The position numbers and the translations under genes were made by a program. The notes beneath the pieces were generated by a model. It saw only the letters and a program-made list of their open reading frames with translations. It searched no databases and was not told the DNA's origin. Below are positions 1 to 54,183 of a stretch of DNA of 54,183 nucleotides, in pieces. The stretch's first letter is position 1. Each line of letters opens with the position of its first letter. The DNA is from Actinomycetes bacterium (GTDB lineage Bacteria; Actinomycetota; Actinomycetes; Nanopelagicales; Nanopelagicaceae): positions 1-54,183 of the forward strand of contig JANYDL010000014.1 of assembly GCA_025363635.1 (NCBI GenBank), in the 5' to 3' direction.

Positions 1-66
1 ATTACTGACACGCTTATCCATGAACAGGTCCGGTGACGGATCGGACCATTCCGATTGGAGAAGTAC

Positions 67-480
67 GTGGCTGCAGCTAAGAAATCTGCTCCAAAGCGCA
101 AGAAGGCCGCTGTCAAAAAGGCAGTTGCCCCAAAGCGTAAGAAGGCCGCTGCTAAGAAAGCAGTAGCAGCACCAAAGAAGAAAGCCGCTGCTAAGAAAGC
201 AGCACCAAAGAAGAAAGCCGCTGCCAAGAAGGTAGTTGCTAAGAAGGCTGTTGCCAAGAAGAAGGCAGCACCAAAGAAGAAGGCCGCCGCGAAGAAGGTT
301 GTTGCCAAGAAGGCAGCACCAAAGCGCAAGAAGGCCGCCCCAAAGAAGAAAGCCGCTGCGAAGAAGGTTGTTGCCAAGAAGGCAGCACCAAAGCGCAAGA
401 AGGCCGCTGCCAAGAAGGCAGTTGCTGCTCCAGCAGCAGCACCAAAGAAGCGCCGTCGCAAGAAGGCCGCTGCAAAGTAA
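67..480 (+). CDS. Histone H1-like Lys/Ala-rich DNA-binding protein
   Basis: 137 residues made almost entirely of Lys, Ala, Pro, Val and Arg, arranged as repeated AAKK / APKKKAAAKK / APKRKKAA units. There is no HU or Lsr2 core: the whole protein is a basic tail like eukaryotic H1 C-termini and bacterial H1-like proteins. It probably coats or compacts DNA or binds RNA in the nucleoid; that role is inferred from composition. I chose GTG at 67 because GGAG (57-60) lies six bases upstream; the in-frame TTG at 55 would start inside this ribosome site. The gene contains a 50-bp exact direct repeat (289-338 and 358-407, period 69 bp = 23 codons), so length variation between strains is likely. A strong terminator follows directly, so it is probably monocistronic. 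Confidence 0.8.
   Translation: MAAAKKSAPKRKKAAVKKAVAPKRKKAAAKKAVAAPKKKAAAKKAAPKKKAAAKKVVAKKAVAKKKAAPKKKAAAKKVVAKKAAPKRKKAAPKKKAAAKKVVAKKAAPKRKKAAAKKAVAAPAAAPKKRRRKKAAAK
289..407 (+). repeat. Exact 50-bp direct repeat inside the H1-like gene
   Basis: Bases 289-338 and 358-407 are identical over 50 bases and lie 69 bp apart, an exact multiple of three. The unit encodes a Lys/Ala/Pro block. Recombination between copies would add or remove 23 residues without breaking the frame. Confidence 0.85.
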
Positions 481-487
481 CAACATT

Positions 488-523
488 AAAAAAGACCCGT
501 TGCGAAAGCAGCGGGTCTTTTTT
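488..523 (+). terminator. Rho-independent terminator, probably bidirectional
   Basis: GACCCGTTGC (494-503), GAAA tetraloop, GCAGCGGGTC (508-517): a 10-bp stem with one T-G wobble, flanked by an A-run on the left and six T on the right. It ends the H1-like gene and, because of the A-run, can also end the minus-strand marR transcript arriving from the other side. Confidence 0.92.
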
Positions 524-545
524 ATTTCACAACTAATTGCTTCTG

Positions 546-1037
546 TTACTCCAGCTCTGACTCCGCACGTCGCAGTGAGTCTTCAACTTTTTCGAAAATT
601 TTGGCGAGCGCAACTTGATCTGCTTTGCTCAAATGATCAATAAACCTGGTACGAACGCTCTCAACGTGATCTGGAGCGGCGGCAACTATTGCCTTCCATC
701 CCTTCGCGGTCATAATTGCAAAATACCCTCGTTTATCTATTGGACAGGATTCACGTTTCACCCATCCTGCTTTTTCCATAACCTTCATTCGATGAGAAAG
801 GCGGGATCGAGAGAGCATTGCGACATCCGCTAGATCGCTCATTCTCATCCTGCGACCCGGTGCGTCACTGAGTTGAGCCAATATTTCATAATCAGGCATA
901 GAGAGATCATGACCGGCTAAATCTGAATCGAGTGCTTCAAGAAGACGTCGACTAGCCACTATATATTTGCGCCAAGCCTTCATTTCTGATGGATTAAGCC
1001 ACTGAGGAGTCGGTGGAGTAGCGTTTTGCCCTGGCAC
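546..1037 (-). CDS. MarR-family transcriptional regulator
   Basis: Winged-helix regulator of the MarR family, about 163 residues, usual length. The N-terminal helix contains WLNPSEMKAWRKY, typical of actinobacterial members. The DNA-binding part runs through SMPDYEILAQLSDAPGRRMR, followed by the recognition helix MLSRSRLSHRMKVMEKAG and a wing ending RGYFAIMTAKG. The frame stays open to a TTG at 1070, but I prefer GTG at 1037: a TATGAT -10 box (1049-1044 on the minus strand) would place the transcript start almost on this GTG, giving a leaderless mRNA, and an inverted repeat at 1058-1071 would then sit in the promoter. It is divergent from the M13 peptidase gene, which is its likely target besides itself. 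Ligand unknown. ATG at 983 is another possible start. Confidence 0.85.
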   Translation of the reverse strand: MPGQNATPPTPQWLNPSEMKAWRKYIVASRRLLEALDSDLAGHDLSMPDYEILAQLSDAPGRRMRMSDLADVAMLSRSRLSHRMKVMEKAGWVKRESCPIDKRGYFAIMTAKGWKAIVAAAPDHVESVRTRFIDHLSKADQVALAKIFEKVEDSLRRAESELE

Positions 1038-1043
1038 CGAAAC

Positions 1044-1077
1044 ATCATACCCTGAAAGTTGAAAGTTCAACTACAAT
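1044..1077. promoter_or_regulatory. Divergent marR / M13 peptidase promoter with palindromic operator
   Basis: The perfect inverted repeat GTTGAAAGTTCAAC (1058-1071) lies between a minus-strand TATGAT (1049-1044) and a plus-strand TACAAT (1072-1077). A site in this position could block both promoters. MarR proteins usually bind such AT-rich palindromes; assignment to this MarR is inference. Confidence 0.5.
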
Positions 1078-1112
1078 TTTTAGGCGTTTTAGCCTTTTGA
1101 AATGGGGATTTT

Positions 1113-3053
1113 ATGAAGAGTGGAATTACAACGGCGAATATTGATTCAATGGTGAAGGCCCAAGATGACCTTTTTCGTCATGTAAATGGGAAATGGCTCT
1201 CCAATTGCGAGATACCCGCAGATCGGGCATCGGATGGCGTTGGTTATGCACTTCATGAACAGGCCGAAAAACAAGTCCGGGAAATAATTGAAGGATCCGA
1301 TGCGAGCGATGAGGGTTCCAAAATATCCGCTCTCTACACAAGTTTCATGGCGGTTGAAAGAATTGAATCTTTGGCAACCTCCCCTATCGCTCGAGATTTG
1401 TCGAAAGCACAAGCGATACAAACACCAGATGAATTTATCCGTCTCCTGGCTGAGTGCGATGGGAAGGGTCTCGGCGGACTTATAGGTGCAAGTGTCTATA
1501 CCGATCACATGGACTCCACCCAGAACATTTTGTACTTAAGTCAATCTGGGTTAAGCCTGCCCGATGAGGCTTACTACCGCGAAGAGCAGTACTCATCCAT
1601 CAGGGATGCTTTCCTGCTCCATGTTGCCCAAATGTTCCAGCTAGCTGAGATCGCCGATGGCGAAAGTCACGCTCGTCAAGTCTTAGCCCTAGAAACCTTG
1701 ATTGCCCAGTGCCACTGGGATCAGGTGAAAGATCGAGATGCGACTTTGACTTATAACAAGTTCACGAGATCAGAACTTGAGACGCTCTCTGCTGGTTTTA
1801 ACTGGACCTTATATCTGGAAGCTAGCCAAATATCAGATCGTGTCTTTGAAAGCGTCGTCGTTCGAGAGCCGGATTTCTTTACTGGACTGGGCCAACTAAT
1901 GGCGAATTTTGACTCTTCATCGTGGAGTTCTTGGTTGACATGGCAAATAATTTCCGAAGCGGCCCCTTATCTCAATGAAGCCATCGTTGCCCAAAACTTT
2001 TCCTTCTATGGCACGACTCTTTCCGGTACGCCTCAAATTAGAGATCGATGGAAGCGTGGCGTTTCATTAGTAGAAGGGGCTCTGGGTGAAGCGGTTGGAA
2101 AAATCTATGTAGAGCGCCACTTTCCCCCTCAAGCCAAGAAGGCCATGGAAGTTCTGGTTGCAAACCTGGTTGAGGCATACCGTCAAAGTATTGATGAGCT
2201 CGAGTGGATGAGCCCGGAGACCAAGGTCAAAGCACTGGAAAAGTTGCGAAAGTTCACCCCCAAAATTGGGTACCCAGATAAATGGAGAGATTATTCAGCC
2301 CTCGAGATCAGCCCGAGGGATCTGATGGGTAATATGGAACGAATCGCCATTTTTTCTCGTGATTTCGAGCTTGCCAAAATTGGCGCCCCCGTCGATCGCA
2401 GCGAGTGGTACATGACACCGCAGACCGTCAATGCTTATTACAACCCTGGCATGAACGAAATCGTTTTTCCTGCAGCAATTTTGCAGGAACCATTCTTTAC
2501 ATTCGATGCTGAGGCAGCCTCAAATTACGGAGGAATCGGTGCGATTATTGGCCATGAGATCAGTCATGGCTTTGATGATCAAGGTTCAAAATATGACGGA
2601 GATGGCAATTTAAGTGATTGGTGGACCGCTAAGGATCGAAAAGAATTTGAAAATAGAGCAGAGGTGTTGATAAATCAGTTCGATATTTTGCGCCCTGAAC
2701 AAGCACCTGAAATTAACGTCAACGGCGCCCTCACGGTCGGAGAGAACATTGGAGACCTGAGTGGCCTCTCCATCGCTTACAAGGCCTACCAGTTGGCTCT
2801 CAATGGCTCAACAGCGCCCGTTGTGGATTCTCTCTCTGGTGACCAGCGTTTCTTCTTCTCCTGGGCGCAAGCCTGGCGAGGCAAGAGTCGACCAGAGGCA
2901 ACTCGGCGTCAAATTGCAACCGACCCACATTCGCCCAACGAATTCAGGTGTAATCAAATTGTCAAGAATATGGATTCGTTTGCTCGGGCCTTCAATCTGA
3001 AAAAAGGCGATGGAATGTACTTATCCGAAAGCCAACGACTCCGCATTTGGTGA
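1113..3053 (+). CDS. pepO: M13-family (neprilysin/PepO-like) zinc endopeptidase
   Basis: 646 residues, normal for bacterial M13 oligopeptidases. The zinc site HEISH is at residues 481-485 within GAIIGHEISHGFDDQGSKYD, and the third ligand is in ENIGDLSG (544-548). The substrate motif NAYYNPGMNEIVFPAAILQ and the C-terminal Trp are also present. There is no signal peptide or membrane anchor, so it probably acts in the cytoplasm on short peptides, as actinobacterial and lactococcal PepO do. It is preceded by GGGGAT a few bases before ATG. The gene is divergent from marR and upstream of the peptide ABC importer, which fits a role in degrading imported oligopeptides (inference). Confidence 0.93.
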   Translation: MKSGITTANIDSMVKAQDDLFRHVNGKWLSNCEIPADRASDGVGYALHEQAEKQVREIIEGSDASDEGSKISALYTSFMAVERIESLATSPIARDLSKAQAIQTPDEFIRLLAECDGKGLGGLIGASVYTDHMDSTQNILYLSQSGLSLPDEAYYREEQYSSIRDAFLLHVAQMFQLAEIADGESHARQVLALETLIAQCHWDQVKDRDATLTYNKFTRSELETLSAGFNWTLYLEASQISDRVFESVVVREPDFFTGLGQLMANFDSSSWSSWLTWQIISEAAPYLNEAIVAQNFSFYGTTLSGTPQIRDRWKRGVSLVEGALGEAVGKIYVERHFPPQAKKAMEVLVANLVEAYRQSIDELEWMSPETKVKALEKLRKFTPKIGYPDKWRDYSALEISPRDLMGNMERIAIFSRDFELAKIGAPVDRSEWYMTPQTVNAYYNPGMNEIVFPAAILQEPFFTFDAEAASNYGGIGAIIGHEISHGFDDQGSKYDGDGNLSDWWTAKDRKEFENRAEVLINQFDILRPEQAPEINVNGALTVGENIGDLSGLSIAYKAYQLALNGSTAPVVDSLSGDQRFFFSWAQAWRGKSRPEATRRQIATDPHSPNEFRCNQIVKNMDSFARAFNLKKGDGMYLSESQRLRIW

Positions 3054-3072
3054 AGATGGGACCGGCTAGTAG

Positions 3073-3126
3073 TGGCCTTAGGCCAAGAAGTAGTGGAATC
3101 GAAGGGCTATCTCTTTCGATTCCACT
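3073..3126 (+). other. Intergenic stem-loops after the peptidase gene
   Basis: A 12-bp perfect stem AGTGGAATCGAA (3092-3103) / TTCGATTCCACT (3115-3126) with an 11-base loop, preceded by a small palindrome TGGCC-TTA-GGCCA (3073-3085). No T-run follows, so it is not a classical intrinsic terminator. It may protect the 3' end of the peptidase transcript or set the level of the downstream lipoprotein. Confidence 0.6.
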
Positions 3127-3169
3127 GTTAGAATTAGCATCATCTGATGTACTGATCGAGAGGAATTCT

Positions 3170-3679
3170 ATGAAGAAGTCATTAATCGCCGTGGGGCTTA
3201 TTGCCGCACTTGCGCTATCCGCCTGCGGTGGAAAGAAATCTGACAGCGGCGCTACAAATACTCCATCGACTAGCACATCGGCCGCGGCTGCCTCAGGTGG
3301 CTTCGGCTCGGCACTGAACCTCGGGGGCGGTATCGCTCTCACGATCGGCGCCCCTAAGGCATTCGTTCCAGGACAATTTGCTTCCAACTATGTCAAAGGC
3401 CAGGCAGCCAATATTTTTGATGTAACAGTAAAGAACGCGGGTAGCACCGATCTTGATCCATCAACAATTCTCTTCACCATTAGTTCGGGCACAAATACTT
3501 GCACCGATGTACTTGACGGAGATAATGGAATTACAGGTGCGCCGACAGATCCGATTACAGCCGGCGCCTCGACATCCTTTAAGTTCGCAATTGCATGTGA
3601 CGCTAAAGCGGGAGATCCACTATCTGTAGCAGTTGCTGTTGGTACCGCAACGGCATCAATCAGCGGAAAAGTCGCTTAG
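3170..3679 (+). CDS. Small secreted lipoprotein with DUF4352-like beta domain
   Basis: 169 residues. Signal peptide MKKSLIAVGLIAALALSACG with lipobox LSAC, then a Ser/Thr/Ala-rich linker, then a beta-sandwich-like domain containing an NIFDVTVKNAGSTDLDPS stretch. That pattern resembles DUF4352/telokin-like domains of Gram-positive lipoproteins. Two Cys residues (in NTCTDV and AIACDA) could form a disulfide outside the cell. ATG at 3170 follows GAGAGG (3157-3162); the longer open frame from 3047 would cover the stem-loop and encodes no secretion signal before this Met. Function unknown; membrane-anchored and extracellular by its signal. It lies tail-to-tail with the peptide ABC operon. Confidence 0.75.
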   Translation: MKKSLIAVGLIAALALSACGGKKSDSGATNTPSTSTSAAAASGGFGSALNLGGGIALTIGAPKAFVPGQFASNYVKGQAANIFDVTVKNAGSTDLDPSTILFTISSGTNTCTDVLDGDNGITGAPTDPITAGASTSFKFAIACDAKAGDPLSVAVAVGTATASISGKVA

Positions 3680-3683
3680 GTCC

Positions 3684-4663
3684 TTAAGCAGGCTCAGGGA
3701 AGTGGCAGGCTAACCGATGGTTCGGCGCAATTTGAATAAGCGCCGGAACATCGGTTCTGCATTTCTCCTGCACTTTCCAACAACGAGTATTAAAAACACA
3801 CCCTGACGGCGGATTCATAGGACTCGGAAGATCGCCTTGCAAGATAATTCTTTCGCGTTGACGTCCCTTTATTGGATCTGGGACGGGTACCGCCGAGAGC
3901 AAAGCCTTTGTATATGGGTGGCGAGGTGAAGAGAATAAGTCGTGTTTGTCAGCATCTTCCATGATCTTTCCAAGATACATAACGATTACTCGATCAGAAA
4001 TGTGCTGCACGACGGATAAATCATGGGCTACGAAAAGATAAGACATTCCAAACTCATTTTGTAAATCATCTAAGAGATTGACAACTTGGGCCTGGATCGA
4101 AACATCGAGGGCAGAAACTGGCTCATCTGCGACGATGAGTTTTGGCTTAAGTGCAATTGCCCGTGCCACTCCAATTCGCTGACGTTGACCACCTGAGAAC
4201 TCATGTGGATAGCGGTTCACGTGTTCTGGATTTAGTCCAACGCGCTCCATAAGTCGCTCGACCTCGACTTTTACTCCGCCGGGAGGAGTGATTCCTTGGA
4301 TATCAAATGTTGCACCGATGAGAGACCCCACAGTTTGACGAGGATTAAGAGAAGCAAACGGATCTTGGAAAATCATCTGCATCTGAGCGCGCAAAGGCTT
4401 CATATCGTGACGGCTCAGGTTCGTAATATCTCGGCCCTCGAATACAATTTTTCCTGAGGTAGGTTCATACAACTTAAGAACAGTTCTTCCCACCGTTGTC
4501 TTTCCGCAACCTGACTCGCCGACGAGCCCGACTGTCTGGCCTGGCATAATTTCTAAGTCGATACCGTCAACAGCTTTTACGGTGCCCTTCTTTCGGGAGA
4601 AGATTCCACCAGCAGTTGTATCGAAATATTTTGTCAGTCCCTCGAGCTTCAGGATAGGTTCGG

Positions 4664-4667
<4 letters not shown>
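3684..4667 (-). CDS. dppF: Oligopeptide/dipeptide ABC importer, second ATPase (DppF/OppF type)
   Basis: 327 residues. Walker A GESGCGKTT, Q-loop in MQMIFQDPFASLNP, signature SGGQRQR, Walker B LIVADEPVSALD and switch His in FVAHDLSVV are all present. The C-terminal oligo_HPY tail with paired cysteines (CVFNTRCW ... CRTD) marks the Dpp/Opp ATPases, in some of which these Cys bind an Fe-S cluster. It works with the first ATPase on the cytoplasmic face of the importer. ATG overlaps the end of dppD by four bases (translational coupling). It is the last gene of the C-A-B-D-F operon. Confidence 0.95.
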
Positions 4668-5694
<1,027 letters not shown>

Positions 5695-5698
<4 letters not shown>

Positions 5699-6693
5699 GC
5701 AACACGCACCCTAGGATCGATGTAGGCATAGAGAATGTCCACGATGAGATTCATGACGACAACAAATGTCGCCGCAAGTAAAGTAGTAGTCAGAATGACT
5801 GGCAAGTCATAATCGATCAAAACCGCTCGAATGGACAAACGACCGAGTCCTGGCAAATTGAAAATATTTTCGGTAATGATCGCCCCGCCGAGCAGGCCAG
5901 CAAAATCCAAGCCAGCTATTGTGACTATGGGGGCCAGCGCCGCTCGCAAAGTGTGCTTTCTTAGAATTACTTTTTCGCTCAACCCCTTTGCTCGTGCGGT
6001 ACGAATGTAATCCTCACTTGAAGTTTCGATCACGTTCGAGCGCGTGAATCGCGTATACGTCGCAGCGAAAGCCAGGGCTAACGTAATCCATGGAAAGATG
6101 AAGTTCCAAGCCCAGCCCAGCGGATTAGTAAACGGTGAAACCCATCTCCCCATCTCGATGGGATTTATAAGGTTAAATTTTAAAGCAAGGAGCAAAATCA
6201 AAATTCCTGAAATAAATGTAGGCAGAGATATCCCCACAAGGACAAAAACGGTGCTGGCTTTGTCTTGCCACTTACCTTGGCGCTTGGCAGCGAGAACTCC
6301 AAGTGAGACTCCCAGCAAGAGCCAGAGAATAAATGCCCCGATAGCCAAACTAAAAGTCACGGGAAAGGCACTTGCAATTAAAGTGGCCACACACTCGTGC
6401 TTATTGAATGAATATCCAAATGCGGGTGCCGGGCACTCAAATTTCGCCGCACCCTCGCCGTACTCTCGGCCGACAAAGAGCCCTTTGACAAATCGTCCAT
6501 ATTGAATCTGAACTGGTACATCCAGACCGAGACGGTGGCGATTGGCTTCAATAATAGGTGGGGTGCAAGCCTTGCCGCATGTCAGTCGAGCAGGATCCAT
6601 AGGCAGATAAGCAAAAATGATAAATACAGACATGCTGACAAGCGTTATCACCAGCAAAGTGGCGCTCAATCGCCTGACAAGATATTTCAGCAT
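5695..6693 (-). CDS. dppB: Peptide ABC importer permease (DppB/OppB type)
   Basis: 332 residues with about six membrane segments. It begins MLKYLVRRLSATLLVITLVS, typical of DppB, and carries the ATPase-docking EAA-like loop SEDYIRTARAKGLSEKVILR followed by the conserved DFAGLLGGAIITENIFNLPG block. I chose ATG at 6693 because GGGGA lies eight bases upstream; the open frame reaches 6756 but that start falls in the loop of a stem-loop. A periplasmic-side insertion with Cys residues (around residues 55-115) is longer than in E. coli DppB, as in many actinobacterial OppB. Separated from dppA by 149 bases containing a stem-loop and a tandem repeat. Confidence 0.93.
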
Positions 6694-6740
6694 TCTGTCC
6701 CCGCCATCTTGAAGCAAAAAGTGTTGGTTGTTACGGCGGA

Positions 6741-6773
6741 GTCGAGAGTGGCTCATTTAGAACCACTCTCGAC
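6741..6773 (-). promoter_or_regulatory. Stem-loop between dppA and dppB
   Basis: GTCGAGAGTGG (6741-6751) and CCACTCTCGAC (6763-6773): 11-bp perfect stem, 11-base loop. No T-run on the minus strand. Such hairpins between binding-protein and permease genes usually protect the upstream mRNA, making more binding protein than permease. That role is inferred. Confidence 0.7.
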
Positions 6774-6783
6774 CCGCACTATA

Positions 6784-6813
6784 TATTTAGGTAACTACTA
6801 TTTAGGTAACTAC
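6784..6813. repeat. 15-bp perfect tandem duplication
   Basis: TATTTAGGTAACTAC occurs twice head-to-tail (6784-6798, 6799-6813) just after the dppA stop. It could be a recent duplication or a pair of binding sites; nothing further identifies it. Confidence 0.85.
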
Positions 6814-6842
6814 CTATCAATTACGCATACTTTGGAAGGGTT

Positions 6843-8609
6843 TTATCCCTTTACGTAGAGCTGACCGAAACCGAAGGTTCCTTGTGGGTCCCAGAAGTAA
6901 ACGCCTCCTACTTGTGAACCCCATTCTTCTTGGCCTTTGCCAAAGATTGGGTTCAGGATCCAATACTGATCCATTGCGTATTGAGACAACTCTTGCCAAG
7001 CCTTTGCTTGCGCCTTGCGATCTGTCATCGCGTTAGCCGCATCAGACTTTGCCTTGAAGGCAGCAAAAGCTGGGTCGTTTGTATTTTGAGTGTAGTTATT
7101 GCTGCTTGGGGTTGAGAACAACGGAGGAATTACCGTTGAAGCGTTTGCCCAGTCAGCTGCCCAACCAGCACGAGAAAGATCGTTCTGCTTGGTTGTATCT
7201 CCAAGTGTTGCGTAGTACACACCTGAAGGAATGAAGTTGAAGTTAACTGTCATTCCAGCAGCTTTCATGGCTGCTTGAATCAATACAGAAGCCTTCTGCT
7301 GTGAAGCAGTCTTAGGTAGATCTTCTGTAAAGCCCTTCGTTGGATCAGTTACTCGAGCATAGGTCGCTGGGCAAGAGGTCTTGGCAGCAGCGAGGTACTT
7401 CTTAGCCTCATCTGGGTTTCCAGCGATCTTGTATGCAGGATCGTGGATATTTCCCTTTGTAGGGGCGTAGTCAAGTCCGAGAACTGACTTAACTGGGCTA
7501 TCTCCAGGAACGCCGTAGAAGACAGTTCCGCCAGCGAGGTCGATGAGTGCTTGCGTATTCCAGGCAAAGAAGATCGCCTTACGGACATCGAGGCAGTCAA
7601 GGTGACCGGCTGAAACGTTTGCTGCTTGGTAGCGGATATAGGGATCAATTACATTCAAACGCTGAGACTCTCTCTTTGGATCAGCAAAGAATGTACGCAA
7701 GTTTGCAGGCTGTAGACCATCCAGGTTAACCGTGTTAGGGATGGAATCATCCAACATGATTTGATCTCGAACGTTCTCATCAAGTCCAAATCGAACCACG
7801 ATGTCATCTGGGTAAGGAGTGCGAACGGTGTCGCTCTTTTGGCTCCACTTTGTATTTCGTACAAGGTGCATTTCGTCGCCAATTTTGTACGCGGCGATCT
7901 TGTATGGGCCATCTGAGAATGGACGAAGGTCGTACTTATCGCCCTTATCCTTCGCTGCAGGCACCGGTGCACCTGCTGGGTAAGTCAATGCATAGTTAAA
8001 GTCAGCAAAGGAGCGGTTCAACTTGAATGTAACGGTGGTTCCCGTACATGTCACAGCCTTGTCAAAGAGTTCTTGACCGGTCTTCTTGTATGGACCCTTG
8101 TAAGCAGAACTTCCATCTGCAAGCTTTGGAATTGCCAGAGCATCCACCAAATATTGTGGTCCGTTTGTAATGACGTCAGCTGCAAATGGACGAGATACAC
8201 CGTACTTCACGTCAGCACAAGTCACGGCCTTGCCATCTTCCCATGCGACTCCTGGACGAAGGGTGAATTTCCATACCTTCGCACTATTGCTTGGAACGCC
8301 AGTATTTGTTGCTAAGTCAGCAACAAGTGAAGAACCTGCGGCGCCCTTAACTGGCTTGTAGGAAACCAAGTTGCGATAGAGGTAGGAGTTGAAGAACGCG
8401 ATATCGCGGCCCGTATAAACACGCGCTGGATCTACGTTATCAAACTGCTGGGCGTTAGTGATGAAGTACAAAGTGCCGCCACTAACTGGCTTAGCACTTG
8501 CACCGCTTGCCGTACCTACGAGCACACCAGCAGCAATAAGTGCAGTTGCTGCGGTTGATGCTACGAGGCGTCGGCGGAAATGGCCTCTGGCCATTTTCGT
8601 TCCGGACAT
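6843..8609 (-). CDS. dppA: Peptide ABC importer substrate-binding protein (SBP family 5)
   Basis: 588 residues. SBP_bac_5 fold: PVSGGTLYFITNAQQFDNVDP at the mature N-terminus, central TFKLNRSFADFNY and the C-terminal YATLGDTTKQNDLSRAGWAADW region typical of OppA/DppA. The signal peptide (MSGTKMARGHFRRRLVASTA then a hydrophobic run ending ASGASA) has a signal peptidase I site and no lipobox Cys. That is unusual for a Gram-positive binding protein, which is normally a lipoprotein; RRR before the hydrophobic core could be a Tat signal. ATG at 8609 is supported by AAGGAGG four bases upstream; an ATG further upstream at 8633 lacks such a site. It is second in the operon after dppC. Confidence 0.93.
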   Translation of the reverse strand: MSGTKMARGHFRRRLVASTAATALIAAGVLVGTASGASAKPVSGGTLYFITNAQQFDNVDPARVYTGRDIAFFNSYLYRNLVSYKPVKGAAGSSLVADLATNTGVPSNSAKVWKFTLRPGVAWEDGKAVTCADVKYGVSRPFAADVITNGPQYLVDALAIPKLADGSSAYKGPYKKTGQELFDKAVTCTGTTVTFKLNRSFADFNYALTYPAGAPVPAAKDKGDKYDLRPFSDGPYKIAAYKIGDEMHLVRNTKWSQKSDTVRTPYPDDIVVRFGLDENVRDQIMLDDSIPNTVNLDGLQPANLRTFFADPKRESQRLNVIDPYIRYQAANVSAGHLDCLDVRKAIFFAWNTQALIDLAGGTVFYGVPGDSPVKSVLGLDYAPTKGNIHDPAYKIAGNPDEAKKYLAAAKTSCPATYARVTDPTKGFTEDLPKTASQQKASVLIQAAMKAAGMTVNFNFIPSGVYYATLGDTTKQNDLSRAGWAADWANASTVIPPLFSTPSSNNYTQNTNDPAFAAFKAKSDAANAMTDRKAQAKAWQELSQYAMDQYWILNPIFGKGQEEWGSQVGGVYFWDPQGTFGFGQLYVKG

Positions 8610-8634
8610 GAGTCCTCCTTGTAGTTGTTTCATT

Positions 8635-8695
8635 CTTGATCGCGGCCGCGGTCAAGATTTTGCGTTGACCTACGAAGTTCGCGAACGTCTTCGTA
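8635..8695 (-). promoter_or_regulatory. Overlapping hairpins in the dppC-dppA gap
   Basis: CTTGATCGCGG/CCGCGGTCAAG (8635-8656) is an 11-bp palindrome with one wobble. Its right arm can instead pair with TTGACC (8665-8670), and TACGAAG/CTTCGTA (8671-8677, 8689-8695) forms a third stem. They lie just upstream of the strong dppA ribosome site. Processing or stabilising structures are plausible; switching between folds is speculative. Confidence 0.5.
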
Positions 8696-8748
8696 AGTAG
8701 GGGCGGTACGCCGATCTTCCCGTATGGCTACGGAAACCTTGAGGTGCA

Positions 8749-9723
8749 TCATGAAGGTGAATTCTTTGGATCGAGGGCGTCACGGATGGCATCGCCCAGC
8801 AAATTCAAAGAGAGGACGATAATGATGAGGTACGCGGAAGGAATAATTAAGTATGCAGGATCGTCTCTCCAATATGTGACGGCATCCGATAGAACTAGAC
8901 CAAAAGTTGATGCGGGTGCTTGGACTCCAACTCCCAGGAATGAGAAGACCGCTTCGGCCGCGAGATAGCCCGGCAACGATATGGAGAGAAAAACGATTGC
9001 GGTCGGCCAAAGATTGGGCAGCAACTCCTTAGTAATTATTCTCCAGCTGGAGGCACCCAAAGCTTGGGCCGCCATCACAAAATCGCGCTCTCGCATACTA
9101 AAGGCCTGAGATCGCACGAGGCGGGCAAATCCAGGCCATCCAAAGAAAACAAAGAAGACGACGAGGACAACTATTCGAGCACCATTATCTTGCGCGATAT
9201 GGAGAGCCTCAACCCGCTGTGTCAGAGGAAGCGCCAGAGCGATAATCATGAATGTCGAAGGGAAGGAAAGTAAAAAGTCAGAAAATCTCCCAACAATTGC
9301 GTCCACTTTCCCACGGAAGTAGCCAGTTGTGATACCGATGAGCATGCCAAGTCCTATCGAAGCCACGCTAGTAATGATCGCGACGCTGAAGGAAATTCTC
9401 GAACCGTATAGGAGAAGCGCAAGCAAGTCTCGACCGGCGCCAGGTTCTACCCCTAACGGATGCGATAAAGACATTCCACCTGCCCCGCCAACTGGCATAG
9501 CAAAACCATTCAATGTTTCTGGATACGTCTTCGTGTTGCTTAGGCCAAGAATGCGGGTGATGATCGGAGCAAGGTAGGCCCCAAAAATAAAGAATAGTGC
9601 GACGCAAGCCGAAATAACTCCGACCTTATTGCGCCGAAAGCGCATCCAAGCGATTTGACGCGGAGTTCGTTGGACAACGGTGGCATCGGCTACCTCTGAA
9701 TCCACCACCGCTACATCAGCCAT
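8749..9723 (-). CDS. dppC: Peptide ABC importer permease (DppC/OppC type)
   Basis: 324 residues. The cytoplasmic N-terminus contains RQIAWMRFRRNKVGVISACV, the typical OppC_N segment, followed by about six membrane helices. The EAA loop is REDFVMAAQALGASSWRIITKELLPN in two parts. ATG at 9723 has GGAGGA seven bases upstream; an in-frame GTG at 9744 has none. Being first in the operon, before the binding protein, is an unusual order (normal is A-B-C-D-F). Its C-terminus ends with a DALDPK motif common in the family. Confidence 0.94.
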   Translation of the reverse strand: MADVAVVDSEVADATVVQRTPRQIAWMRFRRNKVGVISACVALFFIFGAYLAPIITRILGLSNTKTYPETLNGFAMPVGGAGGMSLSHPLGVEPGAGRDLLALLLYGSRISFSVAIITSVASIGLGMLIGITTGYFRGKVDAIVGRFSDFLLSFPSTFMIIALALPLTQRVEALHIAQDNGARIVVLVVFFVFFGWPGFARLVRSQAFSMRERDFVMAAQALGASSWRIITKELLPNLWPTAIVFLSISLPGYLAAEAVFSFLGVGVQAPASTFGLVLSDAVTYWRDDPAYLIIPSAYLIIIVLSLNLLGDAIRDALDPKNSPS

Positions 9724-11205
<1,482 letters not shown>

Positions 11206-11245
11206 CAGGTATTGACTATGTTTTGCTAATTAGGGCTATTTCTGG

Positions 11246-12652
11246 CTAACTATCCGAGGCCGTCTTGTGCAAACTGGCCTCGATTCCGACGTTATTCCAC
11301 CCACCGGGAACCAAATCCAACGACTCATCGGGTCCCCAGCTATGCGCAAAATATGGATGCAGCTTTGTCGGCGATTTCAAGACGGCGTCCAGAACCCGCC
11401 ACGATTGCAACACCGCATCGATACGAGTGAATCTAAAGTGATCCCCTTGTAAGGCCGCATCAAGTAAACGTTCGTAAGCCTCTTTACGATCACCCAGCGC
11501 TGACGCGAACTCAACTGTGAGATCTACGGGATTCGTTACTAAGTCCGATCCTGGCGCCTTTGCCTGCAATGAAATATCAACGCCGTCGAGTCGCCCAAGT
11601 CGGAAACGCACAATATTGGGTAAAGGCTTCTTTGATGGCGAATGGGAAAAAAGTAGTCGTGGTGGTTGTTTAAATTCGATAACCGCTTCCATCGTGGTTT
11701 CCGGAAGTTTCTTTCCAGTTCTCAAATAGAAGGGAACTCCAGCCCAACGCCAATTGTCAATGAACATTCTCATAGCGACAAAAGTTTCTGTGTCCGAGTG
11801 TTCGGCAACTCCTTCTTCACCGAGATAGCCAACGTATTGACCGCGCACAACATCTTCAGGATCTAAATCTCGTACGGCTGAGAGCACCTTTATTTTTTCA
11901 TCCTGCATTGATTGCGCGGAAAGAGCGATGGGCGGCTCCATCGCTAGCATAGAAAGAACTTGAAGCAAATGATTTTGCAGAACATCGCGGGTGGCACCTA
12001 CTCCATCATAAAACTTTCCACGCCCTTCAATTCCAAAATCTTCCGACATAGTAATTTGCACACTTGCCACATAATTGCGATTCCAAACAGGTTCAAACAA
12101 TGTATTCGCAAAACGAAAAACAAGGAGATCCTCGACCGATTCTTTACCAAGATAATGGTCGATTCGATATATCTGATCTTCTGGCAGGAGTTTCTTCAGG
12201 GAGTCATCAAGATCGATAGCGCTTTGCAAGTCTCTTCCAAACGGTTTTTCTACAACTACTCGGGCGCTCTTCGTAATTCCCACATCCGCCAAACCTTGAG
12301 TTACAGTGGCAAACATGTCAGGTGCAATCGCTAGATAAATTACAGGGAGAGCAAATCCGGCCAATTTTTGGCGCAAATCTTCAAAAGTTTCAGGACTTCG
12401 ATAATCACCCACTACAAGATGCAACTCATCCAAGAGGCGACTGAGAACTTCTTCATTAACATTCACAATTCTTTCCCGGATAGCAGTTTCTGCATTTGCG
12501 CGAAATTCCACTTGCGTCCAACGAGAAGAAGCCACGCCGAAAACGGATATTTCTAATTCTCCGGCCTCTTCCATCTCATAAAGGGCAGGAAATAATTTCT
12601 TACGTGCAAGATCTCCAGTGGCGCCAAAGAGAACTAGTGCGTCTGCGCGCAT
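11246..12652 (-). CDS. zwf: Glucose-6-phosphate 1-dehydrogenase
   Basis: 468 residues, slightly short for the family. Oxidises glucose 6-phosphate to 6-phosphogluconolactone, first step of the oxidative pentose phosphate pathway. N-terminal cofactor loop [13 protein letters not shown], catalytic RIDHYLGKE with the active His, [10 protein letters not shown] and RTGKKLPE are intact. ATG at 12652 abuts the gnd stop, so it is translated after gnd. The actinobacterial partner opcA is absent from this operon. Confidence 0.96.
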
Positions 12653-13642
12653 TCATTCACCCTTTTTCGGATGTTCGTCGTGGCCACCGAATTTGTAACG
12701 CATGGCACTCAGCACCTTGTTAGAGAAATCGTCATTGTCTCGAGATGCAAATCGCGAATAAAGAGCCGCACTAAGGACTGGTGCTGGAATCCCAGTTTCA
12801 AGCGCTGCCTGTACCGTCCACCGACCCTCACCACTATCGCTGACCGAAGAGGAATAGGCATCCAGTGATGGATTTTCTTTCAGTGCCTGCGCCGTTAAAT
12901 CAAGTAACCACGAAGCGACCACGCTACCTCGTCTCCACACTTCGGTTATCTCGGGAATATTGAATTGATAGGCCGGTTGTGCATCTTTTGCAGCCTCCAA
13001 AATTCCAAGCCCTTCCGCGAAAGCCGCCATCATGCCGTACTCAATTCCGTTGTGAATCATCTTGACATAGTGCCCTGCACCCACCGGTCCACAATAGAGA
13101 AACCCCTCTTCAGAATCAGCAGTCGCACCGTCTCGACCAAGGGTTCGTGAGGCGCTGTCAAAACCTGGAGCGAGCGCGTTAAAGATCGGGCGCAATTTTC
13201 TTACTACCTCTTCATCACCGCCAATCATGAGGCTGTAACCGCGCTCTAATCCATACACTCCACCACTTGTTCCGACGTCAACAAAATTAATCCCCTTGCT
13301 CGCTAAGAATGAGGCGTTCTCAAGATCATTTCGGTAATAACTATTCCCACCATCAATAATCGTGTCACCAGGTTCCAAATGCTCTGATAGTTCAGCGATA
13401 GTTTGGCTAGTCACAGACGATGGCACCATCACCCAAATTGTCCTAGGGGCAGTTAATTTTTTGACCATATCCCGAAAATTTTCTGACCCTGTTGCTCCCT
13501 CTGAAACCAGCGATGACACCGCCGAAGGATTGAGGTCAAAAACGACAGATGTAACACCTGACCTTTGAAGTCTTCGAACGATGTTTGCTCCCATGCGTCC
13601 AAGTCCCACCATACCAAAACCTACATTTCGGTTACTTGTCAT
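12653..13642 (-). CDS. gnd: 6-phosphogluconate dehydrogenase, short (NAD-type) form
   Basis: 329 residues. Rossmann motif GMVGLGRMGANIVRRL at the N-terminus, substrate motifs VDVGTSGGVYGLERGYSLMI and GPVGAGHYVKMIHNGIEYG with the catalytic Lys/His. The length matches the short decarboxylating enzymes (GndA/YqeC type, about 300-330 residues) rather than the 470-residue NADP form; these often prefer NAD, as the acidic residue at the end of beta-2 (FDLNPSA) suggests. It lies between pgl and zwf in one operon and completes the oxidative branch to ribulose 5-phosphate. Confidence 0.94.
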   Translation of the reverse strand: MTSNRNVGFGMVGLGRMGANIVRRLQRSGVTSVVFDLNPSAVSSLVSEGATGSENFRDMVKKLTAPRTIWVMVPSSVTSQTIAELSEHLEPGDTIIDGGNSYYRNDLENASFLASKGINFVDVGTSGGVYGLERGYSLMIGGDEEVVRKLRPIFNALAPGFDSASRTLGRDGATADSEEGFLYCGPVGAGHYVKMIHNGIEYGMMAAFAEGLGILEAAKDAQPAYQFNIPEITEVWRRGSVVASWLLDLTAQALKENPSLDAYSSSVSDSGEGRWTVQAALETGIPAPVLSAALYSRFASRDNDDFSNKVLSAMRYKFGGHDEHPKKGE

Positions 13643-13696
13643 GTTCCACCTCGTATTTCACTGAAGTCAGATGCCATTTCATTCTAATGGTCTTGC

Positions 13697-14392
13697 TCAC
13701 TGTCGAAAGGAGTCCTCATCGACAAAGACGAGCGTCTCAACGATCCCCTGTACTGCATTTACAGGCAAGTCGGACTCATGAGATTGAATCTTCTCAACAA
13801 CTTCCTTTTTCTTCGCTCCGCAGGCGAGAAGCCACACGCGTTCTGCCGAATTAATCTTGGCCATAGACAAACTCACACGTTGAGGTGGCGGTTTGGGGCT
13901 ATCGCTAATGGAAATTGCGTTTCGTGCCTCATTTTTATTCCATTGACCGGGAAAGAGGGATGCCACGTGTCCGTCTGGACCAACTCCTAAAATCGCAAGA
14001 CGGAACTTTACTCCTTGGAGATCAACGTTGTATCTCCTCGCGGCTGTTTCTACATCGCGCACATCTTCCGGAGACAAAAGCGAGTGAATATGGATTTTTG
14101 CGTGGGAGTCCAGCTTTGATAGGAGTGCAAAGTCATTTCTTTCTGAATCTTTATGGGGCAGGAATCTTTCATCACCCCACCAAATGTGTAAGCCAGAAAA
14201 GTCATCGGGGTTTTCATTCAATTCTTCCGCAAGCGCGCCTGATATTAAGTTGCCGGTGATGCCACCGGTCAGGACTAGATGAAAGGCTCCGTCTGCATTT
14301 ATCCCCCGCCGAATGATCTCAATTGCGCTGAGCACAATTTTTTCCACAGCAGTGTCTTCATCAATTGATAAATCGATCTCCAAATTTGTCAT
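13697..14392 (-). CDS. pgl: 6-phosphogluconolactonase (DevB type)
   Basis: 231 residues, normal length. Hydrolyses 6-phosphogluconolactone between Zwf and Gnd. Sugar-isomerase-like fold with LTGGITGNLISGAL, IWWGDERFLPHKDSERND and the strongly conserved LGVGPDGHVASLFPG. Start overlaps the acetyltransferase stop by four bases; 54 bases separate it from gnd. With zwf and gnd it forms the complete oxidative pentose phosphate set. Confidence 0.94.
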   Translation of the reverse strand: MTNLEIDLSIDEDTAVEKIVLSAIEIIRRGINADGAFHLVLTGGITGNLISGALAEELNENPDDFSGLHIWWGDERFLPHKDSERNDFALLSKLDSHAKIHIHSLLSPEDVRDVETAARRYNVDLQGVKFRLAILGVGPDGHVASLFPGQWNKNEARNAISISDSPKPPPQRVSLSMAKINSAERVWLLACGAKKKEVVEKIQSHESDLPVNAVQGIVETLVFVDEDSFRQ

Positions 14393-14955
14393 AGAAACTT
14401 CTTTTCAAATTCTTCGCGATGCATTTCGTAAATATCTTCCGGGCCATCTTCTTCATCAATTTGTTGACCTACTTTTAAAAAGCCAAAGTGGTTTATCACG
14501 GTAATCGACGGAGCATTGGCGGGGCTAACTGTGTATCTCAAAATGTTCACTTCGGGACTTTTTAGCGCCCATCTCCACATCCCTAGAAGTGCTTCCTTGG
14601 CAAAGCCTTTGTTGTGATATGTCGGTTCGATTCCTAGACCAATTTCTAGCATTCCCGATTCATCAGGCACGCCATGGAAACTGGTGCTACCAATTATCTT
14701 GCAACTTTCCTTTAGAACGATCCAACGGACAAACCACCTGTTCGTTAGTGGATTTTTCTTCACCTGAGGTACCCGCCAGGCCAAAGGGCCTTTGTCGTCT
14801 ATCAGAATTCTAAAAGGATTGGAATATTTCTTATCGCCATATATAGAGAAATCAGTCGGATCCTCATAAAGAGTTATCAAGTTTGCAGCACATATGTGGT
14901 GCAACTCTAATCTTGGCGTTTCAATGACAGGTTCTTCGTTTGTCCATTCGCTCAC
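14389..14955 (-). CDS. GNAT-family N-acetyltransferase (RimJ/RimL-like)
   Basis: 188 residues. Acetyltransf_3-type enzyme: ETPRLELHHI at the start, a mid-strand IIGSTSFHGVPDESGMLEIG, then GLGIEPTYHNKGFAKEALLG as the acetyl-CoA-binding loop region and AWNxxS-like SPANAPSITVINHFGFLKVG. Substrate unknown: these enzymes acetylate ribosomal protein N-termini, small amines or antibiotics. It heads the pgl-gnd-zwf operon, overlapping pgl by four bases, with no evident metabolic link. ATG at 14955 is divergent from the IspD-like gene. Confidence 0.88.
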   Translation of the reverse strand: MSEWTNEEPVIETPRLELHHICAANLITLYEDPTDFSIYGDKKYSNPFRILIDDKGPLAWRVPQVKKNPLTNRWFVRWIVLKESCKIIGSTSFHGVPDESGMLEIGLGIEPTYHNKGFAKEALLGMWRWALKSPEVNILRYTVSPANAPSITVINHFGFLKVGQQIDEEDGPEDIYEMHREEFEKKFL

Positions 14956-15023
14956 AACTAACCCTAACTCTCACTAGCCTCTCGGAGGCGTACGGCAGCG
15001 AGGTTAGATATAGTTTTGCTCTT

Positions 15024-15677
15024 ATGAGTCAAAAGGTAACTTCTTTGCGCCTCGTAGTTGTGGTGACCTCCCATTCTGCCTTTTTGGAAGTGAATGGCCA
15101 GCCTTGCATCATTCGCGCGATTGAAGGGCTGAGAGTCTTTTGGCCCACCTTGCCGCTCACTATCGCATCATCTAACGAAAATGAACCGTCAATTCGCACT
15201 CTCATGGCCCACCGACGAATTTCGCATGAACTCGCGCGTTGTGATTCGAATTCCCCTACCGAACTATTGAAGGCGCTCAATCAAGGCGCATCACACTATG
15301 AGGCCGTAATATTCCACGACGCTTCGCGGCCACTAATTCATCCAGAGCTACTCCTTAGGTTGATGAATTCTTTAGAGGCGGGTGCTGACGCAGTGCGGCC
15401 ATCAATCGCATTTACCGAAACGCTCAAAATTGTAAGGCCAGATGGCGTCATTCGAGAAACGCTTGACCGAACTTCGGTCAGACATATTTCTACTCCCGAG
15501 GTAATCCGCACTTCCGCAATAGATATCGACGGCGTGGTCAGTGGATGGTTTGTCCCACTCAAAAACGGCTCTCGTTTGGAGCAGATAGAAGGCGCACCAG
15601 AAGGATTGCGAATAAATTCAGAATCAGAGCGTGACCTATTGGAGTCATTCCTCCATTGGCGCCAACTCAACGTCTAA
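15024..15677 (+). CDS. Degenerate IspD-like nucleotidyltransferase paralogue
   Basis: 217 residues with the order of motifs of 2-C-methyl-D-erythritol 4-phosphate cytidylyltransferase but a lost nucleotide loop. The central FHDASRPLIHPELL matches HDGARPL of true IspD, and RHISTPEVIR matches RVQTPQAFR. The N-terminal glycine-rich AAGxGxRxG loop is replaced by VTSHSAFLEVNGQPCIIRAI, and the final VKIT-P-DL is now LRINSESERDLL. The CTP-binding Arg/Lys are therefore missing, so cytidylyltransferase activity is doubtful. ATG at 15024 is chosen because homology starts just after it; an in-frame GTG-type start at 14940 would overlap the divergent gene. Canonical ispD lies 353 bases further on the opposite strand. 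It could be a regulator, a decaying copy or an enzyme with a new substrate. Confidence 0.7.
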   Translation: MSQKVTSLRLVVVVTSHSAFLEVNGQPCIIRAIEGLRVFWPTLPLTIASSNENEPSIRTLMAHRRISHELARCDSNSPTELLKALNQGASHYEAVIFHDASRPLIHPELLLRLMNSLEAGADAVRPSIAFTETLKIVRPDGVIRETLDRTSVRHISTPEVIRTSAIDIDGVVSGWFVPLKNGSRLEQIEGAPEGLRINSESERDLLESFLHWRQLNV

Positions 15678-15718
15678 TAAAGGTCTCCAACAATGATCTC
15701 AGCATTTGATGTTTAAAT

Positions 15719-16030
15719 TTATTTAAAAAGTTCCTTCACTTCATTCCATATTTTGCCGGGTTGTTCGATTGCTTTACGAGGGAAACTCCAAAACACAGCA
15801 ACCGGAGATCGCCAAAACCTGGTCCATAAACGGCGAGGTTTTGTAACAATGCGATTTTCGAGATCTTTAACATATTGAATTCGGAGATCTCCTGGTTCGT
15901 GCTTCACCTGCGTGTGACAAATTTGGCAAGTGGTAGAAACTAGAAGTCGGCCTGCGTATACAAGGGTGTGAAGGGTTGCTTCATCACAATGTGCACAGTG
16001 AAGTTCGGCAGTCATTACTTCTCGACTCAC
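15719..16030 (-). CDS. Small zinc-ribbon-like protein (resembles 'bh protein' family)
   Basis: 103 residues. Two CxxC pairs (LHCAHCDEATLH, TTCQICHTQVKH) form a predicted N-terminal zinc ribbon. A basic/aromatic tail follows with ITKPRR-like IVTKPRRLWTRF and FPRKAIEQPGKIWNEVKEL. The arrangement matches small Gram-positive proteins that databases call bh protein, function unknown (recalled similarity, not searched). The GTG start at 16030 shares a base with the ispD stop TAG, so it is coupled to ispD; ATG at 16015 is an alternative. Its role might be nucleic-acid binding or protein assembly. Confidence 0.7.
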   Translation of the reverse strand: MSREVMTAELHCAHCDEATLHTLVYAGRLLVSTTCQICHTQVKHEPGDLRIQYVKDLENRIVTKPRRLWTRFWRSPVAVFWSFPRKAIEQPGKIWNEVKELFK

Positions 16031-16728
16031 TACCTGTACCCCCGCATCTCAAGTACGTGTTCTGCAATTACTAAATCTTGCGGATAAGTAATTTTAACAT
16101 TGTGAACTTCACCTGTGACCGCCATATTATCTATTTCAGGAAAATATCGTTCCATGCACGCGGAAGTATCTGTGCCGACAAAGTTATCTAATTTTGCGCG
16201 ACGGTATGCCTCCAACAATTCCTTAGCACGGAAGGCTTGAGGAGTCTGAACTCGCATAATTCTTTCACTGGGACGTAAATCGATTTCCAGTGGATCGACG
16301 GAGATAGCTGGAAGTGCACCTCCGTGACGATGCGCGGTTGTCGCTACCTCAAGAAATAATCCGCTGGTGGCCAAAGGGCGAGCGCCATCGTGAATGAGGA
16401 CGACATTGACATCCCCAGACTGGATCGCAGGAACAAGATGCGTCAAGGCGTTGAACTCAGATTCATGACGGGTTTGGCCCCCGTGGACTAACTCGACTTT
16501 TATTCCAGCGGCCTCACGACTAATTATTTGATTCGCGAGGGAGGCGTCCAAGGGATTGATAACCAATATGGCACGACATTTTGGGAAACTTTTCACTGCA
16601 TTCATCAAACTACGAGAAATGATTCGTCGGCCACTGAGTGGCAACCAAACTTTATTTGTGGCATGACCGAATCTTGATCCGCTTCCGGCTGCCAACACCA
16701 CGACTGCCACCTTCAATTTCTCCGCCAC
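16030..16728 (-). CDS. ispD: 2-C-methyl-D-erythritol 4-phosphate cytidylyltransferase
   Basis: 232 residues. Transfers CMP from CTP to MEP in the non-mevalonate isoprenoid pathway. All key parts are present: VLAAGSGSRFG loop with catalytic Arg, KVWLPLSGRRI with the conserved Lys, LVHGGQTRHES, LIHDGARPL with the metal-binding Asp, RVQTPQAFR and HNVKITYPQDL. No ispF fusion. It is followed by the CxxC protein with overlapping stop/start, and lies downstream of the terminator that ends the PTS operon, so it has its own promoter in 16729-16992. Confidence 0.95.
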   Translation of the reverse strand: MAEKLKVAVVVLAAGSGSRFGHATNKVWLPLSGRRIISRSLMNAVKSFPKCRAILVINPLDASLANQIISREAAGIKVELVHGGQTRHESEFNALTHLVPAIQSGDVNVVLIHDGARPLATSGLFLEVATTAHRHGGALPAISVDPLEIDLRPSERIMRVQTPQAFRAKELLEAYRRAKLDNFVGTDTSACMERYFPEIDNMAVTGEVHNVKITYPQDLVIAEHVLEMRGYR

Positions 16729-16792
16729 GGGATTATTCTGCCAGTTGCCTCAGGTTCTTGGTTAAGTCGGGCGACTATGGAAGACTTAAAAA

Positions 16793-17053
16793 ATGGTGGT
16801 TTCAAAGTGGCTGATGCGTAAATCCTTTGACGATGCGGCAAATAAAGCTGAAATTATTAAGGCTGCGGCTGAACTTAGGCGTGAAAAAAATGCGGGAATT
16901 TTTACTGCTTCGCAAGAAAATTTTCGCAAAGAACTGGGATTGGCGAGGCGAGAGGTAAGTGCTATCGATAGACCCTGTCTTTGCTGTGATAGAAAAACGC
17001 AGATGAGACCCTCTAGGTCTCATCTGCGAGTTCGATTAATGAAATTTAACTAG
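16793..17053 (+). CDS. Doubtful small ORF between ispD and the PTS operon
   Basis: 86 codons, Lys/Ala/Glu-rich first half (KAEIIKAAAELRREKNAG), no recognisable family. The last third runs through the perfect stem of the minus-strand terminator, so at least its 3' part is probably not a real gene. A nearby overlapping frame ATG at 16777 ends after 14 codons. The 317-base gap 16729-17045 otherwise holds the ispD promoter and the terminator. Confidence 0.2.
   Translation: MVVSKWLMRKSFDDAANKAEIIKAAAELRREKNAGIFTASQENFRKELGLARREVSAIDRPCLCCDRKTQMRPSRSHLRVRLMKFN
16993..17028 (-). terminator. Rho-independent terminator of the glucitol-type PTS operon
   Basis: CGCAGATGAGACC (16998-17010), loop CTCTA, GGTCTCATCTGCG (17016-17028): 13-bp perfect stem followed on the minus strand by TTTTTC (16997-16992). 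It lies just after the oxidoreductase stop. Confidence 0.93.
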
Positions 17054-18341
17054 TAGCGTAAGTCAGCCCCAAGTTGTCTTGCATTTTTCTGAGTTGAACG
17101 ATCAAACTCGATTCATTGAGTTGAACCTGATCGTAGGTAACGAGATCCCCCACTTTGATTGCTTTTTGAACAACAGCACCTTGGATCAAGCCGATGGGAA
17201 CTAAATTATCGCGCTTCGCGTCCTTCGCGAGATCCGAATATCCGCGCACCGTATAGCCACCGATGCCATCGATGACGTCACCTGGATTCATATCTTTCTT
17301 TGCCATGGTACAGACCTCCGCCTGAAGGTGCGGTGCGTAAAGGGAGGATTCGCGATCTAGCACGGCCCGAGCGACTGATAAAGGCGCTTCAACCGAAGCC
17401 AGATGGTACGGGCGATAAAGTGCAAAATAAGGACCTGATCCCATTCCGAGATAACTCATCTCATGATTGATGTAAGCGGCGTCAGTGCGTACTATGACAA
17501 AAACTCCAGGAGCTACATCACCCATGCAGTAATCAACGACTCCTGGTCGATCCAAGACGCCTCCATCTGCCTGCAGCGAAAATATGTTTTGGAGGGTCTT
17601 GACTGTTGCCTGCGGGCCGTACATTCCTCGCTTAGAAAGTTCGAGGCCAGTCGTGTTAGCCAACGCCGCCATTTCGATCATCGTTTTCGATCCATCAGTG
17701 AAGGAACATAACATCTTCGGATTCATCTGTTTTGCGATCGCACGGTCTTTAACCGTATCGGGAGTGCTCAATGGCTCAAACGGATTGTTCTTTCCCTTTC
17801 CAGCAGCAACAATTTCAAATTGAAGATCTCGAGCAAAATCAACCAATACTTTGGCTTCAACTGGCTCATCGCCATGACAAACTGTGTAAACCGCTCCGCC
17901 TAGCTGAGCAGTTTTATGAAGAAGTGGACCAATCGTGACATCCATTTCAACATTCAGAACCGCAACATCTTTTTTGGCAAGCAGACATGAATATGTCACG
18001 CGAGCTCCGATATCGGGAACCCCGGTTGCCTCGACTACTACATCAAAAGGCAACTCCGCAATAAATTCTGATGTTGTGGTCCCGGCCGCTTTACCTGCAG
18101 ACATTGCGTCGATAAGCGTTTTTGGATCAGTGCTGATAACGACGTCCTTGATTCCGATGTCATTAAAAAGCGATTTAATGCGATCTGCGTCAATATCTAC
18201 TACCAAGGAAAGGGCGAGCCCAGGCATTCGTGAAATCTGTCCGCCGAATCCGCGGCCCATTTGCCCTGCACCAACAATTGCGACTCGGACATCTCGTCCT
18301 AATAATTTTGCGTGATCTTGAAGTCTTTGTGAGTATGCCAT
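17046..18341 (-). CDS. NAD(P)-dependent oxidoreductase with C-terminal SAF domain (COG4091, DXR-II/DRL-like family)
   Basis: 431 residues. Rossmann domain VRVAIVGAGQMGRGFGGQI (about 18-37), homoserine-dehydrogenase-like central part with LPFDVVVEATGVPDIGARV and VCHGDEPVEAKVLVDFARDL, and an SAF-type C-terminal domain (about 330-400: KKDMNPGDVIDGIGGYTVRG ... LVPIGLIQGAVVQKAIKVGD). Homoserine dehydrogenase is unlikely in this context. To my knowledge the Brucella alternative deoxyxylulose-phosphate reductoisomerase DRL (DXR-II) belongs to this homoserine-dehydrogenase-like family, so oxidation or isomerisation of a branched or linear polyol phosphate is plausible. It is the last gene of the PTS operon, where E. 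coli has sorbitol-6-phosphate dehydrogenase SrlD, which is missing here. Inference: it acts on the phosphorylated PTS product. Confidence 0.85.
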   Translation of the reverse strand: MAYSQRLQDHAKLLGRDVRVAIVGAGQMGRGFGGQISRMPGLALSLVVDIDADRIKSLFNDIGIKDVVISTDPKTLIDAMSAGKAAGTTTSEFIAELPFDVVVEATGVPDIGARVTYSCLLAKKDVAVLNVEMDVTIGPLLHKTAQLGGAVYTVCHGDEPVEAKVLVDFARDLQFEIVAAGKGKNNPFEPLSTPDTVKDRAIAKQMNPKMLCSFTDGSKTMIEMAALANTTGLELSKRGMYGPQATVKTLQNIFSLQADGGVLDRPGVVDYCMGDVAPGVFVIVRTDAAYINHEMSYLGMGSGPYFALYRPYHLASVEAPLSVARAVLDRESSLYAPHLQAEVCTMAKKDMNPGDVIDGIGGYTVRGYSDLAKDAKRDNLVPIGLIQGAVVQKAIKVGDLVTYDQVQLNESSLIVQLRKMQDNLGLTYATS

Positions 18342-18363
18342 TTCGTCAGCACTCGATTCATGT

Positions 18364-18735
18364 TTAGTTTTTTGCTATTACCTGAAGTCTATCCCCGACT
18401 TTTACCATCGGCAATTCTCTTAACTCCACATTGACGTCACCGGGTAGTTCAGCAACGTCACATCCGTTCGCTTTCAAATCTAGGTGACCTAAATTCAATA
18501 AATTGTCACTGGCCACCTCACCTACCGCAAGCACTGTAAATAAGTCGTCATTTAAGGCAATGGTGTCGCCGACAATTGGCGCACGTTTGTGATCGTCAAC
18601 TTTGTGCAGAATTGAAAACTCGTGGAGTTCTTCTGGAGCATTTTCGCCAAACCAAACAAGAATTCCTTGCTCTCGAAAATCTGCCACGAGTTCGCCAACT
18701 GCGGTTACTGTCGATGAATAAACTACTTCAGACAA
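18364..18735 (-). CDS. srlB: PTS glucitol/sorbitol-type EIIA
   Basis: 123 residues, the usual size of SrlB. Accepts phosphate from HPr on a conserved His; candidates are in ELHEFSILHKV. The family signature LLNLGHLDLKANG (E. coli: LGHLVLKFDG) is clear. Six bases separate it from the IIB gene, and 22 from the oxidoreductase, so the three are co-transcribed. Cytoplasmic. Confidence 0.93.
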   Translation of the reverse strand: MSEVVYSSTVTAVGELVADFREQGILVWFGENAPEELHEFSILHKVDDHKRAPIVGDTIALNDDLFTVLAVGEVASDNLLNLGHLDLKANGCDVAELPGDVNVELRELPMVKVGDRLQVIAKN

Positions 18736-18741
18736 AGTGAT

Positions 18742-19113
18742 TCAAACCTCAATGATTTGATCAACTTTGACACCGGAAACAAATAATTCTTTTGTAATAA
18801 ACATAGCAAGGGGACCGGCTGGACTCGTGCCGTGAATATCAACAGTCAGCACCTTTTTCATCGGATATACCCCAACACGAGCGGTGCCACCACAGTCGAT
18901 TACTGCCACTGCAATCTTGTCGAAAGGTACGCTGCTCTTAAAACCATCAAATGGTGTTCCACCTGTAATCTCTGCGATGCGAGCTGCCACTGGGTGTATT
19001 CCGCCGCCTGTCACTGAGTAAATGTAAGGGCGTTCATCGGTAGGAGTTATTACTAACGGTCCACCCCATCCACCTTTGCCGGCTTCAATCTTTACGCTCT
19101 TGTAATTTCCCAT
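18742..19113 (-). CDS. srlE: PTS glucitol/sorbitol-type EIIB, stand-alone half of SrlE
   Basis: 123 residues matching only the N-terminal third of E. coli SrlE (EIIBC): KIEAGKGGWGGPLVITPT, then VAVIDCGGTARVGVYPMKK with the phospho-accepting Cys, then HGTSPAGPLAMFITKELFVSGVKVDQI. The protein stops where the IIC membrane part would begin, and that part is encoded by the separate upstream gene. So the normal B-C fusion is split and its halves appear in reversed order in the operon. A strong terminator-like hairpin precedes it; its ATG is preceded by AAGGAGC. Confidence 0.92.
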   Translation of the reverse strand: MGNYKSVKIEAGKGGWGGPLVITPTDERPYIYSVTGGGIHPVAARIAEITGGTPFDGFKSSVPFDKIAVAVIDCGGTARVGVYPMKKVLTVDIHGTSPAGPLAMFITKELFVSGVKVDQIIEV

Positions 19114-19174
19114 TGTGGCGTGCTCCTTTAATTTCTTGAGAGAGAATCTAGAATTGCTAATTTACTGCCAAAAT

Positions 19175-19226
19175 TCTAAAAAAGTAATTTGTGGGTGCGG
19201 GGACCTAAATCCCCGCACTCACAAAT
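19175..19226 (-). terminator. Terminator-like hairpin inside the PTS operon
   Basis: ATTTGTGGGTGCGGGG (19187-19202) and CCCCGCACTCACAAAT (19211-19226) form a 16-bp stem with one G-T wobble and an 8-base loop. On the minus strand it is followed by TACTTTTTTAG. It begins five bases after the IIC stop and lies before the IIB gene. It may be a partial terminator lowering IIB/IIA/oxidoreductase expression, or an attenuator with a second promoter downstream. Confidence 0.85.
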
Positions 19227-19230
19227 AGTT

Positions 19231-19779
19231 TTACTTGTGTGAGGTGTACAGGCCGAAGGATGCGAAATAAGCAATCACAACGGCTAGCGGACCCGTGATC
19301 AAGCGAGAGAACAGAACCGCAGGAACACCTATTTCAACGGTCTCTGGCTCGGCTTCACCGAGTGCAAGACCAACTGGGATGAAGTCGCAACCAACCTGTG
19401 GGTTGATGGCGAACAGCGCAGGCAATGAATATTGAGCAGGAATGTTTCCCTTTCCAATTTCAACGCCAAGCAAAGTTCCGACGATCTGAGCAATAACCGC
19501 ACCAGGTCCAAGAAGGGGAGAAAGGATAGGGATTGCGCAAACGACCGAAATGAGAAGTAATCCAGGAAGCGATGAAGCTGATCCCTTGATTCCCTTAGCA
19601 ATCCACTCACCGATTCCGGTGGTAAGGATTAAACCAATGATGAACGAGATGAACGCCATAAATGGGATCACGTTACGGATTACGGTGTCAACAGCGTCGC
19701 GACCTGCTTGATACAAAGTACCAACCACGCCTCCTACTGCTCGACCGATCTTTACTACGATTGCTGTTAATCCGTCCAT
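19231..19779 (-). CDS. srlE: PTS glucitol/sorbitol-type EIIC, stand-alone half of SrlE
   Basis: 182 residues matching the C-terminal half of E. coli SrlE: GTLYQAGRDAVDTVIRNVIP, FMAFISFIIGLILTTGIGEW, SPLLGPGAVIAQIVGTLLGV, then LPALFAINPQVGCDFIPVGL and VGVPAVLFSRLITGP-like GVPAVLFSRLITGPLAVVIA. About four membrane segments. The IIB domain that should precede it is a separate gene downstream. ATG starts three bases after the srlA stop, so the two membrane parts are translated together. Confidence 0.93.
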   Translation of the reverse strand: MDGLTAIVVKIGRAVGGVVGTLYQAGRDAVDTVIRNVIPFMAFISFIIGLILTTGIGEWIAKGIKGSASSLPGLLLISVVCAIPILSPLLGPGAVIAQIVGTLLGVEIGKGNIPAQYSLPALFAINPQVGCDFIPVGLALGEAEPETVEIGVPAVLFSRLITGPLAVVIAYFASFGLYTSHK

Positions 19780-19782
19780 GTC

Positions 19783-20385
19783 TTAGGCCGCCTTCTCTGC
19801 TCGTGACATCATTTTCGCTGTGATCGCTTCTGTAACAATTCCGCGAATGAAGATAACAACTAGACCAACTAGCAAATAACGTACTGCTAGGTCGCCAAGT
19901 CCGTATCCCAATTGCTGGATTCCAGTTGCGATACCCAAATACACGAAGAGTTCCCCTGGATTTGCGTGAGGGAAGATTCCTAGAATTGGGTGAACGAATG
20001 ACACTGCCGAGTCATAGAACGCTGGCTTCAAGCGCTCTGGTAAGAATCTGCCCATTGTGTATGCCATTGGATTAGTAAGCATGAAAACAGAAACAAAAGG
20101 AAGAATGATGTAGCGAACTGGGTAGTACTGGATCCCAGGTCGAGCAGCAATTGTTCCAAGGTTTTCGATCTTCTCTGCACCAATCAAACGTACGAGAGCG
20201 TTCACTGCCGTCAACAAGACGATCAATGTGGGAAGGATTCCGCCCATAAGTGAGAGAAGAACCGATCCACCTTTATTGAAGACTTTAATAAAGTCTTCAG
20301 CTGCAGTTGCCAAGGAGCCAAGAAAGCCCGTTGGTTTGTCAACTGTAGCAGCGGCTGCGTACGCAACCATTCCACTAACTATCAC
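19783..20385 (-). CDS. srlA: PTS glucitol/sorbitol-type EIIC2 (SrlA)
   Basis: 200 residues. Membrane channel subunit: FIKVFNKGGSVLLSLMGGIL, LIVLLTAVNALVRLIGAEKI, TNPMAYTMGRFLPERLKPAF, GIFPHANPGELFVYLGIATG and YLLVGLVVIFIRGIVTEAIT all align with E. coli SrlA. The N-terminus is about 15 residues longer. The GTG start at 20385 has GAGGAGG five bases upstream. It follows gutM by 57 bases. Confidence 0.94.
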   Translation of the reverse strand: MIVSGMVAYAAAATVDKPTGFLGSLATAAEDFIKVFNKGGSVLLSLMGGILPTLIVLLTAVNALVRLIGAEKIENLGTIAARPGIQYYPVRYIILPFVSVFMLTNPMAYTMGRFLPERLKPAFYDSAVSFVHPILGIFPHANPGELFVYLGIATGIQQLGYGLGDLAVRYLLVGLVVIFIRGIVTEAITAKMMSRAEKAA

Positions 20386-20442
20386 TTCACCCTCCTCAAG
20401 GATAAAGGCCGCACGAGCGGCGAATGAATAGGTCCGGTGATT

Positions 20443-20862
20443 TTAATTTTCCCGGCCCGTTTTTTCTCCCTGACCCAACCGAGATAGATGATCCTTAATG
20501 TGTTGCGCTGACATGACTGCTGCCTCACGCACCTTATTTTTTTCATCCACCCCCACTCGATTCCCCGAGATGATGTCGTCCAGAGAGAAACCTATGTATT
20601 TATCTATCTTTCTCGATTTCGCAAAAACTGTAAGGCCTTTGAGTACCAAAGCATCAACGACTATTTCTTTTTGATCGGCAGTAAGTGCCACGAAAGCGCG
20701 ACCGCCCCGATAACGCCGCCCACCCATTCCAACGGCGCAGGTGCCTTGCATTCGAAGCGCTTTCAGGTCTGCTTGAAATCTCTTGGCTTGAAGATAAGCC
20801 ATTGCCAATTGAGCTACCCACATTGCGGCAATAACTAGGAGAAGTTTGTACATGTAACTCAT
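20443..20862 (-). CDS. gutM: GutM-like glucitol operon activator
   Basis: 139 residues. One N-terminal membrane segment (LLLVIAAMWVAQLAMAYLQA), then GTCAVGMGGRRYRGGRAFVA, and the hallmark VVDALVLKGLTVFAKSRKI (E. coli GutM: GLTVFARPQKI). E. coli GutM is an activator of the srl operon, yet the fold has a membrane helix and no classical DNA-binding motif, so the mechanism is unclear. The last 25 residues are charged and absent from E. coli. Its start overlaps the SorC-family regulator by four bases. Confidence 0.88.
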   Translation of the reverse strand: MSYMYKLLLVIAAMWVAQLAMAYLQAKRFQADLKALRMQGTCAVGMGGRRYRGGRAFVALTADQKEIVVDALVLKGLTVFAKSRKIDKYIGFSLDDIISGNRVGVDEKNKVREAAVMSAQHIKDHLSRLGQGEKTGREN

Positions 20863-21836
20863 GCGCTACGGACCGCCTTCATATTGGTGGTTAGTCGAAG
20901 TACCTCCGTCGCACATGCAACGTCCGTTACTAGTGTACGAATCAGCCCCGCTCGAGCGGCTCCTAACACGCCCTGCGCCTTATCTGTTCCAGCAGCTACT
21001 CCAATGACGTGTGGGATTTGAGCAATTTCGGAGAGCGTCAAACCGACCACACGATTATCCATTTCGCTACTTACCGATTGCCCATTTCCATCATAAAAAC
21101 GAGCGGAAATGTCCCCTGCATAATTTTTCTCTACATGCTGTTGTTGTGAATGGGAGAGATTAAACTGGCGAAGTACCTCTTCACTTGAGGGCGAACCATT
21201 GGAACCAATCCCGACCAAAGCAATGTTCGCATTCCGTGAAAGTTCTAGTCCACGAGCAATGGAATCTTCATTAAGTAATGTGTTGCGTGTGCGCGCATTG
21301 CTGACAACGGCAGGGGTGAGTAAGGGAATGAATTGGGCGTGTAGGTTTTGCGCCAATGTACGACCAAGCTCTTCTGCACTTACAGATGTCGCAATAGACG
21401 CAAGACCGCCCATCAACTGAGTTACTTTGAGCCCGGGAAGAGATTCACTTTCTATCTCGACCACGGTGGCTTCCACACCTCTGCCCCACGAAATTGCAAT
21501 TATAGAATTGGGCTTGAGTGCGCGAGATAGGGCAGTTGCGGCAGCTCGCCCTACTGAAGTCAGCGTTGTTTCCGTCCGATCCGTCCCGATAACTTGAACA
21601 TCGTGAACGCTAAGTATCTTTTTCAACTGGATCGATAAAGAATCATGACGCGTAATCGGCGCAACAATCTTGATTTGAACGAATCCCAAGCGCTTTGCAT
21701 CCGACAACATGCGGGAGACATTTGAACGAGATGTCCCCAATACTCCTGCGATTTGGTCTTGCGATTTTCCCTTTTCGTAATAAAGACGCGCGGCGCGGAG
21801 GATTAGCTCCGTATCGCGTGGTTTCACTATCGTCAC
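20859..21836 (-). CDS. SorC/DeoR-family sugar-binding transcriptional regulator
   Basis: 325 residues. N-terminal helix-turn-helix LYYEKGKSQDQIAGVLGTSR / SNVSRMLSDAKRLGFVQI (residues about 15-55), then a phosphosugar-binding domain with SIIAISWGRGVEATVVEI, VTQLMGGLASIATSVSAEEL and VVGLTLSEIAQIPHVIGVAA. SorC regulators sense phosphorylated sugars, fitting control of the PTS operon by its own product. It heads the gutM-srlA-... operon. GTG at 21836 is used; an inverted repeat GTTCA-N5-TGAAC sits just upstream and may be its own operator. Confidence 0.92.
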   Translation of the reverse strand: MTIVKPRDTELILRAARLYYEKGKSQDQIAGVLGTSRSNVSRMLSDAKRLGFVQIKIVAPITRHDSLSIQLKKILSVHDVQVIGTDRTETTLTSVGRAAATALSRALKPNSIIAISWGRGVEATVVEIESESLPGLKVTQLMGGLASIATSVSAEELGRTLAQNLHAQFIPLLTPAVVSNARTRNTLLNEDSIARGLELSRNANIALVGIGSNGSPSSEEVLRQFNLSHSQQQHVEKNYAGDISARFYDGNGQSVSSEMDNRVVGLTLSEIAQIPHVIGVAAGTDKAQGVLGAARAGLIRTLVTDVACATEVLRLTTNMKAVRSA

Positions 21837-21840
21837 ATCC

Positions 21841-21855
21841 GTTCAATTGGTGAAC
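21841..21855. promoter_or_regulatory. Candidate SorC-family operator
   Basis: GTTCAATTGGTGAAC: 5-bp arms around a 5-base centre, ending five bases before the regulator's GTG. It resembles the TTGAA/TTCAA half-sites bound by DeoR/SorC-type regulators. Assignment is inference. Confidence 0.45.
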
Positions 21856-21933
21856 ATTGGAGTCAGTGTGCTACCGGTCACCTCATTTTGCAAGGATAAA
21901 TGTGGCTTTTCTGCATATTTCTTGCGGACACTC

Positions 21934-21949
21934 TCACATATGTTACTAA
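21934..21949. promoter_or_regulatory. ACATATGT motif shared with the E1 operon promoter
   Basis: On the minus strand AACATATGTGAGAGT. The E1alpha promoter region has CACATATGTGAAAGT at 26818-26804: both share ACATATGTGA-R-AGT. The shared 13-14 bases before two PTS-linked operons suggest a common regulator; not proven. Confidence 0.4.
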
Positions 21950-21985
21950 CCAGTTTTATTTAGCCCATTGCAGTTATAAACGCAC

Positions 21986-23680
21986 TTATAAACCGAGCAC
22001 GCTGACATTTATCAAGTGCTCACGAGCAAGTCGTTTAGCGCTCTTTGCTGTGGTTGCTCCGAGAGCAGCCCGTGCTGCATCGACCATCTCCTGGGTAGAA
22101 AGGGAGGTAATCGCAATTGCGACATCTTCCAAAGCCCCAACATTGCACGACAAACTTGTCACACCCAAACCAATCAGGACAGCGGCCAAGGCTGGATCTG
22201 ACGCTGCTTCCCCGCACACCCCCACAGGGCAGTTATTCTCCTTGCCTGCTTGCGCGATGAGATGGATTGCGCGTAGAAGTGCCGGTTGCCACGGATCATT
22301 AAAGTGAGCCAATGTGGCTGACTCTCTATCTGCAGCATGAAGATACTGTCCAAGATCGTTGGTGCCAATGGACACAAAATCGACCACCTTTGAAATCTCA
22401 CCTGCAAGCATCACCGCTGAAGGGACTTCGATCATGACACCGGCGGTCTTTAATCCATAACTCTTAGCAAGAGCAACAAAATTTTCAGCCTCTTCCGGAA
22501 GCGTGATCATCGGAGCCATCACCCATACATCAGCACCAGAAAGCACTTCTGCTTGCGCAATTGCTTCCAGTTGATCTCGAAGAAGCGCCTCGCTCATCGT
22601 CACGGTTCTATACCCACGAACTCCTAGCGCAGGATTTGGTTCGTGTTCAAAATTTATAAAGCTCATGGGTTTATCCGCACCGGCATCTAAAGTTCTAATT
22701 ACAACTTTTTTTCCGCTGAAAGGGGAAAACATCGCTGCATATATCTCGCACTGTTCTTTTGTCGTGGGTGGAGTCTGCCGATCTAGATAAAGTAGCTCCG
22801 TGCGGAGAAGGCCGATGCCATCTGCACCGGCCTTAACAGCATTTGCGACGTCGTCAACTCTTCCAACGTTCGCATTAATGGATAGGGCGACTCCGTCGGT
22901 AGTTGCATATGAACCTTCCAGACGAACTGCCTTTCGTTCACGTCGCAAAATGATCGCCGCCGTCACGGACTCCAATTCCTTGATGATTTCAACACTGGGA
23001 TCAAAAGTTGCAGCGCCCTCACGAGCATCTACTCCTACCTGCTTGCCCTTGTATTTAGCGGCAATAAGAAGGACTCCGCGGCAAGCGACAATCGCAGGGA
23101 TACCAAGGGTTCTGGCAATTATCGCTGTGTGGCTGGTGGGTCCACCTTCTTCGGTAATAATCGCCATAACCTGATCCGGGGTCAAGTCAATAGTGTCTGC
23201 GGGCGAAAGATCCCGCGCTATAAGTATAAAAGGCTCGTCCAGCCGCGGGATTTCCGGATAGTCAACTCCCGTGAGAATGCATGCAATTCGATCTCGAATG
23301 TTTGAAACATCGCTCGCTCTTTCTGCCAGGTAGCCGCCGGCTTCAACAAGCAATTGCGCGAAAACTTCGCTCGCTTCCCAAATCGCCAATGCCGCTGAAC
23401 TTCCCTTTTGAATTAATGATTCAGCCGTCGAAAGTAACGCGCTGTCTTGAGCAATGTCACTGGAGGCATACAAAATCTCTTGTGCCTCACCTGTTGCTCT
23501 TCCTGCTCGCTCTAAAAGTTGATCCGACACTCGTTTTGCAGCGTGACGAAGGTTTTCAATTTCGACTTCTTGATTCAACTCCGATGGGCTGGAACCTGGT
23601 TTTGTTATCGCGGTGGGCATGACGTAAAAAGAACCGACCGCAGCCCCAGTACTCGCAGATATTCCGTGAATTGTCTTCAC
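21986..23680 (-). CDS. ptsI: PTS enzyme I (phosphoenolpyruvate-protein phosphotransferase)
   Basis: 564 residues, full length. Transfers phosphate from PEP to HPr, releasing pyruvate. N-terminal GISASTGAAVGSFYV, phospho-His loop EEGGPTSHTAIIARTLGIPA, PEP-domain LLYLDRQTPPT region, RTLDAGADKPMSF, VGIGTNDLxQY-like SIGTNDLGQYLHAADR and the acid/base Cys in PVGVCGEAASDP are all present. It follows the E2 gene by 14 bases, so it belongs to the E1alpha-E1beta-E2 operon rather than sitting beside ptsH as usual. About 150 bases then separate it from the SorC regulator. Confidence 0.96.
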   Translation of the reverse strand: MKTIHGISASTGAAVGSFYVMPTAITKPGSSPSELNQEVEIENLRHAAKRVSDQLLERAGRATGEAQEILYASSDIAQDSALLSTAESLIQKGSSAALAIWEASEVFAQLLVEAGGYLAERASDVSNIRDRIACILTGVDYPEIPRLDEPFILIARDLSPADTIDLTPDQVMAIITEEGGPTSHTAIIARTLGIPAIVACRGVLLIAAKYKGKQVGVDAREGAATFDPSVEIIKELESVTAAIILRRERKAVRLEGSYATTDGVALSINANVGRVDDVANAVKAGADGIGLLRTELLYLDRQTPPTTKEQCEIYAAMFSPFSGKKVVIRTLDAGADKPMSFINFEHEPNPALGVRGYRTVTMSEALLRDQLEAIAQAEVLSGADVWVMAPMITLPEEAENFVALAKSYGLKTAGVMIEVPSAVMLAGEISKVVDFVSIGTNDLGQYLHAADRESATLAHFNDPWQPALLRAIHLIAQAGKENNCPVGVCGEAASDPALAAVLIGLGVTSLSCNVGALEDVAIAITSLSTQEMVDAARAALGATTAKSAKRLAREHLINVSVLGL

Positions 23681-23694
23681 TGATGGCCCCTCGC

Positions 23695-24789
23695 TTAGAG
23701 CGAATTTATTAACTGGTCGAGCAACGCCGCTGCTTCAAGAGCGTCACAGTATCGGAGATCGACAGTTAAGGTGATAGCAGATTTGCCAACTTCGGCATCT
23801 GGCGCTCCGACCGCTAGTGCCGTTGTGTGTGAGGGAAGGAGTAAAGGGATTGCGGAATTAATGAGCGTATGGGAGAAATCGAAAATAGAAGCAGTCGCAC
23901 CACTCAGCATTTCGATAGGCACTTTTCCCCTTGTAGCTTTTTCTCGAGTCTCTCGAATCCATGCCGTTAGTTCGGAACCGTGTTTCAAATCTGGGTCGGC
24001 GAATACTGGCAAAGCGAGACCATATTTAGATTCCATGATTAATGCGATGCCGACACCATCATGAGGCTTTTCAGTAATTGTGGAAATATTGACGTGGGGG
24101 TTCTGACGCAAGATGCGGGCCCACGTTGAAAGTAAATGTGCGCTGCCTTCTTCAATGAAGGCACTGGCATGTGCTCTGAAACGCGTGAGAGTAATTTGTG
24201 GAATGGAGCGGGTCTTCTCCAGCGCGCTTGCCACCATTTTTCGATTGGCGGCCTTCCGAGAATCGTTTGCCCCAGAAATGTGAGGTTGTGAAATATCTTC
24301 AAAAGTTATGGTGCCAAATGGTCCTGTGGCCTTTACGCTAGAAAGTGCGATGCCCCGATCTTTAGCCATTTCTCGGGCTTTGGGAACCGCCTTAATCGTT
24401 GCAATTGGCGCTAAAACGGGCGGTGCGCTTATTGGCGCTACCGATATGGCCACTTCAGGGGAGTGGAAATTTTTAATTTCGACGGGCACATCTGCAACGA
24501 TGGATGGCGCGGGAGCATTGAAATCAAAACTCATCACTTGGGTTTCAGTAAGAAGAATCAATACAGGGGCTCCCACAGCCATTGTCGAGCCGACTTGGCC
24601 CACAATTTCCTTCACCACTCCATCGGCGGGAGACTCAACTTCCATATCAATTTTATCGGTAGCGACGTCAAAGAGAACGTCGCCAGATTTCACTGCGTCC
24701 CCGACTGCAACTCGAAGTCCGAGGAGTTCTCCTTCTTCCATAGTCATACTCATTTTGGGCATAATCACGGCGTACTCAAAATTGCTCAT
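23695..24789 (-). CDS. E2-like lipoyl protein of a 2-oxoacid/acetoin-type dehydrogenase, acyltransferase motif lost
   Basis: 364 residues. Lipoyl domain 1-80 with the lipoylated Lys46 in [11 protein letters not shown]; a subunit-binding domain about 137-168 ([20 protein letters not shown]); a shortened catalytic-like domain 180-364. The C-terminal motif DHRxxDGA of E2 acyltransferases reads [11 protein letters not shown] here: catalytic His is Leu345 and the motif Gly is Ala350. Conserved GATASIF corresponds to the usual G-T-F-T-I strand. So it can carry an acyl or hydroxyalkyl group on lipoate but probably cannot transfer it to CoA by the known mechanism. Four-base overlap with E1beta. No dihydrolipoamide dehydrogenase is in the window. 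Confidence 0.85.
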
Positions 24790-25784
24790 CTCCAGTTGGC
24801 CACAACTTCTCGTGCACGGCTCACGATATCTTCAACTTGCGGCACGGCTGCTTTTTCAAGCTGCGGAGCGTAAGGAATGGGAATATTCATACCGGCGAGA
24901 CGAACGACTGGTGCCAAGAGATATCCCAATGCGGGACCCGTCGCAACTTTCGCAATTACCTCGTTGAGAAAGCCTCCATGCTCCGGTGCTTCTTGAACAA
25001 CCATCAGGCGTCCTGTTTTTTCAATCGAGGCGTAAATAGGACCCATATCTAAAGGAGAGATAGTTCTTGGATCGATAACGGTAAGGAAGACCCCTTCTTT
25101 TTCCAACTGATCTGCGGCGGCCATTGCTCTAGAAACCATAATTCCTGTCGCGACCACAGTGAGATCTTGTCCTTCTCTAAGCACTCGAGATACTCCGAGT
25201 GGAATTCGATAGGCGCCCTCAGGGACTGCTTCTCGCCCCGGGATTTTATAGAGCAATTTATGTTCCATAAAGATCACAGGATTTGGATCATCTATTGCCG
25301 AGAGCAGCAGACCCTTAGCCTCATAAGGCGAGGATGGTATGACGACTTTGAGCCCAGGAACGTTGGCAAACCAACCTTCGAGACTTTGCGAATGTTGAGC
25401 CGCGGCCCCAGTACCAGATCCAGCAGCCGCTCTCAGGACTAGCGGAACATGAAGACCTCCACCAACCATGAAGTGAATTTTCGCGGCTTGGTTGACGATT
25501 TGATCCATTGCTTGTGCGGTGAAATCAGAAAACTGAATTTCCACTATGGGCCGCATACCTGAAAGTGCGGCACCGACAGCGGCACCGACTATTCCTAATT
25601 CAGAGATGGGAGTATCTCTAACCCGTTCACTACCAAAGCGATGATAGAGATCTCCGGTTACCCCAAATGCACCACCATAGATTCCAATGTCTTCACCAAG
25701 AATAAATACTTCTGGGCGCTCTTCCATAGCAATCGCCATCGCTTCTCGCAGAGCCTCTGACATAGTCAGCATACGCTCGCTCAT
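24786..25784 (-). CDS. 2-oxoacid/acetoin dehydrogenase E1 beta subunit
   Basis: 332 residues. Transketolase-like pyrimidine-binding domain with [17 protein letters not shown] and [20 protein letters not shown], phenyl-rich [41 protein letters not shown], and C-terminal transketolase_C domain with [12 protein letters not shown]. It completes the thiamine diphosphate site with the alpha subunit. Sequence features fit either pyruvate dehydrogenase E1beta or acetoin dehydrogenase AcoB. Four-base overlaps on both sides. Confidence 0.93.
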
Positions 25785-26797
25785 GAGGACACCTCCTTGG
25801 AATCCAAGTCTTTGAAGACTGCTGCCAGCAACCCAGCGGGATCAGCAGGAACGCCCTTCATCGCTTCATTCACTGCATGAATTACTTGAGCAGTGGCTTC
25901 GGCATGCACTTCAGCAATTTCGACATCGCTAAGTAGATTCTTATCTCTGACTAGATGCTCGAAAAATAAAATGGGATCTTTCTTTTTCCATTCATCAATT
26001 TCCTCTTTCGTTCTATATAAGTTTTTATCTGAACGAGAGTGGCCTTTCCACCGGTACGTCACAAATTCAAGAAGTGTCGGACCTTCACCGGCCTTAGCGC
26101 GAGCCACTGCAATACGTGTAGCTTCATAAACTGCGGCCACGTCATTTCCGTCAACTGTAAACCCGGGAATTCCATAACCAAGCCCGCGCTCAGCCAAAGT
26201 ATTTATTGCAAATGCGAGGTCAGTAGAGGAACTCATTCCATAACCATTGTTTTCACAAACCAATATCACCGGTAATTTCCAGATGGCTGCAAGATTTGCC
26301 GCTTCGTGGAAAGCACCTTCATTCATTGCGCCGTCGCCAAAGAATGAAACTGCGACTGTTCCTCTATTCAACATCTTTGAGGCGAGAGCCGCGCCTATTG
26401 CGATTGGGATCCCTCCGCCGACGATTCCATTTGCTCCAAGATTTCCTGTTGCAACATCGGCAATATGCATTGAACCGCCACGACCATGGCAATAACCGCT
26501 CTCTTTCCCAAGTAACTCTGCAATCATGCTTGTGAGATCGGCACCCTTAGCAACACAATGTCCATGACCTCGGTGGGTAGAGGTGATTTGATCGCTCACT
26601 TCAAGAGCCATACAAACACCTGTGGCGGTAGCTTCCTGACCGATAGACAAGTGCATGGTTCCGTGCATCATGCCCCGCCCAAAAAGATCTTCAACTGCCT
26701 CTTCCAATTTTCGAATACGTGACATCGTGAGTAACGCATATCTTGCGTTCTCTTGGGACGCGAGTGGATCGCCAGTTTTTAAAACCGCTGTAGTCAT
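25781..26797 (-). CDS. 2-oxoacid/acetoin dehydrogenase E1 alpha subunit
   Basis: 338 residues. The thiamine diphosphate motif [18 protein letters not shown] ... [10 protein letters not shown] is intact, as are [17 protein letters not shown] and [16 protein letters not shown] (His-Arg-His of the active site) and [10 protein letters not shown] before the phosphorylation-loop region. Length and motifs match AcoA/PdhA of Gram-positive bacteria. First gene of the operon E1alpha-E1beta-E2-ptsI. Its promoter region carries two palindromes and is shared with HPr, so PTS state and this dehydrogenase are probably co-regulated. Confidence 0.93.
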
Positions 26798-26808
26798 GAT
26801 CCTACTTT

Positions 26809-26844
26809 CACATATGTGCAGGTGCTTGAATAGATGTGTCTATT
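26809..26844. promoter_or_regulatory. Two palindromes in the E1alpha / HPr divergent promoter
   Basis: CACATATGTG (26809-26818, perfect) lies 12 bases before the E1alpha ATG; AATAGA-TGTG-TCTATT (26829-26844) lies further up. A TAATAT box (26861-26866) could serve as the HPr -10. The two palindromes are candidate operators; the first is shared with the sorC promoter. Confidence 0.5.
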
Positions 26845-26911
26845 AAACACCATGAATGGGTAATATGCTCCACATCACTCACCACAATAAAGGCTCGGAG
26901 AGGCAGTCACA

Positions 26912-27187
26912 ATGCAAGAGTTCCAGAGCACTGTTGCTTCACCGGTCGGTCTGCATGCTCGTCCAGCTTCTCTCTTCTCAAGGAGCGCAAAAGAGTCGGG
27001 ATGTAATGTTTTGTTAGCCAAAATCACCCATGGTGTTACATCTGAATTCGTCGATGGCACTTCAATCTTGCGAGTAATGACCCTAGGCGTGAAATTTGGT
27101 GATGAAATCATCGTGCGCGTTGAAGGAGAGAGTGAAGCGGCAACTGCCCGTCTCCTCCAAGGGCTCGTCGAAAGCGCTGATCACTGA
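26912..27187 (+). CDS. ptsH: PTS phosphocarrier protein HPr
   Basis: 91 residues. Phosphorylation site His15 in ASPVGLHARPASLF. The region of regulatory Ser46 reads DGTSILRVMTLGVKFGDEI, so a Ser is present (Ser51) but spacing differs slightly from Firmicutes HPr. It shuttles phosphate from EI to the EIIA of the glucitol-type system. GGAGAGG (26897-26903) precedes ATG. Divergent from the E1alpha-E1beta-E2-ptsI operon, so EI and HPr are made from opposite strands of one control region. Confidence 0.95.
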   Translation: MQEFQSTVASPVGLHARPASLFSRSAKESGCNVLLAKITHGVTSEFVDGTSILRVMTLGVKFGDEIIVRVEGESEAATARLLQGLVESADH

Positions 27188-27502
27188 AGTCAGTTCGGAG
27201 TTACGACATTTCAACAGAGTTGGCGGAACTTCAAAGCCTACGGTTTTTCAAATTCATGTATTTTTAAATGGACAGGTACGCTGCAGAATGAATTTAAAGT
27301 TGAGTTCAATAGATAACCTGGATAAATGAATACCTCTTTCAATACATAATGAATATCCGCAGACCTTATTGAACTCTTTTACTTTCATTTATATTTATTG
27401 AGGCTATCGTTTTGTTTGTAAGGAATTCTTGGCAACCAAGTAACACATATCTCCCTCAATCGCAGTGTTCGCTTTCAAAGAACTAATTCTTCGGTCAAAT
27501 CC
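27188..27502 (+). other. AT-rich 315-base gap upstream of the sortase gene
   Basis: No gene family recognised. It contains only very short frames. The open frame of the sortase extends back to 27422 without a start codon, and another frame around 27402-27485 encodes IVLFVRNSWQPSNTYLPQS-like sequence. This could be the remains of a lost N-terminal membrane anchor, but the match is weak. Confidence 0.35.
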
Positions 27503-27997
27503 ATGGTTGCACATAAAGTGGAGATGAAAGCCAGTGCTCGCGAAAGTGCCATCCCAGTGACTGCAATTCCGTACCCGCATCCAAGTGATTACCTTGGAAC
27601 TATTGCAATTCCGGCCCTCAAAAGCGTCAATCCCTTTTATGAAGGTACCGAGGAATATGAATTGAAACGCGGCGTGGGGCATTTCATTGGCAGTGTCCTG
27701 CATGGAGTTGTTGACAACTCCGTACTTGCTGGACATCGAGATTCAGTGTTTTCCAATTTAGGAAAATTGAAAATGGGCGATCTTATCTTCATCGACGACA
27801 TTACTGGGAAATTCACCTATGAGGTTGCAAAATTCAGAATCGTACTGGCCGACGACAGAACCGCCATTGTTCCAACAAAGACAGCGGTCTTAACATTGAG
27901 TACCTACTATCCATTTCACTTCTTTGGAAATGCTCCAAAGCGGTTTATCGTCAGTGCAAATCTAATCAATCCGATTGAGACCCTCAAGAAAGCCTGA
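27503..27997 (+). CDS. Class D/E-like sortase lacking the catalytic cysteine
   Basis: 164 residues. Sortase core: YLGTIAIPALKSVNPFYEGT, RGVGHFIGSVLHG, SVLAGHRDSVFSNLGKLKMG with the catalytic His78, and NAPKRFIVSANL with the conserved Arg147. The active-site TLxTCYPF strand reads TLSTYYPF, with Tyr135 (codon TAC, 27905-27907) in the Cys position; TGC to TAC is a single transition. There is also no N-terminal membrane anchor or signal peptide, normally present in sortases. So it is a dead or decaying sortase, or a repurposed fold. None of the secreted proteins in this window has an LPxTG sorting signal. No ribosome site stands out before the ATG. Confidence 0.85.
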   Translation: MVAHKVEMKASARESAIPVTAIPYPHPSDYLGTIAIPALKSVNPFYEGTEEYELKRGVGHFIGSVLHGVVDNSVLAGHRDSVFSNLGKLKMGDLIFIDDITGKFTYEVAKFRIVLADDRTAIVPTKTAVLTLSTYYPFHFFGNAPKRFIVSANLINPIETLKKA

Positions 27998-28036
27998 CGT
28001 AATACCTTCTTCATAAACTGTGAGAAACTGCCTCTT

Positions 28037-29635
28037 ATGATTTCCACACAGAGCCTTGAGTTACGCGCCGGGGCGCGACTCCTCGTCTCTGGGGTCACAG
28101 TACGCATCAATCATGGTGATCGCATTGGCTTTGTTGGGCGAAATGGTGCAGGAAAAAGCACCCTTGCCAAAGTGCTCGCTGGTGAAACTTTACCGGCCGG
28201 CGGCCAGGTACTGCGTAGCGGTGGTATTGGTTATCTACCTCAGGATCCACGCACCGGCGATGAAGAGGGCACAGTTGTTGAGAGAATTCTTTCTGTACGC
28301 GGATTAGATCTCATCGTGAACCGAATGCGTCAGGCGGAAGAAGCCATGGCTACGACAGAAGGTTCCGAGCTCGAGAACGTAATGAATAGATATAGTCGGG
28401 CAGAGAGCGAATTTACCGTTGCCGGTGGATATAGCGCGACAGCAGAAGCCGAGGCGATCGCCACGAGCCTTGGAATTCCAGAGCGACTCTTTGACGAACC
28501 CCTCTCTTCGCTCAGCGGCGGTCAACGCCGTCGAATTGAACTGGCACGAATACTTTTTAGTGGGGCGGAGACTCTTCTTCTGGACGAACCGACCAATCAC
28601 CTCGACGCCGATTCGGTTACTTGGTTGCGCGAGTATTTACTTAAGTACTCTGGTGGCCTTGTTGTGATTAGCCACGATGTGAATCTTATTGAAACTGTCG
28701 TAAATAAAGTCTTTTATCTAGACGCCAATAGAAATGTCATCGATGTCTACAACTTGGGATGGAAAAAATATCTTCTGCAACGTGAACAAGATGAGCATCG
28801 ACGAAAAATTGATCGCGCAAATGCGGAAAAGAAAGCAGCGATACTCGAAAAGCAGGCAGAGAAATTGCGAGCGAAAGCAACCAAAGCCAAGGCCGCACAG
28901 GGCATGTTTCGACGTGCAGAGAAACTTCTCTCAGACCTAGAAGAAGTGCGAAAGACCGACAGAGTCGCAAAATTGCGATTTCCTACGCCAGCGCCCTGTG
29001 GCAAGACGCCCTTGTCCGCTTCAGCCCTGAGTAAGTCCTACGGTTCACTTGAAGTTTTCACAGATGTCGATCTTGCGATCGATAAAGGCTCCAGAGTTGT
29101 CATCCTTGGATTAAATGGCGCAGGGAAAACGACCTTACTTCGGATGCTCGCGGGTGAATTAGAACCTGACACTGGTGAAGTCGTTGCGGGTCACGGATTA
29201 CGAATCGGTTATTACGCTCAAGAGCACGAATCACTTGATTACGAGCGCAGTGTGCTTGAAAACATGCAAAGTTCTTCTCCAAATATTCGCGAACCTGAAG
29301 CAAGGAATGTGTTGGGCTCATTCCTGTTCACCGGAGACGATGTTCATAAACCGGTGAAGGTGCTGAGCGGCGGAGAACGAACTCGACTTGCCCTAGCCGT
29401 ACTTGTTGTAAGCGCGGCAAATGTTCTGCTCTTGGATGAACCGACTAACAACTTAGACCCTGCATCTCGGGCAGAAATATTAGGGGCGCTAGGCGAGTAT
29501 CAAGGCTCAGTCATTTTGGTATCACATGATGAAGGAGCAGTTCGCGCTCTCAAACCAGACCGAGTGCTTTTGCTTCCAGATGGTGATGAAGACTTGTGGA
29601 ATGAAAATTATCTAGATCTGGTAGAAATTGACTAA
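28037..29635 (+). CDS. ABC-F family ATPase (ribosome-associated)
   Basis: 532 residues with two ATPase domains and no membrane segments. Domain 1: GRNGAGKSTLAKVL, SGGQRRRIELARILF, LLLDEPTNHLD. A charged linker with EKQAEKLRAKATKAKAAQGM (P-site-interaction-like helices, about 235-300). Domain 2: GLNGAGKTTLLRML, SGGERTRLALAVLV, LLLDEPTNNLD. ABC-F proteins act on ribosomes in translation control or antibiotic protection; the paralogue cannot be named safely. It starts 40 bases after the sortase gene and its stop overlaps the convergent MFS stop. Confidence 0.92.
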   Translation: MISTQSLELRAGARLLVSGVTVRINHGDRIGFVGRNGAGKSTLAKVLAGETLPAGGQVLRSGGIGYLPQDPRTGDEEGTVVERILSVRGLDLIVNRMRQAEEAMATTEGSELENVMNRYSRAESEFTVAGGYSATAEAEAIATSLGIPERLFDEPLSSLSGGQRRRIELARILFSGAETLLLDEPTNHLDADSVTWLREYLLKYSGGLVVISHDVNLIETVVNKVFYLDANRNVIDVYNLGWKKYLLQREQDEHRRKIDRANAEKKAAILEKQAEKLRAKATKAKAAQGMFRRAEKLLSDLEEVRKTDRVAKLRFPTPAPCGKTPLSASALSKSYGSLEVFTDVDLAIDKGSRVVILGLNGAGKTTLLRMLAGELEPDTGEVVAGHGLRIGYYAQEHESLDYERSVLENMQSSSPNIREPEARNVLGSFLFTGDDVHKPVKVLSGGERTRLALAVLVVSAANVLLLDEPTNNLDPASRAEILGALGEYQGSVILVSHDEGAVRALKPDRVLLLPDGDEDLWNENYLDLVEID

Positions 29636-30861
29636 TCTTTAATCACATTTCTCTCTCGCTCTGGCAATTTCAATCGTGAAGCAAAAATGGAGACGAGAAT
29701 TAATCCTAAAATAAGTGTACTAATCCATATTTTCCAATGCCCAGAACCTAATAATAATCCAGCAGTGGCCGGACCCATGATCATGCCGATCTGCCAAGTA
29801 TTAGTGCTGGCCGCGTTGTAACGTCCTCGTAAATGCTCCGGCGCTAATTGATTGACAATCGCTGGCACCACGGGCGACCAGACCATTTCTCCAAGGGCAA
29901 AGACAAACTGGCACAAGATAATGGCCGGTACCGCAAAACCCGTGGAGATCCCCGCAATTGAAAGAATCCCCCATGAAAGTGCCCACAAAAGTGTTGCGAT
30001 CGCTAATCCCTTTCGTCGAGGAAGTCTTTCCAATCTTTTGATAATCCAAAGTTGGAATAGTGCGATAACAGAGGTATTGACCGCATAGGCCCAAGCAAGT
30101 CGAGAAGGTTGGACTTGGCCAACCGAGGTTGCGAACGAAGTAAAACCCATCTCCAGTTGGCTATAGCTCAAGAAAATTCCGAAGAGCGCAACAAACCACA
30201 CTTTTACAAAGGTCTTGTCGCGAATGACATCGATCCATCCTCCTTCTAATTCGGCCCTTGTTACTCGCTCTTCCTTTGTCCGGTGACCCACTTCCCGCAA
30301 GGTAACAACCACACCCAAATAGATGAAATATGAAATTCCATCGCCTATATATAATCTTTCAAATGATTGAGGATTATCGAGCGAGACGATCAGAGATGAA
30401 ACCATCCCACCTAAACCCAGTCCTAAATTAAGTAGAGCAAATTGCGATCCATAGATTCGTTCACGTAAGTGGACTGGCGTTAGTTCGGTATTTAGCGCTC
30501 CTTGGCTTGGCCACATTCCAGACTGCCCCACGGCACAAATTGTCAGAATTAGGAATGCATCGCGGACACTTCTAATCTGGGATAAAGCGGCGTACCCCAA
30601 ACCGGAAATAATCAGCGTGACCATCAGGACCGGTTTCGGTCCCCACTTATCAATCAAAGACCCAAGCAGTGGCGCAACCACCAACGAGACGATCGCTGTA
30701 TAACTAAATATAACCCCAGCCATTTGCGTTGAGAATCCTCGTATTGAGTGAAGGTAAACGAATGCAAAGGGGAGTACAAGCCCGTTTCCCAATGCGCTGA
30801 GTGTAATTCCCAAAAGCATTCTTCTCACCAATGGCGGTAACCGTTGCTCTTGGGTGCTCAC
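29632..30861 (-). CDS. MFS transporter (drug exporter-like)
   Basis: 409 residues, about 12 membrane helices. The DHA1-type motif A is seen as GSLIDKWGPKPVLMVTLIIS and its second-half copy near WIIKRLERLPRRKGLAIATL. Motif LTPVHLRERIYGSQFALLNL and the C-terminal LAPEHLRGRYNAASTNTWQI are typical of MFS exporters related to MdtH/YttB. Substrate unknown. Monocistronic by context: convergent with the ABC-F gene and followed upstream by the secreted protein gene on the same strand 40 bases away. Confidence 0.88.
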   Translation of the reverse strand: MSTQEQRLPPLVRRMLLGITLSALGNGLVLPFAFVYLHSIRGFSTQMAGVIFSYTAIVSLVVAPLLGSLIDKWGPKPVLMVTLIISGLGYAALSQIRSVRDAFLILTICAVGQSGMWPSQGALNTELTPVHLRERIYGSQFALLNLGLGLGGMVSSLIVSLDNPQSFERLYIGDGISYFIYLGVVVTLREVGHRTKEERVTRAELEGGWIDVIRDKTFVKVWFVALFGIFLSYSQLEMGFTSFATSVGQVQPSRLAWAYAVNTSVIALFQLWIIKRLERLPRRKGLAIATLLWALSWGILSIAGISTGFAVPAIILCQFVFALGEMVWSPVVPAIVNQLAPEHLRGRYNAASTNTWQIGMIMGPATAGLLLGSGHWKIWISTLILGLILVSIFASRLKLPERERNVIKD

Positions 30862-30901
30862 ATCATCATTCTAATCGGTTGAATCTCTTCGACAGTCACC
30901 T

Positions 30902-32611
30902 TTAATTCTGCCAGATCACATTAAATTCCTCTGCCACGGTTCCATCTACAATCCATCGATAATGTCTCAGACCTGGGGTAGTTACAGTAATTGATTTCCA
31001 AGGCGCCACATTTGCAGGATCATCACATTGCCAATTTACTCGAAGGCCCCATGGCGTATTCCAAAAATTTCCGGTCCCGAGTGAAGTCCATACTCCGTTG
31101 ACCTGTTCTTCAAGTGCGACTGAATTAATTTTCTTCCAGCAGTAAGAAAAAGGACCGATCGCCGATGTACCGGTAGGACATACAGCGTATTTATACCCAT
31201 CAGAACGAGGTACGCCGTTTACAGTACTCAACCAACAATCCGCAAATAAATCTTGATTATCCGTGTAAGAATTCCAAACCCTCAATTTCAAGATATCTTG
31301 TCCAGAAACATTCGCGCCCACATACATCGTACGGTTAATATCGATGGTCAGTCTTTGAGTTGAAGGACATGGCACACCATCGGCACTTTGACCGCTAAAC
31401 ATCAAGTCACACGATGCCGGAACATGCGGTACTCCCAGATTATGAAGAACCTCGTGCACCCAAGTTTGGCTTGCGTAATTATCAAAGAATGGAGTCTTCT
31501 TCCCACACTCTTCCAGCCCTATGGCGACGACCGCCGAGTTGCCAGGCATTGAAGCCTCACCGCAATAATTCGGACCAACAATTGTTTTCGTATCAACGAA
31601 GAAAACAAAATCCTTGCGATTAAGGCTTGGGGTGTCGAGAAAGCCAATTTCTTTCATGAGTTCGGTATAAGCGCCCGTGTTGTTGAGAAAATAATCCGTT
31701 GGCTTACTTGAGCGGAAATATGTCACGTCGTATCCGGAAGAAGTAGAGTCAATTTGAAATGTCAGCCCCAGTTCTTCCTTCAAATACTGCGTGCCGGCGC
31801 TTAAAACATTCGCGATTACCCCATTGATGTCGTAAGAATGATCCTCTCCATCTGAGGGAACGACATAGATTGGTTTGATCTGATAGCCAGAATAGATATC
31901 TGCCACATCTGCAGTCACACGAGCTGCTGAAATTTCTACGGTGCGAATAACCTCTGTTGCTGCGAGATACAAATCTGATCCCGTCTGCATCGCCGAAACA
32001 GTGCACTTGCCTGATGAAATTAAAGTCAGCACATTTCCAAGAAGGCTGCATATTCCATTCGACGAGGTCTTGTATGTGATAGGCATACCGGACCAACTGG
32101 TACCGTCAAGCAGATAAGTGCCTTGGCTAAGTAGTAAGGCTCCAGGCAAGTGAAAATTTATCTGATTTAAACCTAAGACCAGCAATTTCGCAGAAACTGG
32201 CGAAGCCGCTAAATAATTACCGTCTCCCGTCTGGCTAAAGAGCAATGAGCAATTGCCTATCTGTCCTGTCAAGATAATCTTTGAGCCAACTGTGGAGCAT
32301 ACTTCAGGGGATTTGCTCGTCGACACAACCTTTAACTTGGAAGAACTTGCTGCTGTAAATAATACGGACTGAACTGTGACGCTCACTTGAGAGGGGAGAA
32401 TGAAGGTTATCACTTGCGTTTTCTTCGAAAGCTGCCATACAAGTTTTGAGTTGAGGGATACGCAAACAAATGTTCCGGATTTGCTTCCGACTTTAAGACA
32501 AGGCCCGCCGGTCTTGACTATTGCCGCATTTGCCGAAGCGGTCTCCAGCACGGAGCTAGATATCGCGAGCGCGAGTGCCCAAATGAACACAGCGCTCCAT
32601 TTTTTTGCCAT
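30902..32611 (-). CDS. Secreted metzincin-like zinc protease with adhesin-type repeats
   Basis: 569 residues. Signal peptide MAKKWSAVFIWALALAISSS ... ANA. Residues about 30-240 hold beta repeats of the kind ICSLLGNVLTLISSGKCTVS-AMQTGSDLYLAA, common in bacterial surface proteins. The catalytic-like part has HEVLHNLGVPH at 386-396, an exact HExxHxxGxxH metzincin zinc site, followed by DLMFSGQ as a possible Met-turn. Eight or more Cys in the C-terminal half suggest disulfides. The ATG at 32611 starts a clean signal peptide; the open frame reaches a GTG at 32638. Substrate unknown; nutrient-scavenging or surface processing are possible. Divergent from the decarboxylase gene. Confidence 0.8.
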   Translation of the reverse strand: MAKKWSAVFIWALALAISSSVLETASANAAIVKTGGPCLKVGSKSGTFVCVSLNSKLVWQLSKKTQVITFILPSQVSVTVQSVLFTAASSSKLKVVSTSKSPEVCSTVGSKIILTGQIGNCSLLFSQTGDGNYLAASPVSAKLLVLGLNQINFHLPGALLLSQGTYLLDGTSWSGMPITYKTSSNGICSLLGNVLTLISSGKCTVSAMQTGSDLYLAATEVIRTVEISAARVTADVADIYSGYQIKPIYVVPSDGEDHSYDINGVIANVLSAGTQYLKEELGLTFQIDSTSSGYDVTYFRSSKPTDYFLNNTGAYTELMKEIGFLDTPSLNRKDFVFFVDTKTIVGPNYCGEASMPGNSAVVAIGLEECGKKTPFFDNYASQTWVHEVLHNLGVPHVPASCDLMFSGQSADGVPCPSTQRLTIDINRTMYVGANVSGQDILKLRVWNSYTDNQDLFADCWLSTVNGVPRSDGYKYAVCPTGTSAIGPFSYCWKKINSVALEEQVNGVWTSLGTGNFWNTPWGLRVNWQCDDPANVAPWKSITVTTPGLRHYRWIVDGTVAEEFNVIWQN

Positions 32612-32671
32612 AATTGAGGATATAACATTGCAAATCACTAGAACGCTTTGTAGCCATTGATCTTTGAGTGA

Positions 32672-34123
32672 ATGGGAGTCAATACCGTGCGCCCTTCCCT
32701 TCGAAAGAACGCCCCGCTACTTGATGCTTATCTAACATATCTTCAGAGCCGACATCTTCCCTTTACTATTCCTGGGCACAAGCAGAGAGCATCGCTGCTG
32801 GATCCCGATCTTGGCGCGGTGGTTGACGTCGATATCCCATTATTTGGAGGACTTGACGAAATCAAACTCACACGGGGAGTTTTACGCGACGCTGAATCGT
32901 TGGCAGCTCAATTATGGGGCGGTACTTGGGCACGCTTTTCCACTGGGGGCTCAACTCACGCAAATCAAGCGCTCGTTTTCTCCTTAGGCAAGCCTGGAGA
33001 CAAAGTTGCACTAAGTAGAAATTCTCATCGCTCGCTATTAACCGCGCTCGTTCTTGCTGGATTAGAACCCATCTGGCTCACGCCCGAGATCGATAAAAAA
33101 ACAGGAGTACCCACGGGAATACCGCTTCACGAACTGGAGAGAGCGCTCGCTGAAAATCCCATCGCATTATTACTGACTGAACCCGGATATCTCGGCACGC
33201 TCTCAGATCTGTCTCGACTTGTTGAGCGAGCACATCGCGCCGGTATACCTGTAATCGTCGATGCCGCCTGGGGAGGCCATTTCGGATTTCACAAAGCGCT
33301 GCCCTCGCATCCACTTCAACTTGGTGCTGATGCCTTTGTCACGAGCGTTCACAAAGCGCTCCCGGGTTACAGCGCTTCGGCGCTTGCTATTGCGAATTCG
33401 CAATTCCTTGAAGTGGCAAAACTCGAGCAAGGATTTGAATCTACTCATACAACCTCTCCCGCAGGAGCGCCACTGGCTTCTATTGATGGAGTGCGGGCTC
33501 TGCTCCAAGCAAGAGGTGGAGAACTTCTCGAACAACTACTTCAGAACGTTTCAGAATTTCGTGAAAGTTTGATCTCAGAATTTGGTGAGAATGTGCTGCT
33601 CAAGCCTTCTGACTTTGCGCACCAAAGATTCGACCCAACCAAACTCGTACTTCGGGCGAATGCACTGGGCGCTGATGGAATCGCTATTGAAAAAGATCTG
33701 ATTGCGAATGGCATTCGAGTGGAAATGGCAGATCGCGATACTGTCGTATTCCTAGCCACACTGGCTGATGACGCAGCGGCATTCCGTGGGTTGAAAGAAG
33801 CACTTATTCCTGTGTTGAAGGAGCACATTGGTGCTCCTCGCGAAAGCGGTACGGCCCTGAGTTGGTCAATCTCTCCCCTACGAGGAATCTCGATGAGAGA
33901 GGCCTTCTTTGCGCAAAGCGAAATTGTTAGTGCGGATCACGCTAATGGACGACTGAGCGCAGATCTTATTGCGCCATATCCTCCGGGAGTGGCTGTGCTA
34001 GCTCCCGGGGAAGTCATTACGGCTCAGATCGTGAATGGACTCCAACGGGCACGAAAAGATGGTGTCAGAATCGCTTATGCGACCGATCCTACCTTGCAAA
34101 CTTTTCGCGTAGTCATTATTTAG
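32672..34123 (+). CDS. Orn/Lys/Arg decarboxylase family PLP enzyme
   Basis: 483 residues, like Bacillus SpeA. Fold-type I PLP enzyme: LPFTIPGHKQ, FSTGGSTHANQALVFSLGKP, SRNSHRSLLTALVLAGLEP, PVIVDAAWGGHFGFH and the PLP-binding Lys in FVTSVHKALPGYSASAL. C-terminal OKR_DC_1_C domain with YPPGVAVLAPGEVIT. It probably makes a polyamine precursor (agmatine, cadaverine or putrescine); the exact amino acid is uncertain, with arginine the commonest for this length. No other polyamine gene nearby. Confidence 0.9.
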   Translation: MGVNTVRPSLRKNAPLLDAYLTYLQSRHLPFTIPGHKQRASLLDPDLGAVVDVDIPLFGGLDEIKLTRGVLRDAESLAAQLWGGTWARFSTGGSTHANQALVFSLGKPGDKVALSRNSHRSLLTALVLAGLEPIWLTPEIDKKTGVPTGIPLHELERALAENPIALLLTEPGYLGTLSDLSRLVERAHRAGIPVIVDAAWGGHFGFHKALPSHPLQLGADAFVTSVHKALPGYSASALAIANSQFLEVAKLEQGFESTHTTSPAGAPLASIDGVRALLQARGGELLEQLLQNVSEFRESLISEFGENVLLKPSDFAHQRFDPTKLVLRANALGADGIAIEKDLIANGIRVEMADRDTVVFLATLADDAAAFRGLKEALIPVLKEHIGAPRESGTALSWSISPLRGISMREAFFAQSEIVSADHANGRLSADLIAPYPPGVAVLAPGEVITAQIVNGLQRARKDGVRIAYATDPTLQTFRVVII

Positions 34124-34185
34124 GGCTCCGAGACTCAGGCGGGTACGCTAGTGGCCATCGTCAAGGATTTATTTTTAGGGAGAAT

Positions 34186-34413
34186 GTGAGTTACACAATG
34201 GATCAAAATTGGAAAGCGACTGGGCTTACATGTGACCACTGCGCTCAATCAGTGACCAAAAGTCTTATGGGCATCGCAGGCATGGAAAACGTCAGCGTGG
34301 AGGTGCACCCGGAAGCACCAAGTTCGATCGCGACTAAGGGATCAAGAGAATTTAGCCCCGAGGAGATTAGTTTTGCAATGCGCCAAGCTGGTCGGTACAT
34401 CTTGGCTAAGTAG
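34186..34413 (+). CDS. Heavy-metal-associated (HMA) domain protein, CopZ-like
   Basis: 75 residues. Single ferredoxin-like HMA domain with the metal-binding GLTCDHCAQSV motif (CxxC). Such proteins carry Cu(I) in the cytoplasm. The second half (VEVHPEAPSSIATKGSREFS) lacks the usual strand symmetry of CopZ but keeps the EISFAMRQAGRYI helix. GTG at 34186 with AGGGAG (34177-34182) just upstream; ATG at 34198 possible. No copper ATPase is near; the next gene is a homocysteine methyltransferase-like protein 27 bases on, probably co-transcribed. Confidence 0.82.
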   Translation: MSYTMDQNWKATGLTCDHCAQSVTKSLMGIAGMENVSVEVHPEAPSSIATKGSREFSPEEISFAMRQAGRYILAK

Positions 34414-34440
34414 CCAAACTCTTTTGTCAGAGGAGAAAAT

Positions 34441-35316
34441 TTGTCAATCTATGAGGTCTTAGAAAAAACTGTTCTCGTTTCCGATGGCGCTATGGGGACG
34501 ATGTTACAAACACGCGGTCTCACAGATGGCGGGGCACCAGAATTATGGAACGTGGATCGCCCGGAAGAAATTGAAGCGATTCTCGAAGAATATGCATCAG
34601 CAGGCGCTCGACTCATAACGACAAATACTTTTGGCGGGACACGGGGTCGCCTTGCAATGCATGGTCTTGAATCTCGTCTTTTTGATCTCAACAAAGCAGG
34701 TGCTGAGATCGCGCGAAAAGTTGCAGACCGTCATCCGGGGACTTATGTCATGGGAGATGTTGGGCCATCAGGTGATTTGATGGAACCTATGGGAACTATG
34801 ACTCCGGAAAGCGCAAAAGAACTTTTCGCAGAACAAATAGGTGCACTCGTTGCGGGCGGCGTTGACGCAATTTTGATCGAAACGATGAGTGATTTAGGCG
34901 AGGTGGAAGCCGCAGTTCGAGCAGTTCAGAGTATCGCCGAAGATATGCCTATCATCGCAACCTTAAGTTTTGACACTAATTTAAGAACGATGATGGGTGT
35001 GAAGCCAGCACAAGCAGTGCAATTCCTTTCTAGCCTCGGTGTGAGAATTATTGGCGCGAACTGCGGTCGAGGAATGGATGAAATGCGGTTGATTGCAGTT
35101 CAAATGGTGGAAGGACGACAAGAGGGCGTTTTCATCATCACGCAATCAAATGCTGGATTGCCGGTCCTCGTTGGTGATGAATTCATTTACCAAGGTTCTC
35201 CCGAAGAAATGGCTGAATTCGCTCAAGAAATGAAGATGTTGGGAGTAAATATTGTGGGATCTTGTTGTGGTTCGTCGCCGGCTCACACTGCTGCCATTAC
35301 TGCAGCGCTTGCGTGA
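34441..35316 (+). CDS. Homocysteine S-methyltransferase domain protein
   Basis: 291 residues, a single Pfam S-methyl_trans type barrel such as the N-terminal module of MetH or BhmT/MmuM. SDGAMGTMLQTRGLTDGG, LITTNTFGGTRGRL, and zinc-thiolate ligands in GANCGRGMDEM and VGSCCGSSPAHT. There is no B12 or folate domain, so it needs a partner for cobalamin or a small methyl donor (betaine, SMM or methylated thiol). TTG start has GAGGAG at about 34428-34435. Its 3' end overlaps the convergent ABC exporter by 20 bases. Confidence 0.87.
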   Translation: MSIYEVLEKTVLVSDGAMGTMLQTRGLTDGGAPELWNVDRPEEIEAILEEYASAGARLITTNTFGGTRGRLAMHGLESRLFDLNKAGAEIARKVADRHPGTYVMGDVGPSGDLMEPMGTMTPESAKELFAEQIGALVAGGVDAILIETMSDLGEVEAAVRAVQSIAEDMPIIATLSFDTNLRTMMGVKPAQAVQFLSSLGVRIIGANCGRGMDEMRLIAVQMVEGRQEGVFIITQSNAGLPVLVGDEFIYQGSPEEMAEFAQEMKMLGVNIVGSCCGSSPAHTAAITAALA

Positions 35317-37252
35317 ATTGGCTTGCATACAACGTGAAGTAATGGCCTTTCTTGGCCATTAATTCATCATGACTTCCCTGCTCAACGAGTTGACCCTTTT
35401 CCATAACAAGAATTGAATCGGCTCCCCTAATCGTGGAAAGTCGGTGAGCGATCACAAAACTGGTTCGACCCGAACGCAACTTCGCCATTGCTGCCTGAAC
35501 CAGTATTTCGGTACGTGTGTCCACTGAACTTGTCGCTTCATCAAGAATCAAAATCGCAGGATCAGCAATAAAGGCACGTGCGATCGTGAGAAGCTGACGT
35601 TCCCCGTTGGATACCGTCGAATTTTCATCGGTAAGTAAAGAGTCATAGCCGTCCGGCAAGGATCGAAGGAAGTGATCAAGATTTGCTGCTTTTGCGGCGG
35701 CTACTACATCCTCCTCGGTGGCATCTAGACTTCCGAAGGCGATATTTTCTGACATGGATCCACTAAAGAGCCAAGTGTCCTGGAGCACCATTCCGAATTG
35801 TCTTCTCAAATCATCTCGGGTGAAATCACGGATATCAACGCCATCAAGTGTTATGCGGCCGGAGTCAATTTCATAGAAACGCATGATGAGATTAACCAGA
35901 GTTGTCTTTCCTGCTCCTGTCGGTCCTACGATAGCGATCGTCTCACCTGATTTAACCTGCAAAGAAAAATTCTCGATAAGTGGCTGATCTTCCTTATATC
36001 TGAAGGAGACATCGGCAAAATCAATATCGCCTCGAGCACGTCCCGTTGGGCGAGCCTGGACAGAATCCGGCGTTTCTTCTTGTGCATCCAGAAGCAAGAA
36101 AAGTCTCTCTGCGGAAGCAACCCCCGATTGCACGGTATTCATCAAGCCAGCAATTTGAGCAAGAGGCATTCCGAACTGACGAGAATATTGAATAAATGCT
36201 TGGACATCGCCAAGTGTCATCGTCCCTGTAGCAACTCGATATCCTCCCAATACTGCAATCGCTACGTAAATTAAGTTCGAAATCAAAGCGGTGGAGGGTT
36301 GAATGAGTCCCGACATGAATTGAGCTTTGAAGCTGGACTCATAGAGCTTCTCATTAAGAAATTCAAACTCATTAATCGCTCGATCCCTGCGGCCAAATAC
36401 TTTGATAAGTGAATGTCCGGTATGCATTTCTTCAACATGGCCATTCAATTTTCCAGTCCAATCCCATTGCGAGATAAATTCACGCTGAGAGCGTTTGGCA
36501 ATTCGCACGGAGAAGAAAGCGCTTAAAGGGATGGCGACGAGGGAAACAAGGGCTAATACCGGGCTAATCCAGACCATCATCAGCAAGACAGAAATAATAG
36601 TGAGAAGGGAATTGAGAATCTGAGAAAGACCTTGCTGTAATGAGTTAGAAATGTTATCTACATCGTTCGTGACTCGGCTCAACAGGTCACCACGTGATTG
36701 AGTGTCAAAAAAGCTCAACGGGAGACGACCAATTTTTTCTTCCGCGCTTTGACGTAATCGATAAACAGTTCTTTGCGTTACCCCTGCCATCAAGTATCCC
36801 TGCAGCCACATAAAGAAAGATGAAATGCCATATAGGAGAATCGCTAGCAATAAGAGACGAGAAATTGCGGAGAAATCTATTCCAGTTCCTGGTACCACAG
36901 AACTCTTCTCCAGCATTGCCGCCATCTGTTCTTGACCTTGCTTGCGCAGGTTAGCGACAGCCTGCGCTTTGGAAAGATCAGCTGGAATTCTGCGGCCTAG
37001 AAACCCGTAAAAAACGTAGTTCGTGGCACGACCCAGAATGCGTGGCCCGAAGGCTCCGACCGCGACGCTGGTGCTGATGAGACCTAGAACCAAGACAAGT
37101 GTCTTGCGTTCTACTCCTAACTCATTAAGTAAGCGCTTGAGCGTTCCCTTGAAGTCTTTTGATTTAGCAGGAGGCGGCCCGAACATTCCTGCCATTGGCC
37201 CTCGGGGTGCACCCATACCCGAGGAGGCAGCTTTAGGAGTCGAACTACTCAT
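35297..37252 (-). CDS. ABC exporter half-transporter, second gene of a heterodimer
   Basis: 651 residues. ABC_membrane domain (six TM) then ATPase: GPTGAGKTTLVNLIMRFY, signature VSNGERQLLTIARAF, Walker B LILDEATSSVD and IAHRLSTIRGAD. The signature starts VSNG rather than LSGG, with Walker B Glu present. A 20-residue Pro/Gly-rich N-terminus precedes TM1. It overlaps its partner by four bases; such pairs (YfiB/YfiC, BmrCD, TM287/288) export drugs or lipids. Substrate unknown. Confidence 0.93.
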   Translation of the reverse strand: MSSSTPKAASSGMGAPRGPMAGMFGPPPAKSKDFKGTLKRLLNELGVERKTLVLVLGLISTSVAVGAFGPRILGRATNYVFYGFLGRRIPADLSKAQAVANLRKQGQEQMAAMLEKSSVVPGTGIDFSAISRLLLLAILLYGISSFFMWLQGYLMAGVTQRTVYRLRQSAEEKIGRLPLSFFDTQSRGDLLSRVTNDVDNISNSLQQGLSQILNSLLTIISVLLMMVWISPVLALVSLVAIPLSAFFSVRIAKRSQREFISQWDWTGKLNGHVEEMHTGHSLIKVFGRRDRAINEFEFLNEKLYESSFKAQFMSGLIQPSTALISNLIYVAIAVLGGYRVATGTMTLGDVQAFIQYSRQFGMPLAQIAGLMNTVQSGVASAERLFLLLDAQEETPDSVQARPTGRARGDIDFADVSFRYKEDQPLIENFSLQVKSGETIAIVGPTGAGKTTLVNLIMRFYEIDSGRITLDGVDIRDFTRDDLRRQFGMVLQDTWLFSGSMSENIAFGSLDATEEDVVAAAKAANLDHFLRSLPDGYDSLLTDENSTVSNGERQLLTIARAFIADPAILILDEATSSVDTRTEILVQAAMAKLRSGRTSFVIAHRLSTIRGADSILVMEKGQLVEQGSHDELMAKKGHYFTLYASQFTQALQ

Positions 37253-38982
37253 GCTGCCTCTTCAGGCGTAAGTTGCGACAAAACAATTTCTTTATACGTC
37301 AAGCATGTTTCCATGAGTTCAAGGTGCGTTCCTTTTCCAACTACTTCCCCTTGGTCAAGGACAACGATTTGATCAGCACCCAATATTGTGGTGACTCGCT
37401 GCGCGACAATTAGCACCGTTGCATTCGCTGTTTTGAGTGCCAAGGACGCTCTCAATCGAGCATCAGTAGCAAAATCTAAGGCCGATAAACTGTCGTCAAG
37501 AATGTAAATCTTGGGATTTCGAACGATCGCGCGAGCAATTGCAATCCGCTGTCTCTGACCTCCCGAAAAATTTGTACCACCTTGAGAAACTGGAGATTCA
37601 AGTTTTTCTGAAAGTTCATCGACGAAATCCTTGGCTTGCGCAATGGCAAGAGCATCCCATAAGTGACTATCACTTGCCTCGGGGTCACCGTAACGTAAAT
37701 TTTCGGCGATCGTCCCGCCGAAGAGGAATGAACGTTGCGGTACCCATCCGATTACTTTCCAAATCTGTTCCAGCCCTTGCTCCCGAACGTCTATTCCGTC
37801 GAGCAAAACACTACCCGCCGTTACATCAATAAATCGCGGAATCAAATTGAGAAGCGTGCTTTTACCGCTGCCCGTACTTCCCACAATAGCCGTTGTCTTT
37901 CCAGGCTCGGCGATAAAAGACACCCGCGACAGAACGGGTTGTTCAGCTCCCGGGTATCGAAATTCAACCTCTTTGAATTCAAGCATTCCTCGTGACTCCT
38001 GAGGGCTTTGTGGAGAAGAGGTCTCAACAATCGATGAAGGTATGGTCAACACTTCTTGAATGCGATCGGCGCTGGCAGCCGCTCGCGGAATCATTAATGA
38101 CATCATGACCGCCATCAACACGCTTGAAAGAATTTGCATGATGTATGCCAAGAACGCGGTGAGGTTACCTATCGGCATTTGTCCTGAGTCAACAAGTTTT
38201 CCACCAAACCAAATAACCGCCACGCTCGAGAGATTCAAAATCAACATAAGGGAGGGAAACATAATGGCAAAAGTGCGAGTGACACTTAGACTTGTCTCCA
38301 TAAGAGCCGAACTTGCATCGGCAAAGCGTTCTTGCTCGTGCCCTGTTCTTACAAAGGCTCGAATAACGCGGACCCCTGATATTTGTTCTCGCAAAACAAG
38401 ATTTATTCGGTCGATTTTGACTTGCATAATACGAAACAGCGGCACAATCCTTCGGAGCAAAACCCAAATGAGCAGAGTCATAACTGGCACTGCGACAAGA
38501 AGAAGACTTGAAAGTTTGAGATTTGTCTTTATCGCAAGAATGAGTGCGCCGATTCCCGTTATCGGTGCGCTAAGCATCATGGTCAGTCCCATGAAGAGGA
38601 CCATTTGCACTTGCTGAACGTCATTGGTGTTACGCGTGATTAAAGAAGGCGCCCCAAATAAATTGAGTTCTCGTGCAGAAAATCCTTCAACTGCAGCAAA
38701 AACCCCGTGGCGCAAATCTCGTCCAAATGCCATCGAAACTTTAGAGCTCAGATAAACCAGAAATATTGAAGATCCCATGACGAGAACGGAAGCAGCAAAC
38801 ATGATTGCGCCGATTTTCCAAATATATGAGATATCTCCCTTCGCCACGCCAGTGTTTATTAGGTCGGCGTTTAACGTTGGTAGGTAAAGATTCGCAATTG
38901 ACTGGATCAATAGCAGAGTCAATATCAGGAGAACGATACGTTTATACGGCATCAAGTAAGACTTCAAAATCTTGATCAGCAC
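37249..38982 (-). CDS. ABC exporter half-transporter, first gene of a heterodimer
   Basis: 577 residues. Six-TM ABC_membrane domain with FFxxxxGxxxxR-like SAREL, RNTNDVQQVQ, then ATPase: GSTGSGKSTLLNLIPRFI, signature FSGGQRQRIAIARAIV, Walker B IYILDDSLSALD. Walker B is followed by Asp, not Glu, so this is the degenerate site of an asymmetric heterodimer; the partner gene downstream keeps Glu. Function as exporter inferred from family. Confidence 0.93.
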   Translation of the reverse strand: MLIKILKSYLMPYKRIVLLILTLLLIQSIANLYLPTLNADLINTGVAKGDISYIWKIGAIMFAASVLVMGSSIFLVYLSSKVSMAFGRDLRHGVFAAVEGFSARELNLFGAPSLITRNTNDVQQVQMVLFMGLTMMLSAPITGIGALILAIKTNLKLSSLLLVAVPVMTLLIWVLLRRIVPLFRIMQVKIDRINLVLREQISGVRVIRAFVRTGHEQERFADASSALMETSLSVTRTFAIMFPSLMLILNLSSVAVIWFGGKLVDSGQMPIGNLTAFLAYIMQILSSVLMAVMMSLMIPRAAASADRIQEVLTIPSSIVETSSPQSPQESRGMLEFKEVEFRYPGAEQPVLSRVSFIAEPGKTTAIVGSTGSGKSTLLNLIPRFIDVTAGSVLLDGIDVREQGLEQIWKVIGWVPQRSFLFGGTIAENLRYGDPEASDSHLWDALAIAQAKDFVDELSEKLESPVSQGGTNFSGGQRQRIAIARAIVRNPKIYILDDSLSALDFATDARLRASLALKTANATVLIVAQRVTTILGADQIVVLDQGEVVGKGTHLELMETCLTYKEIVLSQLTPEEAA

Positions 38983-39052
38983 TAACTCACCCCTCTAATC
39001 TTCAACCAACATTAGCCTGCTATGTGAGGCAAGCCGGACCAATTTTATTGGG

Positions 39053-41488
39053 CTATCGCGCTATTGCAATCCAGTCCAAGTTTTGCTTGCAGAGATCGGG
39101 CACTTGTATTTTCGAGACAGTTTGAACTTGCGTTTGTGCTGCCGTTTGTGATGTCAGAAGAATCGGACCAAAACTCGAATGCACTTGAGCGCCAGCCTGG
39201 AAGAACGGCATCTTGTAAATTATCGTTATTAGATGGCTCCCAGGAGTTAAAAGAACCTTTCCCAACGGATTTGAGAGCGCAGCATTTCCTTCAAATAACG
39301 ATTTGCCTAAGAAAATTTGGTTTCCATCCACGAGCACTTTGAGCGCTCCAGGATAAGAGCCTGCGAGCCAGACACTGTAGTCACTCTCGGTCTCAACTGA
39401 AAAGTTACGGGAAATCGCTCCACCATTTTGAAAGTTCACTCCGCCAAAAATTACCGCGCTGGGCGTCCACCCCACGGGCAAATCTCCGTCACCTAAGGGA
39501 ATCAAGTACGTACGACTTCGAATCGCGGTAAACACCTTTTCGCTAGGCAAACGACCAGCTAAGAAAGTCCCTACCTGATCGCAAGTTGGTGTACTACCTG
39601 CAGAATAGTTATTTCCAAGAGCAAGTGTCCGCTTGACGTGCAAGTTGATGCGATTCCGTTTCCAAACTTCGTAATGGCTACCTGACCATGCCAGCGAATA
39701 GTTCAATGGCGGTCTACTTGCTGCAGCGGCGCTTCTTAAAACGAGCAAATTAAAATAGTCGATAGTGGTGCTATCAAACATATCGATATCTGCCGCGGCA
39801 CCTTTAGGAACCTGGTTTCCATCCCGCATCGGAATAACATGGACACGTAATTCGCCGGCAGCCTCGGCGCCAATTTCGCGCAATAAATATCTGGCGCCAT
39901 ATGGAGAATATTCAGTCATGAGCGTGGGACCTTGGCCGGCGAATTTGTGACCAATACTTCGGAGTTCGTCTATTTGCGAGTATGGTGCGAACCAAATATT
40001 TTGATAAGTCATGAAATTTGAAAGAATTACCCCGCCAGATATTGAAAGTACAAACGTCAAGGTCGCAACCTTTGCACCTTGTTGATTCATCCGGGGGAAG
40101 CGATGAATAAACCCATAAAGTTCTCGCAACCCCAAAACACATGCCAAGAGAAATATAGGCGACGCAACGGCAATTGCTTTCCCAGTCAACCAGACACCAG
40201 CATAAACACGCGAGAAGCCGAAGACTGAGGTGGTCGAAAGTACTAGAACTGGAACCACCCAATCCCCACGTTTGGTTGCTTCCCAAACTCCCAAGAATGA
40301 GAGTGCCAACGCGAGAAGAATAAATAAATAAGTGACCGGCGCCCACATTGGTGACACTCGGAAATCACGGCTTGGCCAAATACCCATAATCTGTAGAGGA
40401 TTTAGATGGCCGTAGAGATTTCCATTATCAACAATTGTCGGTACCACCATTTTGTACAAGAAGTTCTTCGAAACCAGAGAATAAATGACAAAAAGAGTGA
40501 GGAGCCCAACTACTCCAAATGACAGGAAAAGGGTTGATCTTCCCATTTTTTCGGCTACGAGAAGAATTCCCACAACGAAAATTGGAATGATGAATGCAAA
40601 ACTAGTTTTTTCACCGATAAAATAGAGGGCAACCAAGGTAAAAAATGGAATGATGAAATGACGTACTTTGTATTTTGTATCCAAAGAAGCGAAAAAAGTA
40701 AAAGCAAAGTAAGTAATAGGGATGGTTAATACGATTTCTTTGATTCCACCCCACATGGCATAAGAGAAATATGTAGATGCTGAACTCGCCAGAACAGCGC
40801 CCAGTATCAAGTTGATTCTTTTTACAATTCTACGCTTCAGGATAAGGACGTAGATCATGCTCAGCAAACCAGCACAAAAGGCCAGATATGGTTGAAATAG
40901 CCAAGCGAGTTCCACGCCCGTGAGTTTGGATATCGTTCCAAAAGGAATTAATGCGCCAGTTGGATAACTGAATTGTCCGCCGTTGTAGCCAGCATAATTA
41001 AACTGGTTTCCACCTAGATAGGTCTGAATAACGCGATCGTAAGTTGTGAGTATTGGGCTGGGAATCGAATGCCCTAAAGTCATCAAACGATAGGTAATTG
41101 CGTACCATGATGAGTTATCGTCAAGTTGAACCCAACCGGCCCACGTTGGCTTCCCATAACTGAGTCCAGGCAAACTGAAAACAAGATAGGTTAGCGTCCC
41201 AGCAATTGCAGTCGAAGAATCAAAATTAGCACGCCCATTTCTTCGTACCAATGCAATTATTAATCCCGTAATGCCAACAAATCCCAATACTGGTGCTACA
41301 AATTTGGCGAGTTTAGAGTCTAAAACTAAAAGGCTTCCAATTACTGACGTTCCTAGGAAACCAATCACCAGAACTTGAGCAATCTCCTTTGAAGTCTTCG
41401 TTAAAGTGGCAATGCTCATGCCGACTCCGAAACAGAGTAGAAGGAGAGCTAAAGGAACAAGAAGCCAGACAATCAGCATTTCTGCCAT
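39053..41488 (-). CDS. Large polytopic membrane protein, GT-C glycosyltransferase-like
   Basis: 811 residues. About twelve or more membrane helices over residues 1-490, then a soluble region 500-811 probably outside the cell. The first external loop has WVQLDDNSSWYAITYRLMTL, resembling the Asp-containing loop of GT-C enzymes that use lipid-linked sugars. The C-terminus is beta-rich with a VWLAGSYPGALKVLVDGNQI stretch like carbohydrate-binding modules. I cannot name the family; a polymer or cell-surface glycan role is inferred from topology. Monocistronic. Confidence 0.6.
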   Translation of the reverse strand: MAEMLIVWLLVPLALLLLCFGVGMSIATLTKTSKEIAQVLVIGFLGTSVIGSLLVLDSKLAKFVAPVLGFVGITGLIIALVRRNGRANFDSSTAIAGTLTYLVFSLPGLSYGKPTWAGWVQLDDNSSWYAITYRLMTLGHSIPSPILTTYDRVIQTYLGGNQFNYAGYNGGQFSYPTGALIPFGTISKLTGVELAWLFQPYLAFCAGLLSMIYVLILKRRIVKRINLILGAVLASSASTYFSYAMWGGIKEIVLTIPITYFAFTFFASLDTKYKVRHFIIPFFTLVALYFIGEKTSFAFIIPIFVVGILLVAEKMGRSTLFLSFGVVGLLTLFVIYSLVSKNFLYKMVVPTIVDNGNLYGHLNPLQIMGIWPSRDFRVSPMWAPVTYLFILLALALSFLGVWEATKRGDWVVPVLVLSTTSVFGFSRVYAGVWLTGKAIAVASPIFLLACVLGLRELYGFIHRFPRMNQQGAKVATLTFVLSISGGVILSNFMTYQNIWFAPYSQIDELRSIGHKFAGQGPTLMTEYSPYGARYLLREIGAEAAGELRVHVIPMRDGNQVPKGAAADIDMFDSTTIDYFNLLVLRSAAAASRPPLNYSLAWSGSHYEVWKRNRINLHVKRTLALGNNYSAGSTPTCDQVGTFLAGRLPSEKVFTAIRSRTYLIPLGDGDLPVGWTPSAVIFGGVNFQNGGAISRNFSVETESDYSVWLAGSYPGALKVLVDGNQIFLGKSLFEGNAALSNPLGKVLLTPGSHLITIIYKMPFFQAGAQVHSSFGPILLTSQTAAQTQVQTVSKIQVPDLCKQNLDWIAIAR

Positions 41489-41541
41489 AGAATCAAACCC
41501 CTCGTTTCATATATCTCACTCGCTAAACATTATAAGCAAAG

Positions 41542-42027
41542 TCAAGAATTCGCGCCGTTTTCCGCAAGAACTTTGAGTTTTACTAAACTCTTTGCCACAG
41601 CCATCTGAGTCCAGGGATATGCCTTGCGAAATTTCAACCAAAGTTGAGAAATTGATGTCGTACCATCAAACGTTTCCGTGACCTCTGTTTGATTTGCGGT
41701 TATCGGCCGAAGGTCATAAATCCAACGCCATCGTCCAAAGTGACGCCAAGCGATTCTTCGATTTTCTTCAAATATGACGACTGTATTCAATATTTTGTAA
41801 TTGACTCCAAGTTTCATCTGCATTCCGAATTTTGAACCAAGCGCTAACCGCACCGGGCCAGTTAAGTTGCTCTGAATAGTTTTTGTACCGTCAAAATCCT
41901 GATGCTTTCTGGGATTGGCAAGTAGGTCAAAAATTCTCTCAGCAGACGTATGAATTACTATGCGAGCCGACTTAATCTTCGGATTTCCTGTATCAAATAT
42001 TTCAGCTCGTAAGGGATTCTCACTCAT
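41542..42027 (-). CDS. SRPBCC-fold protein (polyketide cyclase/START-like)
   Basis: 161 residues. A helix-grip fold: IVIHTSAERIFDLLANPRKH at the N-terminus, LTGPVRLALGSKFGMQMKLG, NTVVIFEENRRIAWRHFGRW and ITANQTEVTETFDGTT. Such proteins bind hydrophobic ligands; the function is not predictable. It lies upstream of a decayed response regulator; no operon partner. Confidence 0.75.
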   Translation of the reverse strand: MSENPLRAEIFDTGNPKIKSARIVIHTSAERIFDLLANPRKHQDFDGTKTIQSNLTGPVRLALGSKFGMQMKLGVNYKILNTVVIFEENRRIAWRHFGRWRWIYDLRPITANQTEVTETFDGTTSISQLWLKFRKAYPWTQMAVAKSLVKLKVLAENGANS

Positions 42028-42059
42028 ACTTAACCTTATCGAATCTTCGGGCGCTAAGT

Positions 42060-42285
42060 CTGAAACCTACTGTACTGCGTGCGCCACACGAGGACCTCGG
42101 GCGACGGCAATTTACCTTTTCAAGCGGGCCAAATGCAGATTGGGAAGATGATCGGTACCGTGCCACTCACCGCAAACTCGACAGATGAGATATGCGCTGA
42201 CAAGTACACGTGATGGGTTCTCTGCAAGATCAGCAAGCAAATCAAATTGGGTTCGAGTGCAAGCAATTGATATTGATTTGCGCTA
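42060..42285 (-). pseudogene. Remnant of an OmpR/PhoB-type response regulator DNA-binding domain
   Basis: No intact gene covers 42028-42545, but one minus-strand frame (42282-42112) reads TRTQFDLLADLAENPSRVLV followed by RVCGEWHGTDHLPNLHLARL-KR and a stop. This aligns with winged helices such as LTRTEFDLLAALAENPGRVV / RVWGEWFGDDHLVDVHIGRLRRKL. A stop (TAG, 42285-42283) lies just upstream, the usual Lys-Leu after the recognition helix is replaced by TAA, and later residues (RGPRVAHAVQ) may be the decayed TVRGVGYR wing. The receiver domain is not recognisable. This is a broken gene; similarity is judged by eye. Confidence 0.6.
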
Positions 42286-42545
42286 CATCGGTATCAGCCT
42301 CCGGGATTGCCTCTGCCTTCGTGGAAAAACTCAGGCCGCTTGCCCCAACTTGATAATCGTGATTCGATGCGAGTATGCCTAAGTAGGTGCAAGCAGATCG
42401 AAGAAGAACACCTACGGTGTGAACTGCAAGTTCATGGACCCTGCGATCGGGTAATAAACCTACGGTGCACTCTTTTTCCCCTCCACTTTCCACATATTTC
42501 GAGTGCTTTTCGTGAGGTAATTGTTGAGCGCCGCAATTTACGGAA

Positions 42546-43361
42546 TTAATCTCGCCGGAAACCTATCAAAATGAGTGCCCCGATCCCTCCAGACAGGAGA
42601 GCTGCCAGCAATAGTCCAGCCTTGGCCTCTCTTAGGGCGATCGAATCTATATAGGTGAGGTTGGCGATCAAGAACGAAACAGCGAGTCCCATACCAGCCA
42701 GTTGCGCCCCTGCGAGGACATCCAAGAATTTCAGCCCGCGAGGAATGCCTGAAATTTGAAGTTTCGTTGCAAGCCACGTGAAGAGCACAATTCCAACCGT
42801 CTTCCCAACAACCCTAGAGAGCACGATCGAATTGCCTAAGGGTGAATTCAAAGGGAAGCCGTATGCGAATACCGGATAAACATTGGCAAAAATATAAACG
42901 GGCAGAACTAAGAAATTCACAAATCTTACTAGCCAGATTTGATGAGGTGCTCTCCAGAACGCAACGCCTAAAGCGACTGCACCGATACTCCCAAAGACGG
43001 CCTCGGGTTTGAGCGCACCGGAATATTTTACTCCTAAAATTATGATCGAAAATAAATCATCCGCAACCGCTATCGCCAACATGAAAGTCTTGAGTTCAAT
43101 GCTGACCTTCTTGCCGAGCAGAAGCAGTACCGCCATAATCAATGCAATATCGGTTGGCATCACCACCGGCCATCCGCTCAAAAATTCATTGTTGCGATTA
43201 ATGACAGAATAAATAGCAGCAGGTAATACCATTCCTCCAATAGCGGCAACAGTCGGTAACAAGATTTGCTTTACGTGCGTGAATTCACTTCTTAACTGCA
43301 TCCCTACCAATAGAAAAAAGGGCGCAAGGACCTCGCTATGAGCAAAAGCAGCCAAAGTCAT
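42546..43361 (-). CDS. nhaA: NhaA-like Na+/H+ antiporter, N-terminally truncated and internally shortened
   Basis: 271 residues versus about 390 in NhaA. The kept part begins at VLAPFFLLVGMQLRSEF (TM II/III of NhaA) and has MPTDIALIMAVLLLLGKKV, the paired Asp of the ion site (AVADDLFSII, 101-102), and TM X-XI VGKTVGIVLFTWLATKLQIS. TM I and part of II are absent: an in-frame TAG lies 21 bases before ATG. The stretch containing TM VII-VIII (in E. coli GVYILVGVV ... LAGVIVGFFIP) is also missing between ALGVAFW and RAPHQIW. It may be a decaying gene or a reduced antiporter; function uncertain. Confidence 0.8.
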   Translation of the reverse strand: MTLAAFAHSEVLAPFFLLVGMQLRSEFTHVKQILLPTVAAIGGMVLPAAIYSVINRNNEFLSGWPVVMPTDIALIMAVLLLLGKKVSIELKTFMLAIAVADDLFSIIILGVKYSGALKPEAVFGSIGAVALGVAFWRAPHQIWLVRFVNFLVLPVYIFANVYPVFAYGFPLNSPLGNSIVLSRVVGKTVGIVLFTWLATKLQISGIPRGLKFLDVLAGAQLAGMGLAVSFLIANLTYIDSIALREAKAGLLLAALLSGGIGALILIGFRRD

Positions 43362-43407
43362 ACCGACAATATAACTTGCCTAGGCATCTGTCTCGAAGCT
43401 TGATTCC

Positions 43408-43917
43408 TTATTCGCCTTTACCTTCGGCATCACCCAACGCCCACATATCAATCTCATCTAGGTCAATGGTTTTGATTCCGTGAAGAACGAGTATTCCCGC
43501 TACTTGAGTTCTATGCTCCGTAGCGTGATAAATGGATTGAGCCAAGATCGTGGATCTAGCTCGAACAATATTTCGACCCTCGCGCTGGAAAGTTGTATCA
43601 CCATGTGTTACACGAGCCTCAAGTCTTAATAAATTGTCGTAGACCCCGCAAATCTCTTGATAGGCAATCACTTCCGAGGGTACGCGGGGTTTTTCCAAGG
43701 TGAATTCAGGTATCTGGGCTCCAAGGCGAAAGGCATAAAAGCCAGCGGAACGAACATAATGTTCGACTATTGCGGAGATACTCCAATCACTCTTTGGAGC
43801 GGCTAGGGAGTAGGCGTCGGCTGACAACTCGCTTAATTTTCTTAAGACATGTTCATTGCTCCACGCCATATGTCGCAACATTCGATCAAGCACTGGGTCC
43901 ATTAACTGCTCTGTCAT
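43408..43917 (-). CDS. DinB-family protein
   Basis: 169 residues. Four-helix DinB/YfiT-like bundle: LDRMLRHMAWSNEHVLRKLS, SDWSISAIVEHYVRSAGFYA and STILAQSIYHATEHRTQVAG. The three His spread over these (in HMAW, VEHYV and HATEH) make a likely metal site. In actinobacteria some members use mycothiol as thiol donor, but this is not shown here. Divergent from glycerate kinase. Confidence 0.82.
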   Translation of the reverse strand: MTEQLMDPVLDRMLRHMAWSNEHVLRKLSELSADAYSLAAPKSDWSISAIVEHYVRSAGFYAFRLGAQIPEFTLEKPRVPSEVIAYQEICGVYDNLLRLEARVTHGDTTFQREGRNIVRARSTILAQSIYHATEHRTQVAGILVLHGIKTIDLDEIDMWALGDAEGKGE

Positions 43918-43974
43918 CAGACAAATGGTAGTAGTTTTGCTTTCTACTTCTATTGGTTTTGCGAAAGGAAATCG

Positions 43975-45027
43975 TTGCTGGTACTGATCTCGCCTGACAA
44001 ATTTAAAGGAACGTTAACCGCCAACGAAGCGGCGAACGCGATGGCGCGAGGCGTGGAAGAACATGGACTGCAAACCATTCAATTGCCCTTGGCCGATGGC
44101 GGCGAAGGTCTGGTCGATGTTTTCGGTGGATCGAATCGAGAATCGCTGGTGAGTGGACCGCTCGGCGGAAAAGTGAGGGCAGTGTGGAGGCTTGATCAAA
44201 GCCGTGCCGTGATTGAAATGGCATCTGCATCTGGGCTGACTTTGGTAGGCGGTGCAACAAAGAATGACCCGATGCGCGCCTCTTCCGTTGGTACCGGCGA
44301 ACTCATCCTCGCGGCCATTGAGGCGGGCGCTACGCAAATAATTGTGGGCGCGGGCGGTTCAGCGTCCACTGATGGGGGGCTGAGTGCCCTCGAGCTCCTT
44401 AGACATTATGCCCCTTTAAACGGACACAAGGGTCACAAGGGTCACAAGGATGTAGAGGTACTCGTCGCCAGCGATGTTCAGACACTTTTTCTCGACGCGG
44501 CAAAAATATTCGGTGCACAAAAAGGCGCAACTCCCAATCAAATCAAGGATCTCACAGCGCTACTTGAAACTCTCCGTGAAAAATACAGAAGAGAATTTGG
44601 CATCGATGTATCGACCATCGCTGGGTCTGGAGCCGCAGGTGGATTTGCTGGTGGCATGGCGGCGCTGGGTGCAAAAATCGTCAACGGATTCAACCTAGTA
44701 GCAGACGAACTACATCTCGATAAGTTTCTCGAAGAATGTGACATTGTTCTAACAGGTGAGGGATCCTTTGATCAGTCGAGTTTTGAAGGGAAGGTCGTGG
44801 GATCTCTCTTGGCACGTGCCGCCGCACTTGGGAAACCGTGTGCCGTGATCGCAGGGCGAGTGGCTGAAAACGTCATCGGCGATTTCGATACTCTGAGTTT
44901 GGTGGAGAAATATGGTGCCACGCAGGCCATGACAGAAGCGAGAAAATTAGTGGAGAATGCCTCGTACGAACTCATGAAAAATTTTTTGACACGAAAATCC
45001 GCACGCGATGAAGGAGAAAATGGATGA
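43975..45027 (+). CDS. glxK: Glycerate kinase (GlxK/GarK family)
   Basis: 350 residues. Phosphorylates glycerate to 2-phosphoglycerate. VLISPDKFKGTLTANEAANA, PLADGGEGLVDVF, IVGAGGSASTDGGLSALELL, AGSGAAGGFAGGMAALGAKI and LTGEGSFDQSSFEGKVVGSL cover the family motifs. TTG start. A tandem repeat inserts GHKGHKGHK around residue 150. The final four bases overlap the aldo/keto reductase, so the two are coupled. Confidence 0.93.
   Translation: MLVLISPDKFKGTLTANEAANAMARGVEEHGLQTIQLPLADGGEGLVDVFGGSNRESLVSGPLGGKVRAVWRLDQSRAVIEMASASGLTLVGGATKNDPMRASSVGTGELILAAIEAGATQIIVGAGGSASTDGGLSALELLRHYAPLNGHKGHKGHKDVEVLVASDVQTLFLDAAKIFGAQKGATPNQIKDLTALLETLREKYRREFGIDVSTIAGSGAAGGFAGGMAALGAKIVNGFNLVADELHLDKFLEECDIVLTGEGSFDQSSFEGKVVGSLLARAAALGKPCAVIAGRVAENVIGDFDTLSLVEKYGATQAMTEARKLVENASYELMKNFLTRKSARDEGENG
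44422..44448 (+). repeat. Three 9-bp units encoding GHKGHKGHK in glycerate kinase
   Basis: GGACACAAG, GGTCACAAG, GGTCACAAG in tandem, each encoding Gly-His-Lys. In-frame multiples of three, so copy change would alter length, not frame. Confidence 0.9.
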
Positions 45028-45995
45028 AATACAGAAATTTAGGACGCTCCGGTCTATCTGTGAGCAGACTCTGTTTAGGAACTATGAACTTTGGTCCTGA
45101 AACCTCGGAAGCGGATTCTTTCTCAATTATGGATTCTGCCCTTTCTCACGAAATCAATTTCTTTGACACAGCCAATCGATATGGCGGGGCTGGGCACTTT
45201 GGACGAACCGAGGAAATCATCGGGCGTTGGTTTGCTCAAGGCGGTGCGCGACGTGAGAAAGTCGTGTTAGCTACGAAACTTTATGGAGAAACAGATTCCT
45301 GGCCAAACAACAAGGGCGTATCTGCACTCAACATTCGACGTGCCGTCGATGCCAGCCTAAAAAGACTTCAAACTGATTACATTGATCTCTATCAAATGCA
45401 CCACATTGATCGAAACGTGCCATGGCAAGAAGTTTGGCAAGCAATGGAAGTTCTCGTTGCACAAGGCAAGATTCTCTACGTCGGCAGCAGCAATTTCGGT
45501 GGTTGGCATCTAGCCCAGGCACAGGGAGAAGCTGAGAAAAGAAATTTCACTGGTCTTATTTCAGAACAATCAATCTATAACCTGGTGACTCGCGATATAG
45601 AAAGAGAAGTTATTCCAGCGGCTTTGCATTACGGAATTGGAATTCTTCCTTGGTCTCCACTCCACGGCGGCTTGCTCGGCGGAGTGCTTGCGAAAGATAA
45701 GGAAGGAAGGCGTCGACTCGAAGGAAGATCTCAAGAAGCAGTAGAAAAAATGCGCCCGCAAATCCAAGCGTATGAAGATTATTGCGCTTCTATTCAGACG
45801 CCACCTGGAGATATCGCACTAGCATGGCTACTCGCGCAGCCTGCTGTATCCGCAACGATCATTGGTCCAAGAACTCAAGACCAACTCGATTCGGCGTTGA
45901 GAGCTTTGGAAATAGCATTAGATGAAAAGATTCTGAGTGACCTCAATGAGATATTCCCTGGCTACAAAACTTCGCCAGAGGACTACGCCTGGTAA
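45024..45995 (+). CDS. Aldo/keto reductase (YghZ/YajO-like)
   Basis: 323 residues, TIM barrel. NFFDTANRYGGAGHFGRTEE with catalytic Tyr, VVLATKLYGETDSW with the catalytic Lys, DYIDLYQMHHIDRNVPWQEV with His, GSSNFGGWHLAQAQ and IIGPRTQDQLDSAL for NADPH binding. Substrate unknown. Overlaps glycerate kinase by four bases; a shared role in sugar-acid or aldehyde metabolism is possible. Confidence 0.93.
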   Translation: MKYRNLGRSGLSVSRLCLGTMNFGPETSEADSFSIMDSALSHEINFFDTANRYGGAGHFGRTEEIIGRWFAQGGARREKVVLATKLYGETDSWPNNKGVSALNIRRAVDASLKRLQTDYIDLYQMHHIDRNVPWQEVWQAMEVLVAQGKILYVGSSNFGGWHLAQAQGEAEKRNFTGLISEQSIYNLVTRDIEREVIPAALHYGIGILPWSPLHGGLLGGVLAKDKEGRRRLEGRSQEAVEKMRPQIQAYEDYCASIQTPPGDIALAWLLAQPAVSATIIGPRTQDQLDSALRALEIALDEKILSDLNEIFPGYKTSPEDYAW

Positions 45996-46037
45996 GAAAA
46001 TGTGAGCCACATTCGAGTATCTCGTTAGACTGACTCA

Positions 46038-48191
46038 ATGTTGGAAAGTTGGACGAGGACGGTAGTTCGACACCGAATTGCCGTCGTCTTAACTTGGCTT
46101 GTCTTGGCGCTTCTCGGATCATTTGCGGCCGCGCAACTCAATGACCATTTGACAACCTCACTTGGAGTGCCCGGAAGTGAATCTGACAAGGCAAACCTCC
46201 TACTTTCTCAAAAGTTTGGAGAGAACGGAGAAGGAACATTTACCGTCTTCTTTAAATTTAAGAATGCAACAAAGGCCGAAGTAGAAAGATATAAATCAGA
46301 AATAGTCTTGGCCACAAAAGTGGTACCCACCGCAAAAGTGACACAACAACGGGCACTGGGAGGAGTGCTCTTTGCCAGCATCGCCACTTCATTGACGTTG
46401 ACACAAGCCTCCTCACATACCGATTCGCTGCGCAAGGCGCTCGTTGCTCAAGGTCTTACTCAAGCTCTCGTAACGGGACCCCCTGCCATTTATCGTGACG
46501 TGACACCTATCTTGGCTCAAGATCTTCACCGGGGTCAGCTGACAGCGGGCGTACTTGCACTCATCCTGCTTATTCTGATGCTTGGATTTTCATGGGCAGT
46601 ACTCGTTCCATTCATCTTTGCTGGAGCAACAATCACCTTTGCTCTGGGAATAGTCTTTCTTCTGGCTCAAAAATTTCTTATGGTTTTATATATCCCAAAT
46701 ATTGTCGAACTCATTGGACTTGGGTTAGCAATTGATTACTCCCTTTTGATTGTCCATCGATTTCGACGAGAACTTCTCAATCATCGCAATGCAAATATAG
46801 ACGGCAACGAACATGTCGAATCTGCAGTCGTCGCCACGATGGAGACCGCTGGTAGGACAGTGCTACTCTCTGGCACGTGCGTTGCTGTTGGGCTAGCGAT
46901 TTTGCTTTTCGTTCCCGTTCCCTTTGTTCGATCTCTGGGATTAGCCGGCCTAGTAGTGCCTGCGTCATCGGTCCTTGCTGCTCTCACCCTCCAACCTGCA
47001 CTACTTTCTTTCCTTGGGAGTGAAGGAGTATCGCCGCATTTCTTCCGTGGAATGCTCACTAAACGCGAAAACTCTTTGGGTCTTTGGGGAATTATCGCCA
47101 CTTTCGTCCTTCGTCGTCCATTAAGTGTATTTCTGGCCTCGTTTGCTTCACTTGCGCTCATTGCCTCCGCGGTTCTTGGACTCCTCGTCACGCCAAGTTC
47201 GCTAACGTCGATTCCTCCATATCTTGACTCTGCGAAAGCGCTTGCAATTGCTACTGATAAAGCTGGTCCAGGTGTGATATCCCCCCACCAAATATTGATT
47301 GACCTAGGAGCCCCTGATCTAGCCAAAACACAGAAGGTACGTGCCGCGCGTTTCGCATTGGCAACAGCGATAAGCAAAAATTCCGAAGTGCTGACAGTTG
47401 CTACAGGAGAAAAAGATCCTTACGTAGATAAGTCGGGTCAGTACCTAAGGATTTTTGTGATCGGGAAAAGCGATTTAGGAGCAATCGCTTCTCAAAATTT
47501 AGTTAAAGAATTACGCCATAGATACCTCGCAAAAATAAATTTTGGAGTCGATTCAAAACTTTACCTTGGCGGCGAACCGGCGCAAGGAGCAGATCTTCTC
47601 CATAGAATCTTCACTTCATTCCCATGGATCGTCGTGTGCGTTCTTCTCCTGGCATATCTACTTCTGCTGCGCGCCTTCCGATCGGTAGTACTTCCTTTAA
47701 AAGCAATCCTGATGGATCTGATTTCGATAACCGTCGCTTATTCTGCTTTGGTGCTAGTTTTTCGTCATGGCATAGGTTCAGCAATCCTTGGTACTTATCG
47801 ACTCGACCAAATTGAAGCATGGGTACTCGTCTTTCTCTTCGCTGTGCTCTTCGGTCTTTCGATGGATTACGAAGTATTCATGGTCTCGCGAATGCGTGAG
47901 GCGTGGAATAAAGGCGCTTCCAACGATGCGGCGATTGTCGAAGGCTTATCCGAGACAGGTGGCGTCGTAAGTGCAGCCGCAATTATCCTGGTCGGCGCAC
48001 TTGGTGGATTCGTGTTTGGACATTTTGCTGGTCTGCAACAACTTGGAATTGGACTTGCGGTAGGAATATTGATCGACGCGACAATTATTCGAGGGCTCCT
48101 TCTCCCTAGCGCGATGGTACTTCTTGGAAAATGGAATTGGTGGCTACCTGCTCGAGGCGAAGATTCAAAAGTTATCAATCCGCCTGCATAG
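46038..48191 (+). CDS. MMPL/RND-family membrane transporter
   Basis: 717 residues. Twelve TM helices in two repeats of one large external loop each. TM1 RHRIAVVLTWLVLALLGSFA; loop with SLGVPGSESDKANLLLSQKF; central EL-IGLGLAIDYSLLIVHRFR with proton-relay residues; second half FGLSMDYEVFMVSRMREAWN. Actinobacterial MMPL proteins export lipids, siderophores or drugs. Size and single-copy context give no substrate. Followed by a strong bidirectional hairpin. Confidence 0.93.
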   Translation: MLESWTRTVVRHRIAVVLTWLVLALLGSFAAAQLNDHLTTSLGVPGSESDKANLLLSQKFGENGEGTFTVFFKFKNATKAEVERYKSEIVLATKVVPTAKVTQQRALGGVLFASIATSLTLTQASSHTDSLRKALVAQGLTQALVTGPPAIYRDVTPILAQDLHRGQLTAGVLALILLILMLGFSWAVLVPFIFAGATITFALGIVFLLAQKFLMVLYIPNIVELIGLGLAIDYSLLIVHRFRRELLNHRNANIDGNEHVESAVVATMETAGRTVLLSGTCVAVGLAILLFVPVPFVRSLGLAGLVVPASSVLAALTLQPALLSFLGSEGVSPHFFRGMLTKRENSLGLWGIIATFVLRRPLSVFLASFASLALIASAVLGLLVTPSSLTSIPPYLDSAKALAIATDKAGPGVISPHQILIDLGAPDLAKTQKVRAARFALATAISKNSEVLTVATGEKDPYVDKSGQYLRIFVIGKSDLGAIASQNLVKELRHRYLAKINFGVDSKLYLGGEPAQGADLLHRIFTSFPWIVVCVLLLAYLLLLRAFRSVVLPLKAILMDLISITVAYSALVLVFRHGIGSAILGTYRLDQIEAWVLVFLFAVLFGLSMDYEVFMVSRMREAWNKGASNDAAIVEGLSETGGVVSAAAIILVGALGGFVFGHFAGLQQLGIGLAVGILIDATIIRGLLLPSAMVLLGKWNWWLPARGEDSKVINPPA

Positions 48192-48204
48192 ATTTCTCGT
48201 TCTG

Positions 48205-48254
48205 AGAAAAAACTAAAGCCTCGCCGCTCGGGGGACGAGAGGCGAGGCTTTAGT
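48205..48254 (-). terminator. Terminator between MMPL and secreted-protein genes
   Basis: ACTAAAGCCTCGCC (48212-48225) and GGCGAGGCTTTAGT (48241-48254): 14-bp perfect stem; the loop can add CTCG/CGAG. On the minus strand it is followed by TTTTTTCTC, so it ends the secreted-protein operon and may also serve the plus-strand gene. Confidence 0.93.
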
Positions 48255-48276
48255 GAGTACTTGTTTTGCGGGCTAT

Positions 48277-49956
48277 CTACTTGACGATAGTGATCGCAAA
48301 GTGAACTGCTGGTGGTTGATATCCCAAAGCTAAACCAGGGATGTCATTTTGGTATGCGAGCACTGGTAGCGCTCCGTAAGGCGTATTCGCATAGGAAGGT
48401 TGGAATACATACAAGACGGGATGAAGGTCGATGATGTGGGTTCCTGGCGCTCCAGTAGCGACTAGATGCACGACCATATAACCATTGGAATTGAAGCCAC
48501 AGCCATATCCAATGTAACTATTGTCGTATGTAACTGCCATCGTGTTATCAAGCTGAGTCCAGCCGACACCCTTCATGGCAATTGTAAATTCGTCTCCAAC
48601 ATGGAATTTCCTTGTTGGGACGCCGGAACCATCTCTTGCTTCAGGAAGATTCGACGTGTCTGCTAAAGCGATTCCGTTGCTGAGAGCTTTTCCATTCTTA
48701 TCTTTGTAAACGAAGATACTTTCTTTTACATAGAACGGAATTTGAGCTTCGATAACTTCACCTTGCTTGATCTGTATTACATGCCATCCACCTAGATTGT
48801 CAGGGATGGTGACATCTTGGCTGATTGCACCTGCGGTAGGTGTAACGGTACCCATTGGAATTCCGTTATATGCCCAGCAGGTTCCCGTGCAGTTAACGCG
48901 GTTACCAACCACGGTTGACCACACAATTTGATGCACGCCAGTTGTCGTTAATCCGGTGACATTCAGTTTTACCTGGGTCCCGATCGGGCCGCTGGTCTCT
49001 GAAAGGGTCGCAACGGCCTTTGTGGCTGGATCCAACCCAACATCAGAAAGTGTGGTGCGTTGTGAAACTGTGGGATCTACTTTTTGTGGGAACTCAATAT
49101 ATGACTCGGGGGCTCCCGCATCTTTCGTAATCTTGAAAGCAACTTTGGTTCCCTTGGCGAAAGGAACTGGGGATTGTTTAATGTTCATGTACTGAACACC
49201 GATTGCGGCAGATGATGCGATGTAGTGAGTACCTACAGCACCTGAAGCACGGATCGTAAATACGGCTGTTCCTCGAGTCCATACTGCTGAAGCAAATCCA
49301 GCATACGAGTTATCCCACAGCACTGACACGGCTCCTGTATACAGGCTTGCACCAATGCCGGTATAAGTCACCGTGATTGGTGTACCTATTGGACCACTCT
49401 TGGGAGAGATGGACATTGTTGGGTTAAGTTGGAATCCACCGTGTGCAATGGCAACTCCATCTTTCACTGCGTAAATATCATGAATCCCGCCAAATTCGCG
49501 AGGGATCGTCGTCTTGAAGGTGAATCCACCTGTTGCATCTGTTGTAACAGTTCCCATATTGACGGGGTATTTAATATATTTAACGCCCATGTAATTAACC
49601 GTATTTGGCAAAACTTCTGCGAGCCAGGCACCATCAGCGGTTGACCAGGTCAGAGGAAGGGTTGCATTTGCAGCTAAGCCCTTACCCGTGATTGTGATCG
49701 GGGTGCCTTCTGGTCCCTGACTAGGTGATACATCAAGCCCTGCCATATTGGCATCTGCTGCGGTGAACGCTGCTGCCTTAACGCCCGTGAAAGGTAGGGC
49801 AGGTACTCCAGGGAGTCCCGCCGGTGCTGTCAATGTGAGTGGTGTCGATGTATCAGCCGCGTAGGCGGGGAAAATGACCGATGCGCCTAAGAGCGAAACC
49901 ATGATGGCGCGAACTGCAAATCCTTTTGCTCCCGATAGTGGGATAATTCTATTCAT
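48277..49956 (-). CDS. Secreted protein with IPT/TIG-like repeats
   Basis: 559 residues. Signal peptide MNRIIPLSGAKGFAVRAIMV ... FPAYAA. Repeated immunoglobulin-like units open with SPSQGPEGTPITITGKGL, SPKSGPIGTPITVTYTGIG and SETSGPIGTQVKLNVTGL. Two further matching blocks contain DNSYAGFASAVW and DNSYIGYGCGFNSNG, each followed by GAxGTHxI. No LPxTG or membrane anchor at the C-terminus (ends HFAITIVK). Probably a cell-surface or released structural or binding protein. GAGGAAG precedes the ATG. Last gene of a three-gene minus-strand cluster of secreted proteins. Confidence 0.8.
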   Translation of the reverse strand: MNRIIPLSGAKGFAVRAIMVSLLGASVIFPAYAADTSTPLTLTAPAGLPGVPALPFTGVKAAAFTAADANMAGLDVSPSQGPEGTPITITGKGLAANATLPLTWSTADGAWLAEVLPNTVNYMGVKYIKYPVNMGTVTTDATGGFTFKTTIPREFGGIHDIYAVKDGVAIAHGGFQLNPTMSISPKSGPIGTPITVTYTGIGASLYTGAVSVLWDNSYAGFASAVWTRGTAVFTIRASGAVGTHYIASSAAIGVQYMNIKQSPVPFAKGTKVAFKITKDAGAPESYIEFPQKVDPTVSQRTTLSDVGLDPATKAVATLSETSGPIGTQVKLNVTGLTTTGVHQIVWSTVVGNRVNCTGTCWAYNGIPMGTVTPTAGAISQDVTIPDNLGGWHVIQIKQGEVIEAQIPFYVKESIFVYKDKNGKALSNGIALADTSNLPEARDGSGVPTRKFHVGDEFTIAMKGVGWTQLDNTMAVTYDNSYIGYGCGFNSNGYMVVHLVATGAPGTHIIDLHPVLYVFQPSYANTPYGALPVLAYQNDIPGLALGYQPPAVHFAITIVK

Positions 49957-50015
49957 TTCTTCCTCATTACTCTCCGTTAAAATTTAATTTTCTGCCTTTT
50001 GGCATGGTCTTCCTA

Positions 50016-50071
50016 GGATCTTGAGATCCGAGCTAGAAATCTAACTCGATCCGGTTACTCGGACCTCAAGA
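50016..50071 (-). other. Large stem-loop between two secreted-protein genes
   Basis: TCTTGAGATCCGAG (50019-50032) and CTCGGACCTCAAGA (50058-50071): 14 bp with one mismatch, 25-base loop. A smaller hairpin GGATC-TTGA-GATCC (50016-50029) competes with it. It may reduce readthrough or stabilise the upstream mRNA. Confidence 0.65.
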
Positions 50072-50090
50072 CCGTCGAAGTATTTCTACA

Positions 50091-51035
50091 TTATGCGGTT
50101 GGTACCGCGAACAAGGTAAGCAGAGAACTTGCAGTCCAACTTGGTTGCAATGTTCCTACAGCACCTTTTAGAGCTGGGCTGACGTTTACTGTCTTGAAGT
50201 AGCTAACTCGCTCGTAAACTGGACGGCCATCCACCATTAGCGTCTTGCCGTCTACCTTTTTGCGAACCAACTTAGTTGCAGGAACCTTCATGGTGTCCTG
50301 ATCCTTAGCAATCATCGTCACCTTGTAGTTGATGACTCCCAGGGTGCTGTACTTTGGAGCAGCACCTGTTGCGAGTACGCCGGTCCAAAAGGAAACTCCA
50401 CTGTGATTGCCATACGACATTTGGATTGGATCTGCCACGCCAGCAACTTCGATGTAAGCCTTAGCAGTGTTAGATGAATCCATTACCGCTCCGCCGAGTT
50501 GCTCATTGTTGGCATATACCCGGAAGACAATTGTCTGTCCAACGATGTACTGGCTGGTTACTGCGCAGCTCACGCCAAAACGTGGTGCCAATACTCCAGT
50601 TGATCCACTTGCGATGACGGTGTCAGCGAAGATATTGATAGGTGAAACTACACCTTGAATTGGGACACCAACTTTTACTGTGAATGGTGCTGCATCAACA
50701 ACGGTGAAACCAGCAAGATCAGTTGGCGTCAATGTTGCGGTAAGAACAGTTGCACCCGCAGCTTTTGGAACCCATGTGCAGTTAGCAACAAATGGCGTCA
50801 CTGTGGTGGTTGCTACCGCTTCGCACCCAGTGATAACTACACCGGCCGCTGAAAACTTAACTGCGCCTGCGGTACTTGCTGTGCCTTTAATAATGGCAGA
50901 ACCAAGTCCAAGCGTTGCGCTTCCGCCGGAAAGCACAAGCGTTGGGGTCGCTGCATATGCAGATGGTCCCCCGACAACTGCGACACCGACTGCTGCAAGA
51001 GCACTAATTGCAATGCTCGAGATCAATCTTTTCAT
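50091..51035 (-). CDS. Secreted beta-rich protein of unknown function
   Basis: 314 residues. Signal peptide MKRLISSIAISALAAVGVAV ... AYAA. The mature part is rich in Thr, Val, Ala and Gly with LVLSGGSATLGLGSAIIKG and ANCTWVPKAAGATVLTATLT, like surface Ig-type domains; a Lys/Arg-rich TKLVRKKVDGKTLMVDGRPV loop follows near the end. Two to four Cys may form disulfides. AAGGAGA lies seven bases before ATG. Same strand and secretion type as its two neighbours. Confidence 0.72.
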   Translation of the reverse strand: MKRLISSIAISALAAVGVAVVGGPSAYAATPTLVLSGGSATLGLGSAIIKGTASTAGAVKFSAAGVVITGCEAVATTTVTPFVANCTWVPKAAGATVLTATLTPTDLAGFTVVDAAPFTVKVGVPIQGVVSPINIFADTVIASGSTGVLAPRFGVSCAVTSQYIVGQTIVFRVYANNEQLGGAVMDSSNTAKAYIEVAGVADPIQMSYGNHSGVSFWTGVLATGAAPKYSTLGVINYKVTMIAKDQDTMKVPATKLVRKKVDGKTLMVDGRPVYERVSYFKTVNVSPALKGAVGTLQPSWTASSLLTLFAVPTA

Positions 51036-51078
51036 ATTTCTTTCTCCTTCTATTTCTATTACCCGGATTTTTGGAGTA

Positions 51079-51780
51079 CTACTTTGTATTGATTGTGCCT
51101 GTAAGTGTGATTGTGAGATCCGCTTTCTCAGTGAATCCCGCAGTCTTTGAAGCTATTTTGAATGAACCTGTAACTTTCAGAGTTCCTGTGGCGCCAGCGA
51201 ATTTGCCAGTACCTCCGGTAATTGTTGCGCCGCCGGTAAGTGCAATGGTCGTTGGCGCATCTCCATCAGCAGCACAGGCTTTCGCTGCCGAATCAAACAT
51301 CACTTTGAGTGTGTTTCCACCGCCACCAAGAATTCCTGTGCCATCAAAACCATCGCATTGGTTCTGTGGTGCGGCCGAACCTGTTCCTGTTAATTCATCT
51401 AGGCCAGCAATTGTTCCTGTTCCTGCTGCTGTTACTGACGTTGCACGTACATCGCTATCGCTCCACACGAGTGCGATCTTGCCCTTATAGGTTCCCGCGA
51501 ATGCCACTGTTGAAGCACTTGGCTTCGTGGTTGCAGATGCGGTTGGCTTTGGCGTTGCTGTAGCAGTCTTGGTTGCCACTGGCTTGGCGACAGGCTTCTT
51601 TGTTGTCCAACCTGTTGGACACTTAGGAGCTGCAGCGGTAACTTTCTTAACGGATGTGCCCTTGTAGCACACGATCGTCTTCGACGCTGCGTTGGCAATT
51701 GCTCCGCTTCCGGTGAATACACCGAGGGCAACAACGACAACTAAACTCCTCATAAGTATGGAATTCGATGCTATTTTCAC
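51079..51780 (-). CDS. Secreted protein with Cys-rich N-terminal motif and beta-barrel-like domain
   Basis: 233 residues. Signal peptide MKIASNSILMRSLVVVVALG ... ANA, then IVCYKGTSVKKVTAAAPKCP-TGW, a short Cys motif seen on secreted proteins of freshwater actinobacteria (recalled, not searched), a Thr/Lys/Pro/Ala linker, and a beta-rich domain with ATITGGTGKFAGATGTLKVT as in allene-oxide-cyclase-like barrels. GTG at 51780 has GGGGA seven bases upstream; ATG at 51753 is possible. Function unknown. Confidence 0.72.
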   Translation of the reverse strand: MKIASNSILMRSLVVVVALGVFTGSGAIANAASKTIVCYKGTSVKKVTAAAPKCPTGWTTKKPVAKPVATKTATATPKPTASATTKPSASTVAFAGTYKGKIALVWSDSDVRATSVTAAGTGTIAGLDELTGTGSAAPQNQCDGFDGTGILGGGGNTLKVMFDSAAKACAADGDAPTTIALTGGATITGGTGKFAGATGTLKVTGSFKIASKTAGFTEKADLTITLTGTINTK

Positions 51781-51990
51781 TTTAAATCCCCACTCTCCAT
51801 GGTTATTGCTCTTGCTGACGAGGCAATCTTTTCACCACCAGAGTTGGAAATATAGGATTCAAAGAGTGCTGACACTTTACGAAGTATTGACTCCGTCACA
51901 CGAGGCGTAGTAGGCGCGATATTACCTAGATCACATTTATTGCCTGATCATATTGTCTAGATCACAGTGAGAATTCAATAAATATTCCGC
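51781..51990. other. Intergenic region upstream of the MarC leader
   Basis: No gene recognised. The sequence CTAGATCACA occurs twice about 31 bases apart (near 51927 and 51958). This stretch must hold the promoter of the secreted-protein cluster (minus) and that of marC (plus); boxes not assigned. Confidence 0.4.
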
Positions 51991-52068
51991 AGGTCACAAA
52001 ATTCGACCTATGTAACACATTGTTATGATGAGATGTGACGCACCCCATCTCATCACTGATTTTTATTC
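51991..52068 (+). promoter_or_regulatory. Structured 5' leader with terminator-like hairpin before marC
   Basis: Three successive stems: AGGTC/GACCT (51991-51995, 52005-52009), TAACA-CAT-TGTTA (52013-52025) and TGATGAGATG/CATCTCATCA (52026-52035, 52046-52055, 10 bp), the last followed by CTGATTTTTATT. It sits 50-110 bases before the marC ATG, as expected for an attenuator or regulated leader. No known riboswitch class recognised. Confidence 0.5.
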
Positions 52069-52104
52069 GTAAAAACCAGATAACTAAGAAAGAAAAGAAT
52101 ATCT

Positions 52105-52704
52105 ATGAAAGTTAGCAACGACGTCACCACACTCATTGCGCTCTTCGCAATCGTCAGTCCAATCACCTCGATTCCAGTGTTCCTTAACTTGACGAGTTCG
52201 GTTTCGAAAGAGAAAAGACGGATCATTGCGATTCAGACGGCACTTGTTTCTGGCCTAACTTTGTTCATCGCATACTTTTTAGGTGACATTATTTTGAGAT
52301 TACTCAGCATTCAAATGGATGCCTTTCGAATTGCAGGCGCCCTTATTATTGGCGCCATTGCGTGGAGCATGGTGATGGGCAAAAAAAGTAGTGCAATTGA
52401 ATCCTCGCCCAACGGTGCGGCCGTAGTGCCACTAGCGATTCCACTGATGGCAGGACCCGGCGCAATTGCTACAGTGATTGCGATTGGTAATTCAGATGTT
52501 GGTGTTGTACGACTTGCCGACGTCGTCATCATTCTCATACTTTCTTTATTAACAGGTTTGCTTCTATTGACCGCCGCGCCGATCGCACGAGTTCTGGGTG
52601 ACCAAGGTTTAATGGTAGTCACTCGTATTTTCGGATTACTCCTACTTGCCATCGCGGTCTCAACAATCATCTCCGCGCTAAGTTCGGTTTTTCCCGGTCT
52701 TTAG
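52105..52704 (+). CDS. MarC-family integral membrane protein
   Basis: 199 residues, six TM helices. IALFAIVSPITSIPVFLNLT, the FRIAGALIIGAIAWSMVMGK stretch and AVVPLAIPLMAGPGAIATVI are the two family repeats (MarC/UPF0056, distantly like small amino acid transporters). Function is unproven in most species. Purine-rich AAGAAAGAAAAGA upstream stands in for a ribosome site. A structured leader precedes it; the stop is ten bases from the convergent permease stop. Confidence 0.9.
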   Translation: MKVSNDVTTLIALFAIVSPITSIPVFLNLTSSVSKEKRRIIAIQTALVSGLTLFIAYFLGDIILRLLSIQMDAFRIAGALIIGAIAWSMVMGKKSSAIESSPNGAAVVPLAIPLMAGPGAIATVIAIGNSDVGVVRLADVVIILILSLLTGLLLLTAAPIARVLGDQGLMVVTRIFGLLLLAIAVSTIISALSSVFPGL

Positions 52705-52714
52705 AGCGACAGAA

Positions 52715-53467
52715 TCAACCTTTCACTGCCCCACTAAAAATCCCACGTTCGATAGAACGTTGGGAAAGTAAATAAAGCGCTATCGCCGGAATCAACATTA
52801 AGATTCCAATTGTTGCGGTTCCTTTGCCGAATAAAAGCTCTAACCCCATGGGCAATGTCGAATGTTCCGGAGCATTGAGTAGAACTTTTGGTAACTGATA
52901 ACTGTTCCAAAGATTAATAAACGAAAAGAAAGTAACGATAGACCAGAGTGACTTCGATAGCGGTACTCCTAAATGATAAAAAAGTCCCACATCTCCTAAT
53001 CCATCGATTCTTCCCATTCCCACTAGGTCACTGGGCATCGCAGAAGTGAAGTATAGGTAGGACAGAAATGCACCAAAGGGATAGTAAGAACTGGCGATAA
53101 TGAGACCGAGAATCGTGTCATTAAGGTGAACATGATCTACCAAAACATACAAAGGCATAGCCATCGCTGTTGCTGGAATGAGCATGGTTATCAACGTCAT
53201 TACGATCATGGTTTTGCGAAAGGGAATATCGAGAATCGCCATCACAAAACCTGCCGTAATACTGGAAAGTACTGAGAAAGCTAGCGCTGCCAGCGTAAAA
53301 ACGACGGAATTCTTAAACCACATAAGAATGACGCCGTCTTGAGAATTGAGAAAGTCAAGAATTGCACTTTTAAGAAGCCAGAGAAAAGGAAGAGTCACTG
53401 TGAAGGTTATGAGCCATAGGGACAATTTAATAAGAAGCGCGTTTCTTTGTTCAGAATGACTTATCAA
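52715..53467 (-). CDS. Carbohydrate-type ABC transporter permease (MalG-like)
   Basis: 250 residues, six TM helices. EAA-loop equivalent in MGRIDGLGDVGLFYHLGVPL followed by SKSLW, and the family C-terminal QRSIERGIFSGAVKG are clear. Slightly short (MalG-like proteins are 270-300). It overlaps the second permease by four bases. Binding protein and ATPase must lie beyond the window edge. Confidence 0.9.
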   Translation of the reverse strand: MISHSEQRNALLIKLSLWLITFTVTLPFLWLLKSAILDFLNSQDGVILMWFKNSVVFTLAALAFSVLSSITAGFVMAILDIPFRKTMIVMTLITMLIPATAMAMPLYVLVDHVHLNDTILGLIIASSYYPFGAFLSYLYFTSAMPSDLVGMGRIDGLGDVGLFYHLGVPLSKSLWSIVTFFSFINLWNSYQLPKVLLNAPEHSTLPMGLELLFGKGTATIGILMLIPAIALYLLSQRSIERGIFSGAVKG

Positions 53468-54183
53468 TGCCTGTCACCTCGCCTCAAAAAGTCAGTATTT
53501 AGCACGAAGATAATCCCGAGAACAATGTTGGGAATCAACATGTCGAGAGAGAGGGCTGTGCCACCGGCGAAATCTCCAGTTCGAAATGCGTAACTATAAG
53601 CAACTTGGCTCAATGACCAGTCGGTCGTGAGGCCCGTCGACATCAGAAGAGTTGGTTCGGAATATATTTGAATAGCGCCAGCAATCAAAAGAATTGTCAT
53701 GTATCCGATATATCTGCTAATCATTGGAATTTTTATTCGCACAGCCAACTGAAATCGATTACAACCATCGACCAACGCTGCCTCAAGCACTTCATGTGAA
53801 ATAGACCGAAGCGATCCATACTGGATCACGATCCAACTTCCGACGCCTGAGGTGAAAGCTATTCCGCCAATCAACCAGCGAATATTGCTGCCATTCCATT
53901 GAATATCTGGCCCCAAGAGCGAAGTCCAAATCAGAACTGCAATTCCGCCCGAAACTATCCCCGGGAGAAGTAGTATCAGGCGCATAAAAGTTGTTCCTCG
54001 CACGTTCGTCGCATCCAATAGGAGCGATATCGCCAATACGACAATAATCATCGCCGGCACAAATATCGCCAATAGAAAGGCGGCATGCGCAAGGGCAGGG
54101 ATAACTCGAAAATCTCCTAAAATTCTATAAATTGTTGTGTAACTACCCTTCATATTTACCCACGAAGGATTTGCGACTTCACG
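53464..54183 (-). CDS. Carbohydrate-type ABC transporter permease (MalF-like), 5' end outside window
   Basis: The reading frame is open to the window end, and the residues before Met at 54153 (REVANPSWVN) read like the usual N-terminal periplasmic lead into YTTIYRILGDFRVIPALAHA, so the protein probably begins beyond the edge. EAA loop: LEAALVDGCNRFQLAVRIKI. Membrane helices IYSEPTLLMSTGL etc. fit the MalF/UgpA family. Works with the downstream MalG-like permease; substrate unknown. Confidence 0.88.
   Translation of the reverse strand, partial: REVANPSWVNMKGSYTTIYRILGDFRVIPALAHAAFLLAIFVPAMIIVVLAISLLLDATNVRGTTFMRLILLLPGIVSGGIAVLIWTSLLGPDIQWNGSNIRWLIGGIAFTSGVGSWIVIQYGSLRSISHEVLEAALVDGCNRFQLAVRIKIPMISRYIGYMTILLIAGAIQIYSEPTLLMSTGLTTDWSLSQVAYSYAFRTGDFAGGTALSLDMLIPNIVLGIIFVLNTDFLRRGDRH

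Follow-up and report, generated by a model that had tools for sequence, protein, structure and literature searches.

In the class D sortase SrtD of C. perfringens (4D70), His109, Cys171 and Arg178 are the catalytic residues (PMC4498605). Inactive sortase genes have been described as well: the second sortase of C. difficile 630 is a recognised pseudogene with a stop before the catalytic cysteine (PMC4155245). Sortase pseudogenes are thus already known, and the novelty of a further example is low. The open reading frame (ORF) described here occupies positions 27503–27997 of the window, by which we mean the whole stretch of 54,183 nucleotides that was analysed; this ORF and all other window features named below lie on the plus strand. 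It resembles the class D SrtD enzymes 2LN7 and 4D70 in its full-length sortase domain, its catalytic His and Arg positions and its TLxT-x-YPF context, but unlike them it lacks the catalytic cysteine, a membrane anchor and a detectable substrate in the genome. With the second sortase of C. difficile 630 it shares an apparent inactivation in one lineage and absence from relatives; there, a stop codon is the lesion, whereas here substrate and anchor are deleted and the nucleophile is affected by a missense change.

The window belongs to a metagenome-type assembly of an uncultured actinobacterium (1.85 Mb, 104 contigs, 98% complete), in which this ORF is the sole sortase found. The encoded domain of 164 amino acids matched the Pfam Sortase model PF04203 (2.5e-22, 79.4 bits with a cut-off of 26.6) over 124 of 125 model positions. 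Its best NCBIfam match was the SrtD model NF058671 (152.9 bits, above the cut-off of 140), and the score with the generic class D model NF033746 (145.3) was below the cut-off of 165. Alignment with the nearest solved sequence, 2LN7 (5e-26), placed His78 (27734–27736) and Arg147 (27941–27943) opposite the His and Arg of that enzyme and Tyr135 opposite the Cys of its TLTTC motif, in agreement with the initial annotation, which had read exactly these residues and a tyrosine in the TLxTC slot. The Tyr135 codon (27905–27907) is TAC in place of the TGY (Cys) codon of the other family sortases, and the whole protein contains no cysteine, so that none is present besides the missing catalytic one. Kyte-Doolittle averaging over 19 residues detected no transmembrane segment in the ORF, with a highest mean of 1.13 as compared to 1.6–2.8 for the N-termini of 27 other family sortases, and the open frame upstream (27422–27502) held neither an in-frame ATG, GTG or TTG nor a hydrophobic stretch; the earlier claim that the protein has no membrane anchor was thereby confirmed. 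The accompanying statement that all of the fold is kept proved slightly generous: the N-terminal anchor is gone and two further family-invariant residues are replaced (P67H and V121A). A single-sequence AlphaFold2 model reached a pLDDT of 31, a confidence too low for use. Judged from its sequence, the ORF descends from class D sortases but is probably not a functioning member of the class, since nucleophile and anchor, two defining features, were tested and are absent. For annotation this is a warning, as profile searches call the ORF a ‘class D sortase’ despite the missing requirements for activity.

In a search of 296 genomes of the order with the DNA pattern for TLxT[CY][YF]PF, 35 matches read Cys and a single sortase, that of the window, read Tyr. 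The sequence TLRTYYPF at G011:C109 lay outside any match to a sortase model and was set aside as a chance occurrence. Full sortase sequences could be read out for 27 of the 35 Cys matches, revealing 33 invariant positions, three of which are broken in the ORF: P67H (27701–27703; Pro in 27/27 other sortases), V121A (27863–27865; Val in 27/27) and C135Y. Most of the 27 sortases break no invariant site and the most divergent ones up to three; four intact family members break 2–3. The initial proposal that one transition explains the altered active site is incomplete: TAC is one base away from a Cys codon, but the larger event is a deletion of about 1.1 kb, and two more invariant positions are broken. 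In a codon model the branch leading to the ORF showed an omega of 0.04 and neutrality was rejected (p=5e-4), a value that averages over a constrained past with dS saturated, and most of this branch was therefore under constraint. According to simulations, about 0.03–0.05 neutral substitutions per site suffice for 2–3 hits in 33 sites, and with the same amount of drift roughly half to two thirds of the simulated frames still lack a stop, or fewer when small indels are counted. The strong past constraint together with the frame that is still open suggests that inactivation was recent.

Within the genus, 12 of 21 genomes contained a sortase match to the ORF protein and nine did not. Every other full-length sortase copy in these genomes carries TL[ST]TC and an N-terminal anchor. 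The gene order in G006 and G019 is HPr, substrate, sortase, ABC-F, and in contig G008:C79 it is substrate, sortase, ABC-F; the sortases of all three have the cysteine and an N-terminal transmembrane segment. In the window, a ptsH-like HPr gene (26912–27187) and a gene for an ABC-F type ATPase (28037–29635) flank the site on the left and right, respectively. The ORF thus occupies the orthologous position, sharing the HPr and ABC-F flanks and grouping with the sortases of that locus. The intact sortases of G006, G019, G008:C79 and G011 belong to the same clade (~56–69% identity) and, where the contig shows it, also precede the ABC-F gene; unlike the ORF, they possess the cysteine, the N-terminal transmembrane segment and an adjoining substrate with an LPxT[SG]SPW signal.

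The substrate gene of G006 (L023:6657–7631) encodes an ice-binding-like protein (PF11999, 1.7e-53). Substrates of the relatives end in a C-terminal GG[TK]LPxT[SG][ST]PW[YFN]N motif followed first by a hydrophobic stretch and then by a basic tail, and the two that were tested with TIGR01167 (NCBIfam LPXTG_anchor) scored above its cut-off. In intact relatives, ice-binding-like proteins with the LPxT[SG]SPW signal are probable sortase substrates; a literature search for such a pairing of ice-binding-like proteins and sortases returned nothing. Of the 11 other genomes with a sortase, 10 contained strong matches (best E of 1e-17 or lower) to a profile built from ten of these sorting signals (A1). 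The sortase of the exception, G010, is cut by a contig end, and its substrate neighbour may be unassembled. Genomes without sortase gave only chance-level scores with A1, and in the genome of the window A1 had no match and PF00746 and TIGR01167 yielded nothing above cut-off. The weak LPxTG-like matches inspected in this genome were rejected, as they had no C-terminal LPxT signal and those that could be placed were ordinary membrane helices; its PF11999 protein (on contig C7) has a C-terminal end without a sorting signal. Searching for LPxTG-like proteins, as the initial annotation had suggested, thus detected no sorting signal in the rest of the genome, in line with its claim that substrates are absent.

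The remains of the substrate gene can be traced directly upstream of the ORF. Positions 27448–27501 correspond to the leader that precedes the substrate gene in G006 (L023:6520–6572): two blocks of 15 and 11 bp, TATCTCCCTCAATCG and TCGGTCAAATC, stand in the same order in both and are almost equally spaced. These blocks co-occur in no other fetched locus, and the score of the leader alignment between window and G006 was reached by none of 5000 shuffles and by two of 5000 Markov resamplings. From 27505 on, four bases past the leader, the window is homologous to the G006 sortase, beginning where the membrane segment of the latter ends (L023:7714). Across this junction (27501–27505), 1,141 bp of G006 (L023:6573–7713) are absent, comprising the entire substrate gene and the 5' part of the sortase gene, and the substrate leader continues directly into the sortase near codon 25. 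The short repeat TTTCGGTC is found at both ends of the missing segment in G006, and the junction itself carries an ATG, which follows the old leader. The leader contains blocks common to the window and G006 (27448–27501 and L023:6454–6572) as well as possible hairpins; an Rfam search of leader and intergenic region returned no known RNA family.

In a tree of HPr and E1-alpha, G012 was sister to the genome of the window (bootstrap 100), followed by G006. The gap between HPr and ABC-F genes in G012 is 59 bp with a conserved ABC-F leader, that is, the site is empty, and no sortase was found anywhere in this genome. With an intact outgroup, one sister carrying a relic and the other an empty site, progressive loss of the module is the simplest reading. 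One locus is thus seen in three states, intact in G006, as a relic with a visible junction in the window and empty in G012, which makes it a clear snapshot of the loss of a sortase-substrate pair and a tidy case of gene loss, with no new system involved.

We consider it highly probable that the sortase gene died recently and that the ORF is a pseudogene with a reading frame not yet interrupted. The ancestor would have carried a two-gene module between the HPr and ABC-F genes, consisting of a secreted ice-binding-like (PF11999) protein with a terminal LPxT[SG]SPW and a dedicated membrane-anchored class D sortase that would cleave this signal by means of its cysteine and link the protein to the cell wall. 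A deletion of ~1.1 kb presumably removed the whole substrate gene together with the N-terminal signal-anchor of the sortase and fused the leader at about codon 25. The resulting stump would be cytoplasmic with nothing to anchor, so that selection would have been lifted, and P67H, V121A and C135Y could then accumulate, the last of them removing the nucleophile. We infer this order of events, as well as the relaxed selection and the absent activity. The open frame and the good conservation of the rest of the domain count against a relic, as do the four intact family members with 2–3 broken sites and the rejection of neutrality on the branch, although with dS saturated the omega estimate largely describes the period before inactivation. 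The initial suggestion of a recent inactivation in step with absent LPxTG substrates is nevertheless well supported, since substrate gene and anchor are missing across one and the same junction.

The other possibility raised in the initial annotation, a repurposed non-catalytic sortase, found no positive support. A cytoplasmic domain kept under selection, for example for peptide binding or regulation, and expressed from the old substrate promoter would fit the open frame, the retention of His78, Arg147 and most core positions, the ATG that follows the old leader at the junction, and the branch omega of about 0.04. We regard it as unlikely, because the Tyr form is unique to the window's sortase among the 296 genomes of the order, the site of the sister species is empty, the losses extend to invariant residues beyond the active site, and a low omega is expected of any recently dead gene after long constraint. 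It is very unlikely that one-step fusion by deletion to the leader of the former substrate created a soluble non-catalytic domain with a new binding role in the cytoplasm.

A metagenome-type assembly may contain misassemblies or wrong bases, and a Tyr codon one base from Cys in an assembly of 104 contigs might reflect such an error, as might the short N-terminus, so that the organism's sortase would be normal. This would require separate faults, namely a wrong base, a 1.1-kb loss with a clean junction and two more invariant substitutions; sorting signals are moreover absent from the 98%-complete genome and the module is also missing, independently, from the sister genome, which makes an error very improbable. 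Even if base 27906 were miscalled, the deletion and the absent substrates would stand. The retained catalytic His and Arg might finally point to an active sortase that uses another nucleophile or substrates with an unknown signal. Sortases, however, work as cysteine transpeptidases, and a Cys-to-Ala exchange in C. difficile SrtB abolished activity (PMC4155245); with no cysteine at all, no anchor and no matching substrates found in the genome, the ORF almost certainly does not encode such an enzyme. A dead sortase gene with an open frame is the reading we prefer.

Several observations concern the module in the genus at large. In the intact relatives, ice-binding-like (PF11999) proteins that carry LPxT[SG]SPW at the C-terminus stand beside class D sortases not only at L023:6657–7631 but also at L024, L031, L054 and related loci, and a second type of substrate, without PF11999, occurs in G005, G015, G017 and G018. 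The substrate gene of G019 (L022) looks shorter than elsewhere, as undetermined bases precede its readable part. In G013 (L119) and G007 (L121), a substrate gene occupies the HPr/ABC-F site without an adjoining sortase, which is encoded elsewhere; sortase and substrate are therefore separable. About half of the genomes of the genus had no close HPr homologue in a genus-wide search, possibly because phosphotransferase genes were lost repeatedly or because of contig gaps. In the window, the HPr gene and an enzyme I-like gene (21986–23680) are both present.
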